Shown here: piece after piece, positions 1 to 59,914 of the stretch
How positions within the stretch are numbered: position 1 is the first letter of the stretch
How the letters are laid out: every line of letters starts with the position of its first letter
Origin: Iphinoe sp. HA4291-MV1
GTDB lineage: Bacteria > Cyanobacteriota > Cyanobacteriia > Cyanobacteriales > Nostocaceae
Assembly: GCA_019359415.1 (NCBI GenBank)
Contig: JAHHHH010000043.1
Span: 1-59,914, forward strand
Length of the DNA stretch: 59,914 nucleotides
Reading direction: 5' to 3'
Translations under genes and position numbers: made by a program
Notes under the pieces: generated by a model
What the model was told of the DNA's origin: nothing
Databases searched by the model: none
The model's input: the letters and a program-made list of their open reading frames with translations, nothing else

Positions 1-96
1 GCAGGAGAACTCATCTACAACCCTATTGCTCAAAACGCAGATGATACGGGCATTCTGGCGGATTGTATACAATCCGCCAGAATGCCCCAATGGTAA
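1..96 (+). CDS. possible 3' end of a gene entering from the left
   Basis: Frame 1 is open from the first base to a TAA at 94-96 and gives 31 residues (AGELIYNPIAQNADDTG and onward). The last half of this frame is the 40-bp palindrome at 48-87, so the natural protein may once have ended earlier. No family is recognised and there is no start in the window; this may be chance. Confidence 0.3.
   Translation, partial: AGELIYNPIAQNADDTGILADCIQSARMPQW
48..87. repeat. perfect 40-bp palindrome
   Basis: The left half GGGCATTCTGGCGGATTGTA is the exact reverse complement of the right half, with no loop. It can form a 20-bp cruciform or, in RNA, a very stable hairpin. It could end transcription from the left, but no T-run follows. 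Confidence 0.9.
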
Positions 97-142
97 GCCT
101 TCTAGAAATCTTTTCGGTCTACTGAGGGTAGAACAGAAGGAG

Positions 143-294
143 GTGTTTCTTTCATTCGTAGCGGGTGGTGCGCCGCCAGTGGGGTGCTCTCAAGAAACAC
201 GAGCTAGAATGCTTGTAAAATAAGGGTTCATCGAATTCGCGAGTGTTTCTTTCATTCATAACGGGTAGTGCGCCGCCCGTGGGACGCTCTTAAG
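143..294. repeat. pair of about 52-bp direct repeats
   Basis: 143-194 and 243-294 match at about 45 of 52 positions, exactly 100 bp apart. Both begin GTGTTTCTTTCATTC and share a GTGCGCCGCC core followed by a GCTCT-AAG end. The copies look like a dispersed intergenic repeat rather than coding sequence. Confidence 0.8.
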
Positions 295-434
295 TACTTC
301 TTCACAACAAAAAGCACCTTTGGTTAAAGATAATCCAAGGCGCTGCTGACGGTTGTCGTTGCCAACCTGTCTTGATTAGAGCAAAACGCTAGCCCAGGCA
401 ATATTTAGCAGTAGCTGAACCAAAAAGGCAGTCT

Positions 435-461
435 ATGGAGAAGCGATTGTCGCCGCTCCAT
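435..461 (-). terminator. stem-loop downstream of trxA
   Basis: ATGGAGAAGCGA (435-446) and TCGCCGCTCCAT (450-461) pair at 10 of 12 positions around a 3-nt loop, about 60 bases past the trxA stop. There is no clear T-run, so terminator function is a guess. Confidence 0.35.
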
Positions 462-523
462 TGTTTACCAATGTTTACTTTACGCTTGAGCAAGTCAAAT
501 ACTCTCTAGCAGTTTTCAGGCGG

Positions 524-853
524 TTACTTTGTAAGATATTTTTCCAAAGTGTTGGCTAGTGTAGTTTTCGGTACGGCACCGACCACCATATCCACTTTTT
601 GCCCACCCTTAAAAATCATCAACGTGGGAATGCTGCGAATGCCATACTGGCTAGCAACATTGGGATTTTCATCGGTGTTGACTTTCACTACCTTGAGTTG
701 ACCTTCGAACTGAGCGGCAATTTCATCGACAACAGGGGCAACCATCCGGCAAGGTCCGCACCATGGTGCCCAAAAGTCAACTAAAACAGGAACTTCGCTG
801 TCTAGTACTTCCTGTTTAAAGGTAGAGTCTGTAACTTGTGCGGCTGCTGACAT
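524..853 (-). CDS. trxA: thioredoxin
   Basis: This is a 109-residue single-domain thioredoxin, the usual length for the family. It reduces disulfides in cytosolic target proteins using electrons from a thioredoxin reductase. The WCGPC active site lies in the expected [14 protein letters not shown] context (residues about 28-41), and the cis-proline loop reads [12 protein letters not shown]. Sequence and length fit an m-type or related cyanobacterial thioredoxin; the exact subtype cannot be set by eye. The ATG start puts the first strand at the normal distance from the active site. It is transcribed alone, with a 380-bp spacer to the upstream gene on the same strand. Confidence 0.95.
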
Positions 854-985
854 GCCTAAAACCTTCGCCTATAATTATGTTCGACTTTGCTGAAAATTCT
901 ACCATAGCAAAAACCACTGCTTGACAGTAAAGCACAGACTTTTATATATAGCTTTTGAACTTATTCAATAATAATTATTAAGGAA

Positions 986-1008
986 CCGCCCGAACGGTGT
1001 CCGGGCGG
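986..1008. repeat. GC-rich stem-loop between guaB3 and trxA
   Basis: CCGCCCG (986-992) pairs with CGGGCGG (1002-1008) over a 9-nt loop. It lies in the 380-bp spacer 854-1233, which has no gene. It may stop guaB3 read-through, but no U-tract is seen. Confidence 0.4.
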
Positions 1009-1233
1009 AGTGTGGTGTGAGGAGTGAACGGAAACATGCGTCTCCGCTATTTCTATTCTAGGCGACATATAGGATTTTTCCAGTAACAGTTTAAGAGTCT
1101 GGAAAAATTTCATTAATAATTCGATATTGAGCATCGGACATGGGGGAGGGGGAAGTACTGATTGTCCATTGATTGCTGTTGGTGATAAGTTGTCATACAG
1201 TACTCATTAACCCTTAACCAGTACCTGCTCTGT

Positions 1234-2403
1234 TTATTTACCCATACCTAATTGTTGTGCTTTTTGATAGACTTTACCTTCTGTTAACAAAGAAGGAGCA
1301 ATCACAACTTCCACTTGCTGCATTTCTTTGATGTTTTTTGCCCCCAAAGTGCCCATACTCGTCTTCAAAGCTCCCAAAAGATTATGAGTCCCATCATCTA
1401 GTTGTGCTGGTCCAGTGAGGATTTGCTCTAGGGTACCAGTGGTATCTACACGAATGCGCGTGCCACGAGGCAAAATAGGACTAGGAGTTGCCATTCCCCA
1501 ATGATATCCTCGTCCTGGAGCTTCAGCTGCTTTAGCAAAGGGAGAGCCTATCATTACTCCATCTGCACCACAGGCAATGCACTTGCAGATGTCGCCACCA
1601 GTGATTAAACCACCATCAGCAATAACTGGTATATATTTACCAGTATCTTGGTAGTAGTCATCGCGTGCAGCAGCACAGTCGGCGATCGCAGTCGCTTGTG
1701 GTACACCTACACCCAGCACACCACGGGATGTACACGCTGCACCAGGACCAATTCCCACCAGTACAGCAGCTGCCCCTGCTTTCATCAAATTGAGAGTCAC
1801 TTCATAAGTGACGCAGTTTCCCAGCACTACAGGTATGGGCATTTCTTGACAAAATTTTGCCAAGTCAAGTGGTATAATAGACTCTGGTGAAAGGTGTGCA
1901 GTAGAAACCACAGTGGCTTGTATAAAAAATAAATCTGCACCAGCTTTTGCCACCACAGAACCAAATTTGCTTGCCCCTGCGGGAGTCGTACTAACGGCTG
2001 CAATGCCACCTTGTTGTTTAATTTCCCCAATCCGTTGTTCAATTAATTCCGGTTTAATCGGTTCAGCATAAAGTTCTTGCATCAAGGGAACAAATTCTTC
2101 TTTGCCAACTGAGGCAATACGGTTTAAGATTGGCTCTGGATTTGCGTAGCGAGTGTAGATTCCTTCTAAGTTCAGGACGCCCAATGCTCCTAGCTGTGAC
2201 AAAAGCACAGCCATACGGACATCAACGACACTATCCATCGCACTAGCAATAATTGGAATATCACGCTCAATATTGCCGATACGCCATTTAGTGTCCGCCA
2301 AACTTGGATCGAGTGTTCTATTACCGGGGACGAGAGCAATTTCATCTATTCCGTAGGCTCTCTTAGCTGCTTTTCCCCGCCCAATTTGAATATCCACGTT
2401 CAT
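1234..2403 (-). CDS. guaB3: GuaB3-type IMP dehydrogenase
   Basis: A 389-residue TIM-barrel protein of the IMP dehydrogenase-related family common in cyanobacteria and actinobacteria (TIGR01304 type). Unlike classical GuaB it has no CBS pair: the barrel is continuous. Visible motifs are [11 protein letters not shown] near the N-terminus, the catalytic-cysteine loop [17 protein letters not shown] (Cys takes the place of the GuaB catalytic Cys), and [31 protein letters not shown], the phosphate-binding barrel end. The likely role is NAD-dependent oxidation of IMP to XMP for guanine nucleotide synthesis; GuaB3 activity is known for the family but is inferred here. It is a single gene; the ATG at 2403 fits the family N-terminus. 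Confidence 0.88.
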
Positions 2404-2607
2404 GTTCCCAAATCTGTTTTAGCTAGGCTATCAAAATTATGAGAGGATTTGCAGAGGTTTTTTCATGGCGTTCTTGCCACAATTTATAAATCCTTATGTA
2501 AGCATTTGACTTTATTTCACTCTCAAAGTGAGCAGTTCAGGGGCTAGAAACGGATTAAGTTGTTACCATAATTTCATATCTCATTCAGATTAGATATTTT
2601 TGAAGCC

Positions 2608-5073
2608 TTGCTCCAATCTGAAACTTTAGAACTACTTGAATGGTCCCGTCTGTGCCAGCATTTGTCTACCTTTGCGGCAACAAAGCTGGGGACTATTGCT
2701 GCGCGCCATCTCAAAATCCCTACGGTGCAAGCCCAAAGTGAGCAGTTGTTAGCGCAAACAAAGGAAATTTACGAACTGGGAAGCCGCCTAAGTACAGGGC
2801 TTTCGTTTGATGGGATTCGAGATATTGGCGATTCTTTAGAACGCGCAGAACTGCAAGGAATTTTGGTGGGAGATGAACTGTTAGCGATCGCCACCACTCT
2901 TGCTGGCGCAAGAAATGTACGTCGTGTTATTAACAACCACCCAGATTTAACAATACTGAATGATTTAGTTGACGATTTACGGACTTATCCAGAATTAGAA
3001 CAAGAAATTCACAGATGTATAGATGAAAGGGGGCAAGTCACTGATCGTGCTAGCCAAAAACTTGGGTTAATTCGCACTTCCTTACGGCAATTACGCAACT
3101 CAATCACTCAAAAACTGCAAAATATATTACAGGTAAAAGCGAATGCAGTCCAAGAACAAATAATAACTCAAAGAGGCGATCGCTTTGTTATTCCTGTGAA
3201 AGCGCCTCAAAAAGACGCCATACCAGGTATTGTTCACGATACTTCCACCAGCGGCGCAACGTTATATGTAGAACCGAATTCTATCGTCCCACTAGGAAAC
3301 CAGTTGCGGCAGCTGATCAGAACAGAGCAAATAGAAGAAGAAGCAATCCGTCGCACCTTAACTGAGCAAGTAGCTACAGTCAATACAGATCTGGAACAGT
3401 TGTTAGCAATTGTCACTACCTTAGACTTGGCATTGGCAAAAGCGCGTTATAGTTTGTGGCTCAAAGCAAATCCCCCACGTTTCATTAACCGAGAGGAAAA
3501 TGAAAGCATTACCTTGCGACAGTTGCGTCATCCACTTTTGGAGTGGCAGCATTATCATGAGCAAGGACATTCTGTGGTTCCCGTTAATTTGCTCATTCAA
3601 CCACAAATACGGGTAGTGACAATTACTGGACCAAACACTGGGGGAAAAACTGTGACTTTGAAAACCCTAGGTTTGGCAGTATTAATGGCGAAAGTAGGCT
3701 TATTTGTGCCAGCACGTGAACCAGTGGAATTACCGTGGTTTGACAAGGTATTGGCAGATATAGGTGATGAACAGTCCCTAGAGCAAAATTTATCAACATT
3801 TTCTGGTCACATCCGCCGTATTAGTCGGATTTTGGAAGAGATAGACGAGGAGGAGACAACAGGACAAGAGAACAATGCCCATTGCCCATTGCCCATTGCC
3901 CATTGCCCATTGCCCTCCTCTTTAATCCTTCTCGACGAAGTGGGTGCAGGAACAGACCCTGTTGAAGGGAGTGCCTTGGCAATATCGCTACTACAATATT
4001 TAGCAGACCATGCTTTGTTGACGATCGCGACGACTCATTTTGGTGAACTAAAAGCGTTGAAATACCAAGATGAGCGGTTTGAAAATGCTTCTGTAGAATT
4101 TGATGAAAGTACCCTTTCACCCACTTACCGTCTACTTTGGGGAATCCCTGGACGTTCCAACGCCCTCACAATTGCCCGTCGCTTGGGGTTGAAACCAGAA
4201 GTTGTGGAAAAGGCGAAAACGCAACTGGGAGGAGCAACAGACGAAGTCAATCAGGTGATTGCTGGCTTGGAAGCGCAACGCCGCCGTCAGGAAACCAAAG
4301 CAGAACAAGCACAGGATTTGTTGCAGCAAGCTGAGCGTTTATACAAAGAAGTCTCCGAAAAAGCCACATCATTACAGGAAAGAGAAGGTGCTCTGCGTGC
4401 CTCACAAGAGGTGGCAGTGCAACAAGCGATCACTCAAGCAAAAGGAGAAATAGCTCAAGTGATTCGCCGCTTGCAGCAAGGGAAACCAACATCACAAGAT
4501 GCCCAACAAGCTACAAAAGCTTTGAATGAAATAGCTGAAAAATTTATACCAGAAAAACCTCCAAAACCAAAAGTGGGATTTCTTCCCAAAGTGGGCGATC
4601 GCATCCGTATACCCAAGATCGGACAAACTGCGGAAGTTTTAAGTGCCCCTGATAAAGATGGTGAGTTAACTGTCAGCTTTGGAATTATGAAGATGACGGT
4701 AAAGCTAGAAGACGTAGAATCTTTAGATGGTCAAAAAGCTGAACCAGTCGTTAAGGAGCCGAGGAGCCGAGGAGCCGAGGAGCGCACAAGCAGAGGAGAG
4801 TCAAAAATCATAACCTTGAGCGAAACTCCTGCAATTCGCACATCTCAAAATACAGTTGATATACGCGGACGCAGGGTGCCTGATGCAGAAATCATTTTAG
4901 ACAAAGCACTTTCACAAGCGACAGGACCAATATGGATTATTCACGGACATGGCACGGGTAAACTACGGCATGGGGTTCACGCCTTCTTGCAGCAGCACCC
5001 TAGAGTCAGCCGTTACGAAGCCGCAGAACAAGCCGATGGCGGTACTGGTGTAACAATTGCTTATGTCGAATGA
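2608..5073 (+). CDS. mutS2: endonuclease MutS2
   Basis: This 821-residue MutS2 (family usually about 780-830) comprises a MutS core/lever region, an ABC-type ATPase and a C-terminal Smr nuclease domain. Walker A GPNTGGKT is at residues 341-348, Walker B is LILLDEVGAGTD (about 441-452), and the Smr domain has VDIRGRRVPDAE and HGHGTGKLRHGV near the end. MutS2 acts on branched DNA or collided ribosomes and suppresses recombination. The start is TTG at 2608: no ATG lies between the upstream in-frame stop (2569) and the conserved QSETLELLEW N-terminus. Two repeat tracts are inserted in frame: five TGCCCAT heptamers between Walker A and B, and three GGAGCCGA octamers before the Smr domain. The frame is intact. 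Confidence 0.95.
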   Translation: MLQSETLELLEWSRLCQHLSTFAATKLGTIAARHLKIPTVQAQSEQLLAQTKEIYELGSRLSTGLSFDGIRDIGDSLERAELQGILVGDELLAIATTLAGARNVRRVINNHPDLTILNDLVDDLRTYPELEQEIHRCIDERGQVTDRASQKLGLIRTSLRQLRNSITQKLQNILQVKANAVQEQIITQRGDRFVIPVKAPQKDAIPGIVHDTSTSGATLYVEPNSIVPLGNQLRQLIRTEQIEEEAIRRTLTEQVATVNTDLEQLLAIVTTLDLALAKARYSLWLKANPPRFINREENESITLRQLRHPLLEWQHYHEQGHSVVPVNLLIQPQIRVVTITGPNTGGKTVTLKTLGLAVLMAKVGLFVPAREPVELPWFDKVLADIGDEQSLEQNLSTFSGHIRRISRILEEIDEEETTGQENNAHCPLPIAHCPLPSSLILLDEVGAGTDPVEGSALAISLLQYLADHALLTIATTHFGELKALKYQDERFENASVEFDESTLSPTYRLLWGIPGRSNALTIARRLGLKPEVVEKAKTQLGGATDEVNQVIAGLEAQRRRQETKAEQAQDLLQQAERLYKEVSEKATSLQEREGALRASQEVAVQQAITQAKGEIAQVIRRLQQGKPTSQDAQQATKALNEIAEKFIPEKPPKPKVGFLPKVGDRIRIPKIGQTAEVLSAPDKDGELTVSFGIMKMTVKLEDVESLDGQKAEPVVKEPRSRGAEERTSRGESKIITLSETPAIRTSQNTVDIRGRRVPDAEIILDKALSQATGPIWIIHGHGTGKLRHGVHAFLQQHPRVSRYEAAEQADGGTGVTIAYVE
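3876..3915 (+). repeat. in-frame TGCCCAT heptamer tract inside mutS2
   Basis: Five perfect tandem copies of TGCCCAT (3876-3910) followed by TGCCC. Together with flanking low-complexity sequence they encode AHCPLPIAHCPLPSS just before Walker B. This is the short tandemly repeated repetitive (STRR) type known from heterocystous cyanobacteria, normally intergenic. Confidence 0.9.
4755..4778 (+). repeat. in-frame GGAGCCGA octamer tract inside mutS2
   Basis: Three tandem copies of GGAGCCGA plus a partial fourth. They encode part of the EPRSRGAEERTSRG stretch in the linker before the Smr domain, a region that is variable in MutS2. Confidence 0.8.
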
Positions 5074-5102
5074 ATAGCGATTGGCTACAAGAATTGTGAC
5101 TA

Positions 5103-5171
5103 AAAAACCCGGTTTCTTCTAGTTGAGTCAACGAAATTTCGGTCTTCGGTGGTAACAGAAACCGGGTTTTT
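5103..5171 (+). terminator. 15-bp inverted repeat and terminator after mutS2
   Basis: AAAAACCCGGTTTCT (5103-5117) and AGAAACCGGGTTTTT (5157-5171) are exact reverse complements with a 39-nt loop and end in five T residues. Placed 30 bp after the mutS2 stop, it is a plausible terminator; the AAACCCGG type is a recurrent cyanobacterial intergenic repeat (see 28029). The rest of 5172-5454 shows no gene. Confidence 0.65.
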
Positions 5172-5454
5172 GAGATTAGTGAGTTGGTGTTCTAGCGATG
5201 GTCTGTGTACAGATGTTACTAAAAAATTAAAAAACGACATCTGTGTTTGGCAGATAGAGCACAATTGATTATGCTCATACTTTTTTCAAAGTAGTTTTTC
5301 GTCGTAGAGTAAAACAAAAACCTCTGCTGTTCACCAAAGTCATAGAAGCCCTAGCTCCTGGCTTCGGCTCATAGTGAATGGAAACCAATCTTAACCCTTG
5401 AGAGTCTGGTTTCAAAATGGGTAACAGCAACAGTCCCTACCAGCCTGATCACCT

Positions 5455-6060
5455 ATGCTAAAAGTTATGCACTCTGCCGCCGATTCACCCGCTCCAACTT
5501 CTCAGTGGGAGGATTTAATTAAGCTTCCGGCTCCAAGCTCTGTTCAATGGGACAATATCAAGACCCAGCTGGACTTGGTGTTGTTAGCATTAGAAACTTT
5601 GACTGGCATTGGCTCCGAAGCAATGCTACAAGCGGCAGTTAATCTGAATCTAGAGTCAAGAGTGCCAGACCGTGTAGCGCTATGGCGACTACGCCAATCA
5701 AATCCGCTACGTAAAGGTCAAGGAGGGCGAAAAAAACTAGATGTGGAGGAAGCCAGAGCGCTTGTTCTCATTACTTGTTACCTTGCCAAACAGCAACAAG
5801 AATTAATTCGCCGTGCTGTTGGTCTTTTGGAACAAATGGCAGAAAATGATCGCGAACCTCATCAGGTTGCTTTGCTTGGAGATTATATCGATGCTTTCTG
5901 CAACACTTACCAAGAGCGGATGGAGGAAGACGCAACAATCTCCACTGATGAACTTACCCACCTGGCACTAAAACTGCTTATAGATTTGCTTTTTTATAGT
6001 GGACCTGGTGGACACCGCCGTCTGTGGCTAGCACTTATCGACCGTTCAACCAAATTCTAG
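5455..6060 (+). CDS. DUF3038 domain protein
   Basis: A 201-residue protein of a cyanobacteria-restricted family (DUF3038) of unknown function. It is largely helical, soluble and without a signal peptide. Conserved-looking blocks include ETLTGIGSEAMLQAA, RVALWRLRQSNPLRKGQGGRKKLD and a C-terminal SGPGGHRRLWLALIDR. The next gene is a DUF4335 protein 66 bp downstream on the same strand, a pairing common in cyanobacteria, so the two probably form an operon and work together. The start at 5455 is the first ATG of the frame; a second ATG four codons later (MHSAADSP) is also possible. Confidence 0.85.
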   Translation: MLKVMHSAADSPAPTSQWEDLIKLPAPSSVQWDNIKTQLDLVLLALETLTGIGSEAMLQAAVNLNLESRVPDRVALWRLRQSNPLRKGQGGRKKLDVEEARALVLITCYLAKQQQELIRRAVGLLEQMAENDREPHQVALLGDYIDAFCNTYQERMEEDATISTDELTHLALKLLIDLLFYSGPGGHRRLWLALIDRSTKF

Positions 6061-6126
6061 ATTTGAGATTTGAGATTTCTTAATCAAAAATCAAAAATTC
6101 CAAATATCCTGCTCACAGTTCCTGCT

Positions 6127-7782
6127 ATGCCTGTATCAAATCCTGTGATCCGTCGGTATACACCGCCTACCTGCACACTAGAGGTCTTGGCACAGAGATC
6201 AGCTTTGTCTCAGTGGACAGGTAAATCTGTCCTAAAGGAGCTACAGTTTGAGCTTCGCTTTGATGATCCGCGATTACCAGAGGAAAAAAGAATCGCAATT
6301 AGAGGCGACAGCAACCAGCTGGAGGCTTTGTGTGCAGTAGTGACATCCTACGTCCAAGAGTTCCTCCAAATGTCTCCTGAAAGCTTTTGGGCAAATGTTT
6401 CAGGAACAGAAGACGTAGGGGTAACATCAGATGAGACTGAAGAAAAAGATTTTAATAACCTCCCTTTACAAGAAACTCAAGCGATAAACTCCTTTACCCA
6501 TATACCAGCTGTAGATATACAAATTAAACCTGGCAATCACCTGACTCATAACCTGTTTCTTGGTTCTCTGGCAAACCCAGCATCTGGTAATGTCGTTCAA
6601 CTTAGTCTGCTGCAATTATTCGACTTAGCAACAGCCTTGGATGAATATTCTGTTGATGTCATGGCGCTACCAAATCTCACATCTCGTTCTGCGACTCGTC
6701 GCATACCAGCTTGGGCACCTGTTGCAGCTGTTCTGGCAATAGCTGTGGGTTTATTCCCAGTGACTTGGCAGTATGCTAACCGTAACAAACAACAGCAGAC
6801 AGCTAAAAAACAAACTTCGGCACAACAAAAGATTGCTCTAGAAAACTCGCCTTCACAGAATCTATCCACACCGAATGCTTTACCTACATTCTCTCCCTCA
6901 AATAGTTTACTTTCACCACCATTGCCACCCTTCGGTTCTACCTTACCAGTACCCAATTCCACCAATGCTTCTCCACCAATAGGTCAAACATTGCCTAGTG
7001 TGCCTGCTACACCTCAAACATCTGCAAACTCCACGCTCCCTTCTGTGCCCCAAACATCTCCTAATCTTGGAAATGTCCCCAATACACCTTTACCATCTTT
7101 AGGAAGTACGCTGAATATACCTGGAACAACAAAAACTCCAACCTTTCCAACTTCACCACAAAACACAGGACCAAAGCAACAAATTGCTATTCCATCTAAG
7201 CCACTACAGAACAATACAGCATTAAAGCCAAATAGTGGTACTTCTTCTTCTACATCAGCTCAAAAGAATTCGACACTCAGCGCCAGCACAGATAAAACTC
7301 CCAGTGACTCATCAGTAGCCACCTTACCCAACTCCACTAGAAGTACTAGCCGTGAACCAGTTTACTCACAACCAGGCACCTCTGAACCAAGTGGTACTGA
7401 TGCATTAATTTCCAGATTGCGGGAAGCTCGTAGAAACAGGGCTAATATTTCCACAGAAGTTGCGACTACTAGTACTAATCGTAGTAGTGATACGTTGTTT
7501 GATACAGCTCAAGTGTCAGAAGCTAGAGATGTGTTGAAAAAACGCTGGCAACCGCCTTCTGGATTAAGGCAAAGAATTGAGTACAGCTTAGTGGTGGGTG
7601 TTGACGGCAAAATTGAGCGAATTTTACCTCTAGGTAAAGCTGCAAGAGATTACGTTGACCGTACGGGGATGCCTCTAATTGGTGAACCTTTTGTTTCTCC
7701 TAATAAAAATGGACAAGCTGTAAAAATTCGAGCTGTTTTTAGTCCTGATGGCAAGGTGCAGACTTTTCCAGAAACTGAATAA
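6127..7782 (+). CDS. DUF4335 domain protein with one membrane helix
   Basis: A 551-residue cyanobacterial protein of unknown function. The N-terminal DUF4335 region begins MPVSNPVIRRYTPPTCTLEV and runs to about residue 180. A single hydrophobic helix follows (about 192-214, AWAPVAAVLAIAVGLFPV), then a long Pro/Ser/Thr/Asn-rich linker of about 220 residues and a folded C-terminal piece with SLVVGVDGKIERILPLG. The layout (cytosolic domain, helix, flexible spacer, small end domain) recalls TonB-like or wall-spanning linkers, but no function is assigned. The frame is open upstream to a TTG at 6070; the ATG at 6127 is preferred because the family N-terminus starts there. It follows the DUF3038 gene as a likely operon partner. 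Confidence 0.85.
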   Translation: MPVSNPVIRRYTPPTCTLEVLAQRSALSQWTGKSVLKELQFELRFDDPRLPEEKRIAIRGDSNQLEALCAVVTSYVQEFLQMSPESFWANVSGTEDVGVTSDETEEKDFNNLPLQETQAINSFTHIPAVDIQIKPGNHLTHNLFLGSLANPASGNVVQLSLLQLFDLATALDEYSVDVMALPNLTSRSATRRIPAWAPVAAVLAIAVGLFPVTWQYANRNKQQQTAKKQTSAQQKIALENSPSQNLSTPNALPTFSPSNSLLSPPLPPFGSTLPVPNSTNASPPIGQTLPSVPATPQTSANSTLPSVPQTSPNLGNVPNTPLPSLGSTLNIPGTTKTPTFPTSPQNTGPKQQIAIPSKPLQNNTALKPNSGTSSSTSAQKNSTLSASTDKTPSDSSVATLPNSTRSTSREPVYSQPGTSEPSGTDALISRLREARRNRANISTEVATTSTNRSSDTLFDTAQVSEARDVLKKRWQPPSGLRQRIEYSLVVGVDGKIERILPLGKAARDYVDRTGMPLIGEPFVSPNKNGQAVKIRAVFSPDGKVQTFPETE

Positions 7783-7790
7783 ATGAACTA

Positions 7791-7930
7791 CCCTGCCCAT
7801 GCCATAGCATGGGCGGGGTTTCTCGCTTCTTAGTCCAAGCTTGCCGCCACCCGCCAGTAGCAGTAACGGTAGAGGTTTGGACTTCACGAGCTTCGACGCT
7901 GGTTCCCAACGCATAATTGAGGCAGACCAC
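7791..7930 (-). mobile_element. possible end fragment of an IS200/IS605-type element
   Basis: A GC-rich hairpin, CCCTGCCCATGC (7791-7802) against GCATGGGCGGGG (7807-7818), is followed by TTTCTCGC. On the minus strand the adjoining sequence reads ALGTSVEAREVQTSTV, resembling the tail of a TnpB-like protein. No transposase core is present. The hairpin may simply act as a terminator for the DUF4335 gene. Confidence 0.35.
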
Positions 7931-8013
7931 TTACTTTTTAATGTCGCTTTGTTCCAATTCGCTCATTCGCTCATTCAAAAATGATTAATCTCAACAAAGC
8001 GATAATTTCATGA

Positions 8014-9018
8014 CTATTGCTTTTTCTTTACTGCTACCAACTGTAGTTCTTGGTCTTGTATTTCTAATAGTTCTGGTATAGTGACGAAGCGATAGCCTTG
8101 CTTCTTAAGGTTACTGATGATTTGTGGTAGGGCTTGCACAGTTCTGGAACGATTCCCTCCACCATCATGCATTAATACAATTCCACCTGGTTTTGAATCT
8201 TTCATGACGTTTCTAATTAACCTTGGTACAGCAGGACGGCTGTAGTCTATGGAGTCAGCAGACCACATAATGATAGAGTAATTTCTGTTTTTAGCATAAG
8301 CAAACAAGCCATTATGCAGTATTCCACCAGGTGGTCTGAACAAAGTGGTTTTCGCACCTGTAAGTTGGTAAATTAAGTCTGTTGTACTGTCAATTTCAAA
8401 CGCTGCTGCTTGTGGATTAAAATAGTGATACCAATGATGCCAAGTATGATTGCCAATAACATGACCTTCTGCTACAATTCGCTTCCCTAATTCTGGATGG
8501 GTCTTCAGGTTCTGTCCAACAACAAAAAATGTAGCCTTTATATTGTTTTTTTTGAGGATATCCAGCACCTGTGCGGTAGACTCAACCCAAGGACCATCAT
8601 CGAAGGTCAGTGCAATAACTTTTTCCCCTTTCGTCAGTTTTGCTTTCTGGATAATTGCACCTTGAAAGCGTGATGGGACAGCATAAGAAAACCCCTTTGC
8701 TTTTGCTTCTTGCTGCCAACTTGTCAGCATCGCAGCTTTGAGTCTCTCAATGCGCTGTTGAGTTCCTACTTTGGCTGCTGTATCCTTTACATTTGTAACT
8801 TGTCTTGTCTGAGCTTCCGAAGTATTTGGATTTACAGGCATTACCAAACCAATACTTAAACTGGCACAAAAGCCAACTAGAGCAATCAATATTCCATGTG
8901 ACCAAACATACGATTTATTAGTTTCCACGTCAAAGCTCCTTGGGGTGGAATCATGAGTTATGTGTCTAACGGTGTGCTTTGGCACATTTTCTTTAGATAT
9001 TAGATACTTAGAGGTCAT
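8014..9018 (-). CDS. membrane-anchored polysaccharide deacetylase (NodB family)
   Basis: About 334 residues. A single N-terminal membrane helix (ILIALVGFCASLSIGLVM) anchors a NodB-homology domain outside the plasma membrane. All five family motifs are visible: ALTFDDGP (catalytic Asp and metal Asp), NHTWHH (metal His pair), FRPPGG, MWSADSIDY, and IVLMHDGGG (catalytic His). The enzyme should remove acetyl groups from N-acetylglucosamine polymers such as peptidoglycan or exopolysaccharide; the substrate is not known. The frame can begin 13 codons upstream at 9057, but those residues (NCAKRVRKDSG) fall in a dispersed intergenic repeat, so the ATG at 9018 is preferred. Single gene. Confidence 0.9.
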   Translation of the reverse strand: MTSKYLISKENVPKHTVRHITHDSTPRSFDVETNKSYVWSHGILIALVGFCASLSIGLVMPVNPNTSEAQTRQVTNVKDTAAKVGTQQRIERLKAAMLTSWQQEAKAKGFSYAVPSRFQGAIIQKAKLTKGEKVIALTFDDGPWVESTAQVLDILKKNNIKATFFVVGQNLKTHPELGKRIVAEGHVIGNHTWHHWYHYFNPQAAAFEIDSTTDLIYQLTGAKTTLFRPPGGILHNGLFAYAKNRNYSIIMWSADSIDYSRPAVPRLIRNVMKDSKPGGIVLMHDGGGNRSRTVQALPQIISNLKKQGYRFVTIPELLEIQDQELQLVAVKKKQ

Positions 9019-9057
9019 TGTCCCTGAGTCCTTGCGGACACGCTTCGCGCAATTCAT

Positions 9058-10103
9058 AGCTCTTGTGCAGGAGGCAGAGGACTAGTCTCACTGCGTTTCG
9101 CTCAAGATGACAAGGGACTTTATAAATAGGCTCTTAGGCGTTTTCTGATAATCTTAAAAATTTAAATTATAGATTAACAGAAATATAAGGATTAAGCTGA
9201 TAAATGGTATAGGTTCAGATGAAACCAAGATGCTCTAGCTTTAAACTAACATATCTAGTAATAGTTAGAAGTATGATAAATCTTTAGCATAAATAATATT
9301 TGGCATTGTTTATTTTGAAGTATGAGTTGCATAGATAACAGTGTATATTCTACTGCTAAAGGTTATCGAGTTCTGAAAAAAAATGTTAATTTTTTAACTA
9401 ATTATCTGTTACTCTTAGCCCTCTGACAAGTAGTAGACGCCAACAAACTAAATAAAGTTTCTTATTGTTAAAGGTATCTTTTTCCCTTAACGCAGAGTTT
9501 ACTGAGAATCATATTTTTCTCAGCACAGCTTTACTGACAGATTTATACTAATGTTTCAGCTACAGAATTTATGAGTTATTCCTAACTACTTAGTGGTTCT
9601 AGCGGTGAATCTATAACCACAAATTTCTTAGGGTTATCCAGAAAGAATAAAGGCGTCAGTCGTCAGGAGTCAGAACTCAGTTGGGTATTTTGTACGACTA
9701 GTGAACCAGTACTGCAAGAGCGGAGACGCTCTTGAGAAAGGTGGATAAATAAAGGGTTTAATACCTCCACCTATGCCGGCAGTCTATACTGAATCAGTAG
9801 TATAAAATCTTACTTAAAGAGTGTTGACTTCTGAATTCGTATAGCTGAATTCTTCTTTTTTATTACTTCATTCTTATTCCAATTTAATCTTTGTGTTTTC
9901 AGTAAAAGTACGGAAAATATTAGAAATTTTATAAACTAAATTATGTTTAACAGTGAAAAAGTTTATATTGAAGCATATTATTCGCTCAAAGTATGTGATT
10001 TAATATACTAAAAGTCAAAACATAAACCTTTTTTAATATACTAAGAATCTAATGTGAGTTTCTGGCAGAGCGAAATTTAGCATCGAAACGCCATCGCAGA
10101 AAA
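9058..10103. other. 1-kb spacer without genes
   Basis: AT-rich and stop-dense in all frames. It holds a degenerate copy (about 9643-9669) of the repeat at 22323 and 47174, and a small hairpin CAAGAGCG/CGCTCTTG near 9717-9736. No RNA gene is recognised. Confidence 0.6.
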
Positions 10104-11516
10104 CTAAACTTTTTTCACAAACAAATACACACTGTCTTGCTGGTAGCGCAGTTGAAATAACTGAGTCTTATTAAGATGATTTACTAAATTGGTAGCAAAT
10201 TCTCGATGACTTTGCCAGCCAGGATGACTTACATTCAACAGTATATAATCAAATTCTGTCAAAATAGCAGCTTGATTGGCACTTGTCAACTTGACAATTG
10301 ATCTGTGGGTAAGGTGTGGGGCAATTTCAGCAGTCGTCAAAACAGATCCTTTTGTTTGAACCAGAGCAACTGCTTGCCGTGTTGCTTGCCAAGTATCCAG
10401 TGAATCTAGGTAAATTGACCAGAAATAGCCGTATTTGGCTAAAGCTATGAATGCCACTAAAGACCACAGTATAATCTTCTGTTTGTTGTGTAACCATCCC
10501 CGACTAGTTGCCAGACTAGAAATAACAGCTAACACAAGAAATGGTACTGCTGGTAGAGAATACTGCTGGGTCAAGTTTTTTTGCGTTGAGAAGTCACTAA
10601 GAAGATTGATCCCTAAAGTGGGAATAGCACCGACTAAAGGCTGTATCTGTTGCAATGAAAGTCCCCAAATGACAGGTGCAACTAAAAGCAGCAAATATCC
10701 TAGGTTATCGAATGAAAGAACTTGTCCCAACACAAGTTCTGGTTTCAGTAGTAGATTTTTAGCAATTTCTGAAAAAGAGTTTCCCAAATAGGCATATCGA
10801 GCAACATGACGTTCCACTGACGCTGCTTGGGTACCAAAAAAGGGGATGACGATTTTGGTTGCGATCGCAAACCAGGCTATACCACTTACAAGAGCGATCG
10901 CACCACATCGTTGCTTCTTTTCAAACACCAGTAGCCAGACTCCCAATGCTACCACTGTTAGAGACAAGACAGCTTTACATCCCAGAGTCAGGAAGATACA
11001 TAAACAAAACCACCCAGTGCGTTCCAGTCTAGCCGCTAGAACCGCCCCTAACAATGTAGGCACAGCTATCACTTCCGGGTGGAAGTCAAAGAGATTAATA
11101 TTGAATACCAGTGGATAAAGCAGGTACATCGCAGCCACTGCTATAGCTTGCTGCACCGTAACACCAGCATGACGCGCTAGATGCCATATCGGTAAAGCAG
11201 CTAATGATAAAGCAGCAGCTTGAGTTGCAAATAACCAGTAAACACTAGGGTATATTTTGTAGAATAAGGCTAAAAGATAAAAAATCCAAGCAGCATGGTC
11301 ACCAAGAATGTGGAAACCAAGGAAAGAAGAAACAGGTGACTGTCCTTGGCTAATTAAGTAAACTGCCTGGTCAAATATTCCTAAGTCAAAAGCATTTGAT
11401 TGAAATAGTTCATGTCTTAAAATGCTGCACCCAAATAAAATCAACGCACTCACGCCAACCATCCAAGTGATAGGACTAGGCTCAATTAGTTTTTTCTCAT
11501 CACCCCATCTCTCCAT
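10104..11516 (-). CDS. DUF2079 membrane protein, copy 1
   Basis: About 470 residues with roughly ten hydrophobic helices, of the DUF2079 family of polytopic membrane proteins, which is often found among lipid-linked sugar transferases. Family blocks seen: FDLGIFDQAVYLISQG, SFLGFHILGDHAAW (Asp and His facing outside in the first loop), NINLFDFHPEVIAVP, and a soluble C-terminus ending YQQDSVYLFVKK. It is closely similar along its length to the gene at 14428-15831. It is the last gene of a five-gene minus-strand block of membrane proteins. The frame extends to a TTG at 11543, but the extra residues derive from low-complexity repeat DNA, so the ATG at 11516 was chosen. Function is inferred only from context: envelope glycan assembly. 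Confidence 0.85.
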   Translation of the reverse strand: MERWGDEKKLIEPSPITWMVGVSALILFGCSILRHELFQSNAFDLGIFDQAVYLISQGQSPVSSFLGFHILGDHAAWIFYLLALFYKIYPSVYWLFATQAAALSLAALPIWHLARHAGVTVQQAIAVAAMYLLYPLVFNINLFDFHPEVIAVPTLLGAVLAARLERTGWFCLCIFLTLGCKAVLSLTVVALGVWLLVFEKKQRCGAIALVSGIAWFAIATKIVIPFFGTQAASVERHVARYAYLGNSFSEIAKNLLLKPELVLGQVLSFDNLGYLLLLVAPVIWGLSLQQIQPLVGAIPTLGINLLSDFSTQKNLTQQYSLPAVPFLVLAVISSLATSRGWLHNKQKIILWSLVAFIALAKYGYFWSIYLDSLDTWQATRQAVALVQTKGSVLTTAEIAPHLTHRSIVKLTSANQAAILTEFDYILLNVSHPGWQSHREFATNLVNHLNKTQLFQLRYQQDSVYLFVKKV

Positions 11517-11671
11517 CCCCTTGTCCCCACTCGCTGCGCTCAAATTCGCGCATTATCAATTCATTAGGTACGGCATTAAGAATTCTTTTTTTTGTAAGTC
11601 CTGCGGACAGGCTCCGCCAACGCGTAGTGTGTCCAAAGGGCATACTTTGAATTTTGAACCTCACTCCCCAT

Positions 11672-12946
11672 CTACCCAACCCAAAGTTTTTGGGCAAATC
11701 GAACTGCAAAGCTTGCAAGTAGGATAATAAAAAACAACAGCGTTAGGTAACCCCAACGAGGATAACGAGACAACAATACACCGAGAGCAACACTTGGAGA
11801 TACAATACCGTACATCAGACGACTTAAAGAGATAGTACCTCCAGATGCTAGCAACAAACCGATACCACAGAAGCCATAGATCACCGTGACTGGAGTCAAT
11901 TGAGAGCGTAATTGCCATAACAGGTAAGCACTACCAAAAACAGCGACTATGTTAATCAACGGATCGCCTGCTAGTATCCATAAAAGAAAGAATAAAGCAG
12001 CAAAACCATAATCAACTTTTGCAGAACTTAACTGTTTACGGAAGTGCCATAAACAATAGCCTATGCCAATAATCATTGTAAATAACAAGGGATGCAGGGG
12101 ATCCTTGATTTCGCCATGCTTCCAATTCAATGTCCCGATTGTCACTTGCATTAGCATTTTCCACCAACCCTGCCAATAAAACCCTAAGGAGGATCGCCAC
12201 CCTTTTTGTGCATGGAGAAACCCCAGAGGATCGCCAAATTGAATCGCACAGTATATGCTAAAAAGAAGTAGACCAGCAGCAGTGGCAAAAGACGCAAGGT
12301 ACGCAATCGGGGGTCTGCGTTGTTTCCAAGCTGCGATCGCAAACGCCCCGATAAGTGCTATTCCTGTCGGACGTGTTGCTGTCGCCATTGCACCCCAAAA
12401 GGCAGTCCAGCCATACTGGTGTTTATCAAAGGCTCGCAAAGCTGCCGTACTCAACAATAGATATAACCCTTCAGTGTAAATCACTCCTGCAAATATTGAT
12501 AATGGACACCAAGCAACTATCGCAGTTGCCCACCGCGCTGCACTTTCACCAGCTTGTTCCTTAACCCAAAAGTATAAAAAGTAAAGCGCCGCGAAAAATG
12601 CCAGATTGTTAACCAACGTCCCAGCCACTTCAAACGATAAGCCCAAGTTCATCAAAACTCGGATGATTAAGGGAAACAGGGGAAAGAAGGCAAGGATGTG
12701 TGACTTGCCATCGTTAACAAATTCATATCCAGAGGTGGCAATTGTCCGGTAATTTTCACTATCCCATGCATGAAACACCTCCGAACCAAACGTGGGGGCA
12801 ATCCCTCTGGGTGGTGCTGGCAATAATGGCGCAATCAACAACATTGCAATCCAGATGAGTAGTCGGCTAGCAAGCCACATTGCCGCCGGGAACAGGAGGG
12901 TTTTTGTCCATAAAGTTTTACTTGCAGATATTAGACTTTTAGCCAT
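11672..12946 (-). CDS. PIG-V-like mannosyltransferase family protein, copy 1
   Basis: A 424-residue multi-spanning membrane protein of the PIG-V-like mannosyltransferase group (GT-C fold). The N-terminal helix is followed by an outer loop containing VFHAWDSENYRTIATSGYEF, where the acidic residue is the presumed catalytic Asp of GT-C enzymes. Then come FFPLFPLIIRVL, VIYTEGLYLLLSTAALRAF and MATATRPTGIALIG. It should transfer a sugar from a lipid-phosphate donor outside the plasma membrane; the real acceptor is unknown. A near-paralogue lies at 16019-17302. Downstream by about 155 bp is the DUF2079 copy 1; the spacer has dispersed repeat pieces (GTCCTGCGGACAGG). Confidence 0.85.
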   Translation of the reverse strand: MAKSLISASKTLWTKTLLFPAAMWLASRLLIWIAMLLIAPLLPAPPRGIAPTFGSEVFHAWDSENYRTIATSGYEFVNDGKSHILAFFPLFPLIIRVLMNLGLSFEVAGTLVNNLAFFAALYFLYFWVKEQAGESAARWATAIVAWCPLSIFAGVIYTEGLYLLLSTAALRAFDKHQYGWTAFWGAMATATRPTGIALIGAFAIAAWKQRRPPIAYLASFATAAGLLLFSIYCAIQFGDPLGFLHAQKGWRSSLGFYWQGWWKMLMQVTIGTLNWKHGEIKDPLHPLLFTMIIGIGYCLWHFRKQLSSAKVDYGFAALFFLLWILAGDPLINIVAVFGSAYLLWQLRSQLTPVTVIYGFCGIGLLLASGGTISLSRLMYGIVSPSVALGVLLSRYPRWGYLTLLFFIILLASFAVRFAQKLWVG

Positions 12947-12973
12947 AAGTTCGAGTGTTTCTAGAAACTCTTA

Positions 12974-14431
12974 CTACATATTCAAGGCTGATAATATGTA
13001 ATGTTCTGTTATACCTTTTTTGTCTGTATAAGTTTTTGAGTAATTTTTATTGATATAAGCTGTGAGTTGATTATCACTCTTAATTTGTCCAGTCCACCTA
13101 TCAAGGAAGATTTGCTCAGGACGATACTTCTGTAAGACAGCAAGTAGTTCTTTTGATGTCAAATCTCCTGAGTTGAGTCGTTTATACGACATCACTGCAA
13201 TTTCTGGAGGAACGCGTAAACCAGCGTAAAATGCATATATGGGACGATCTGTAAATATCCATTGAGTAGAACTTTTGTATTTTAATACAAGCTGCATGAC
13301 TTCTAAGTTCTGAGGGGGTTTTCCTTTTGGATGTGCAGGAGTCGCAACTACAAAGACAATCAGGAACACTACTGCCAAGCTAGGAAAGATGTGTTTTTTG
13401 ATGTTTTGTGATTTTAAATTTTTAGAGAACAAATCAAGCAATAGAGCAACTCCATAAGCTGCTAACCAGCATATAGGAATCGCAAGCAACGGGTAGTGGT
13501 GATACCAGATTGGTTTATAGTTGAGAAAAATAAGTATAGCTGTTAAAAACCAAGTTAAAGGAAAAAGTCCATCTCTTTGTTTTTTCAAAAAAATTGCTAA
13601 GATGCCGATAACGGCTATAAATATATATTCATAATCTTGACTCATCATATGATATAGATAGTTAACATTATTAAAATTGACCATTGTTTTTTCTATCGGC
13701 TGATTTAAGTGAGATTGCAAGAGTTGGTCAAAATTAGAAAATTGTTGATATGATAAGCCAATTATTATGTATATAAAACCAAGAGTACCTAGCCAAAGCA
13801 CAAAAGGATGAGACCAATCTTTTTTTTGCTGAATTGCTTTGAGGCTAAAATCTAAAAGAGAAAAGAGCATCAAAGGTATAAGAAATATAGTAAATAGTTT
13901 TGTTTGTAATGATAGTGCAAGTAATCCCCCAGATAAAATGAGAAAATACTTGTAAAAACGTTCTTTGTAGAGAGTGAGAAAATAAATAGAGAGCATGAAG
14001 AGTGAAAGCGATGGAATACCAATCATCACACAAATGCTGAGCCGAATATATAACCAAGAATTGAATAGTAAAACCGTGGCTACCAGTGCTGGTACAATTC
14101 CAAGATCACGACGGATGATTTGATAAAAGCACCATAGCAATAGTGCTGAGAACAGAACGCTCAGAAAGCGTGCAGCAAAGACTGACTGCCCGAATAAACT
14201 AAACCATTGTGATAACAGGACTGTGAAAAGAGGTGGTTGGTCGCTCCAAATTTGGGTATAAAGAGAAAACCCTTGCGAATAAAGAAGGGTTTTTATCAAA
14301 TTCAGACCTTCATCGTAATCCAATTCAAAGGTTTGAGTGATTGGCTTGAACCTGATCGCAACTAAGAAACCAACCAAGAGAGAAATGATGAGCAGGTGAA
14401 AGAGAAAATTTTTTAGTTTGGGCATACTCAA
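12974..14431 (-). CDS. GT39-type glycosyltransferase (ArnT/PMT-like)
   Basis: A 485-residue polytopic membrane protein. After the first helix it has FELDYDEGLNLIKTLLYSQG, the loop-1 acidic motif (DE) of GT39 and ArnT-type GT-C transferases, followed by SDQPPLFTVLLSQWFSLFGQSVFAARFLSVLFS. About ten more helices and a small C-terminal outer domain follow. It should move a sugar from a polyprenyl phosphate carrier to an acceptor outside the membrane. Its ATG overlaps the last bases of the upstream DUF2079 gene (4-bp overlap), implying translational coupling. It sits between the two duplicated DUF2079/PIG-V pairs and is more AT-rich than they are (runs of A/T, AUA and UUA codons), possibly of separate origin. 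Confidence 0.85.
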   Translation of the reverse strand: MSMPKLKNFLFHLLIISLLVGFLVAIRFKPITQTFELDYDEGLNLIKTLLYSQGFSLYTQIWSDQPPLFTVLLSQWFSLFGQSVFAARFLSVLFSALLLWCFYQIIRRDLGIVPALVATVLLFNSWLYIRLSICVMIGIPSLSLFMLSIYFLTLYKERFYKYFLILSGGLLALSLQTKLFTIFLIPLMLFSLLDFSLKAIQQKKDWSHPFVLWLGTLGFIYIIIGLSYQQFSNFDQLLQSHLNQPIEKTMVNFNNVNYLYHMMSQDYEYIFIAVIGILAIFLKKQRDGLFPLTWFLTAILIFLNYKPIWYHHYPLLAIPICWLAAYGVALLLDLFSKNLKSQNIKKHIFPSLAVVFLIVFVVATPAHPKGKPPQNLEVMQLVLKYKSSTQWIFTDRPIYAFYAGLRVPPEIAVMSYKRLNSGDLTSKELLAVLQKYRPEQIFLDRWTGQIKSDNQLTAYINKNYSKTYTDKKGITEHYILSALNM

Positions 14432-15831
14432 GTAGCTTTTGACTTTTTCACAAACAAATAAACATCGTCACGCTGGTAGCCCAGTTGAAACAATTGGTTC
14501 TTTTTCAGTTGATTGACTAAGTTAGCAGCAAACTCTGGATTACGACTACCGTCTGGGTGGCGCACATTGAGCAGTATATACTCATATCGGGCGACATTAG
14601 AGGGCGGACCACTGATATCATCAACAAAGTGGATAGTAGGTCGATGAGATAAATGGGGGGCGATGCTGTGAGTTGTCAAAACAGCGCCTTGGGTTTGAAC
14701 TTGCGCGATCGCTTCCTGTGTTGCTTGCCAAGTATCAATGGTTCTCAGATACCGCGACCAAAAATATCCATACTTTGCCAGCACCATGAAAGCCACCAAC
14801 GCCCACAGGATAATTGCCCGTCTGGAACGAAGCCATCCTGAACCCGCAGCTAGACTAGAAATAACAGCTAATATCAAAAAAGGCAGTATTGGCAAAGAAT
14901 ACTGGTGGATTAAATCTCGTTGTGCCTGTCTCTCTGAAAGAATATTCAAAACCAAGGGAGGAATAGCACTCACCAAAGGAGTGAGATGCCCTGGTGCAAG
15001 TCCCCAGATAACAGGTGCAACTAACAATGCCAAATATTCTAGGGAATCTAGTGAAAAGACTCTCCCCAGTACTAACTCTGGTTTCAGCGCTAGATTGCTG
15101 GCAACTTCTAAAACTGAGTCACCTAAGTAACTGTAACGTGCGACTGCTGCTGCCTCATGATTGCTGTAGTAGGGAATAATCACTTGAGTCGCAATCAAAA
15201 ACCAGCCAATACCGAAAATAAGGGCGAATATACCGCAGAAACGTCTTCGTTCAAACACCAGCAGCCAGAGACCCATCGCCGCCACTGTCAGAGATAACAC
15301 TGCTTTGCAGCCCAAAATAAAAACGACACCTACGCAAAACCATATTAGCCGACCTAACCGCGCTGCCAACACGACTCCCAAAAATACGGGGACAGCCATC
15401 ACTTCTGGGTGGAATTCAAAAAGGTTGACATTAAAAATGAGTGGGTACAGTAGGTAAACGGCTGCCATTGTGATTGCTTGGCTTTCCTTCAGCCCTGCTT
15501 GAACGGCAAGAAGCCAGGTAGGCAATGCACCCAAAGCTAATGATACTGCTTGCACAGCTAACAACCAGTAAGGACTTGGGTGAATTTTGTATAGTAAAGC
15601 TAATGGATAGACAGCCCAAGCAGCATGATTGCCCATGTGATGAAAGCCCAAAAAAGAGGAAATAGGTGGCATTCCTTGGCTGATCAGGTAAACGACTTGG
15701 TTGTAAATTCCCAGATCGAGAACTCCTGACTGAAACAGGGTGTGTCGTAAACTACTGCACCCCAGTAGAATTAGGGCACTGATGCCACTAATCAAACCAA
15801 CGGTACTAATATTGACAGTCGATTTTTTCAC
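14428..15831 (-). CDS. DUF2079 membrane protein, copy 2
   Basis: A 467-residue paralogue of the gene at 10104, with the same blocks: LDLGIYNQVVYLISQG, SFLGFHHMGNHAAW, NVNLFEFHPEVMAVP and a C-terminal YQRDDVYLFVKK. Compared with copy 1 the first-loop Asp of ILGDHAAW is Asn (MGNHAAW), which may matter if that residue is catalytic. About ten membrane helices. Overlaps the GT39 gene by 4 bp (ATGA), so the two are probably co-translated; the upstream PIG-V copy 2 is 187 bp away on the same strand. Confidence 0.85.
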   Translation of the reverse strand: MKKSTVNISTVGLISGISALILLGCSSLRHTLFQSGVLDLGIYNQVVYLISQGMPPISSFLGFHHMGNHAAWAVYPLALLYKIHPSPYWLLAVQAVSLALGALPTWLLAVQAGLKESQAITMAAVYLLYPLIFNVNLFEFHPEVMAVPVFLGVVLAARLGRLIWFCVGVVFILGCKAVLSLTVAAMGLWLLVFERRRFCGIFALIFGIGWFLIATQVIIPYYSNHEAAAVARYSYLGDSVLEVASNLALKPELVLGRVFSLDSLEYLALLVAPVIWGLAPGHLTPLVSAIPPLVLNILSERQAQRDLIHQYSLPILPFLILAVISSLAAGSGWLRSRRAIILWALVAFMVLAKYGYFWSRYLRTIDTWQATQEAIAQVQTQGAVLTTHSIAPHLSHRPTIHFVDDISGPPSNVARYEYILLNVRHPDGSRNPEFAANLVNQLKKNQLFQLGYQRDDVYLFVKKSKAT

Positions 15832-16018
15832 GGCTATCTAAATTTCGGTGATATCTGATAACTTCAGGTATTATCGATCATTCGTTGACGCTTTATTAGG
15901 TTGTGAGGTGTGCAATTAAGCATCTACGTCCTATCGTGGTCTAGCCTTCTGGGCATATTTCTCCGAATTAACACTGACATTTTCTCTGTCCTGTTTGCGA
16001 TCATCGCGCATTCAAGTT

Positions 16019-17302
16019 TTACCCTACCCAAAGTTCTTGGGCAAATTTAACAGACAGTCTGACGAGTAAGATAGCAAACAAACCCAGACTTAAGTATCCT
16101 TGACGAGAATGGCGAGACAGGAAGACACCACAAGCTACACTCACTGACACAATACCGTAAGTCAAACGACCCAAGGATATCGTACCTCCGGAAGCAAGTA
16201 GCAAACTTATCCCGCACAAACCATAGATAACAGTTACTGGAGTTAGCTGAGTACGTAAATGCCACAATATATAACTGCCACCCAAGAAGATAACCGCGTT
16301 AAGTAAGTTATAGATGAACCAATCATCTACGACTATTAAAAAGCACAAAAGTAAACCATAGAAGCCGTAGACAACGGGAAAATTAAGATGTTTACGGAAG
16401 TGCCATAAACAATAACCGTAGCCGACAATAACGCCAAAAAACAGGGGATGCAAGTAGTCTTGGATTGCAGAATATTCCCAATTAGATGTGCCAATAGCAA
16501 TTTGTAATAACATATCCAACCAGCCTTGCCTATCAAATCCCAGTGAGGGTCGCCATCCGTGTTGTGCATGGAGAAATCCCAAGGCATCGCCAAATTGAAT
16601 TGCACAGTATAGGCTAAACAAAAGTACTCCCATTGCAGTGGCACACCCAGCAACATAAGCAATAAAGGGTCTACGCTGTCTCCATGCGGCTAACAAAAAT
16701 GCTGGTATAAGTGCTAACCCCGTGGGACGTGTTGCTGTTGCCATTGCACCCCAAAGGATAGTCCAGTGATACTGCTTTTTATCAAAGGCTCGCAAAGCCG
16801 CAGTACTTAACAGTAAGTATAGCCCTTCAGTGTAAATAACTGTACCAAACATGGACAAAGGACACCAAGCTACTACTGCTGTTGTCCAACGCGCCTCCTT
16901 TGTGCCGCAATGCTCCTCTACCCAAAAATAGATACAATAGAGTACCGCAAAAAATGCCAAGTTGTTTATGAGTGTACCTGCGACTTCAAATGACAAGCCA
17001 AAGCGCATGAAAACCCAAATAGCTAGGGGAAATACGGGAAAAAATGCAAGATTGTGTTGATCCCCATCATTGGTAAATTCATAACCAGATGCTGCAATCG
17101 AGCGGTAATGTACACTATCCCATGCATCAAACACTCCCCAGCCAAATTGAGGGATACTCCCTTCTGGTGGTGCTGGTAGATGTGGAGCAACCAGCAACAT
17201 AGCAGCCCAAATAAATAATCGACTGCTTAGCCAGATTGCCGCAGGGAAAAGAAGATTATTTTGCCATAAAACTTTTTTTATAAATATCTGAACTTTAGCC
17301 AT
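16019..17302 (-). CDS. PIG-V-like mannosyltransferase family protein, copy 2
   Basis: A 427-residue paralogue of the gene at 11672. Shared blocks: VFDAWDSVHYRSIAASGYEF, FFPVFPLAIWVFMRFGLSFEVAGTL (split by no gap), VIYTEGLYLLLSTAALRAF, MATATRPTGLALI and GFLHAQHGWRPSLGF. It is the first gene of the five-gene block 17302-10104 and its promoter should lie in 17303-17522. The two PIG-V copies differ by a short extra segment in this one (FLIVVDDWFIYNLLN region). Role as for copy 1: GT-C sugar transfer at the outer face of the plasma membrane, inferred from family. Confidence 0.85.
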   Translation of the reverse strand: MAKVQIFIKKVLWQNNLLFPAAIWLSSRLFIWAAMLLVAPHLPAPPEGSIPQFGWGVFDAWDSVHYRSIAASGYEFTNDGDQHNLAFFPVFPLAIWVFMRFGLSFEVAGTLINNLAFFAVLYCIYFWVEEHCGTKEARWTTAVVAWCPLSMFGTVIYTEGLYLLLSTAALRAFDKKQYHWTILWGAMATATRPTGLALIPAFLLAAWRQRRPFIAYVAGCATAMGVLLFSLYCAIQFGDALGFLHAQHGWRPSLGFDRQGWLDMLLQIAIGTSNWEYSAIQDYLHPLFFGVIVGYGYCLWHFRKHLNFPVVYGFYGLLLCFLIVVDDWFIYNLLNAVIFLGGSYILWHLRTQLTPVTVIYGLCGISLLLASGGTISLGRLTYGIVSVSVACGVFLSRHSRQGYLSLGLFAILLVRLSVKFAQELWVG

Positions 17303-17522
17303 AAGTTTGAGTCTTTTAACAGACTTCTTTATGTATCCTCCTACCTATGGCTGTGATATCGTCAAACAAGTGTTTTCTTTTATACATATTGCCAGCAACA
17401 TAAAATAAGCAGAAATTGAAGATAAACATAACTAATACACTATTTTTTGGTGAATTGCCAGTTTTCGGTTAATTTTCAGTAATAGAAAGTTCAGCTTCTC
17501 GACGCTTTTAACTGGTACTGAA

Positions 17523-17870
17523 ATGACACTCTGGAATGTATTTTCTGGCAACCTACTAGCCTTTCAAAAATTGAGTACGGAAGAAACGCTCTGTGGCGTT
17601 GGAATTTGGGGGTTCCCATGGTACCAATCTGGAGGTTATACCTACCTTCATCGCAACGTTCCAATTTTCCTTGTTGAGCAAGACCAAGATTTCGAGCAAC
17701 TCACACAAAGCTTTAACTACCTTGTTGCTAATGTCCCTGTCCCACCCCAGTATCAAAATTATGCATTGCAGCAATGCTGGAAAAGTACTTGTCTCTACAA
17801 AAGGCAAGGTTCTTGTGTCCAGACACCAGACAAACACATCAACCAGGTTCTCAAACAACGAGGAGAGTAG
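17523..17870 (+). pseudogene. possible C-terminal remnant of a membrane glycosyltransferase
   Basis: A 115-codon frame on the strand opposite to the glycosyltransferase block. Residues LCGVGIWGFPWY followed by SGGYTYLHRNVPIFL and a Cys-rich end (CWKSTCLYKRQGSC) resemble the soluble C-terminal domain of bacterial GT-C mannosyltransferase-like proteins. No membrane part is present upstream, so this is either a remnant or a small orphan gene. Identification is from memory of the motif and is uncertain. Confidence 0.4.
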
Positions 17871-18039
17871 GAGTATGTAGTCACTTGACAGTGGTTATTT
17901 TCGTTTACGCTTTTGGATATACTAAGGAACTCGGTATTTCACGAAGCTAGTTGCCCCTAAGTTTGTTTCTATATATTGTTGTTATTTGTGAGTCCCAAGC
18001 AATCTATATTTAATGTTGTCTGTCAATCCTTAAACAATT

Positions 18040-19236
18040 GTGAAAGCAATAACTCTTCTTGGTTCCACTGGTTCTATCGGTACTCAGACTTTAGACATTG
18101 TTGCTCAGTACCCCGATCAATTTCGGATTGTTGGATTAGCAGCTGGGAACAATGTAGAACTGTTGGCTTCTCAGATTCGGCAGTTTCGACCAAGTATAGT
18201 CGCTATCTGCTCAGAGGAGAAGCTGCCAGCACTCAAAGAAGCAATCAAAGACTTTGCTCCCCAGCCGATTATACTGGCTGGTGATGCTGGAGTCATCGAA
18301 GTTGCCCGCCACGGAGATGCCGAAACCGTTGTTACGGGTATCGTTGGTTGTGCTGGGTTGCTACCTACCATCGCAGCCATTGAAGCTGGTAAAGATATCG
18401 CCCTAGCGAACAAGGAAACCTTAATTGCTGGAGGTCCTGTCGTTTTACCCCTCATTAAAAAATATGGTGTAAAATTATTACCAGCAGACTCTGAGCATTC
18501 TGCTATCTTTCAATGCCTACAAGGTGTTCCAGATGGAGGTTTACGACGGATTTTATTAACTGCCTCTGGTGGTGCTTTCCGTGACTGGGCAGTAGACAAG
18601 TTAACAGAGGTCACAGTTGCTGATGCCCTTAAGCATCCTAACTGGTCAATGGGGCGTAAAATTACTGTTGATTCTGCGACTTTAATGAATAAAGGTCTGG
18701 AAGTGATTGAGGCTCACTTCCTCTTTGGGTTGGATTACGAGAATATCGAGATTGTCATTCATCCCCAAAGTATCATTCACTCGCTGATTGAACTACAAGA
18801 CACCTCTGTTCTCGCCCAACTTGGTTGGGCTGATATGCGCTTACCTTTACTATATGCCTTGTCCTGGCCTGATCGCATTTACACGAATTGGGAACGGCTA
18901 GATTTAGTCAAAATTGGCAGTTTAACCTTTCGTGAACCAGATCATCAGAAGTATCCTTGCATGAAATTAGCTTATGCAGTAGGTCGAGCTGGCGGTTCCA
19001 TGCCTGCTGTATTAAATGCTGCTAACGAGCAAGCCGTGGCTTTGTTTTTAGAAGAAAAAATTCGGTTTTTAGATATTCCTCGGTGTATCGAATTGGTGTG
19101 CGATCGCCACGAAAGCGATAACCGTCCAAATCCTTCTTTAGATGACATTTTGGCAGCAGATAAATGGGCAAGACAAGAGGTTTTAAAAGCGACTGAAAAG
19201 CTGGAAAATCGTTTGCGTATAATATCTTTGCGATAA
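18040..19236 (+). CDS. dxr: 1-deoxy-D-xylulose 5-phosphate reductoisomerase
   Basis: A 398-residue DXR, full length. It converts 1-deoxyxylulose 5-phosphate to 2-C-methylerythritol 4-phosphate with NADPH, the second step of the plastid-type isoprenoid (MEP) pathway. Motifs in order: NADPH-binding [12 protein letters not shown] at the N-terminus, [11 protein letters not shown], the metal site [13 protein letters not shown], the flexible-loop [32 protein letters not shown] (kept here as one conserved block), and [12 protein letters not shown]. The start is GTG at 18040, which places the Rossmann motif at residue 7 as in the family. Single gene; a strong stem-loop follows at 19275. Confidence 0.97.
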
Positions 19237-19274
19237 AAAACTACTAGCAACGGTAGGTTTTTATTGTATCTCTG

Positions 19275-19305
19275 TTTAGCGTTCAGCATTAGACTGAACG
19301 CTAAA
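19275..19305 (+). terminator. terminator-like stem-loop after dxr
   Basis: TTTAGCGTTCAG (19275-19286) and CTGAACGCTAAA (19294-19305) are exact reverse complements with a 7-nt loop, about 40 bp past the dxr stop, followed by TTATT. Confidence 0.7.
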
Positions 19306-19944
19306 TTATTCTGATTTGTAATATTTACTTGATAGTAAAGTATCAGAATATAAATACGTAGACTACTATCTTTAAGAAGTTTTACAATTTTGTCATCCCT
19401 TTATCACTCATAATACAGAGAGATAGAAGATAATTGTTTTTTAATTTATGAAAGTTTTTTATAGACTGTATAAAAAATTTACGCAAAAAATCAAGAAATA
19501 AAAACTTAATAGTTTTTTTTTATAAGGTTTTACGGCATACTAACTTTTGAACTTTTTTATTGTATAGTGAGCGCAGAACAACTACAGGAAAAAGCCCAAG
19601 TAAACGAAACATTCTCACTAAAACAGTGCTGACGTTCTAGATGCTTGGAAGTCGGCTTTGCGTAAAGGTGGCGACTAACGTTGCTGAGTACTGAGTTTGA
19701 CGTTTCACATCTGTACTCTTTAAGCAGCAAGTCGTTTCTATGCTGCGGATGTTACTTGTGGAGCAAAATTTTTTCTTCCTTGTTCAATCTCCTGACTTTA
19801 GTTGTGGAGTTACACTCAAAACCCAACACTCAGCAGGACTAAATTTGTGAACAGAGTCTTCAGATCTCTGTGACTATTACTCTCAAGAGAAATTATCTTC
19901 TCTTTGACCTTCATTGGTAAGACTTTTTTGAAAGAGGTGTATCT
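19306..19944. other. 640-bp spacer
   Basis: AT-rich, without a convincing gene. The promoter and leader of the small gene at 19945 probably lie in its right part. Nothing else is recognised. Confidence 0.5.
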
Positions 19945-20142
19945 ATGTTGGCGACTGTGATTGTAGCTTGGATTGTCTTTACACTATTAGTAAAAGTCGT
20001 GAAGACAAAAACGAAAACTGCGTTTATTACTGCCACTGGTATTGTTATATTGCATACTGGTTTTGGGATTAGCCCTCTAGATATTTGGCATCAAATCATA
20101 CAGGTGCTTCAAACTTTATCTCAAGTTATTAGGGTTAGGTAA
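19945..20142 (+). CDS. small membrane protein, unknown
   Basis: A 65-residue protein with an N-terminal hydrophobic helix (ATVIVAWIVFTLLVKVV), a Lys/Thr linker, a second hydrophobic stretch (FITATGIVILHTGFGI) and an amphipathic C-terminus. An AGAGGTG ribosome-binding site lies 6 bases before the ATG, and a perfect terminator follows at 20172, which supports a real gene. The ends place both termini on the same side of the membrane if both segments span it. No family is recognised; role unknown. Confidence 0.65.
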   Translation: MLATVIVAWIVFTLLVKVVKTKTKTAFITATGIVILHTGFGISPLDIWHQIIQVLQTLSQVIRVR

Positions 20143-20171
20143 TATCATTTTAGATATTGTTAGATATTGAT

Positions 20172-20218
20172 GTCGTTAGTCCTCTGTATTGAACAAAGGA
20201 CTAACGACAAATAAAAAA
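20172..20218 (+). terminator. intrinsic terminator
   Basis: GTCGTTAGTCCT (20172-20183) and AGGACTAACGAC (20197-20208) are exact reverse complements around a 13-nt loop, followed by an A-rich tract. It ends the small gene at 19945. On the minus strand the A tract does not follow the stem, so its direction is not certain. Confidence 0.6.
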
Positions 20219-20985
20219 AAGACGACCTTCACGAGTTAACTTTACGGGTGCCGAACTACTTATTTTTTGATGCTGAAAGGCGTACCAGAGCATCCATAAC
20301 AGTAGTCGGTTGGAACCGTTCACACAAACCTACTCATCTCTAGTCATTGCTAGACAGATGTAGATAAGTGCAAATGTAAGTGAATCAACCACAGAGGTGT
20401 GACAAACGGCAATCCACACTAGTCGCCTCTCAAGAACACAGACGCTGCTTTGAACAACGGGAGGAACCCCCACACGTGAGACAGCGCGAATGACGGCTTT
20501 CCCTCTCAAGAGCACAGACGCACTCGCGTTCCGTAGGCGACTGCGTTCGCCAAAGGCGTGTCGTTCACGCAGTGTCTCCGTCAGGAGAAGACACACCCGT
20601 AAGTCCTGCGGACAGGAGGCTACGTCAACGTGGAGCGTTTGTGCTCTTGAGAAGGGCGCAGGCTCCTCTATTCCCTTCATAAGTCGGGAATTACTTTCTC
20701 CCAATATTCAAACTACCCCTACTATTGGGCACCATTTATTCTGATTGGCAATGATTTGTAATTCTTTTAGCTTGCTTGCTGGATTGACATTGACACGCTA
20801 GTGGCAATTGTTAAGATGCTGATGAAGACTCAACAGGCATTACGTGCCAATATCACAATAAAAATGGCAGCAATGTCAATAAACTTTGAAATAATATATT
20901 GAAGTTATGAGTTACGAGTTATTAGCTACTGTTACGATTTTTTAACTGTTAACTTTTAACTCTGAACTCTTAACTTAATTACTGT
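20219..20985. repeat. repeat-rich spacer
   Basis: 20400-20670 is a patchwork of short GC-rich dispersed repeats: CTCTCAAGA-ACACAGACGC twice, a CGTTCGCC...GTGTCTCCGTCAGGAGAAG module related to 27820 and 31965, and GTCCTGCGGACAGG shared with 11603. The open frames across it are repeat-derived and not called as genes. 20900-20975 is made of TTAACT-type imperfect heptamers. Confidence 0.6.
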
Positions 20986-21330
20986 CTAACACCGCTGAGC
21001 TAGAACTTTATTACCTACACAGGTTGGTACAGGATGCTTAATTATGTTGGCAAGTTCCTGTAGTTGATTGACTGCCTCTGCACCCTCTAACTTCATTAAT
21101 TCGCGATCATCTCGCATCTCCGTCCAAGTGATGCCGTAATCAGAGACTAAAAACCGAATGAGATGGTTTTCTCCCAGGCTAACCATAAACGAAGCACTAT
21201 TCATCTGGTCACCGCAGGTGTAGCAGGACGCAGGATATCCGCGCCTCTCCAAGACAATCGCTAAAGCTTGCAGGTTCATCACTAAGTCCTGGACGAATTG
21301 CCGATGTTGTTGTGCTAGTCTCAGAAACAT
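20986..21330 (-). CDS. DUF1815 family protein
   Basis: A 114-residue cyanobacterial protein (DUF1815), function unknown. The family pattern is clear: FLRLAQQHRQFVQDLVMNL at the N-terminus, then ALAIVLERRGYPASCYTCGD, ASFMVSLGENHLIRFLVSDY and GITWTEMRDDRELMKLEG. It has a CxxC pair (CYTC), suggestive of metal or redox function but not proof. No signal peptide or membrane helix. It is alone on its strand, with repeat-rich spacers on both sides. The ATG at 21330 gives the family N-terminus. Confidence 0.85.
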   Translation of the reverse strand: MFLRLAQQHRQFVQDLVMNLQALAIVLERRGYPASCYTCGDQMNSASFMVSLGENHLIRFLVSDYGITWTEMRDDRELMKLEGAEAVNQLQELANIIKHPVPTCVGNKVLAQRC

Positions 21331-22606
21331 TTCCTCCCTCCAAACACCACAGTCATTATGGTCTGTTTTATATTTTCTTTAGATTTTCGCACCAACTGGT
21401 ATTGTAAGCTATTCATTACTATCACAGATATACAACTCACAGATACGTAATATATTTATGAATTGACTACCTAGTTTAGAGTAGTCGATGTGGGTTTTGC
21501 GTGTCGTATCAAAATATTCAGTTTGCGAACCTGAAATATCGGACAAACGACTTGCCTTTATGTTGTTTTTACAGATTCTCGTCGAAGTAGATGGTAAGTT
21601 TAAGCAACCCGCTATAAGGTTAACTCATATTTGGCACAAGTCAAGTCCAGAAAACACTAAATATTGCATTTTTATCGGCTACTTTTGAGTGGACCTTCTA
21701 TCCTTTCTTACTACAAGGTAGCCACACGTCTTCTCAGACTATCTAAAGGCGTAGTTATTTTGTAAGATATGTGACAGTCGTTAAGCAATGTAAAAATTTT
21801 GAACTTTACACCAAATTCTTCAGAGGATATAGCAAGACTAGTAGATGACCGTGGCTGTTTGAGATTATCGATTGGGATCAGTAATTTTTGGCAGTGCTCA
21901 GTCTTGAGTATTTTTTACTCAAGCAGTTGTATTCAGCAATTAGCGCTAGTCACCTGCGGAGGAGCTGCGAGTTCAAAGTAGCGTGCTGTGACTCTTTCAC
22001 CAGGAGCGTAGTGCCAAAGGCACACACTACGCTTTAGTGAACGCGAGTGCGTGCCCTCTCTGGGTATAGCGGCTCAGGAGATACCCGGAGGATGATTATC
22101 TGTAAAGGGAAATTCCCTTATCCACAATCCCAAGTGTAAAACCCAAATCGTTTGACTTAACACTGACAATAACTGAACTCAAAATAACCATGTTGCCATT
22201 TCGGCAGATCTTTTTATAACAAGCTGCATGGTATTAATTTATACATTTTTTAGAATAATTTCCGAGAAGACAGAATAGCTTAATATGAATAGGTTTTTTA
22301 CATATAACTTACTTGAACAAGAAAGAACGAAGGTGTCAGTCGCCAGAATGAGCACATGAATTCTGTGCGACTGGTAAGGCAGCGCGGTGAGTCCAGCACT
22401 ACAGGAGGGTTTCCCTCTCCTAACGTAGACGCTACTTTGAACCGTAGGTGACTGGCGAACCCGTAAGGATCTTGGGGGTTTCTCCCAGGAGTGACTGCTG
22501 TGGGCTGCGCCAACAGCGGTTCAGGACGTGCCAGTCAACAGTCCTCAGTCACCACTGGTGCGGCTCTCTGCTCCCGACACTGTAAGAAAATTATCCAAGC
22601 TTGGGT
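21331..22606. other. 1.3-kb spacer with dispersed repeats
   Basis: No convincing gene. About 21995-22040 has an inverted pair GCGTAGTG/CACTACGC. 22315-22545 is a repeat block starting with a 27-bp sequence found again at 47174 and containing CAGTCGCCAG and CTGGCGAAC arms. Confidence 0.55.
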
Positions 22607-22822
22607 TTAGACAACTTGCCACCAACCGAAAGCTGGACCGATAAAACGAACTATCACCCAAGCAGCGACCAAACCGCCAATACCAATCCAGGTAATCCGA
22701 TTTGACCATTTTACGAATTTTTCTGCTCTGTTTTTGGTAATAGGAACCCACGGTAAGATTCTGGTTGTATCTTGACCGTATTTTTCTCCCATTGCAGCTT
22801 TACGACGCTTTGCTTCGCCCAT
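22607..22822 (-). CDS. DUF2839 family small membrane protein
   Basis: A 71-residue cyanobacterial protein (DUF2839) of unknown function. The conserved N-terminus MGEAKRRKAAMGEKYGQ is followed by ILPWVPITKNRAEKFVKW and one membrane helix (ITWIGIGGLVAAWVIVRFIGPAFGWW). The basic N-terminus should stay in the cytosol. It is encoded alone between a repeat block and the helicase-like gene. Confidence 0.85.
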   Translation of the reverse strand: MGEAKRRKAAMGEKYGQDTTRILPWVPITKNRAEKFVKWSNRITWIGIGGLVAAWVIVRFIGPAFGWWQVV

Positions 22823-22956
22823 AATGTTAAAAATAAATTCCTGCTATGGCTGATGATAGCGCTTGCTGGAAGCAATAGCTCAAAAATATTCAATAATTTA
22901 GACTTCGCAACATTGTCAAGTTTGTTACTGTATAGCGATTTTCAAATAGAAACGAC

Positions 22957-24516
22957 TTAGGCTGAATCTTCCTCTCTGACAGAGGAAAACAGATTGGGAT
23001 CAAGGTAGTTAATACGTGCTAGGGGACTGAGGGCAGCCAAAACTTGAGCACCGTAGCTACGGATAATCACACGGCTATCTAGCAAAGCAACGATACCTTT
23101 ACCTTCGCGCAATGGTGCGATCGCCCGTTGCAATTCATTCATAGCAATTGGCAACAAGTACAAACGGAACCAGTCTTGATGCAAGTGCTTGTAGTGCGCC
23201 ACTCGACCTGCCACCAAGGGATTTTCTAGAGATGGTAGGGGTAAAGTCGCGATAACCAGAAGCTGGGGAGCAGGCAAAACCTTTTGATGCTCACGCCAAA
23301 ATTCCCAACCGCTTACCAAAATACCATTTTCATCCAAACAAGTTTTTTCCACCTGTACCCGTGAACCAAACTCAGAGGCAAGAATTGCCCCCACTTGGGA
23401 TTTGAGCGGCACATCCCCCACGAGCACAACCGTCAATCCTGGTGCTGTAGCGCTTAAGCATACTAGTGTCAGAACTTTATGAATAAACGCTGAGCGAAAT
23501 TCTGGTGTGTTGGGTAGGGGTAATTGGTAGGGAATGTACAATTGAATAGCTTCTGTTTGGTTATCTGAGGAAAACTTGAGGCAAGTTAAGTCGTCTTCCA
23601 AACCGAAGCGCTGGCGGAATAAGGGAGCTTCAGTTTCTGGTTCTAAAGCACTGCCAATAAATACTACAGGCTGGCGCTGCCAAATAGGTGATAGTATTTT
23701 TCCTAACTCAATGGGGACACAGTGCAAAGAAAACAAACCTTGACGACGAGCAATAGTTGCCCAGAGTAGGGATGAGGGGGATGAGGAAGAAAGATTTTCG
23801 TTTCTGTGTTGAAATTGTTGAGCGAATCGTTTCCAGGTATCGGGCAGGCTGGATATTTCTAAAGCCGAATACAGATGACTCAAAATCTCTTCTTCTGCCT
23901 GAGAAATCAGATAACATTCGTAGGGATTTGCAGGGTGCTTGAACAGTTCATGTGTCAGTTGTGCCCGTGCAGAGCGAATGACTTCAGCTTGGAATGGGCA
24001 AGCGAGCATGAGTTGCTCCCAGTCATGTGCTTCTAAACTCACAGTGAGTTGAGGACGTACCCAATCTTCCAAATCGTCCACCCCATCAATGATTGTGGGA
24101 ATGCCACTAGGAAAATTCGGAACTGAACTCAGCTGTGCTTTTAACCAAGTTTCGGGAGTGACTAAGAAAAGTCCTTGGAATTCACCACCAGGCCAAGCCT
24201 CACCTGTTCTGATAGCTTTATTAACTTGCAGCCACTGCTGTAGGCGGGGTATCTCTACTCGTAACAGTCGTTGCTGTACAGCTTCTGGGGCAACAATAAT
24301 CACAGGACCGTGCCACATCAATGCTGATGCCACAAAGCTGGTGCGATACCGCCCCTGATAACCACAAGCTGCCCCCACTTGAATGAGGGCGCTACGTCCT
24401 AAGCGCAAGGCGCGAGCCACCAACCGTGCCATTGTCAAATGATGTGGCCACGAGGGGAAACCCGCCTGCGATCGCAGGAAGTTATGTAATGACAAATGAA
24501 CTTCTGCTTCAATCAC
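22957..24516 (-). CDS. DinG/XPD-type helicase-like protein, probably without ATPase activity
   Basis: A 519-residue cyanobacterial protein aligned by eye with DinG-like superfamily 2 helicases. The N-terminus HLSLHNFLRSQ leads to a position where Walker A should be: the sequence is QVGAACGYQGRYRTSF (residues 46-61), lacking the GK[ST] lysine. The Walker B site reads IPTIIDGVDDLEDW instead of DEAH. Motif VI is AMNELQRAIAPLREGKG instead of the Arg-finger GRLIR type, while IVALLDSRVIIRSYGAQVLAAL still matches the DinG end. It may be a nucleic-acid-binding relic or structural partner. A GGGGATGA-type repeat is inserted in frame near 23767-23790 (SSSSPSSLLW). Single gene. Confidence 0.75.
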   Translation of the reverse strand: MIEAEVHLSLHNFLRSQAGFPSWPHHLTMARLVARALRLGRSALIQVGAACGYQGRYRTSFVASALMWHGPVIIVAPEAVQQRLLRVEIPRLQQWLQVNKAIRTGEAWPGGEFQGLFLVTPETWLKAQLSSVPNFPSGIPTIIDGVDDLEDWVRPQLTVSLEAHDWEQLMLACPFQAEVIRSARAQLTHELFKHPANPYECYLISQAEEEILSHLYSALEISSLPDTWKRFAQQFQHRNENLSSSSPSSLLWATIARRQGLFSLHCVPIELGKILSPIWQRQPVVFIGSALEPETEAPLFRQRFGLEDDLTCLKFSSDNQTEAIQLYIPYQLPLPNTPEFRSAFIHKVLTLVCLSATAPGLTVVLVGDVPLKSQVGAILASEFGSRVQVEKTCLDENGILVSGWEFWREHQKVLPAPQLLVIATLPLPSLENPLVAGRVAHYKHLHQDWFRLYLLPIAMNELQRAIAPLREGKGIVALLDSRVIIRSYGAQVLAALSPLARINYLDPNLFSSVREEDSA

Positions 24517-24686
24517 ACACTTTCAATCCCATACAAAGTGATTTTTTACTTGCTTTTAGCCCCATTACTATTATGTTGTCAGTTTCAGGAGTTGGTTGCT
24601 ATGTGTTAGTTGTTGGTTGTTCATTGTTGATTGTTATATTGACAACTAACTACTAACCCCAACTAGTATCCAAATACCCACCAATT

Positions 24687-25652
24687 ATGCCAACTTATAC
24701 AGGAATTTCTGGCGAAGCCTTCAGGCATCCTCTAGATCGCCAAGCAGAACAAGCCTTACGCAATTTACCAGGATTTGATTTTATCGCTCGTAAATTTGTG
24801 GAATTTTTCGTAGAACGCCCCCAGTTAATCTATTTAATGGGCAACACCATCCAAGTCGGACCACGCCAATATTCCACTATTTACCAAATGTTTCGCCAAT
24901 GTGTGCGGGATTTGGATATTTACCCAGAACCTGCACTCTTTGTTGAGCAAAATCCCCTAGCAAATAGCTATGCGTTGGGGCAAGAGCATCCTTATATAGT
25001 CATTAACACAGGAATATTGGACTTGCTAAGCGAAGCCGAAATTAGGGCGGTGTTAGCCCATGAGTTGGGGCATATTAAATGTGGTCATACTATTTTAATT
25101 CAAATGGCGATATGGGCGATGAGTGCTGCTTCTGCTATAGGGGAGTTGACCTTGGGTATAGGTAATTTTGTCACTCAAGGTTTAATTTACGCCTTCTATG
25201 AGTGGCGGCGCAAAGCTGAGTTATCAGCAGATCGCGCCGCGTTGTTAGTGATGGATGACTTGAACCCTGTCATGACTTCTATGATGAAAGTCTCTGGAGG
25301 CAGTATCAATTATGCTAACGAATGTAGTTTGCAAGAGTTTATCCGTCAGTCAGAAGATTACCAAGCACTCGATGCAGATGGACTGAATCAAATATACAAG
25401 TTCTTGGTTTACAACGGCGCTCGTGGCACAATGCTCAGCCATCCTTTCGCCGTAGAACGGATACACTACCTGCGTCAATGGGCACAATCAGAAGAATATC
25501 AGCAAATTAAGAGAGGAAATTATCAGCGAGCAACTGCTGCGGGTGCAGTCAACGTAGAAGCACAAACCGCCCAAAATGAAGATGTAGAAGTTTTGCGCCG
25601 ACAAATTGAGGAATTGCAAAGGGAAATTGATCGCATGAAAAGGTCTGAGTAG
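24687..25652 (+). CDS. M48 family metallopeptidase
   Basis: A 321-residue zinc protease of family M48. The zinc site is HELGH at residues 125-129 within IRAVLAHELGHIKCGH, with the third ligand Glu178 in WRRKAELSADRAAL. Two hydrophobic stretches follow the active site (MAIWAMSAASAIGELTLGIG), typical of the family and possibly membrane-associated. The C-terminus is an acidic/basic coiled coil (EVLRRQIEELQREIDRMK). The likely task is protein quality control at the membrane; the substrate is unknown. The ATG at 24687 is preceded by about 170 bp of TTGTTGG-rich repeats that separate it from the divergent helicase-like gene. Confidence 0.9.
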   Translation: MPTYTGISGEAFRHPLDRQAEQALRNLPGFDFIARKFVEFFVERPQLIYLMGNTIQVGPRQYSTIYQMFRQCVRDLDIYPEPALFVEQNPLANSYALGQEHPYIVINTGILDLLSEAEIRAVLAHELGHIKCGHTILIQMAIWAMSAASAIGELTLGIGNFVTQGLIYAFYEWRRKAELSADRAALLVMDDLNPVMTSMMKVSGGSINYANECSLQEFIRQSEDYQALDADGLNQIYKFLVYNGARGTMLSHPFAVERIHYLRQWAQSEEYQQIKRGNYQRATAAGAVNVEAQTAQNEDVEVLRRQIEELQREIDRMKRSE

Positions 25653-25767
25653 GGGTTGGTAATTATCCAGCATCCTGGGGCAAGATCTGTTTGAATCCAC
25701 CTTTTTTGGCTGGGAACTTGATCGCTCGTCAACTTGTGTGTACACCGTAGCTTTTAAGGAGAGGGGA

Positions 25768-25789
25768 GGTTTTGTCTTGCGCCAAAACC
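25768..25789. repeat. 22-bp hairpin repeat, second copy in the MITE at 41379
   Basis: Arms GGTTTTG and CAAAACC flank TCTTGCGC. The identical 22 bp occur at 41426-41447. The surrounding 25653-25961 has no gene. Confidence 0.75.
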
Positions 25790-25961
25790 GAAGTGAGGTA
25801 GAGCAACAATTGTGGGCGAGTATAATCTGACTTTTCACCGGATGTGGAAAGTCAGAACAGATGCAGGTGCTAACAGCATTGCTTGAGGGTGAGGCGGAAG
25901 CGGATGAAGTTTCACGAATAGAATAAAAGCAAACCTAAACCCAAACAAGAATATAAATTTT

Positions 25962-26579
25962 ATGACGCAAGCTTTACCAAAAATAGTTACCTTTGACGAA
26001 TTCATTGCTTGGTATCCTGAAAACTCTGGGGTACGCTACGAACTGCATAATGGGGAAATTATCGAGATGGCACAGCCTACCGGAAAACATGAGAGGATAA
26101 AAGGATTTTCAGCTGCTGAATTAACTTTAGAGTTTAGACGATTAAATCTCCCCTACTTTATCCCTAATCAAGCAATAGTAAAACCACCCGAAAGAGAATC
26201 AGGTTATTTCCCAGATGTATTAATACTAAATGACACTGCTTTAGCTGATGAACCTCTGTGGGAAAAATCATCTACTGTAACTAAGGGTACATCAATTCCT
26301 TTAGTTATTGAGGTTGTCAGCGCCAATTGGCGTGATGATTATTATCTAAAACTTGCTGACTATGAACAGATGGGCATTCCCGAATATTGGATTATTGACT
26401 ATGCTGCATTGGGAGCTAGGAAATTTATCGGCAATCCCAAACAACCCACAATCTCAGTCTATCAACTCATTGATGGTGAATACCAAGTTACTCAGTTTCG
26501 GGGGAACGATAAAATTCTCTCTCCTACTTTCCTTGAGTTAGAGTTGACTGTGGAACAAATTTTTAACGCTGGTCAATAA
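25962..26579 (+). CDS. Uma2 family nuclease (DUF820)
   Basis: A 205-residue protein of the Uma2 / DUF820 family, a PD-(D/E)XK restriction-like fold greatly expanded in cyanobacteria. Visible: TFDEFIAWYPENSGVRYELHNGEIIEM at the N-terminus, the acidic strands SGYFPDVLILN and PLVIEVVS with the following lysine in DDYYLKLADYEQMGIPEYW, and EYWIIDY. A nuclease role is inferred from the fold; biological targets are not known for the family. Single gene with an ATG start; no toxin or methylase partner is nearby. Confidence 0.9.
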   Translation: MTQALPKIVTFDEFIAWYPENSGVRYELHNGEIIEMAQPTGKHERIKGFSAAELTLEFRRLNLPYFIPNQAIVKPPERESGYFPDVLILNDTALADEPLWEKSSTVTKGTSIPLVIEVVSANWRDDYYLKLADYEQMGIPEYWIIDYAALGARKFIGNPKQPTISVYQLIDGEYQVTQFRGNDKILSPTFLELELTVEQIFNAGQ

Positions 26580-26905
26580 ATATTGACAGGTGAGCGATCG
26601 CATAATTTGATTTTCCAAACTCTGATTTTTCCGTTGTTCATTTTCATTAATTTAAAGCTATTGAGAATGAAGTTAGGGAAAAAACTACGCTGTTTCGTTA
26701 TTTGAGGACTTCACGTGAAAAGTCAGACTAGATATGGAGCAAGTAGAAGTTTGTAGAAGTTTGCAGCGAGAGCCAATAATAATAAAAACTTATAATATAT
26801 CTAATGAATTTGTAAATAAAAGTCTCAGATACCCCAGCCTTTGGTCGCTATCTATAAATAGTATTGCTTGAATAATTGGAGAAAGTGTTATGCTGTTATT
26901 GTTAA

Positions 26906-26978
26906 ACTGTTATCGGTCAATAGATACAGCTGTTACGTAATTCATTAACAGCAGTATAATGATTGAACCGATAACAGT
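26906..26978. repeat. long imperfect inverted repeat
   Basis: ACTGTTATCGGT-CAAT at the left pairs with ATTGAACCGATAACAGT at the right (one bulge); an inner pair GCTGTTA/TAACAGC nests within. It lies in the spacer 26580-27040, about 60 bp past the terminator of the peptide gene at 27041. May be a tiny MITE. Confidence 0.65.
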
Positions 26979-27000
26979 AAAATGCGATTTATGATTTATC

Positions 27001-27023
27001 TCCCTCTTTTACTAAAAGAGGGA
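27001..27023 (-). terminator. stem-loop after precursor peptide A
   Basis: TCCCTCTTTT (27001-27010) and AAAAGAGGGA (27014-27023) are exact reverse complements with a 3-nt loop, 17 bp after the stop of the peptide gene. The following minus-strand bases are AT-rich but lack a clean U-run. Confidence 0.6.
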
Positions 27024-27040
27024 TAATTTAGTACGGCGAT

Positions 27041-27250
27041 TTAGTAGTAGTAGTAGTAGTTCTTCTCGCCATTAGACTCACCAAAATTGAAACCTACTGT
27101 ACCAACGTCATCGGAATTGATTTGACCGAAGTTGTTGAAGTTGTAGTAGGTGTAGTCGTAGAAGCCGCCGCCTTGTACTTGCATTTCGGCATCGCTGAGT
27201 TCAGTCAAGAAGGAATCTTGGGACAGGTCAGAGATTTTGATAGCAGACAT
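27041..27250 (-). CDS. double-glycine leader peptide A, Tyr-rich tail
   Basis: A 69-residue precursor-like peptide. Residues 1-28 form a leader with the pattern ISDxSxxxxLxELSDxEMQVQGG, ending in Gly27-Gly28, the site cut by C39 peptidases of bacteriocin exporters. The 41-residue tail is rich in Tyr, Phe, Asn and Gly (9 Tyr, 5 Phe) and ends in five Tyr encoded by repeated TAC codons. A good AGGAG ribosome-binding site (TTAGGAGTAAAAAAATG) and the upstream CTCAATATT are shared with peptide B at 28712. Downstream of the exporter genes on the same strand, it is the probable cargo of the C39 exporter at 32161. The mature activity is unknown; no known bacteriocin core is recognised. Confidence 0.85.
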   Translation of the reverse strand: MSAIKISDLSQDSFLTELSDAEMQVQGGGFYDYTYYNFNNFGQINSDDVGTVGFNFGESNGEKNYYYYY

Positions 27251-27775
27251 TTTTTTACTCCTAATATTGAGTTAACTTTGGTTGTCGGAGGATTAAACCT
27301 TTGCTTGTTTCATCCATGTTTTTATTTTTAAACAATCAACCTATAAAATCAAGCTTTTCAAATCACTTGTATAGACATAAATCAAGGTGTTATGTCTTAA
27401 GCTTCATCAAAACTTATCTTTCTGTTTAACAAAAAAATAATAAAACCAGTGCTATTTTATGAACAGAAAAGCCAAAACACCAAATAAGTTATCAAACTAG
27501 AGTTGTTAAACAGTTGGAAAGATACTCGCCAAAAGTTTATTTTTAATGCCATTGAATAGCCTGCTAATATTTTTGGCGACGTGATTGGAAAAGTCAAGGT
27601 TTCAAGGCTAAAGAGGCGACATAAGTAAAGGAGTTTTGTCTTTAGAACTGGAGTTTAGACTAAACGCAGGACAAGGAAACACAAAGCGACTGAAAATCAT
27701 GGGTAAAAAAATACGGGCGCGTCAGCCGAAACATTCCTGAGAAGAAAAAGTGGTCACTCTTTGTTGAACTGACCA

Positions 27776-28003
27776 CTTTATATAGCACAATACGGTTCAG
27801 ATAAGAAGTTGACGAGTGTTCGCGTAGCGTCTCCCTTAGGAGAAGGTAAGCAGGGGAGCAGGGGAGCACCGCTACGCTCGGGAGCAGGGGAGAAAAAGAG
27901 TTATTGGAAAATAACTCTTTCTCCCCTGCGCCTCTGCTCCTGGAGCCCCTCTGCTGTCTCAACGAATAAATGTCTTAACTGAACCGTATTGCTTTATATA
28001 GCA
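27776..28003. mobile_element. 204-bp MITE with 12-bp target duplication
   Basis: The element at 27788-27991 has ends CAATACGGTTCAG and CTGAACCGTATTG (exact 13-bp inverted repeats, with similarity extending inward: ATAAGA/TCTTAA). It is flanked immediately by perfect direct copies of CTTTATATAGCA (27776-27787 and 27992-28003), the mark of transposition. Inside are a GCGTAGCGTCTCC repeat, a GCAGGGGA tract and an inner inverted repeat (AGAAAAAGAGTTATT region). No protein is encoded. A lone end-like sequence lies at 29305-29322. Confidence 0.85.
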
Positions 28004-28028
28004 TTCCTAAATGATTCGTGAGATAAAG

Positions 28029-28057
28029 AAACCCGGTATCTGGGAGATACCGGGTTT
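28029..28057. repeat. 13-bp perfect hairpin, AAACCCGG type
   Basis: AAACCCGGTATCT (28029-28041) and AGATACCGGGTTT (28045-28057) with a GGG loop. Same CCCGG class as the hairpin after mutS2 (5103). Confidence 0.8.
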
Positions 28058-28105
28058 GGTGAGGCTCAGTATTTTCTTACAAATGATTCCGGATTGCTAT
28101 AGTCA

Positions 28106-28660
28106 ATGCTGGAATTTAGAGAAAAAATCCAGCTTGACCATGACAACTATCGAGCTTGCTTAAACAATTTCAGCAAGGTGCATACACCATTCTGGGTAAC
28201 GGCAAAGATGCCCTATTCGACTGAGACAAATTTATTTCAAACTGCCAAAACGCCCGTTATTTCTATGGAATGCGGAGTACGAATGTGCTAGCTTCGTCAA
28301 ACAGACAGCAGATATTGCCCCGATAACTTGTTCCGTTTGCGTTCAAATCGCCTACTTTCTAGTGAGCCAAAAGCTTACACAGGGATTGTGGTCGTCCTCG
28401 TATTCATGGGGAGAAATTCAAGCTCAATGATCCCGAAACCTGGTGGACACCTGACCAATTAGTAGAGGTCAAAGATCCAAAGTTGGGGTAGATACTACGC
28501 CTGCGTTTGTGGCGTCATCTCCACTTTCAATAGTCTGTTAAAAATCAGATGCATTTGATTGAAATGGAGTGTTTAAACGGAAGAGGTCGTTAAGCGCAAA
28601 AAAGAACAACCTGAGTCGGCTTGACCTTACGGTTTTTCTAGTTAGAGGTATGTAGCTTGT
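28106..28660 (+). pseudogene. decayed transposase (IS701-like)
   Basis: Frameshifted pieces of one transposase can be read: KQFQQGAYTILGNGKDALFD (about 28160-28220), NLFRLRSNRLLSSEPKAYTG (about 28328-28385), RPRIHGEKFKLNDPETWW (about 28393-28447) then TPDQLVEVKDPKLG to a stop, LRLWRHLHFQ, and KKEQPES. Stops, frameshifts and a large deletion of the catalytic middle show that it is dead. Family assignment (IS701-type cyanobacterial transposase) rests on these motifs. It sits between the two precursor peptide genes. Confidence 0.75.
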
Positions 28661-28711
28661 CAACGAGCGTGCTACTGGGTCATTTTGCTATCCGTTAGTC
28701 TAAACCCAGTA

Positions 28712-28960
28712 CTAGAAGAAGTTGGCATCTTCGGTATCGCCAATAGTAATACCATAATCGAAACCAATTACATCACCGCCAATAGCAATACCATAATTGA
28801 TACCGATTACATCAACGTTATCTGTGGAGAAATTACCGAGGTAGAAGTTGATGAAGTCGTAGTGGTAGCCGTAGCAGCCGCCTTGTACTTGCATTTCGCT
28901 ATCGCTTAGTTCATTCAACAAGGAATATCGGGACTGGTCAGAGATTTTGATAACAGACAT
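28712..28960 (-). CDS. double-glycine leader peptide B, repetitive Gly/Tyr tail
   Basis: An 82-residue precursor-like peptide, paralogue of peptide A. Leader residues 1-28 share MSxIKISDxS, LxELSDxEMQVQGG and the Gly27-Gly28 cleavage site. The 54-residue tail starts with Cys29 and contains a 13-residue tandem repeat, DVIGINYGIAIGG then DVIGFDYGITIGD (residues about 50-75), visible in DNA as two similar 39-bp units. The ribosome-binding region (TTAGGAGCAAAAAAATG) is nearly identical to that of peptide A. It lies 412 bp after the prolyl isomerase gene on the same strand. Probable substrate of the C39 exporter; activity unknown. Confidence 0.85.
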   Translation of the reverse strand: MSVIKISDQSRYSLLNELSDSEMQVQGGCYGYHYDFINFYLGNFSTDNVDVIGINYGIAIGGDVIGFDYGITIGDTEDANFF

Positions 28961-29304
28961 TTTTTTGCTCCTAAGATTGAGTTAATTTTTGTTGGCAAGA
29001 GGATGAAACAAGCAAATGTTTCATCCTGTTTTTAGTCTAAACTTCAGTTAGAAGTTAGGCAATTTAAAAAAGTAGGCGATCGGCGATCGTAGATCAACAA
29101 AATAAAGCCGCCTCTTTAACCTCTTGACTCTGTGTTCTCTGCACCTCTGTGGTTAAATAAAATACTTTTTAACCGCACCAAACACAGAGAATGCACCAGA
29201 GAAAAGAAGAGATTTCATAGTCACCTTGAAAGGGCTAGTCGTAATGGTCAATAGAGAAAAACAATTGGCAGCAATAAATTATCGCTAAGGGCTAGGGATC
29301 AAGT

Positions 29305-29322
29305 CTTATCCGAACCGTATTG
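29305..29322. repeat. solo MITE end
   Basis: CTTATCCGAACCGTATTG matches the terminal inverted repeat of the MITE at 27788-27991 except one base. The spacer 28961-29372 also has a GCGATCG-rich piece and the common ACCTCTGTGGTTAAATAAA repeat; no gene. Confidence 0.6.
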
Positions 29323-29372
29323 ACTGCGCTCCGCGCAGTGCTCTTTGGAGAAAAGTTTGTGAGCTACTAAAA

Positions 29373-30161
29373 TTATTTTACCGCTGCGAATTTCGATAGG
29401 GTTGCTTCATTTTGAGCATTGTCATTCTCAAACTGAGTCACAATTTCCAGTTTCGCAATTTGTTGCTTTAACCAAGCTGCAAATAAATCTCTCAAAATTT
29501 GAGCGCGTAGTTGCTCGTCTAATTTGGGTTGAATGATTTCTTCAACCCAAATTAGATAAGCACCTTTAGGAATGATAATTGGTTTGAGAATTTGCGGGGG
29601 TGTGGCGGCAAAAATTGCTGCTGCTACCTCTGGTCTAAAATCGGCACGCCTTTTTATTCCCTGATATCCGCCTGCACGCCGCAGTTCTGGTTCTTTGATG
29701 TATTGACGAGCGATTTCTTGGAAACTGATTTCGCCTTCTTGTAGAGCATAAAATAGTTCTAACGCCACGTCTTCATCATCCAAAATTACTTCATAAGTTA
29801 CCGCTCCGAAATAATTAAGTTTGTGTTCATAAAAAAATGGTTCAACTTTCTCAGTAAATAGATGACTTGCTAGCTTATTAGATAATACATTTATGTGTGC
29901 CAATTCTTCAAAGTCATCTACAGAAAGATGGTATTTATTCAGCCATGTCCAAGTATCTTCTGCTTTAAGAAGTCGATTTGTTAATCGTATATTATCTGCT
30001 ACCTGTTGGAGTTCTTCTGGAGCAACTTTGATGTCTACTTTGCTAGCAGTCTCAGTAATGATTTTTCGAGTTGCAATTGCTTCTACTAAAGTAGGAATTT
30101 GACACGAAATCTTAACCTGGTGAAGAATATCTTCAAGAGAAATCTTGAGGACTTGTGACAT
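29373..30161 (-). CDS. parvulin-type peptidyl-prolyl isomerase of the peptide-export cluster
   Basis: About 262 residues from the ATG at 30161. The N-terminal helical half (SQVLKISLEDILHQVKISCQ, TRKIITETASKVDI) resembles SurA/PrsA-like chaperone regions; the second half is a PpiC/parvulin domain with GEISFQEIARQYIKEPELRRAGGYQG and FAATPPQILKPIIIPKGAYLIWVEEI. No signal peptide is seen, so it may act in the cytosol, keeping precursors or the exporter competent. Such isomerases often accompany HlyD and C39 exporters in cyanobacteria. The frame extends 28 codons upstream to 30245, but those residues are not family-like. Gap to hlyD is 262 bp, same strand. Confidence 0.8.
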   Translation of the reverse strand: MSQVLKISLEDILHQVKISCQIPTLVEAIATRKIITETASKVDIKVAPEELQQVADNIRLTNRLLKAEDTWTWLNKYHLSVDDFEELAHINVLSNKLASHLFTEKVEPFFYEHKLNYFGAVTYEVILDDEDVALELFYALQEGEISFQEIARQYIKEPELRRAGGYQGIKRRADFRPEVAAAIFAATPPQILKPIIIPKGAYLIWVEEIIQPKLDEQLRAQILRDLFAAWLKQQIAKLEIVTQFENDNAQNEATLSKFAAVK

Positions 30162-30423
30162 GATGCAAGGACTCCGATTGCTAGAAAATAAAATTTTGAT
30201 TTGGGATTTTACACACACTCGCTCCTTACTACCTGCATCTTCCAAGGAAGCAGATAACAGGCTGTAAGGAAATTAAATTCAAGGTCATTTTTGGATTGAA
30301 ATAGACATAATTGCCCCCTATCTACAATCACAGTCTCAAAAATCCCAATTTCGCGAAATTTAACAAAATTTTACAATATGATTCCTTATTATGACTCAAT
30401 AAGCAATAAGTACGGACTAATGA

Positions 30424-32061
30424 CTAAAGCTCTAAACCGCCTTTTTGTAATTTCTTAAACGGATCTAGGATAAAATCAATGATACGACGCTGACGGACAA
30501 TCACCTCAGCGGTCGCCGTTTGACCGGGAGTTAAGGCGATACGTTTGTTACCATTTTGAATATAAGGCTGATCCAGGGTAATTTCCAACTCAAAAGTTTC
30601 GGCTTTGCCGCCGTTAGTTTCTACAACTTTGGAGTCTGGAGAAATCGAATTTACTTTTCCATGCACGACTCCATAATCTTGGAAAGGATAGGCATCAAAT
30701 TTAATTTTGACTGGCATTCCTACTTTCAAAAAACCGCTTTGTTGGCTGGGCATTTGAGCCTTAAGTACGAAGGCAGCCTGCTTAGGCGAAATTTGGGCAA
30801 TATTCTGACCTAGTTGTACGACAGCTCCTGGCTTGGTAATAGGCAACTCAAAAATCACACCGTTTATGGGCGATCGCACAACTCGTTGTCTTAGCTGAAT
30901 CTTGTAGGATATAACCTGGCTTCCAGTTTGGGCAATTTCCGATTGCACAGAGTTGATTTGTGTTTGCAGGTCTTTGAGTTGTTCCTGTGCTTTGAGTTCT
31001 GCGAGTTCACCTGTATGAATCAGGCTTTGATAATTGCGTTGCTCTTCTTGTAAGCGCAGTTCAGCTTGCTGGATTTCAGACTGAGCTTGTTGAAGACTCT
31101 TCTGATAACTACTCTGTTGCTCTTTGAGGCTAGACTCAGCTTGAGAAGTCTCAGACTGAGCTTGCGCAAGGCGTTCGTAGTTTTCTTTTGCCGACTGTTC
31201 CACTTCCTTGAAGCGGTCTTGTGTCATGACACCGTCTTCATAGGCTTTTTGATAGCGTGGGACTTTTTCTTGAGCAGCTTGCAAACGAACTTCTGCTAAC
31301 TGATATGCTGCTTTGCTAGAATCCACAGCCTGCTGCATCTGATTGACTTTAGCTAGTTTTTCCTCTTTCTGTAAGTTATAGACAGCTTTAAGAGCATCTA
31401 GATTCTGTTGCGCCTGCTGTACTTGAGACATTTTTGCCAATTGTTGAGCCTGGTTTTGTTGCTGCTGAGTCCGTAGAGAAAGCGTCAATTGATTTTTGAG
31501 TAACTCTGAGTTTTCTCGCCGATTTTGTAGCCCGTTCAGCTTTGCGAGAACTTGGTTTAGTTCAGTTCTTAAGACATCTGAGTCCAGTTCCAGCAGAACC
31601 TGACCTTGTTTAATGGTTTCACCTTCTTTGACTCTGACAGCAGTAACACTCCCACCAGTTGGACTATCTAATCTTTGGGTTGCACCTTTAGGTTCAATAC
31701 GCCCTCTGGCACTCCCTGTCTCATCAACTTTGGAGAGCATCGCCCAAGGTACAACAATCACTGCAAAGACGATTAAAAAGTACAACAAAGAACGCGTCCA
31801 AGCGCGTGGTAAGGCATCCAGCAGTTCTTCAGTACCGTAGTACCAATCATTTGCCTCTTCTGCTGTGTCTTTGTGATGACTTAACTCAGTAGATTCCTCT
31901 GCTTGGTGCGGATGGATGTCACTTTTATATTCATCTGATTCCAGTTTAGTGATACGCGTTTGCGTTCGCGTAGCGTCTCCTGAAGGAGAAGCGCCCCCTT
32001 CGGGGCTAGCGTCAAGCCTCCGGCTTATCGCAGAGGATAAATTGTGAGGTTGGTTAGGCAT
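30424..32061 (-). CDS. HlyD family membrane fusion protein
   Basis: A 545-residue periplasmic adaptor of type I / bacteriocin export. Cytosolic N-terminus, one membrane helix (residues about 90-110, SLLYFLIVFAVIVVPWAML), a lipoyl half-motif (GGSVTAVRVKEGETIKQGQVLLELD, about 136-160), a long Gln-rich coiled-coil hairpin (about 165-380), the second lipoyl half (VRSPINGVIFELPITKPGAVVQ) and beta-barrel. It should bridge the ABC exporter at 32161 to an outer-membrane channel, which is not encoded here. Residues about 14-36 (RRLDASPEGGASPSGDATR) come from a dispersed repeat module inserted in frame (about 31954-32022). Starts 99 bp after the exporter gene. Confidence 0.92.
   Translation of the reverse strand: MPNQPHNLSSAISRRLDASPEGGASPSGDATRTQTRITKLESDEYKSDIHPHQAEESTELSHHKDTAEEANDWYYGTEELLDALPRAWTRSLLYFLIVFAVIVVPWAMLSKVDETGSARGRIEPKGATQRLDSPTGGSVTAVRVKEGETIKQGQVLLELDSDVLRTELNQVLAKLNGLQNRRENSELLKNQLTLSLRTQQQQNQAQQLAKMSQVQQAQQNLDALKAVYNLQKEEKLAKVNQMQQAVDSSKAAYQLAEVRLQAAQEKVPRYQKAYEDGVMTQDRFKEVEQSAKENYERLAQAQSETSQAESSLKEQQSSYQKSLQQAQSEIQQAELRLQEEQRNYQSLIHTGELAELKAQEQLKDLQTQINSVQSEIAQTGSQVISYKIQLRQRVVRSPINGVIFELPITKPGAVVQLGQNIAQISPKQAAFVLKAQMPSQQSGFLKVGMPVKIKFDAYPFQDYGVVHGKVNSISPDSKVVETNGGKAETFELEITLDQPYIQNGNKRIALTPGQTATAEVIVRQRRIIDFILDPFKKLQKGGLEL
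31954..32022. repeat. dispersed repeat module inside hlyD N-terminus
   Basis: The plus strand here has TTCGCGTAGCGTCTCC followed by TGAAGGAGAAG, and then CCCCTTCGGGG. The same TTCGCGTAGCGTCTCC...AGGAGAAG unit is in the MITE at about 27819-27846 and, degenerate, at about 20555-20585. In hlyD it stays in frame in a non-conserved cytosolic region. Confidence 0.75.
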
Positions 32062-32160
32062 AGTTCTATTTCCGAGATAGAAAGGTGAGAAGATGAGGCG
32101 ACAAGGGAAGTCAAAAGTAAAAAAAATTAAAAATCAAACAAATTTTGACTTTTTCCCAAC

Positions 32161-35100
32161 TCAACTTGTGTGCGCTAACTGTTGCTGGTTAAGGTAGTAG
32201 TAGTGTCCTTTACTAGCAGTTAATTCGTTGTGTGTCCCGCTTTCAACTAACACGCCTCGGTCTAATACCAGGATCAAGTCAGCATTGCGTACAGTGGAAA
32301 GGCGATGAGCAATGATTAAGCTGGTGCGTCCTTGAAGAATTGTTTTCAAATTGTTCTGAATAATCTGCTCGGATTCTGCATCCAGGTGACTAGTGGCTTC
32401 ATCAAAAATTAGGAGGCGTGGATGACCTAACAGTGCACGAGCAATGGCGAGACGTTGGCGCTGTCCACCAGAGAGCATTCCACCGCCTTCACCAATTTGA
32501 GTATCGTAACCCATTGGTAGCCGTTGAATAAATTCATCTGCCCCAGCTAGACGTGCTGCTGTGATAATTTCCTCAAGGTTGGCTTCTGGGTGAGCAATGC
32601 TGATATTTTCTTGAATCGTACCGCCAAACAAAAAGGTGTCTTGGTCTACCACACCAATTTGTTGTCGCAGCGACTTTAAAGAAATGTTAGTCACGTCATG
32701 ACCGTCGATTAACACCTTTCCATCTGTTGGTGGATACAAACCCAAAATCAATTTTGACAAAGTTGTTTTCCCAGAACCGCTACGCCCCACCACTGCTACT
32801 GTTTGTTCAGCCTGGATTTCAAAGCTAAGATTTTCCAGCACATTTATATCGCTTTCTGGGTGATAGCGGAATGTCACATTCTCAAAGCGAACGTGACCAC
32901 GAAGTTTCCGTAAAGGTCTGCGGGGAGACGAGTGCAAATCTTCTTCTGGTTCTGCTTCTAGGACATCATTAATGCGTTCGGTAGAAACGATGACTTCTTG
33001 TAATTGATTCCACAGTACTGTCAACCGTTGGAAAGGCTGAATAATGTTACCTAATAACATATTGATGGCGATTAATTGCCCAATTGTGAGTTGGTTTTGA
33101 ATCACCAGCCATGCACCAAACCAGAGTAATCCTGTGGTTACCAGCGATTGAATAGTAGAACTGAAAATTTGCAGTTGGTTCTTAATAACCTGTCCGCTAA
33201 ACATTTTTCTAATCAAATTATTCAGTTGCTCCTCCCAATGCCAGCGTACCGTCTGTTCAATTGCCATTGAGCGGACAGAGCGAATTCCTGTGAGGGATTG
33301 AATGAGGTAGCTGTTTTCGCTGGCTAAAGCACCAAAAATTTCACGACTAATGCGGCGAAGCCAAGGAGTTGAAAACAGCGTTAGCAGAAAAAATGGTGGC
33401 ACAATTGCCAGCGCTATTAATGCCATTTGCCAGCTATACCAGAACATCAATCCCACATAGATAAACACTGTCAATAAATCTAGGATGATTGACAGTGCTT
33501 CACCAGTAAGAAAGCGCTGAATTTTTTGGTTTTCTTGGACGCGAGAAACAATATCGCCTACGTAACGTGATTCAAAGTAAGACAGGGGCAAGCGGAAGGT
33601 ATGTTTAATAAAACCCACCATCAGTGCTACACTAACGCGGTTTGACGTATGGTCTAGTAGATATTGCCGTAGTCCTGTCATGGCAATGCGGAACAAACTA
33701 AAAATGAGCAATCCCAAACCAACAGCGTTTAATGTTAGGGTGCTACCCTGTACAATCACTTGGTCAAACAACAACTGTGTAAACAGTGGTGTGACCAGTC
33801 CAAATATCTGAATCAGCAATGAAGTGGCGAACACTTCTAACAGCACCCGAGAGTGGGGTTTGACTAACTCATAAAATTTCCAGAAAGGTGTAGTGTCTTC
33901 TTGGGCGTCTTTGAATAGTGCTGTGGGTTGCAACAACAATGCATACCCGGTCCAACCTTCTTTGAATTGGGCAATAGTCAGATGACGCTGACCAATTGCA
34001 GGGTCGCCAACAATCACTCGCCCTTTTGTGATTTCATAGACGACGATATAGTGCTTGCCCTCCCAGTGGGCAATTGCAGGCAAAGATTGTTGTGCCAATT
34101 TGTCAACACTGGCTTTTACAGGTCGAGTCGCAAAGCCAATACTTTCTGCTGCTGCTGCTAGAGCTTTCAGACTTGCACCACTGCGGCTTGCGTTAGAAAT
34201 CTCTCGTAGTCGGTTGACGCTAAAGCGCTTACCCCAGTAGCGACCAATCATCACTAAGCAGGCTGCGCCACAGTCTGAGGCACTTTGTTGTGCATAGAAC
34301 GGGTAGCGGTGGGTCAAGCGTCCCCACGCTTGTTCTGCTCTAATCTTAGGACTGGGAAAGTACGAACGTTGTTTCTTCTTTTGCTTTTGTTCCTGTGGAA
34401 ATTCTTGCTGCGAACCTGGAAAAGGAATAACGTTTCTTGCAGGGGCTAGTCTTTCTTGTCTAGGTTTACTAGGAATAATTTCGCGGTTATCAACGGGAAC
34501 TAAGTGCTCCTCCTGTGGGGACTGCACAAATTCTGCTAATTGCTGAGTGTGTTCCAGTGCTGTTTGCCAATTGGAATTTTTGAGAATATAGACGATTGTT
34601 GGCTGTGTTACCTGCCATTTTTTGTCGATTTTATGTGTATAAATGTTGCCTACAGTCAAGGAATGACCTTCCGAATCCAGAATTTCTCCTTTTCGGAGCA
34701 GCCATAATTTACAATCTTGGAAGAGTTTTGCTGGCAGAGTGTCTATTTCCAGTTTGTGTCGCTCAAATAGGGATAAGGCTTTGAGTATCTGCTCGACTGG
34801 TACATTGCTAGTCAGTTGCCCTAGTTGCGAGTTATGACGACACAACAAAAGTAAATCCCAAAACTCTGCCCGTTCAAAGTGGCGATCGCAAATTTTGGGA
34901 TATTTGTCTATCAAAGTTTGCAATGCTTCTTGCTTGAGATAGCAAAGCTTTAAGTTTGATGAAGCTCTAGCAGCATAAGGCTGAAAGTTTTCTTCTGGAA
35001 AAAGAGTTATCTCACCGAATGATGATCCTACAGACAGAGTAGTGATTAAGTTATTCGAGCTATCCAGCAGTCTGACTTTACCTGCAAGAATAATGTATAT

Positions 35101-35262
35101 GCCTCCTCTCGCCTCTGCTGCTTGCCAAAACTGTTTTGCGACTTGTGGTTCTACTATTTCTACTGCCTTTAAACAGGTTTGCAGTTCCCCTTCTGATAGG
35201 GTTTCACCCAAGGTGTTGGTGAGATATTGACTTAGCTGTTGTTGGGAAGACACTGATGCCAT
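32161..35262 (-). CDS. peptidase-containing ABC exporter, cNMP-binding + C39 + ABC (HetC-like)
   Basis: 1033 residues. Domains: cyclic-nucleotide-binding fold (about 40-130, GKVRLLDSSN and GSSFGEITLF); spacer; peptidase C39 (about 318-445) with the full triad Cys331 (ASDCGAAC), His404 (WEGKHYIVVY) and Asp420 (VIVGDPAIG); six-helix transmembrane domain (about 455-745); nucleotide-binding domain with Walker A GRSGSGKT (826-833), LSGGQ (930-934), Walker B LLIFDEA (950-956) and IIAHRLST. It should cut double-glycine leaders and export the peptide. The layout and size match HetC of Anabaena (about 1044 residues), but it is with HlyD and isomerase genes rather than directly before hetP, so it may be a paralogue. 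34 bp downstream of the HTH gene. Confidence 0.93.
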   Translation of the reverse strand: MASVSSQQQLSQYLTNTLGETLSEGELQTCLKAVEIVEPQVAKQFWQAAEARGGIYIILAGKVRLLDSSNNLITTLSVGSSFGEITLFPEENFQPYAARASSNLKLCYLKQEALQTLIDKYPKICDRHFERAEFWDLLLLCRHNSQLGQLTSNVPVEQILKALSLFERHKLEIDTLPAKLFQDCKLWLLRKGEILDSEGHSLTVGNIYTHKIDKKWQVTQPTIVYILKNSNWQTALEHTQQLAEFVQSPQEEHLVPVDNREIIPSKPRQERLAPARNVIPFPGSQQEFPQEQKQKKKQRSYFPSPKIRAEQAWGRLTHRYPFYAQQSASDCGAACLVMIGRYWGKRFSVNRLREISNASRSGASLKALAAAAESIGFATRPVKASVDKLAQQSLPAIAHWEGKHYIVVYEITKGRVIVGDPAIGQRHLTIAQFKEGWTGYALLLQPTALFKDAQEDTTPFWKFYELVKPHSRVLLEVFATSLLIQIFGLVTPLFTQLLFDQVIVQGSTLTLNAVGLGLLIFSLFRIAMTGLRQYLLDHTSNRVSVALMVGFIKHTFRLPLSYFESRYVGDIVSRVQENQKIQRFLTGEALSIILDLLTVFIYVGLMFWYSWQMALIALAIVPPFFLLTLFSTPWLRRISREIFGALASENSYLIQSLTGIRSVRSMAIEQTVRWHWEEQLNNLIRKMFSGQVIKNQLQIFSSTIQSLVTTGLLWFGAWLVIQNQLTIGQLIAINMLLGNIIQPFQRLTVLWNQLQEVIVSTERINDVLEAEPEEDLHSSPRRPLRKLRGHVRFENVTFRYHPESDINVLENLSFEIQAEQTVAVVGRSGSGKTTLSKLILGLYPPTDGKVLIDGHDVTNISLKSLRQQIGVVDQDTFLFGGTIQENISIAHPEANLEEIITAARLAGADEFIQRLPMGYDTQIGEGGGMLSGGQRQRLAIARALLGHPRLLIFDEATSHLDAESEQIIQNNLKTILQGRTSLIIAHRLSTVRNADLILVLDRGVLVESGTHNELTASKGHYYYLNQQQLAHTS

Positions 35263-35296
35263 TCCTTGACCTCCAACTCTGATATTATTTCCTGAA

Positions 35297-35899
35297 TTAT
35301 TTACTGGTCGGAATTAGATTTATTGACCAATGGAAACTAGGCTCAAAGTTGGATTGTAAGTCACAAATCTTGATACCAGCGCCTTTGGTTGTAGCGACAG
35401 TATTCTTGTCAAAGGAGGGTTTTTGTTTTGTTGAAAGCCCCATTTGTTTGAGCAAGCGGTTGATGTGGCGATCGCTAATTTCAATACCAAATTCCTTTGC
35501 TAAATGTTTACTTAACCATTGAGCCGTCCAGTTCGTAAATCCATAACCATACTCCCGAGGGCTATGATTGACCAATTCTTTTAACCTTTCAATATATTTC
35601 TCATTCACAGTTTTCGGTCTACCGATTGGTCGCTCTTGCCATTTATGCGCCAAACCTGCCTGTGCTACAGCAATCCAGTACCGCGCCATCTCTTGAGAAC
35701 AACCTAATGTCTGACAGATTTGAGTTTGAGTTTTACCCATATCTGCTAGCAACATAATCTCTACTCTGCGACGGTACTCCGGTTGCAAGTTTGCTTGCAA
35801 ATTCTTCAACAATACCTGTCGTTGAAAAGGTGTTAAAAACTTACTGTCCGTAAAGTTATAGCTTTGAAAAGCTTGTGATTGACTGAATTGGTGTGACAT
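35297..35899 (-). CDS. transposase-type helix-turn-helix protein
   Basis: A 200-residue DNA-binding protein. The first HTH is LADMGKTQTQICQTLGCSQEMARYWIAVAQAG, and a second winged-helix region is YGYGFTNWTAQWLSKHLAKEFG with ISDRHINRLLKQMGLS. Both are the tandem HTH units found at the N-terminus of IS630-type transposases; the DDE catalytic domain is absent. The reading frame is intact and the gene lies only 34 bp upstream of the exporter on the same strand, so it looks like a domesticated regulator of the export operon rather than debris. The ATG at 35899 begins the frame. The last 30 residues (DLQSNFEPSFHWSINLIP) are unlike the family. Confidence 0.8.
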   Translation of the reverse strand: MSHQFSQSQAFQSYNFTDSKFLTPFQRQVLLKNLQANLQPEYRRRVEIMLLADMGKTQTQICQTLGCSQEMARYWIAVAQAGLAHKWQERPIGRPKTVNEKYIERLKELVNHSPREYGYGFTNWTAQWLSKHLAKEFGIEISDRHINRLLKQMGLSTKQKPSFDKNTVATTKGAGIKICDLQSNFEPSFHWSINLIPTSK

Positions 35900-38181
35900 A
35901 ACCGTTACTAGTTGTCGTCATATACAAAATGTGGGCGCATGAGTCCGTAACAACTGTAGCAATTCCTACTGTAGCAATTCTCAGCGAAAGGATTGACAGC
36001 TGTATATTTAAGTAACTGTAAAAAGTTAATGAAGTGAGTATATGATGAAGTTAATATATGATATGCGACTAAACCTAGAAGTTGATCCCCTAGAATTATG
36101 GGGTTTAGGAGAACAATTCTTGGGTTTTTTGAGTCTTTTATTTTTCTTCCTTCAGTGCTTATGGGGTTAGCCTGATGGAATAGTTTGATCAAAAAATGGT
36201 AGATACATCTGGTCATTTTCTGATTTTCCTATTAACACGCTGGATGTACACACACGCTAGCGAAGATTCTCTGAATCTTCATTAACAAATAGTCGTCAGC
36301 ATTTTTGACGAGATAAGCGAACAAGCTAGGACTTATTTCTTGACAAAAGTCATTTTTTTGTAATGGTACTACACACTATTAATTCATTAAACGAAAAGTT
36401 AAGCTTACCTGCTTTCCTTATGTACTCATAGGTGTAAGCCAAATCAACTTACGCACCATACAACAGAGCACCAAACTTTTTGACTGCAAAGAAAAAGTGG
36501 GCATAAAGAATCCTTTGTGAATCTGAAAAAGTGCGCTATTGCACTACTTTGCTCAAAGCCATTGCTACACACAACCTATTTGGAAGTGCGTAAGACCTAA
36601 AACACGGCTGCGGTGCCTTTAGTACACAACAGCGCCTTACCAACCCACGTTATGCAGTATGCACATCATTGAGTGCTCTTCCACTAGTTCTAAGTGACGT
36701 CCTTAAATCTGCTACTAAAAAATCACTGTATCCTAATCCCCATCATGATTTTGATAAAGTCCTAAGAACTTAGTGGGGACTTTGCTGAACCCTGTCGAAA
36801 GGGTTACTGGCTAACCTCAAAATATTTAAAATAGTTAACCTTGGTTTAAAAACAGCCTAAATCTGGTTTTTATAGCTGTATAACTGAAGGATATTAAGCA
36901 CAGGCAAGACTGCAATCACTAACCTGATGGTGGTTTTTTATCAGAGTATTTGGTCAAGAGTATTGGTATGAGATGTTTGAAGTTACAAAAAAAACAACTG
37001 TCATAATTAAGGTAACACAATCCTCTAGTAGAGTACTAAATTTTTTATTTATTAAAATCTCATACATCCTGTCAAGACTTTTTTTAGAAAAAAATCATTT
37101 TTTATTGACTCTTATCAAAAACTTCATATTTAATTTATCGATTGATTAAATTAAATTTTGTGTGGAAAAGTCTAGTTTTATTAAAACATTAAAACTTTAT
37201 GATAATTTGATAGATTTTTATAATAAAACTTCTTTTGGGAAAAAGTAGTAAATACTACACAAAAAGTCAGTGTGTGAAAAGTGAAAAGCGATAGTCGTCA
37301 AACTCGGCAGCAGTGCATTTATAAGTTTTTTGTGCACCTATCTAAGGTAGTAATGATTTGGAAGAAATCTTTTCCTTAATGCGGAGGTTTAGGACAACCA
37401 GGTAGAGCTTGGTTGGGGCATAGGGCAGCGCTTCGCGATTGAACAAGGAACAGCGCCCTAAAAGGCGATCGCTATTAATACACATTGTTAATCTTACATT
37501 GTAATATAAAATTCGTATCGCTGAAACAAATTCATAAACTGTATACTGAAAGTTTTCTTAAAATTGAGATATTTGATAATCTTTCAAACAAAAACTGGAA
37601 GCTGACCAATTGTTTGGGCTTCCAGTTATTTCTACATAAAATGCAAGTAAACTTGCGCAATGACAATCCTATTTTGGGAGGAGTAGGATGATAATGAAGA
37701 GAGAAGCGAAAGTAGCTCTAAGTTTTACCAGTCAAGACAACAGTTTAGTGTTGCTTTTTCATTTTCCACACTGAAAGTTATGTCAGCGTTGCTACAACCT
37801 ACTATAGAGTAGGTAGCAGCTGTCGATGTTGGATTGAGGGAAGATACCGTTCCAATTTCTCTTTGCTTAAACTTTCTGGGAAAAAGAACCACCATTAGCA
37901 ACTTTAGATCTGTTGGTTTACATGTAGGAGTGATCTACTCTAGAAACTGAGAACCACTTCAGCAACCGATTCGATATGTTTTACACTCAAAAATAATTAT
38001 TTATAATCATTGATTCTCTCCTGTAGAATGAACTTTAAGCATCAATCAATTTCCTTGATGTTATTTATAATTTATACAAAATAGGTTGTATAAATATGCC
38101 AAAGTGGCATATTTCAAATAAAAATATGACTGTCTGAATGGAAAAAAGTGCAATCTGTATGCGCATTGGCTCAAAAAAAAC
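35900..38181. other. 2.3-kb AT-rich spacer with hairpins
   Basis: No gene is supported. It has small perfect hairpins: GAAGATTC/GAATCTTC (36262-36280), AACTGGAAGC/GCTTCCAGTT (37593-37627, 15-nt loop) and CCTACT/AGTAGG (about 37798-37813). The promoter of the HTH-exporter operon should be in 35900-36240. Frames of about 70-100 codons here have no family character. Confidence 0.5.
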
Positions 38182-38211
38182 GCCATGCTGTAGATATTAA
38201 ATCAGCATGGC
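38171..38211 (-). terminator. intrinsic terminator of hetP
   Basis: GCCATGCTG (38182-38190) and CAGCATGGC (38203-38211) form a 9-bp stem with a 12-nt loop; read on the minus strand it is followed by GTTTTTTTTGA. A classic rho-independent terminator 77 bp past the hetP stop. Confidence 0.9.
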
Positions 38212-38287
38212 AGATACTAAGTAACTCAATTAACTGTCTTTCAGTGTGTATGGACTCCAGCAATTTTGTAATTGAATTCACAGAATT

Positions 38288-38737
38288 CTAAGGAAAAAGA
38301 TTAACTTGTTCTGGAGCCATTTCAGGATTGGTAGATTCATATTCGTGAACTTGTGTCGTTAACCACTGCTCCAAATTCCTACCACGGATTTCTGTTTTTT
38401 TCTTGCCAACGACCTCAAGATAAGCTAGGTCTTTAATTTTTTTGAGGCAGCTTGTTGGTGTAATGTGGCTTTCAGTCCTTTTGTCGGAGGACATCTTAGC
38501 AATTTTGATATTTTCGTTTTGCTGTTGATTTGACCTGCTGATATGAGAATTCTCTTTGAGTAGTCTGTTGTAGGTGCGGTAGGGAATGTAATGTAGAGGA
38601 TTGTAGCCTGTAAAACGCAGCATGAGAACACAAGCCCAGGAATACTTACCAGCAAGAATTGCTTCAACGACTTGGTCAAATTGTTCTGGAGGAAGTTTTT
38701 TATCTAAATTGGTACTGCCAGACATATTTTGGTTCAT
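38288..38737 (-). CDS. hetP: HetP-family heterocyst differentiation protein
   Basis: About 149 residues from the ATG at 38737. The hallmark is [23 protein letters not shown] followed by [20 protein letters not shown], the conserved core of HetP and its paralogues, which control commitment to heterocyst development downstream of HetR. The frame is open upstream to a GTG at 38869 (193 residues), but that extension ([15 protein letters not shown]...) is not family-like; there is no clear Shine-Dalgarno at either start. The C-terminus is variable as in the family. In Anabaena hetP follows hetC; here a decayed C39 exporter stub and a truncated HlyD lie upstream. It could be hetP itself or one of its paralogues. 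Confidence 0.85.
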
Positions 38738-38810
38738 AGTGTTTGTGTTGTGATGGAAGTGAATTAGCTGATTAGTTTTTTCGGTTATTTGTAGCTCAAT
38801 TGAAGGTTTA

Positions 38811-38927
38811 TCAATCGTTCTCGCCTGTTTGCAGATGTTGGATTGCTTTAAGGAAAATATCAGCGACACGGCGGTAGGGAATTACTTTGTAGTGGCTGGG
38901 AGTTTCGTAGTTGGAAAAATAGATATC
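38811..38927 (-). pseudogene. coding-looking short frame overlapping the HlyD-like end
   Basis: In a frame different from both neighbours, the minus strand reads 38 codons between a TAA and a [23 protein letters not shown] then [18 protein letters not shown]. Composition is protein-like, and the segment preceding the TAA (CRAGFQYQF) may continue it. No start codon. May be the tail of an older gene; no family is named. Confidence 0.35.
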
Positions 38928-39742
38928 TTAGAACTGGTACTGAAATCCCGCTCTACAGGTGCATTGAGATTGATTTGCACTTTTGTTGTTTGCAAGTGAG
39001 TTATTCCCATTGCCAATTGCTGAATCTGCCTTTGCTTCAGTCGTTCTGTTGGCTTTACTGCATTTGGGGCATTTTGTGGCTCGAGCTTAGCTGATGTTCC
39101 TAAGCCATCTTTGTTCTCTTTTGCTCTGACTGACACAAGAGTTTGAGCAAGCCTTCGAGTCCGAGCCATCAAATCTTTGATGTGGTTGAACTGCATTTGG
39201 TCGCCTGCTAGATGTTGCTTTTGCACTTCAACTTCTGAAACCAAAAGTTTCCTGTCTAATTCTGCAACAACCTGACCTGTTTTTAACTCTTGAGCTTCTT
39301 TGAGTGCAGTATTAACGACTTTGTTTAGATGTCGTAGCTCCAGTGGCTGAGGCTCATTTAGTGCTACAAATTTTCCTCGAATGTAACTAACCTGTTCAAT
39401 CTTTCCTGTCCACGCCCAAACAACAATGGCCGTAAAAAAAGTTATGCTCCTCAACGTGACTAGATGAGCAATGGTTAGAGGTAGCTGATCGAGTAACGCC
39501 TGTAAGGATGTAGACCAATAGCCTGTATTCCTATTTGCTCTTTGAGGCTTTGTAACCGTAGCGGTTTGTGTATTTGTAGAGGCTTCTGGTAAAGCCTCTT
39601 TTGTGAGAGTTACATGACCTCTGTAGATGAATGCTATCTCAGAAACCAAATCACAGTAGGAATTCAAATTATGAATATTGATCTCTGTATTCTGTGTTTG
39701 GCTTAAGGTTTCGACTGCATTTGACCTGATGATACTGTTCAT
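38882..39742 (-). pseudogene. truncated HlyD-like adaptor
   Basis: About 286 residues. A Thr/Gln-rich N-terminus, then QALLDQLPLTIAHLVTLRSITFFTAIVVWAW (membrane helix), SYIRGKFVALNEPQPLELRHLNKVVNTALKEAQELKTGQVVAELD (kept lipoyl half, split here by no gap), and the first coiled-coil arm. The second arm is short (ERLKQRQIQQLAMGITHLQT) and the second lipoyl half and beta-barrel are missing: the frame ends in FPTTKLPATTK. Adaptors of this type are normally 450-550 residues. It probably cannot form a channel link. It precedes hetP by a few bases to its long frame. The frame starts at a TTG (39781); the ATG at 39742 is preferred. Confidence 0.7.
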
Positions 39743-40745
39743 GAGCTGTCCTGATGATCGCAAACCTGACTTTTTATTCAAGTCTTTTTGCTGCTAAGCC
39801 GGAATGATGCTATGTCCCTATGAAATTCAGCAGCTAGTTTGTAAAAAAGCAAATTATACAGACGGACACCATGCAAGTGAGGGTTATTAAACTTGCAAGT
39901 TTTCTTTGAAAATCACCCCGTTGTTGGTGACTTATCGACTGTCACTTTTGCTTAGTACTGCCATAAGATGGAATTTACTTTCTCCATGTCATATGTCTAA
40001 CAAGAAAAAGTCTCCTTTTGGCTTTAAGTAGATGCAGTTTTATCTTTTTCAAGTTTCACTCTCTCCTAATTTAATTATTTCTCCTTGCTAAACTTCAATT
40101 CCAATTTTATACCAATAAATTAGGAGATTTTAAGTAAAAACGCATACTTTTTAGCGTGAATTTGAAAAAAATATCATTCCTATTCATTAATAGCAACATT
40201 CGTATTTATACTACTTTTTTCTGTAAATGTCATCTACTAAATTTGAAACTTTTAACTATTTTTACTAATTATGTTTCTATATTTACTTACGTATTATTGT
40301 GTTTACGTTTTGTCCCTTACTTGTTAAATTTTGAGGGGTCTCACCCCTCATGTGTCGATGATTTTTAGCTTTATTATTCCTAAAACTTTTGAGAATTTTT
40401 ACTGTTACTAAATGTTCTAACACTTTAAAAGTATATCAGCATCAGTAGTATTTAGACAATCTTTACTATAGTAAAATCGTAATAACACTTTTTACAATTA
40501 TCGGGAAATATCTTGTTGTCGTGATATCAGTTGATACCCACGTCAAGTAAGACTTTGGTTTTAATAGATGAGCACAAATCTACAATGAATTTGTCATGGT
40601 TCTTATACAAGAATCATTTACTAAACACTGTTAATTTATCGTTCAACTACATTTCTGTGGTAGAATTCCGATAATCTTAGAACTAGTATGTTCTAGTTAC
40701 AAAAAAACACTTGCTTAAAGTCATTAACAAAAGAAAAGCAGCATA
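39743..40745. other. 1-kb spacer between exporter stubs
   Basis: Very AT-rich. Holds a hairpin GAGGGGT/ACCCCTC (40332-40348). No gene or HlyD/ABC residue could be read in any frame, so the missing part of the exporter is deleted rather than merely shifted. Confidence 0.5.
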
Positions 40746-41048
40746 TTACGACTGTGTATATTTATTGAACTTGACAGTAGAAAACGTGTTTAGACTAAAA
40801 CGCTTGCCCCAGGAGCGGCTAATCATCGCTAAACACGCTGCACCACAATCTGATGAATTCTGTTGTTGAATAAAGAGATAGCGACGCCAGAATCCCGTTA
40901 TAAAAAGACGTGTATGAATTGCTTCTTGGGAAAAGTGAATATTTGCTATGGTTTCAACAGCTTTTGAACTCTTTAAGTGTGAGAAGAACTGTTGTTTACC
41001 TATAGATTTCTGTTCTTCTTGAACTTTTAACGACGAAAATATGTTCAT
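40746..41048 (-). pseudogene. N-terminal stub of a second C39 ABC exporter
   Basis: About 100 residues (111 if a TTG at 41081 is used). RYLFIQQQNSSDCGAACLAM and SRSWGKRFSLN match RYPFYAQQSASDCGAACLVM and GRYWGKRFSVN around the catalytic Cys331 of the exporter at 32161. After this the sequence diverges (TFSTVKFNKYTQS) and stops; the catalytic His and Asp, the membrane domain and the ATPase are absent. The upstream part (SHLKSSKAVETIANIHFSQEA) could be the linker that precedes C39. It is most simply the remnant of a HetC-like gene upstream of hetP. Confidence 0.75.
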
Positions 41049-41378
41049 CGTTTTATCTCTGTGTATAGATAAACTGGACAATTTTGTTTGTGTTGAAGCG
41101 AAAAGATTGAGAAGCCTTTCAAAGAAGACTTACAAAAATTTTGAATTGAAATAAATTTATTAGCCGGAAACTTGTCAGTAGTAAACATTTCTCTACATTA
41201 CTAGTTGTTCTTTGTATCTAAAGCTACTAGTATTTAGACTTTTAAACAATAACTACCACTCCTGAGTCTTCAAAACTTAAGGTTCAGGGTAAATCGACAT
41301 ATTCCACGAGCAGTCCTAAATAATACTTCTGGGGTTAGTAGCTCAAGTCCGGAAAAGAAGTGAAAAAAATATTGTATG

Positions 41379-41527
41379 ATATCATGTCCGGTTAATTGCT
41401 TATAAATCCCGCACAACCCCACCCCGGTTTTGTCTTGCGCCAAAACCGCCCCTCCCCTTACTAACGGGGATTAAGGGGTGGGGTGCAGATATTGCGGGAA
41501 TCACAACTAATCAACCGGACATGATAT
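41379..41527. mobile_element. 149-bp MITE-like element
   Basis: Ends ATATCATGTCCGGTT (41379-41393) and AACCGGACATGATAT (41513-41527) are exact inverted repeats; pairing continues inward (CCCGCA...ACCCCACCCC against GGGGTGGGGT...TGCGGG), so the whole element folds on itself. It holds the 22-bp hairpin also present at 25768. No protein. The remaining spacer 41049-41621 has no gene. Confidence 0.8.
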
Positions 41528-41621
41528 GACAGATAAAAACAACTTGAACCATTAGGTTGAGAATCCTAATTTTGCATAGGAAATAAGAAACAGGAAAAAA
41601 TCCAAAACCTGTAACTTATGG

Positions 41622-44114
41622 CTAACTCATGACTAAATAAATTGCCCAAATTGCCATAGCTCGGAGATAAATACTAGCGCGGAAAGTACCGACAGCAGTG
41701 ATGGCTTCAGGTGTGCGGAATTGTAGCCCATTATCGTAAATTTGCTGCACCACAGCATATGTAGTCCTAAAAGCCTCATCCTTCATTCCCATTTGCACTA
41801 GAAAAGCCGCCAACCCAAAATTTATTCCCGTCCAAATCTCCAAAGGATGAGTCGCGTTGGGGTTCTCTGGGGAACCATCAGGACGAACACCGTTAGCAAC
41901 ACCGAAGTTCCCATTGTGAAACTTGAGAAAGCAAGCATCGTAAACAGTTTTCAAGGTAGAGAGGGCGTACTCAACAGGTACAATGTCCGGTAGCCCCAAC
42001 AGACGTGCATAGAATTGCCCACATAACTGGTCTGCCATGACGACATCAGATCTACTCTCACTATCGAGTTGATAGTATTGCCCATTCCAGAGTTTTTCTT
42101 GGTAGATAGGGCGAGACTGTGCAAGCCAAGTTTCGTAGATAGACCTTTGTTGCACCAAATCCTCTGTGTTTTCACAGGTTCTGCAGTTTAACAAAACATC
42201 ACAAATAGCGATCGCTGCCTCCAACGCCGCCAACCACAACCCACCACAATAGGCGCTCACTCCCACCAAGCGCCAGTCATCAAAAGTTTGGTCAGGTGCA
42301 CCTGAATTTTCAGGAATGCCATCCCCGTCTTTGTCAAACCTCTTGAGGTAATCTAGAGTTTGAACAACAGCATTCCAACAATCTCTTAGGAATTCCACAT
42401 CGTCAGCACCTGTCAGCAAAAAGTCTCGGTACACTTGCAAGACAAAATCACAACCTAAATCTTTCCAAAGGTTGCAATCTTGATAACTTGTATAATTTGT
42501 TTTTTCCCAGACGTGTTCGTTTGGTGCACCTAAGTCGTGAGGTGTTGCACCTGCAACTTTGCGGACTGCGATGGGACTTTCCACACCGATTGTATAATAG
42601 TAGCCAATGACACGGTGATTTTCATCACTACTGGGGATTGCCCGTGCAAAGGCACGAATCACCGCCTTTTCCAGTTCTGGAAACAGCATCAACAGGGCAA
42701 AAGAACCGTAAAGCCGCACATCCAAACTTTCATACCAGCGGTAATCTAAGCACTCTAACACAGCAAACTGACCAACAGGGTCGCTTTGTGTTGCCGCACT
42801 CCAGAGAGTCCCACCACTAGTAAGATCATAAAGCTCATTAAACAGAGCCATTTTGAACCAGTCGGGCAAGTCTTGGCGTTCAAGAACCGGCTGTTGCCAA
42901 GATTGAATCTGCTGTTGCCAGATTTGATATTCTGCTAAAGCAGTGGATGCTATTGTCCAGGCATTCTTCCCACTCCTACCAAAAAAGTCAGTGTATCTGC
43001 GATAATATGTAATTCCAGCGGCAAATTCTGTAATAGGGAAATCCCAAGTCAGCACGAAGGGAATTTCGAGAGTTTCGCCTGGTTGGAGAGTGAAACGTAC
43101 AGCAAGAGCCACCCCTATCTGTTCACCTTCTGCTGCTGGAGTGCCATCTACGTCATTAAGCAAAGAGCCATCTTGGGCGAAGCTTTGCCAGACTTCTTCC
43201 CCAGTCCCAACTGGATTCCAACGGGTATGGTAGTGCACTTCAATATTTGGTTGTTTTCGAGTCGCAATACACCACTGTCCCTCTCCCTCTTGAACGGGTT
43301 CAGTCATATGAACCCGCTCCAATAGCAATCCAATACTTTCGCTATTTTCAACTAGCTGATTAAAGTTATCTAGACTTTCACCGAAACGTGGTTGATACTC
43401 ATAAACTGGGCTACCATCATCCCGCACTCGAATTTCAGGAGATTTCAGAGCATTCGTAAACCAGCCCACCATATTTTGCCAAGTCAGCATAATGCCCAGA
43501 CTAATAGGTGCATGAGTCGGGTTGTGTGCAGTCCACACAAACACCGCTACTGGATAGCTTGTTTGTTGATAATTTCCCGCCCAAATAGGAGAGAATTGCT
43601 CGCAGGTTAACTCTGCTTGAAACACCCTTTCATAAACAAACCAACTACGAGGGTACAGGGCGTGATAAGTTCCCGTCAGGAATTGGGGTAATGAGGGGGA
43701 TGAGGGGGAAAGAAATAATTGTCCATTAACTCTTTCTTCCCCTGCTCCCTCATCTCCTCCTACTCTCCTACTTGCCGGATACCACTGCCACGTTTTGAGG
43801 CTACCATCTTCAGGAGGTTCAGTACACAAAGCATATGCTTGCGAGGATGAGCCAAATGATTCAAACACACTGAATTGACAGGCGGGAATGTTTTTGAAAA
43901 TATGTTCCCCACCGTCAATGTGCCACAAATTAAAGTCTCCCCGCGAGGAACGACCAATACAACCTGCACCAAAGCCGCCCAAAGGCATACCGTGCCAAGG
44001 ACCATCATCAATATTGCTAGTATAGCGGACTGTGTAAGGTTTGTCCCAACCTAAACCTATGGGACGATTCCAAGTGCAAGAGGGAATTACGGAAGATGGC
44101 GGTTTTGTCATCAT
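41622..44114 (-). CDS. GH116 family glucosidase (GBA2-like)
   Basis: An 830-residue glycoside hydrolase of family GH116 (non-lysosomal glucosylceramidase type). The N-terminal beta domain starts with IPLGG-type residues GMPLGGFGAGCIGRSSRGDFNLW; the C-terminal (alpha/alpha)6 barrel has LECLDYRWYESLDVRLYGSF (about 453-472) and GAPDQTFDDWRLVGVSAYCGG (split: about 605-625), the regions that carry the nucleophile Glu and acid/base Asp. It should cleave beta-glucosides, perhaps glucosylated lipids. No signal peptide, so cytosolic. Residues about 116-145 (RRVGGDEGAGEERVNG and onward) are a low-complexity in-frame insertion. Single gene, ATG start. Confidence 0.92.
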   Translation of the reverse strand: MMTKPPSSVIPSCTWNRPIGLGWDKPYTVRYTSNIDDGPWHGMPLGGFGAGCIGRSSRGDFNLWHIDGGEHIFKNIPACQFSVFESFGSSSQAYALCTEPPEDGSLKTWQWYPASRRVGGDEGAGEERVNGQLFLSPSSPSLPQFLTGTYHALYPRSWFVYERVFQAELTCEQFSPIWAGNYQQTSYPVAVFVWTAHNPTHAPISLGIMLTWQNMVGWFTNALKSPEIRVRDDGSPVYEYQPRFGESLDNFNQLVENSESIGLLLERVHMTEPVQEGEGQWCIATRKQPNIEVHYHTRWNPVGTGEEVWQSFAQDGSLLNDVDGTPAAEGEQIGVALAVRFTLQPGETLEIPFVLTWDFPITEFAAGITYYRRYTDFFGRSGKNAWTIASTALAEYQIWQQQIQSWQQPVLERQDLPDWFKMALFNELYDLTSGGTLWSAATQSDPVGQFAVLECLDYRWYESLDVRLYGSFALLMLFPELEKAVIRAFARAIPSSDENHRVIGYYYTIGVESPIAVRKVAGATPHDLGAPNEHVWEKTNYTSYQDCNLWKDLGCDFVLQVYRDFLLTGADDVEFLRDCWNAVVQTLDYLKRFDKDGDGIPENSGAPDQTFDDWRLVGVSAYCGGLWLAALEAAIAICDVLLNCRTCENTEDLVQQRSIYETWLAQSRPIYQEKLWNGQYYQLDSESRSDVVMADQLCGQFYARLLGLPDIVPVEYALSTLKTVYDACFLKFHNGNFGVANGVRPDGSPENPNATHPLEIWTGINFGLAAFLVQMGMKDEAFRTTYAVVQQIYDNGLQFRTPEAITAVGTFRASIYLRAMAIWAIYLVMS
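43684..43770. repeat. low-complexity insertion inside the GH116 gene
   Basis: The plus strand shows ATGAGGGGG twice in tandem (from about 43690) and then CTCCCTCATCTCCTCCTAC, encoding a Gly/Glu/Ser/Pro-rich run between YPAS and TGTYHALYPRSW. The same ATGAGGGGG unit occurs in the helicase-like gene near 23771. Confidence 0.75.
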
Positions 44115-44176
44115 TAGATTATACGGCGTTCAGTGCATCCATTCCTACATCCGTAAGTGATGCCCAAATTTCTCAG

Positions 44177-44371
44177 TTAATCTTGCTCCACGTCAACAAT
44201 CACTCGTAAATCAGCTTCTGGCATAAGCCGCTGCAAGACTGTAAGATGACCATCAGCATCACTACGACTGCGAAATCGACCAATGACAATTCGCTTAGAA
44301 GGTGAATGCCACTGGACAACAGCCCACGGAGCAAGTGCCGTTCGGTATGTTTTAGTTTGTCGCTTCAACAA
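44177..44371 (-). CDS. small conserved protein, unknown
   Basis: A 64-residue basic/acidic protein with a compact pattern: RTALAPWAVVQWHSPSKRIV then IGRFRSRSDADGHLTVLQRL and PEADLRVIVDVE. The beta-strand, loop and helix pattern recalls SPOR-like small alpha/beta folds, but this is only an impression. A similar short protein is found in many cyanobacteria. No membrane helix or signal. It lies 62 bp upstream of the GH116 gene on the same strand and may be co-transcribed. Confidence 0.7.
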   Translation of the reverse strand: MLKRQTKTYRTALAPWAVVQWHSPSKRIVIGRFRSRSDADGHLTVLQRLMPEADLRVIVDVEQD

Positions 44372-45928
44372 GAAAGCCTCCTTCTGTTACATCTATAAGA
44401 CACTAATTGGCACAGTTGCAATCAATCGATTATGTCTAGTTTCTTTTGTGATAGACATCTGGTGAAAACTAATCTCAAACGCTTGCGCTGTCTGGGTTAA
44501 TGTTTAATTTCTGGAGAGGTCTGATGGTATAGATGCTGTAGTTGTAGCCAGCAGACACTCATTTCTTAACAAGCATAACCTCTGCACTCTGCGGTAACAA
44601 AACACAGTGCACAGACAAAGGCTTCTCTTTACTCGCGCAGTTCATACTTGCATGAGCAAAACGATTAGCAGCCTCATTTAAAGGAAAAAGTAAACCTCTC
44701 TAAAGGTCTTAGCTGGTAGTGCTTGCCTGATAATTATCTTCCAATTCACATGAAGAAGTGTTAGTAATTTTGTCTTTGAACACCACAGTGTGAACGATTT
44801 AGTGCTAATATTTGCGTGAACAAGCAACTAGAATCAACCTTAAAAACTTAAGGCAAAAAACATCAATCTAGCTTAGAAAGAGTTGAGCTATGGGTTGAAT
44901 CTAGGTTTTCTTATTATTGACAATTGATAATTCAAAAAAAGTCCCACAATTTGCTCATGCAACTATGTTGGATCGGGAGCTAGGAGCTTCCTTCAAAACC
45001 CTTGCTATAGCTTATCAATTGAATGTGAAGGCATTATGTTAAGGGCATTCCCGACAAGTCACTATCAAGATGCTGCCTCATAATAAGCCTATATACCTGC
45101 ATCAAACTAAACGGAACCCGATACCAACCAAAAAACTGTTTAATGGCTGGTGATAGACTGTAGATTTTGTAACCATCTGCAAACACAAACACTCCTATTA
45201 ACCATCTAAATTGATTTTAGACACAGATTGTTTGTACAAGAGAGAGGGGTTTCAACCCACATTTTCTGCAAAAATTCCGCAATCAATGTCTGAAGTCCCT
45301 GAATAATCTGCAAATAGGGCGGGAATAACTGCAAGATTTTGTTTAATGCTTTGCCAAACAGAGAATATTATTCCCCGTTGTTTTAGTTGCAAATCATTTG
45401 AGATAGAAATTTGCTTGTTTGTAGGTTGAGGCGATGAAGTTTGCTCTTTGCAATAAATAGCACTGTCCTTTCTTACAAAATTGCAATTCCATATAGATAC
45501 TTTCTTAGTGAAGTATCGATTAGCCAATGTCAATATATCTCGGCAGAATCTACCGCTGCCGCGTTCATCACTTATGCTCACACGATGCTCCCCGATGATC
45601 TAAATTCTCTTGTTCACATTTACATCCCTAAAAAAGAAGAACAGGAAAAAAGAAAGTGAATCAAAAATCTAACATTGTTATTAGTTAAATCCCGCACTAG
45701 TTAAATTGACCAAAGAAATCCCCAGGTGATAAGCCTGGGGAAGATGCAAACCATGAAACCATAGCAGTTAGTACTGATTTAGCATTGTGCAGTACTAGAC
45801 CCGTCATTACCGAAAAGAGGAGTTTTAGCTATGTGATGTGTGCCTTTTGGTGCAATAACCTATTAACAGCTACGATACTCTTCACAAAATTAATGTGGTT
45901 GCCAAAATGCCAAATTATATGAATTACC
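44372..45928. other. 1.6-kb spacer
   Basis: No gene is well supported. A 109-codon GTG-started frame at 45252-45581 (minus) has a possible GGGGAG site but no family character. No IS, tRNA or hairpin of note was seen. Confidence 0.45.
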
Positions 45929-46065
45929 TGTAGGGGTATGGGGATTGTTAATTTTGAATTTTGAGAGAAGTCTGATCGGAGGTTTCCTCCGATCAGAACT
46001 TCGGTGATGAGCAAATTTTGAATTAAGCGAAGGGGGGGATGACCCCTATACCCCATACCTCTACA
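45929..46065. mobile_element. 137-bp MITE-like element
   Basis: Ends TGTAGGGGTATGGGG (45929-45943) and CCCCATACCTCTACA (46051-46065) are inverted repeats matching at 14 of 15 positions. A perfect central hairpin CTGATCGGAGG (45972-45982) / CCTCCGATCAG (45986-45996) lies within. No clear target duplication. Confidence 0.65.
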
Positions 46066-46092
46066 CTCAGTTACAGTAAATGTGCAACGGTC

Positions 46093-46638
46093 TTATTTCA
46101 AATCCAATAAGCCGTTTTCTTTCAACTTAGGATTAAAGCGAATTTGTGTTTGTAGACCACGTAATTCTAAAACTGCCATGATTTCAGACTCTACTCGCCG
46201 TGCCACATTTTTAATGATTTTAGTTTGCCCTATTTCATCATTTGCAGGATTGTCATAATTTGCTTGTTCTTCAGCCGTCATGACTGCTTTAGCATCTATC
46301 GGCTGCGTCCACTTGTCTTTGTTATCTCCATTTGCTACAGGGATACTGCCATTTTCAGCAATCCAACTATGCTCGATATTTTCTAAAACTGTGCGGCTAG
46401 GACGTTCAATTGTTTGAGCCTTCACCCAATAGCAATGTTGTGGTTGACGTACTAAGTGCTGTTTTAGGCTGAGATAAACATCACGGGAATATCCTACAAA
46501 TTGCAGTACTTTTTCTTGGTCAAAAATTGCGTATACTCCAATTTTTCCTTGTAATTGTTCAGGTAACTGACCGTTAGTATCAATGTATGGAATGTATTCT
46601 AGACTTGCTAAAGAAGGAATGTTTGTTTCTGTTGTCAT
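46093..46638 (-). CDS. GIY-YIG nuclease family protein
   Basis: A 181-residue protein with an N-terminal GIY-YIG domain: GKIGVYAIFDQEKVLQFVGYSRDVYLSLKQHL (split here at the central strands; residues about 31-62) corresponds to the GIY...YIG hairpin and first helix, and RPSRTVLENIEHSWI holds the acidic helix end. The C-terminal part (WTQPIDAKAVMTAEEQ and TKIIKNVARRVESEI) is a cyanobacterial extension. In the YIG element the sequence is FVGYS, so the second Tyr differs; nuclease activity is uncertain. It may act in DNA repair or be a domesticated homing-type nuclease. Single gene. Confidence 0.82.
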   Translation of the reverse strand: MTTETNIPSLASLEYIPYIDTNGQLPEQLQGKIGVYAIFDQEKVLQFVGYSRDVYLSLKQHLVRQPQHCYWVKAQTIERPSRTVLENIEHSWIAENGSIPVANGDNKDKWTQPIDAKAVMTAEEQANYDNPANDEIGQTKIIKNVARRVESEIMAVLELRGLQTQIRFNPKLKENGLLDLK

Positions 46639-46732
46639 AATTGAAATTCACAAAAGAGTTTTGATAATTTTGAGAAAATAGAAAATAATTAGTTGTGAGT
46701 TGTTGTTATGGTATTTTTACTGACACAGATAA

Positions 46733-47062
46733 CTAACAACTAATCACTTTTCGATAAATTGCACAAAGGCGACTAGGTTTGAAAATTTTGGCATTGAACA
46801 TGAAATTTGGCGGTACATTAATGATAACGTACTCTTCCGATTCATAATATTTTTCAAATTCTGCTGGCATACCTTTAGGAGTTGCACTACTATAGGGAAC
46901 AGGTTGAAAAAGTAATTCTGTGAATTCAACTTTGTCACACTTCAATTGTTGACAAAGTTGGGTTAAGAAAGCTTTACCAGTCAATAATTGAAATAATATT
47001 TCTTTAGCTTGTAGTTCGAGAGTAAAACTCGCATCAAAACTTTCAACGATTTTTAGAGGCAT
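46733..47062 (-). CDS. hypothetical protein
   Basis: 109 residues with protein-like composition: SFDASFTLELQAKEILFQLL, CQQLKCDKVEFTELLFQPV, then ATPKGMPAEFEKYYESEEYV and IINVPPNFMFNAKIFKPSRL. No family is recognised. It lies about 95 bp upstream of the GIY-YIG gene on the same strand and could be in its operon. No obvious ribosome-binding site. It may be a truncated copy of a larger protein. Confidence 0.45.
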   Translation of the reverse strand: MPLKIVESFDASFTLELQAKEILFQLLTGKAFLTQLCQQLKCDKVEFTELLFQPVPYSSATPKGMPAEFEKYYESEEYVIINVPPNFMFNAKIFKPSRLCAIYRKVISC

Positions 47063-47173
47063 TTTGCTGACAAGTATTTGTTCATGACTAAAAAATGATA
47101 GGTAATGGCGACGTCTTTCGTCAACCTAGTATGGTGTAGAACAAGGTTGCTCAAAAATCGCCACTTTAACAAG

Positions 47174-47200
47174 AAGAACGAAGGTGTCAGTCGCCAGAAT
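47174..47200. repeat. 27-bp dispersed repeat
   Basis: Identical to 22323-22349 (AAGAACGAAGGTGTCAGTCG then CCAGAAT); a diverged copy is at about 9643-9669. Beyond the 27 bp the copies differ, but all three are followed by CAGTC/GACTG-rich sequence. Confidence 0.8.
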
Positions 47201-47329
47201 TCCCCAATTGAATTGGCGTGCTCCTGGCGGATGAGTAAAGGGTTGGGTGAAACCATGACAAAACAGGACTTCCTTCCCCCACGAGTACTCTTGAAGCACT
47301 CACAGATATCTGTGGTGGGGCTAGTCCTA

Positions 47330-47596
47330 ACTCGGTTCGATACCATTGATTTTGTTGTAGATCGATGTGACCGAAACTCCTATTTCCTCTGAGTAGTGCT
47401 TGGTGAGCAGCATGTATTGATGGATGAATTCCGCAGACGACAAGGCTCATTAAATTCACCACAGTGGAGAATAGTAGCTCACGGGTGTACTGAGTTTTTG
47501 CACTACGTTCAAACAGGTCATAAGCGTGTTTGTGGACACAGCACTTTCTCCAAAAGTCCACGAACCATCACAGAAACTGGGCTTTTTTGAACAAAA
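47330..47596 (-). pseudogene. broken IS4-like transposase
   Basis: Fragments of a transposase N-terminus can be read in three minus frames: SPVSVMVRGLLEKVLCPQT (about 47535-47590), DLFERSAKTQYTRELLFSTV and NLMSLVVCGIHPSIHAAHQALL (about 47405-47530), then EEIGVSVTSIYNKINGIEPS to a stop (about 47331-47392). At least two frameshifts separate them and the DDE domain is gone. The order and motifs fit cyanobacterial IS4-type transposases. Confidence 0.75.
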
Positions 47597-48034
47597 TGAT
47601 CAAACACCTGACAAGCGCAGCATTTTTGTCTTCCCCCAACATTTCCACCTCCTTAAACAAAACTATAGATCAGCCCATAACACAACACCTTGAAAGGGCT
47701 GGTCCTAATACTGTCAAGGGATTAGCGCAACGCCGCTTGGTTCAACTAGGGTTGAACCACTAAAAGCACTGTGTCGCTGGGCTTCGGAACATTTTCATAA
47801 GGTAGAAGTAGCAACAGAGCAAGCGAGTACTGAGAATACAGACCCCGATGAAGCTGCTTAAAATTTGAAGAAGCACTCAGCACGCTACAACAATGCGGTG
47901 CAGCGGAGGGACGAAAGCCCTTAGACCTGTATCTGGTGAAATTTTTCGCGCTTCCTCTAACATTTGCAATAATGATGCTATATTAGTAAGTCTAGTAGTG
48001 TGTTTATATATAGATAGTCTTTCTGGAACTGACT
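47597..48034. other. spacer with rpsT promoter region
   Basis: About 440 bp with no gene. A CCTTGAAAGGGCTGGTCCTAAT piece (about 47690) is similar to one at 29224. A TATATT element near 47979 may be the -10 of rpsT. Confidence 0.4.
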
Positions 48035-48340
48035 GTGGCGAATACAAAGTCTGCTCTTAAGCGCGCCCAAATCGCAGATCGCAACCGACTGCGTAATAAA
48101 GCATACAAATCGGCAGTGAAGACCTTGATGAAAAAATACTTCACTGCTGTAGAAACATACGCGGCTGATCCAAGTCCGGAATTAAAGCAAGAAGCTCTTG
48201 CTCGTATGTCCGAAGCTTACAGCAAAATCGACAGAGCTATAAAAAGGGGTGCACTTCATCCTAACAATGGAGCAAGGAAAAAGTCAAAATTGGCTCAAAG
48301 GCTAAAAGCACATACACAACCAGCAGCAACTGCACAGTAG
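48035..48340 (+). CDS. rpsT: 30S ribosomal protein S20
   Basis: 101 residues, basic and helical, full length. Conserved N-terminus [20 protein letters not shown] is followed by [15 protein letters not shown] and the C-terminal [20 protein letters not shown]20 binds the 5' domain of 16S rRNA during small-subunit assembly. The start is GTG at 48035, giving the usual MANTKSA terminus. It precedes the TatD gene by 120 bp with a hairpin between. Confidence 0.96.
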
Positions 48341-48390
48341 TCAATAGTCTTTAGTCCTTTATTCTTACTATAGACAAAGGATAAAGGAAC

Positions 48391-48438
48391 GCCACTTGCA
48401 CTTCCTTGAGGGATAACCCCCAAAGAAGTGCAAGTGGC
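48391..48438. terminator. 14-bp perfect hairpin between rpsT and tatD
   Basis: GCCACTTGCACTTC (48391-48404) and GAAGTGCAAGTGGC (48425-48438) with a 20-nt loop. No U-run follows, so it may be attenuating or a repeat rather than a full terminator. Confidence 0.5.
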
Positions 48439-48460
48439 TCCAAAAGACAAAGGATAAGTA

Positions 48461-49246
48461 ATGCAGCTGATAGACACCCACGTTCACGTCAACTTTGACG
48501 TTTTCCAGCCAGATTTAGAAGCAGTGCGATCACGCTGGCAACAAGCAGGCGTCGTACATTTAGTACACTCCTGCGTAGAACCATCTGAGTTTTCCAGCAT
48601 TCAAGCCCTGGCTCACCGTTTTCCCGAAATAAGCTTTGCTGTGGGATTGCATCCTTTAGATGCAGAAAAATGGAATGAACAAACAGCAGATGAAATAGTT
48701 TCTCTAGCTAGTTCTGATTCTAAAGTCGTAGCGATTGGGGAAACGGGGCTGGATTTTTATAAAGCAGATAACTACGAGCAACAGCGCAAGGTTTTTGAAA
48801 CACAGTTGGCGATCGCTGCTGAGGTTAACCTACCAGTCATTATCCACTGTCGTGAGGCAGCGTCAGATGTCAGAAAAATGCTGCAAAAATGGAAAAACCT
48901 CAAAGGAGAAAGTGTGCGGGGTGTTATGCACTGCTGGGGTGGAAGTCCCGAAGAAACCCAATGGTTTGTTGACTTGGACTTCTACATCAGCTTTAGTGGA
49001 ACGGTAACGTTTAAGAATGCCAAAAAAATTCAAGAATCGGCTGCTATGGTGAGGAGCGATCGCTTATTGATTGAAACAGATTGTCCTTTTCTTTCACCCG
49101 TCCCGAAACGAGGTGAACGACGCAACGAACCTGCTTACGTTCGCTATGTCGCTGAACAAGTTGCTAGAGTGCGGGGAGAAACAACAGAAGCGATCGCAAC
49201 TCTCACCACCCAAAATGCTTGTAAATTGTTTGGCTTAACGATATAG
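48461..49246 (+). CDS. tatD: TatD family metal-dependent DNase/hydrolase
   Basis: A 261-residue TIM-barrel of the TatD family (amidohydrolase fold). Metal ligands: HxH in [11 protein letters not shown] (His7, His9), Glu in [12 protein letters not shown], His in PVIIHCREA, His in GVMHCWGG and Asp in [13 protein letters not shown]. TatD enzymes act as metal-dependent 3'-5' exonucleases or D-aminoacyl-tRNA deacylase-like quality factors; the exact substrate is not known here. ATG start 120 bp after rpsT, same strand. Confidence 0.92.
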
Positions 49247-49945
49247 GACATCATAGAACATCCTCCCAACAGGAGAAACTCATCAAATGAAAAATTCAAA
49301 CTCTAGGAGGACTAAAATATGCTATTATTGTCTCCTCCAAAACTGACTTGCATAAGCCATAATGGTTAAGGAAGCAACTATTGAATTTAAAACTAGTTTT
49401 GACCATCCTCCTATCTCTACAACCGGATGCTCTTATTCTATGACGATTATAACTTTCGACTATTGGTCATTTAGACCTGTTTTCTAAACAGTAGTTTCAT
49501 ATTTTACCTTTAGAGAATTTTAAAATTGCCTTGTGACCACCACCCGCCAAGACAAGCCATCCATAAACAGAGTCAGATCAGGGGAGAAATCCCCTGATCA
49601 TAAGGATATTATGCCTTTGAGTTTAAACTCTGTGTTTCAACTCAGATAGTTCCGTACAAGCCAAAACAGTGTAAAGCTGCGTAGGTGTCACGCGCTTTTT
49701 GGAGGGGGAAGTGAGAAAAACAAAACAAACTAACGAAAAGTTATACCATTTTGATTTCAGTAAAGAAGTCAATAGCTGGTGGAAATTGGCAACTTTTAGC
49801 TTCCCAATGGGTAATTACCCTCTTGCCAAAATCCCTCTTTCCAGGTTTAATTGCTCCGTTTGCCCACACCTGCTCGTGAGTAGGCGGTGTAAGGAGAAGT
49901 TCCCACACACCATTCAGTAAAACTTAGGTTGACAAAGGTAGAGGC
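49247..49945. other. 700-bp leader of the rpoBC operon
   Basis: No gene. A hairpin GATCAGGGG (49576-49584) / CCCCTGATC (49591-49599) and a pyrimidine-rich stretch precede the rpoB ribosome-binding site (GGTAGAGGC). The 73-codon frame at 49699-49920 lacks family features. The rpoBC promoter should lie here. Confidence 0.5.
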
Positions 49946-52900
49946 ATGACAAACGAAACAATTATAGAACCCGCCTTTTTGTTGCCCGACTTGATAGAAA
50001 TCCAGCGTTCCAGCTTCCGCTGGTTTCTGGAGGAAGGGCTGATAGAAGAACTTAACTCCTTTAGTCCTATCACAGACTACACTGGAAAACTAGAACTGCA
50101 CTTTTTGGGTCAAAAATACAGGCTCAAGGAGCCAAAGTACAGTGTAGATGAAGCAAAACGGCGGGATAGCACCTACGCGGTACAAATGTACGTCCCCACT
50201 CGTTTGATTAACAAAGAGACGGGAGAAATTAAAGAACAAGAAGTTTTTATTGGGGATTTGCCTCTGATGACTGACCGAGGCACGTTTATCATTAACGGTG
50301 CCGAGCGAGTGATTGTCAACCAGATAGTGCGATCGCCAGGAGTGTACTACAAATCAGAAATCGACAAAAACGGGCGGCGTACCTATTCAGCTAGTTTAAT
50401 CCCGAACCGAGGAGCATGGCTGAAATTTGAAACAGACCGTAACGACTTGGTTTGGGTACGTATTGACAAAACCCGCAAACTGTCGTCACAAGTCCTTCTT
50501 AAGGCTCTTGGGTTGTCAGACAACGAAATCTTCGACGCCTTGCGCCACCCAGAATACTTTCAAAAAACCATTGAGAAAGAAGGGCAGTTTTCCGAAGAAG
50601 AAGCCCTTATGGAGTTGTATCGCAAACTCCGTCCTGGTGAACCACCCACAGTCTTGGGAGGACAACAACTTTTAGACTCGCGCTTCTTTGACCCCAAACG
50701 CTACGACCTTGGTCGCGTTGGACGTTACAAGCTCAACAAGAAACTGCGCTTGCAAGTGGCAGAAACAATGCGCGTCTTGACCCCCCAGGACATCTTGGCA
50801 GCAGTGGATTACCTAATCAACCTTGAGTTTGATATTGGTAACACTGACGACATCGACCATCTGGGAAACCGCCGAGTCAGAAGTGTGGGCGAATTGCTGC
50901 AAAACCAGGTACGAGTTGGTTTAAACCGCCTAGAACGTATCATTCGGGAAAGAATGACCGTATCTGATGCTGAAGTGCTGACTCCTGCTTCCTTAGTGAA
51001 CCCCAAACCCTTGGTCGCAGCCATCAAAGAATTCTTTGGTTCTAGCCAATTGTCACAGTTCATGGACCAAACAAATCCTCTGGCAGAACTAACTCACAAA
51101 CGTCGCCTGAGCGCACTTGGTCCTGGCGGTCTAACCCGCGAACGTGCAGGTTTTGCGGTACGGGATATTCACCCATCCCACTACGGACGCATTTGCCCTG
51201 TGGAAACTCCAGAAGGTCCCAATGCTGGTTTGATTGGTTCCTTGGCAACTCATGCTCGTGTGAATCAGTACGGCTTCCTGGAAACCCCCTATCGACCTGT
51301 AGAAAACGGACGAGTGCGGTTTGATTTACCACCAGTGTACATGACCGCAGATGAAGAAGATGATCTGCGGGTTGCTGCTGGCGACTTACCCGTTGATGAG
51401 AATGGTGACATCATTGGACCGCAAGTCACAGTACGCTATCGTCAGGAATTCTCCACAACCACACCAGAGCAAGTGGACTACGTGGCAGTCTCTCCTGTAC
51501 AGATTGTGTCTGTTGCTACCAGCATGATTCCCTTCCTAGAGCATGATGACGCCAACCGCGCCTTGATGGGGTCAAATATGCAACGGCAAGCAGTCCCTCT
51601 GCTAAAACCAGAGCGTCCTCTGGTGGGGACAGGCTTGGAAGCTCAAGCGGCAAGAGACTCCGGTATGGTGATCGTATCACGCACCGACGGAGAAGTGACA
51701 TATGTAGACGCAACAGAAATTCGCGTGCGTCCACGGACACTTCCCTCCGTTGAGGGAAACTCTCCTGTAGCTCACACTCATCCCAACGCTGGCTCCTCTG
51801 CACGAGAGTATCCTCCCAAATCTCACAATCCAGAAATTAGATACCCCATTTCCAAATACCATCGCTCCAACCAAGACACCTGCCTCAACCAAAAACCCTT
51901 AGTGTATATGAATGAGCGCGTTGTCGCAGGTCAAGTGCTGGCGGATGGATCTTCCACCGAAGGAGGGGAATTGGCACTGGGACAAAACATCGTCGTCGCT
52001 TATATGCCTTGGGAAGGTTACAACTACGAAGACGCAATTTTGATTTCTGAACGGCTGGTGCAGGATGATATCTACACCTCAATTCACATTGAAAAATATG
52101 AAATTGAGGCAAGACAAACCAAGCTGGGACCAGAAGAAATTACCAGAGAAATTCCCAACGTTGGGGAGGACGCCTTGCGCCAGTTGGATGAACAGGGGAT
52201 CATTCGTATTGGAGCATGGGTAGAATCTGGGGATATCTTGGTTGGAAAAGTAACACCAAAAGGTGAATCTGACCAGCCACCAGAAGAAAAGCTGCTGCGG
52301 GCAATTTTCGGTGAAAAAGCACGAGATGTGAGAGACAACTCCCTGCGAGTCCCCAACGGTGAAAAAGGACGCGTGGTAGATGTGCGCCTGTTTACCCGCG
52401 AACAAGGCGATGAACTACCACCTGGGGCAAACATGGTCGTCCGGGTATATGTGGCGCAGAAGCGTAAAATCCAAGTCGGCGACAAAATGGCGGGACGTCA
52501 CGGTAACAAAGGAATTATTTCCAAAATCTTGCCAATAGAAGATATGCCGTACTTACCAGATGGCTCACCAGTGGACATTGTCCTCAATCCTTTGGGCGTA
52601 CCTAGCCGGATGAACGTCGGACAAGTGTTTGAGTGTCTGTTGGGTTGGGCTGGTCAAACCCTAGGAGTGCGGTTCAAACTCACTCCCTTTGACGAAATGT
52701 ATGGCGAGGAGTCATCTCGTAGCATAGTGCATGGCAAATTGCAAGAAGCACGGGACGAAACAGGCAGAAACTGGGTATATAACCCAGATGATCCTGGAAA
52801 AATCTTGGTGTACGACGGTCGCACCGGCGAACCCTTTGACCGACCAGTGACTGTAGGTGTAGCTTATATGCTGAAACTGGTTCACTTGGTGGACGACAAG

Positions 52901-53329
52901 ATCCACGCCCGTTCTACAGGTCCATACTCGCTAGTGACCCAGCAACCCTTGGGTGGGAAAGCACAACAAGGTGGTCAGCGGTTCGGTGAAATGGAAGTGT
53001 GGGCATTGGAAGCCTTCGGTGCTGCTTACACCTTGCAGGAATTGCTCACCGTGAAATCAGACGATATGCAAGGACGGAATGAAGCCCTCAATGCGATCGT
53101 CAAAGGTAAAGCAATTCCTCGACCTGGGACACCAGAATCCTTTAAAGTATTGATGCGAGAACTGCAATCACTAGGCTTGGATATCGCTGTACACAAGGTA
53201 GAGACGCAAGCAGACGGTAGTTCTTTGGATGTCGAAGTCGATTTGATGGCGGACCAAGGGAATCGCCGTACACCTCCACGTCCAACCTACGAATCCTTGT
53301 CGCGCGAGTCGATGGAAGACGAGGAATAA
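49946..53329 (+). CDS. rpoB: RNA polymerase beta subunit
   Basis: 1127 residues, full-length cyanobacterial beta subunit. Recognisable: N-terminal [41 protein letters not shown], the rifampicin region [17 protein letters not shown] and [20 protein letters not shown], and C-terminal [16 protein letters not shown]. It forms one side of the catalytic cleft. First gene of the rpoB-rpoC1-rpoC2 operon. Residues about 592-632 ([20 protein letters not shown] and [18 protein letters not shown]) are a long variable insert before [16 protein letters not shown]. The start ATG follows a GGTAGAGGC site. Confidence 0.97.
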
Positions 53330-53564
53330 ACAGTGAGACAGTACTGCACCATCGGGTTCCCTCGGTGCAGGCAAAACTCGCTCTCCCGTTGGGTTATCAG
53401 TAAACAGTGAACAGTTATTAGTTAACAGTAAATACTGGACAACTAATAGCTGATAACTGATAACTGATAACTGACAACTAACAACTGAATACTCACACCG
53501 AACTCACGGAGTTGATAACCCGTGTTTCTTGAAAGTTATAACTTACAACACAGTTTAGACAAAG
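53330..53564. repeat. heptamer-repeat spacer between rpoB and rpoC1
   Basis: 53400-53490 is built of imperfect AACAGTT / CTGATAA-type heptamers, with tandem TGATAAC copies around 53451-53472. An inverted pair TGCACC/GGTGCA lies at about 53345-53370. STRR type of heterocystous cyanobacteria. Confidence 0.75.
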
Positions 53565-55442
53565 ATGAGATCAGCCCAAAATAATCAGTTTGACTACGTT
53601 AAAATCGGCTTGGCATCACCAGAACGTATTCGTGTTTGGGGTGAGAGAAATTTACCTAACGGTCAGGTAGTCGGTGAAGTCACAAAGCCAGAGACGATAA
53701 ATTATCGTACTTTAAAACCGGAGATGGATGGCTTGTTCTGCGAGCGTATCTTTGGTCCGGCTAAAGATTGGGAATGCCATTGTGGCAAGTACAAGAGAGT
53801 GCGTCACAGAGGGATTGTGTGCGAACGCTGTGGTGTGGAAGTGACTGAATCACGAGTGCGTCGTCACCGCATGGGTTATATTAAACTCGCCGCACCAGTC
53901 GCTCACGTTTGGTATCTCAAAGGCATTCCCAGTTATATCTCCATCCTCTTGGATATGCCCTTGCGGGATGTCGAGCAAATTGTTTATTTCAATTCTTATG
54001 TTGTTCTTAGTGCTGGCAATGCTGAAACCTTAACCTACAAACAGTTACTGAGTGAAGACCAGTGGCTGGAAATCGAAGACCAAATTTACAGCGAAGATTC
54101 TACGCTTGCTGGAGTTGAAGTCGGTATTGGTGCAGAAGCCTTGTTGCGATTGCTCGCTGATATCAACCTAGAGCAGGAAGCTGAATCCTTGCGGGAAGAA
54201 ATTGGTACCGCTAAAGGTCAAAAGCGGGCAAAGCTAATCAAGCGCCTACGGGTGATTGACAACTTCATCGCCACCGGGTCTAAACCTGAGTGGATGGTCA
54301 TGAGTGTGATTCCTGTCATTCCGCCAGACTTGCGCCCGATGGTGCAGTTGGACGGTGGACGATTTGCGACGAGCGATTTGAATGATTTATATCGCCGAGT
54401 GATTAACCGCAACAACCGTTTGGCACGCCTGCAAGAAATTTTGGCTCCTGAGATTATTGTTCGCAACGAAAAGCGGATGCTGCAAGAAGCGGTGGATGCT
54501 TTGATTGACAACGGTCGTCGGGGACGCACGGTTGTAGGTGCAAACAACCGACCACTCAAGTCTTTGTCCGACATCATCGAAGGTAAGCAAGGACGTTTCC
54601 GGCAAAACTTGTTGGGTAAACGGGTTGACTACTCCGGACGTTCCGTGATTGTGGTGGGACCAAAGCTTCAGATCCACCAGTGCGGTTTGCCACGAGAAAT
54701 GGCAATTGAGCTATTTCAACCGTTTGTCATCAATCGGCTCATTCGTAGCGGAATGGTGAATAACATCAAAGCTGCGAAAAAGTTGATATCTCGCTCTGAT
54801 CCGAGTGTTTGGGATGTTCTAGAAGAAGTGATTGAAGGACACCCTGTTATGCTCAACCGTGCGCCGACACTACACCGTTTGGGTATTCAAGCTTTCGAGC
54901 CAATTTTGGTGGAAGGTAGAGCCATTCAGCTGCACCCACTCGTTTGTCCAGCATTTAATGCTGACTTCGACGGTGACCAAATGGCGGTACACGTACCGTT
55001 ATCTTTGGAGTCTCAAGCAGAAGCGCGGTTACTGATGCTGGCTTCTAATAATATTTTGTCACCAGCTACTGGTAGACCAATCATTACACCCAGCCAAGAT
55101 ATGGTGTTAGGGGCGTATTACTTAACCGCAGAAAATCCTCATGCGATAAAAGGCGCAGGACGTTACTTTACTTCTCTTGATGATGTCATCATGGCTTACG
55201 AGCAGAAGCAAATTGACCTGCATGCCTATATCTACGTGCGATATGACGGCGAAGTAGACACAGGTGAACCAGATACAGAACCTGTTGAAGTGACACCCAA
55301 TGACGATGGTAGCCGGACTTTACTGTATAAGTTTCGTCGAGTTAGAGAAGATGCTCAGGGAAACATGATTTATCAGTATATACGCACAACACCAGGTCGC
55401 GTTATTTACAATCAAGCAATTCAAGAAGCGATCGCCAGTTAA
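53565..55442 (+). CDS. rpoC1: RNA polymerase beta' N-terminal part (gamma subunit)
   Basis: 625 residues, the N-terminal half of beta' that is separate in cyanobacteria and plastids. The zinc finger [21 protein letters not shown], split between residues about 66-90, the clamp [16 protein letters not shown] and the catalytic NADFDGD (residues 465-471, Mg-binding aspartates) are intact. It pairs with rpoC2 to make the active centre. Starts 236 bp after rpoB and ends 128 bp before rpoC2, same operon. Confidence 0.97.
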
Positions 55443-55570
55443 ACTGCGCCGTAGGGAATAGGGAATAGGGAATAGGGCATGGCGCATAAGGAATAATTGT
55501 TACCCAATGCCCATGCCACATACTCATTGACTAATGACTAAGGACTTAATGACTAATGACTAATGACAAA
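55443..55570. repeat. heptamer-repeat spacer up to the rpoC2 start
   Basis: Three AGGGAAT heptamers lie around 55453-55475. Then TGACTAA copies at 55528-55541, 55550-55563 and a last TGACAAA at 55564-55570 run directly into the rpoC2 ATG at 55571. No Shine-Dalgarno sequence is visible. Confidence 0.8.
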
Positions 55571-58500
55571 ATGATTTTTCGGAATCGCATCGTTGACAAA
55601 GGTCAACTGAGAAACCTTATCTCTTGGTCGTTCACGCATTATGGTACGGCGCGGACAGCGGTGATGGCAGACAAATTAAAAGATTTGGGATTCCGCTATG
55701 CTACTAAAGCGGGGGTTTCGATCAGTGTTGATGATTTGATGGTTCCTCCTTCTAAGCGATCGCTTCTAGAAGCCGCCGAAGCTGAAATTCGTGCGACTGA
55801 AGAACGCTACCAACGTGGAGAAATTACCGAAGTTGAGCGATTCCAAAAAGTCATTGACACTTGGAACGGCACTTCTGAAGCTCTCAAAGATGAAGTTGTC
55901 AGTTACTTCAAGAAAACGAATCCCCTCAACTCCGTGTACATGATGGCATTTTCCGGAGCTAGAGGTAACATCTCCCAAGTCAGACAATTGGTGGGGATGC
56001 GGGGATTGATGGCAGATCCTCAAGGGGAAATTATTGACCTGCCTATCAAAACAAACTTCCGCGAAGGACTGACCGTCACTGAATATATTATTTCCTCTTA
56101 CGGTGCGAGAAAAGGCTTGGTAGATACCGCACTGCGGACGGCTGACTCTGGTTATCTGACCCGCCGCTTGGTAGACGTATCCCAAGATGTGATTATTCGG
56201 GAATTTGACTGCGGTACCACCAGGGGAATTCCCTTGCGGGCAATGACAGAAGGTGAGAAAATCTTGATTAACCTCTCCACAAGATTGCTGGGACGAGTTA
56301 TTGGCGAAGATGTCATACATCCAAAGACAGGAGAAGTTATAGCAGCACGTAATACCCCCGTTCCTGATGAGTTGGCACGCAAAATTGATAAGGCGGGAGT
56401 ACAAGAAGTCGTCGTGCGATCGCCTCTCACCTGTGAAGCGGCGCGATCTGTCTGCCAACACTGTTATGGCTGGAGTTTGGCACACGCCAAAATGGTAGAT
56501 CTGGGCGAAGCTGTAGGGATTATTGCGGCACAAAGTATTGGTGAACCAGGAACTCAGCTAACGATGCGTACCTTCCACACTGGTGGTGTATTCACTGGTG
56601 AAGTGGCGAAACAAGTACGTGCTGAAAGTGAAGGTACCATCCGCATTCCCCGCAAATTGCGGACAAGACCCTACCGCACCCGCCACGGGGAAGATGCCCA
56701 GTATGTAGAAGCCAATGGCAATATCACTTTAGAAGTTACAACAGACAACGCTGGTGGCTCAACGACTCAAGAAATTCCTGTGACCCAAGGTTCAACACTT
56801 TACGTTGTTGGTGGGCAGCAAATTAAGAAGGGTCAGTTGTTGGCTGAGGTGGCGATCAGTGGACGTACCACTCGTATCAATACAGAGAAAGCAGTTAAAG
56901 ATGTCGCCTCTGACATGGCTGGGGAAGTCAAGTTTGCTGATGTTGTACCAGAACAAAAAACTGACCGTCAGGGTAACACCACGACGACAGCAGCCCGGGG
57001 TGGGTTGATTTGGATTCTGTCAGGGGAGGTTTATAACTTACCCCCAGGAGCAGAATTGGTGATCAACAATGGTGACACCATAGAATCCAACGGTGTCTTA
57101 GCAGAAACTAAGTTAACGACTTTGCACGGTGGTGTTGTCCGCTTACCAGAAGCGACCCCTGGTAAAGGGACACGGGAAATTGAGATTATCACTGCTTCTG
57201 TGGTCTTAGACCAAGCAACAGTGACAGCACAAACCTCCCAAGGTCGCAACAACTATTTAATCACCACTGGAAACAACCAAGTCTTTAACCTGAGAGCAAC
57301 CCCAGGCACAAAAGTCCAAAATGGTCAAGTGGTTGCTGAGTTGATAGATGACCGCTATCGCACAACCACTGGAGGATTACTAAAATACGCCGGTGTGGAC
57401 GTCCAGAAAAAAGGTAAAGCAAAGCAGGGTTACGAAGTGGTGCAGGGAGGAACCCTCCTCTGGATTCCTGAAGAAACCCACGAAGTGAACAAAGATATCT
57501 CCCTGCTGATGGTAGAAGATGGTCAGTTTGTCGAAGCTGGCACCGAAGTGGTGAAGGATATTTTCTGCCAAAACAGTGGTGTGATAGAAGTGACTCAGAA
57601 AAACGACATTCTCCGGGAAGTGGTCATTAAACCAGGGGAACTGTTGATGGTGGACGATCCAGAAACAGTGATGGGCAAAGATGGCACCTTTGCTCAACCT
57701 GGTGAGGAATTGTTAGGGCAAATCGTCACAGAGTTGCGCTACATTGAGTATGTAGAATCACCCGAAGGTCCAGCATTGTTGAGCCGTCCGGTTGTTGAGT
57801 TTGCCGTGCCGAACAATCCTGATGTGCCATCAACTACATCAGTCAGTCAACAAACGGGTCGTTCTATTCAACTGCGAGCAGTGCAGCGTCTGCCTTATAA
57901 AGATTCCGAACGCGTTAAGACTGTCGAAGGTGTGGAACTGCTGCGAACCCAACTAGTGTTAGAGATTGAGCAAGAAGGCGAACAAGACCACAACGCTTCT
58001 CCCTTGGCAGCAGATATTGAATTGGTAGCCGATACCGATGACCCAGAAATTCAACGCTTACAACTTGTCATTTTGGAATCCTTAGTGCTGCGTCGGGATA
58101 TAGCTGCTGACGCGACCCAAGGTAGTACCCAGACTAGCTTGGAGGTAGAGGATGGACAAACAATAGTACCAGGATCTGTGGTAGCACGTACCCAGATATT
58201 GTGTAAAGAAGGGGGTATCGTACGGGGCGTGCAAAAGGGAACTGAGACAGTTCGCCGCTGCTTAGTGTTGCGCCACACTGACATGACCACAACGAATCTG
58301 AGCGCTCCACCCAAAGTCAAAGTTGGTGATTTGGTAGTAGAGGGCGTAGAGGTTGCTCCTGGAGTCTTTGCTGGGGAATCTGGGCAAGTCGTGGCTGTGC
58401 AGAAGGGCGAAGGGAGAGTGGAAAAGGCACAAGGAGAAGTTCCGCCAACTGAGGAAGCCGCACTCACCACTGCGAACTACTCCATCATACTCCGCGTTGG

Positions 58501-59641
58501 TCGTCCCTACCGGGTCAGTGCAGGCGCTGTATTGCAGGTAGACGATGGCGATTTGGTACAGCGTGGTGATAACTTGGTGTTGCTAGTGTTTGAACGTGCC
58601 AAAACTGGAGACATCATTCAAGGTTTACCCAGGATTGAAGAACTCCTTGAAGCTCGTAAGCCAAAAGAAGCTTGTATACTAACACGTCGTTCTGGAGAAG
58701 TCAAGGTCGTTTACGGCGATGGTGATGAAGCCATTGCTGTGAAAGTCATGGAATCCAATGGAGTGGTTACCGATTATCCCCTTGGACCAGGACAAAACTT
58801 GATAGTTCCAGATGGGGCACAGGTACAAGCAGGACAAGCAATAACCGATGGTCCTTCCAATCCCCATGAAATTTTGGACATCTTCTTCAGTCTAGGTTCT
58901 GAAGAAGGAGTCTATGCCTGCGCTAGCAATGCCTTGCAAAAGGTGCAGACGTTCTTGGTAAACGAAGTGCAATCAGTGTATCAGTCCCAAGGAATTGATA
59001 TTGCTGATAAGCACATTGAAGTGATTGTCCGCCAGATGACCTCGAAAGTACGGATAGATGATGGTGGCGACACCACCATGCTCCCCGGAGAATTGGTAGA
59101 GTTGCGCCAAGTCGAGCAAGTCAATGAAGCAATGGCAATCACTGGTGGTGCGCGGGCGCAGTACACCCCAGTCCTATTGGGTATTACCAAAGCATCGTTA
59201 AACACCGATAGCTTTATTTCCGCTGCATCCTTCCAAGAAACAACACGCGTTTTGACTGAGGCGGCGATTGAAGGTAAGTCTGACTGGTTGCGCGGCTTAA
59301 AAGAAAACGTGATTATCGGACGACTCATTCCCGCTGGTACTGGGTTTAATGCCTATGAAGAAACAGGTGCGATCGAGGATTATGCTACTGATATGAGTAG
59401 CAGTGTTTTGGATGAAGTTGATGATCCACTGGATATGGTATTGGATGACCGCACAGCCCGGAGTTATCAATTAGATACTCCCACTCTTGGAGGGGATGGA
59501 TTTGGTACCAAACATAGTTCAGAAAAGTCCATTTTGGATGAGGATGATTTCATGCTTCCTTCTGATAGCGAAAGTGAGATTGATGATCTCGTAGAAGACG
59601 ACTACGATGAAGACGACGATTACGAAGATGACAATGAGTAG
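55571..59641 (+). CDS. rpoC2: RNA polymerase beta' C-terminal part
   Basis: 1356 residues from the ATG at 55571 (a 5-residue longer frame begins at 55556 in the repeat). It holds the trigger loop/bridge region [37 protein letters not shown], the [14 protein letters not shown] zinc-binding Cys set and [20 protein letters not shown], then a large beta-rich insertion (SBHM repeats, about 340-950) typical of cyanobacteria, and the conserved C-terminus [17 protein letters not shown]. The tail is strongly acidic ([12 protein letters not shown]). The start [16 protein letters not shown] matches the family. Last gene of the operon. Confidence 0.97.
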
Positions 59642-59675
59642 TATCTAGTCTGCTTAATTACCTATAATCAGTGAC

Positions 59676-59736
59676 CTCACCCCAACCTCTCTATCAATTT
59701 AGGAGAGAAACGCCTTAAGCGGGGTGAGTTTTTTTT
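59676..59736 (+). terminator. rpoBC operon terminator
   Basis: CTCACCCC (59676-59683) pairs with GGGGTGAG (59721-59728), followed by eight T residues. A second stem CTCTCT/AGGAGAG-like lies inside the loop. A strong intrinsic terminator 35 bp after the rpoC2 stop. Confidence 0.85.
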
Positions 59737-59820
59737 GCCACCATTTTGAAAGTTATGAAAATCTATAGCTTCTCCTGATAAAGAACATATTAGAACTTAC
59801 GCATTGACAGAACATTGATA

Positions 59821-59914
59821 CTATGCAGTTAAGTTCAACTTCTGTGTTAGGTGTTCTAAAATAAAATCACGAGCCACTTGAAGAGATAAATTTCTTTGGA
59901 GTTCATACCAATTT
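59821..59914 (-). CDS. 3' end of a minus-strand gene, unknown
   Basis: The minus strand is open from the window end to a TAG at 59821-59823 and reads NWYELQRNLSLQVARDFILE then HLTQKLNLTA. It is helical and protein-like but too short to assign. Confidence 0.5.
   Translation of the reverse strand, partial: NWYELQRNLSLQVARDFILEHLTQKLNLTA

Follow-up and report, generated by a model that had tools for sequence, protein, structure and literature searches.

The closest described relatives of the locus analyzed here are the cyanobacterial "bacteriocin" gene clusters, 145 of which have been described; very little conservation of their core peptides is reported in the portion of that survey used here (Wang, Fewer and Sivonen, 2011; PMC3140520). 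The long type of these clusters, with CAP_ED and SurA, comprises groups I, II and VI, for which 0.35, 3.78 and 0.33 precursors per cluster were given, respectively (PMC3140520), and the same scheme is repeated in the covered text of a later survey. Two other systems are related by architecture or by description. In Synechococcus elongatus PCC 7942, the small double-glycine proteins EbfG1-4 are encoded beside the C39 exporter PteB, and their appearance outside the cell depends on the exporter cysteine (PMC4997328, PMC9981879). According to these papers, EbfG1-4 build the biofilm, with EbfG1-3 behaving like amyloids when tested by display assay and EbfG4 located at the surface and in the matrix; the mature proteins are reported to lack homologs in other cyanobacteria (PMC4997328). 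HetC of Nostoc PCC 7120 is a cNMP-C39-ABC protein with the catalytic Cys and His, whose N-terminal part is a proven peptidase and binds ppGpp in vitro, and which, according to that paper, has neither a known substrate nor a neighboring membrane-fusion gene (PMC10986499).

The DNA analyzed in this work was a stretch of 59,914 nucleotides from Iphinoe sp. HA4291-MV1 (contig JAHHHH010000043.1), referred to as the window. It carries a long-type cyanobacterial PCAT (peptidase-containing ABC transporter) cluster for type I secretion, an already described kind of cluster, with candidate cargo peptides that are strain-specific.

Organization of the Export Cluster

The cluster consists of six genes, all on the minus strand, in the order HTH protein, exporter, HlyD, parvulin, pepB and pepA. 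The first-pass annotation had placed these genes, including two for double-glycine peptides, on one strand, and its coordinates and domain assignments were confirmed. The first four genes and the N-terminal domains of the exporter are the following:

35297..35899, minus strand, HTH protein of 200 aa, resembling IS630-type transposases in their N-terminal part (79.7 bits, cut-off 100)
32161..35262, minus strand, cNMP-C39-ABC exporter (peptidase-containing ABC transporter) of 1033 aa, assigned from Pfam/NCBIfam domains
34900..35115, minus strand, cNMP-binding domain of the exporter, residues 50-121 (Pfam PF00027, E 4.9e-9, above cut-off)
33922..34305, minus strand, C39 peptidase domain of the exporter, residues 320-447 (Pfam PF03412, E 6.8e-39)
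30424..32061, minus strand, HlyD-type membrane-fusion protein of 545 aa (TIGR01843, type_I_hlyD, 234.9 bits, cut-off 208.65)
29373..30161, minus strand, parvulin (SurA-like rotamase) of 262 aa (PF13145 and PF00639 above cut-off), counted from an inner ATG, the longest ORF opening at a TTG at 30245

The exporter also contained the Pfam domains ABC_membrane (476-743) and ABC_tran (809-958), and its ATPase motifs were located as Walker A from residue 826, the signature at 930, Walker B at 950 and the H-loop at 983. Residues Cys331, His404, Asp420 and Gln325 aligned with the solved C39 structures of PCAT1 (4ry2) and ComA (3k8u), at positions that we take to be the catalytic residues of those proteins, and the Cys-His-Asp triad was thus intact, as first proposed. 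The exporter hence has the composition of a PCAT, in which the membrane and nucleotide-binding domains of an ABC transporter are joined to a C39 domain with this triad and the oxyanion Gln. PCAT1 and ComA belong to Gram-positive systems with a single membrane and, unlike the window exporter, lack an N-terminal cNMP part before C39. The architecture of HetC is the same cNMP-C39-ABC, to which the window cluster adds HlyD, the parvulin and two candidate cargos.

The parvulin showed no strongly hydrophobic N-terminal segment in a hydropathy scan and is therefore probably cytoplasmic. No outer-membrane channel was seen within the cluster, and the sole TolC-family ORF found in the genome (95% complete), with two OEP repeats, lay on another contig, C121. 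Hence, the term "self-contained" that had been applied to this export system was too strong.

The cluster resembled groups I and II of Wang et al. in its long-type exporter with an N-terminal CAP_ED (cNMP) domain, C39, HlyD, SurA/rotamase and short double-glycine precursors nearby, and differed in its HTH gene, which is not named for those clusters in the covered text (PMC3140520). The M16 peptidase, one of the extra modification genes of group II, and the S8 peptidase of group VI were absent from the 37 window proteins scanned with Pfam; therefore, the cluster was nearest to group I, by gene content rather than by exporter tree. The only peptidase neighbor was an M48 protein at 24687-25652. 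No Rfam family matched at gathering scores between 26000 and 36500.

The PepA and PepB Precursors

The two peptide genes, their repeats and the palindromes upstream of them are the following:

28712..28960, minus strand, pepB, double-glycine precursor of 82 aa (leader 1-28 and a 54-aa core starting with Cys29)
28738..28814, minus strand, 39-bp tandem duplication in the pepB core (2.0 copies, 89% matches)
27041..27250, minus strand, pepA, double-glycine precursor of 69 aa (leader 1-28 and a 41-aa core ending NYYYYY)
27042..27060, minus strand, TAC trinucleotide microsatellite (6.3 copies), encoding Tyr5 of pepA and extending into the stop codon
29001..29026, no strand, 26-bp palindrome GGATGAAACA-N6-TGTTTCATCC upstream of pepB
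27290..27315, no strand, counterpart of this palindrome upstream of pepA, less perfect

The pepA and pepB leaders were identical at 21 of 28 positions, and about 60-70 bp upstream of the genes were alike, including the ribosome-binding region AGGAG(T/C)AAAAAAATG as read from the alignment; a shared leader and ribosome-binding region had been recognized at the outset. A direct repeat (D1) extended over 218 nt at 77%, and the cores were also alignable, with a score reached by 3 of 2000 shuffles. Since pepA has three successive glycines, either Gly28 or Gly29 may be the residue after which it would be cut. Between pepB and pepA there is an inverted-repeat element. Furthermore, a transposase remnant was suspected at 28251-28492, where no Pfam model matched in three frames.

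Both cores were acidic, with net charges of -4 and -8. The aromatic share of the pepA core (34%) was the highest among 147 cores, and that of the pepB core (22%) ranked 13 among 154 precursors. The pepB core contained two 13-aa units, DVIGINYGIAIGG and DVIGFDYGITIGD, with 9 of 13 residues alike. The odd composition of the tails is partly mutational, because Tyr5 corresponds to the TAC microsatellite and the pepB unit to the 39-bp tandem duplication. Neither precursor contains proline, the share of which was 0.013 over the 147 cores, 53 of them having at least one.

No Pfam or NCBIfam model, bacteriocin models included, matched pepA or pepB at its cut-off, and the pinensin leader model reached 14.8 bits with pepA (cut-off 24). 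The precursor families NHLP, N11P, HetP and DUF37 were compared through NCBIfam/Pfam only, which may not model all four. A structure model of pepB had a mean pLDDT of 42 and was unusable.

The palindromes were considered as a putative operator, which was not upheld. The 6-bp spacer of the pepA palindrome is the reverse complement of that of pepB, and at up to 3 mismatches 0.16 matches were expected by chance in the window, two being reached in 2 of 100 shuffles. The genome had no third site at up to 2 mismatches, and the reversed-pattern control gave the same count (2 and 2), so that rarity proves nothing here; in addition, the pattern was derived from both sites and its two matches exist by construction.

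The Leader Family at Cyanobacterial Exporter Loci

A motif scan of 33 stretches round parvulin matches, from eight genomes of the same genus (the strain's own included), found longer leaders such as MADIKITELRPAGSELFQDSESFLNELNDQEMSVFGG. The 28-residue leaders of the window look like a shortened form of a longer leader, IKISELRPAGSELFQDSESFLNEL...GG, as judged from the alignment, 11 of the 17 profile rows being 36-39 residues long. When the leader profile was built without the window pair, pepA and pepB ranked first and second of the 554 window ORFs of at least 30 aa (E 5.3e-8 and 0.0014), the next having an E value of 5.4. The N-terminal leader ending in GG, the conserved hydrophobic positions and the variable core are those of double-glycine precursors, and position -4 was hydrophobic in 93% of 148 leaders.

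With a 7-row profile at E<=1e-3, 33 leader matches were obtained in the eight genomes of the genus, and 25 of them fell in the window or in one of the exporter stretches retrieved, which together make up 643,317 bp of about 62.7 Mb. Without the eight matches that were seeds or copies of a seed leader, 17 of 25 were so located. A 17-row profile at E<=0.01 gave 166 matches among 16,367 small ORFs from 113 loci (9 duplicates included, ORFs holding X excluded) and the window, and none among shuffled ORFs (1 at E<=1). At family level, 97 of 118 genomes had a leader match at E<=0.01, some of them being sources of profile rows.

For the exporter-locus counts, the 9 duplicates and L064, L069 and L070, which had no strong exporter match, were dropped, leaving 102 distinct loci. 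HlyD was found in 97 and the parvulin in 94 of these, several loci being clipped at contig ends, and an HTH gene lay upstream of the exporter in 62. Leader genes were found beside 49 of the 102 exporters, 47 of which also had the HTH gene; the other 53 had no leader match, many stretches being truncated, and other leader families exist. Conservation of the leader near exporters elsewhere was a check named beforehand, and these counts bear it out. They also lend good support to the proposal that the peptides would be the cargo of the adjacent C39 exporter, since the leader is conserved beside orthologous exporters.

The peptide genes were opposite in strand to the exporter in 145 of 157 cases and are on the same strand in the window. 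Of 146 within-locus pairs (those with leader identity below 0.6 dropped), 133 showed greater similarity in the leader than in the core. Among the 77 loci with enough flank, those with less than 1 kb upstream or 9.9 kb downstream being left out, leader genes accompanied 39 of 46 HTH-linked exporters and 2 of 31 without HTH (Fisher p 2.5e-12). Nevertheless, just three changes of HTH were placed on a quick LG+G4 tree of the exporters, and an independent-pairs sign test gave p 1; hence, the link is a property at clade level and not independent evidence. The leader string SELFQDSESF was found in no paper when the article text of the PMC library was searched.

Distribution and Nature of the Cores

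Full-length pepA/pepB at E<=1e-5 were found in 1 of 388 order-level genomes, namely the window's own. No credible match was obtained in the seven other genomes of the genus (best E 0.97), nor any match of pepB in a plasmid collection. The sister of the window exporter in the tree, L056 (SH-aLRT 98), is accompanied by three cores unlike pepA and pepB, which indicates a changing cargo for a pump that is retained. By these sequence comparisons, the cores are strain-specific.

The tails had been described as unlike any familiar lantibiotic, microcin or cyanobactin core. This stands insofar as no model matched at its cut-off; strangeness as such is normal in clusters of the kind described by Wang et al., as very little core conservation was published in the text covered (PMC3140520). 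Tyr-rich and Gly/Asn-rich cores were also found elsewhere, for instance at L082, with a core ending YYPYYRYYY, and in some held-out members; other cores of the class were quite different (hydrophobic, Cys-containing or with NxNANT repeats). Being "like nothing known" is therefore commonplace in the class. When 26 class members were scanned, no NCBIfam/Pfam model matched more than one member at E<=0.01. The best was TIGR03949 (class IIb bacteriocin; one member, E 1.4e-5), and Bacteriocin_IIc also matched one member (E 0.0012), both by E value rather than by model cut-offs.

Two further candidate properties were not upheld. An aromatic C-terminus appeared to be a rule of the class in the first set, where 69 of 144 distinct cores ended in Y, F or W, and such an ending prevailed in 9 of 31 core clusters against 3.2 expected (p 0.003). 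The rule was rejected because it failed in 25 held-out loci, where 13 of 63 cores had such an ending, as did 4 of 26 clusters (3.2 expected, p 0.55). Positive selection on the window cores was suggested by one alignment (dN 0.51, dS 0.20; 37 codons) and not by another (dN 0.59, dS 0.67; 41 codons; dN>dS in 197 of 496 bootstraps). Because dN and dS of a single pair shift with the alignment, no claim of selection is made.

Discussion

The cluster would probably work as follows, on the basis of its sequence and gene families. The pepA and pepB products would be made as precursors with the conserved leader ending in Gly-Gly. The C39 domain would bind this leader and cleave behind the double glycine, and the tails of 41 and 54 residues would leave the cell through the ABC pump, HlyD and a TolC-like channel whose gene lies elsewhere. 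The 53 exporter loci without a leader match and the window leaders, shorter than most profile rows, count against this scheme. The parvulin may act on the cytoplasmic side, where a role as a chaperone is more likely than one on the prolines of the cargo, both precursors being free of proline. The cNMP domain may gate the pump through a small nucleotide, as suggested for HetC. Our guess is that the HTH protein is probably a regulator, perhaps of the cargo or of the operon.

That the adjacent exporter serves other cargo, and pepA/pepB use another C39 exporter of the genome, seems very improbable. At least three further loci of this genome carry orthologous exporter, HlyD and parvulin genes (on contigs C76, C99 and C133), and a partial leader match was found at C99:141718, with the closest exporter detected on this contig some 31 kb away, but leader genes adjoin most HTH-linked exporters, as counted above. 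It is likewise improbable, though slightly less so, that the two peptide genes are duplicates subject to drift, with hardly any function or none and a composition skewed by repeat expansion. The microsatellite, the tandem duplication, the inverted-repeat element between the genes, a core dN not clearly below dS and the lack of a credible match in the seven other genomes of the genus would agree with drift; it is opposed by two open frames, a leader and ribosome-binding region that have been kept, intact exporter genes and cores that can still be aligned.

As for the tails, rich in Tyr, Phe, Gly and Asn and with a short repeat, their most likely site of action would be the cell surface or the matrix, a role proposed tentatively from their composition and by analogy and slightly favored over antagonism. 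EbfG1-4 are likewise small double-glycine proteins next to a C39 exporter, likened here by description and not by sequence comparison, and together with HetC they offer a fair analogy for a matrix or signaling role. An antagonistic function comes next and is possible; that the tails are specifically bacteriocins or microcin-like antagonists of related cyanobacteria, as the published cluster name implies, is somewhat doubtful. Cores that differ among near relatives with the same exporter, the confinement of pepA/pepB to their own genome and the two bacteriocin-model matches among the 26 class members would suit such antagonists; the window cores themselves are acidic and match no bacteriocin model, and the literature covered, in the parts used, reports no bioactivity for this type of cluster. 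Cell-to-cell signals within the filament, as proposed for the substrate of HetC, appear unlikely. The relatives identified among the loci are presumably filamentous heterocyst formers, which would accord with such signals. HetC itself is needed for heterocyst differentiation; it too is a C39 exporter carrying a cNMP domain, and its N-terminal part is the one that binds ppGpp in vitro (PMC10986499). Nevertheless, tails of 41-54 residues that are specific to one strain do not resemble conserved signals, and HetC, according to that paper, lacks a neighboring membrane-fusion gene, unlike the window cluster (PMC10986499). That the tails retain no function at all is the least probable outcome.

A broader reading, which we regard as rather unlikely as a whole, goes beyond a surface or matrix role. 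The leader M(A/S)xIxISxL...(RPAGSELFQ)DSESFLNEL...GG would define an undescribed and very common cargo class of heterocystous cyanobacteria, although it may already be among the 150 "Other" precursors of Wang et al. This class would be tied to one long-type exporter clade that has a dedicated HTH regulator of transposase origin. The pump would then be a nucleotide-gated general outlet for fast-changing tails of each strain's own, and the window tails would be aromatic beta-repeat peptides, rich in Gly and Asn, that self-assemble as part of the sheath or cell surface.

The cargo of the long-type cyanobacterial C39 exporters is largely uncharted, and the leader profile finds candidates at 39 of the 46 evaluable HTH-linked exporters. 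The profile would thus open the question of what these pumps carry to proteomics, with the window pair as one strain-specific example.

Surroundings of the Main Cluster

Upstream of the main export cluster of the window, and on the same (minus) strand, two further ORFs were observed:

38882-39781, minus strand: lone ORF of 299 aa
40746-41081, minus strand: ORF of 111 aa

The 299-aa product weakly resembled HlyD-type adaptors, with scores below the cut-offs, and the 111-aa product matched the C39 peptidase domain over the first 31 positions only, with a score of 29.7 bits that was over the cut-off. These two ORFs are probably the leftovers of a second export cluster.

Additionally, an element was located between the double-glycine precursor genes pepB and pepA:

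27779-28000: element of ~220 bp, with 28-bp inverted repeats (86% complementary) as its ends

This element looks like a MITE, and a 20-bp end related to it recurred at 29303-29322.

A 26-bp palindrome was also present 5' of each peptide gene (27290-27315 and 29001-29026), with the spacer in opposite orientations at the two sites. Since a control pattern was equally frequent in the genome-wide search, no claim is made for this palindrome.

Related Loci and Candidate Cargo

A partial match to the pepA/pepB-type leader family was observed in the window's own genome (G000:C99:141718-141798), where the nearest exporter found on contig C99 was ~31 kb away. Similar partial matches occurred in three same-genus genomes (G002:C81, G005:C321 and G004:C1:4954001), and all four possibly belong to another leader subfamily.

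Among the loci carrying exporter or parvulin relatives, L052, L056 and L073 had beside their clusters a second parvulin, convergent to the first and divergent in sequence (24-27% identity). At L076, the exporter match was not continuous: one piece covered residues 1-463 and the other, slightly overlapping it, residues 462-1031, which may point to a frameshift.

Furthermore, at L065, L066 and L068, exporters of the clade that lacks the HTH gene were adjoined by small ORFs whose leaders differed from the pepA/pepB type: one leader was MLILDLDYLDSVSEENTMHLHGG, and another type occurred as well. These ORFs were alike across the three genomes and are probably the cargo of this HTH-less exporter clade.
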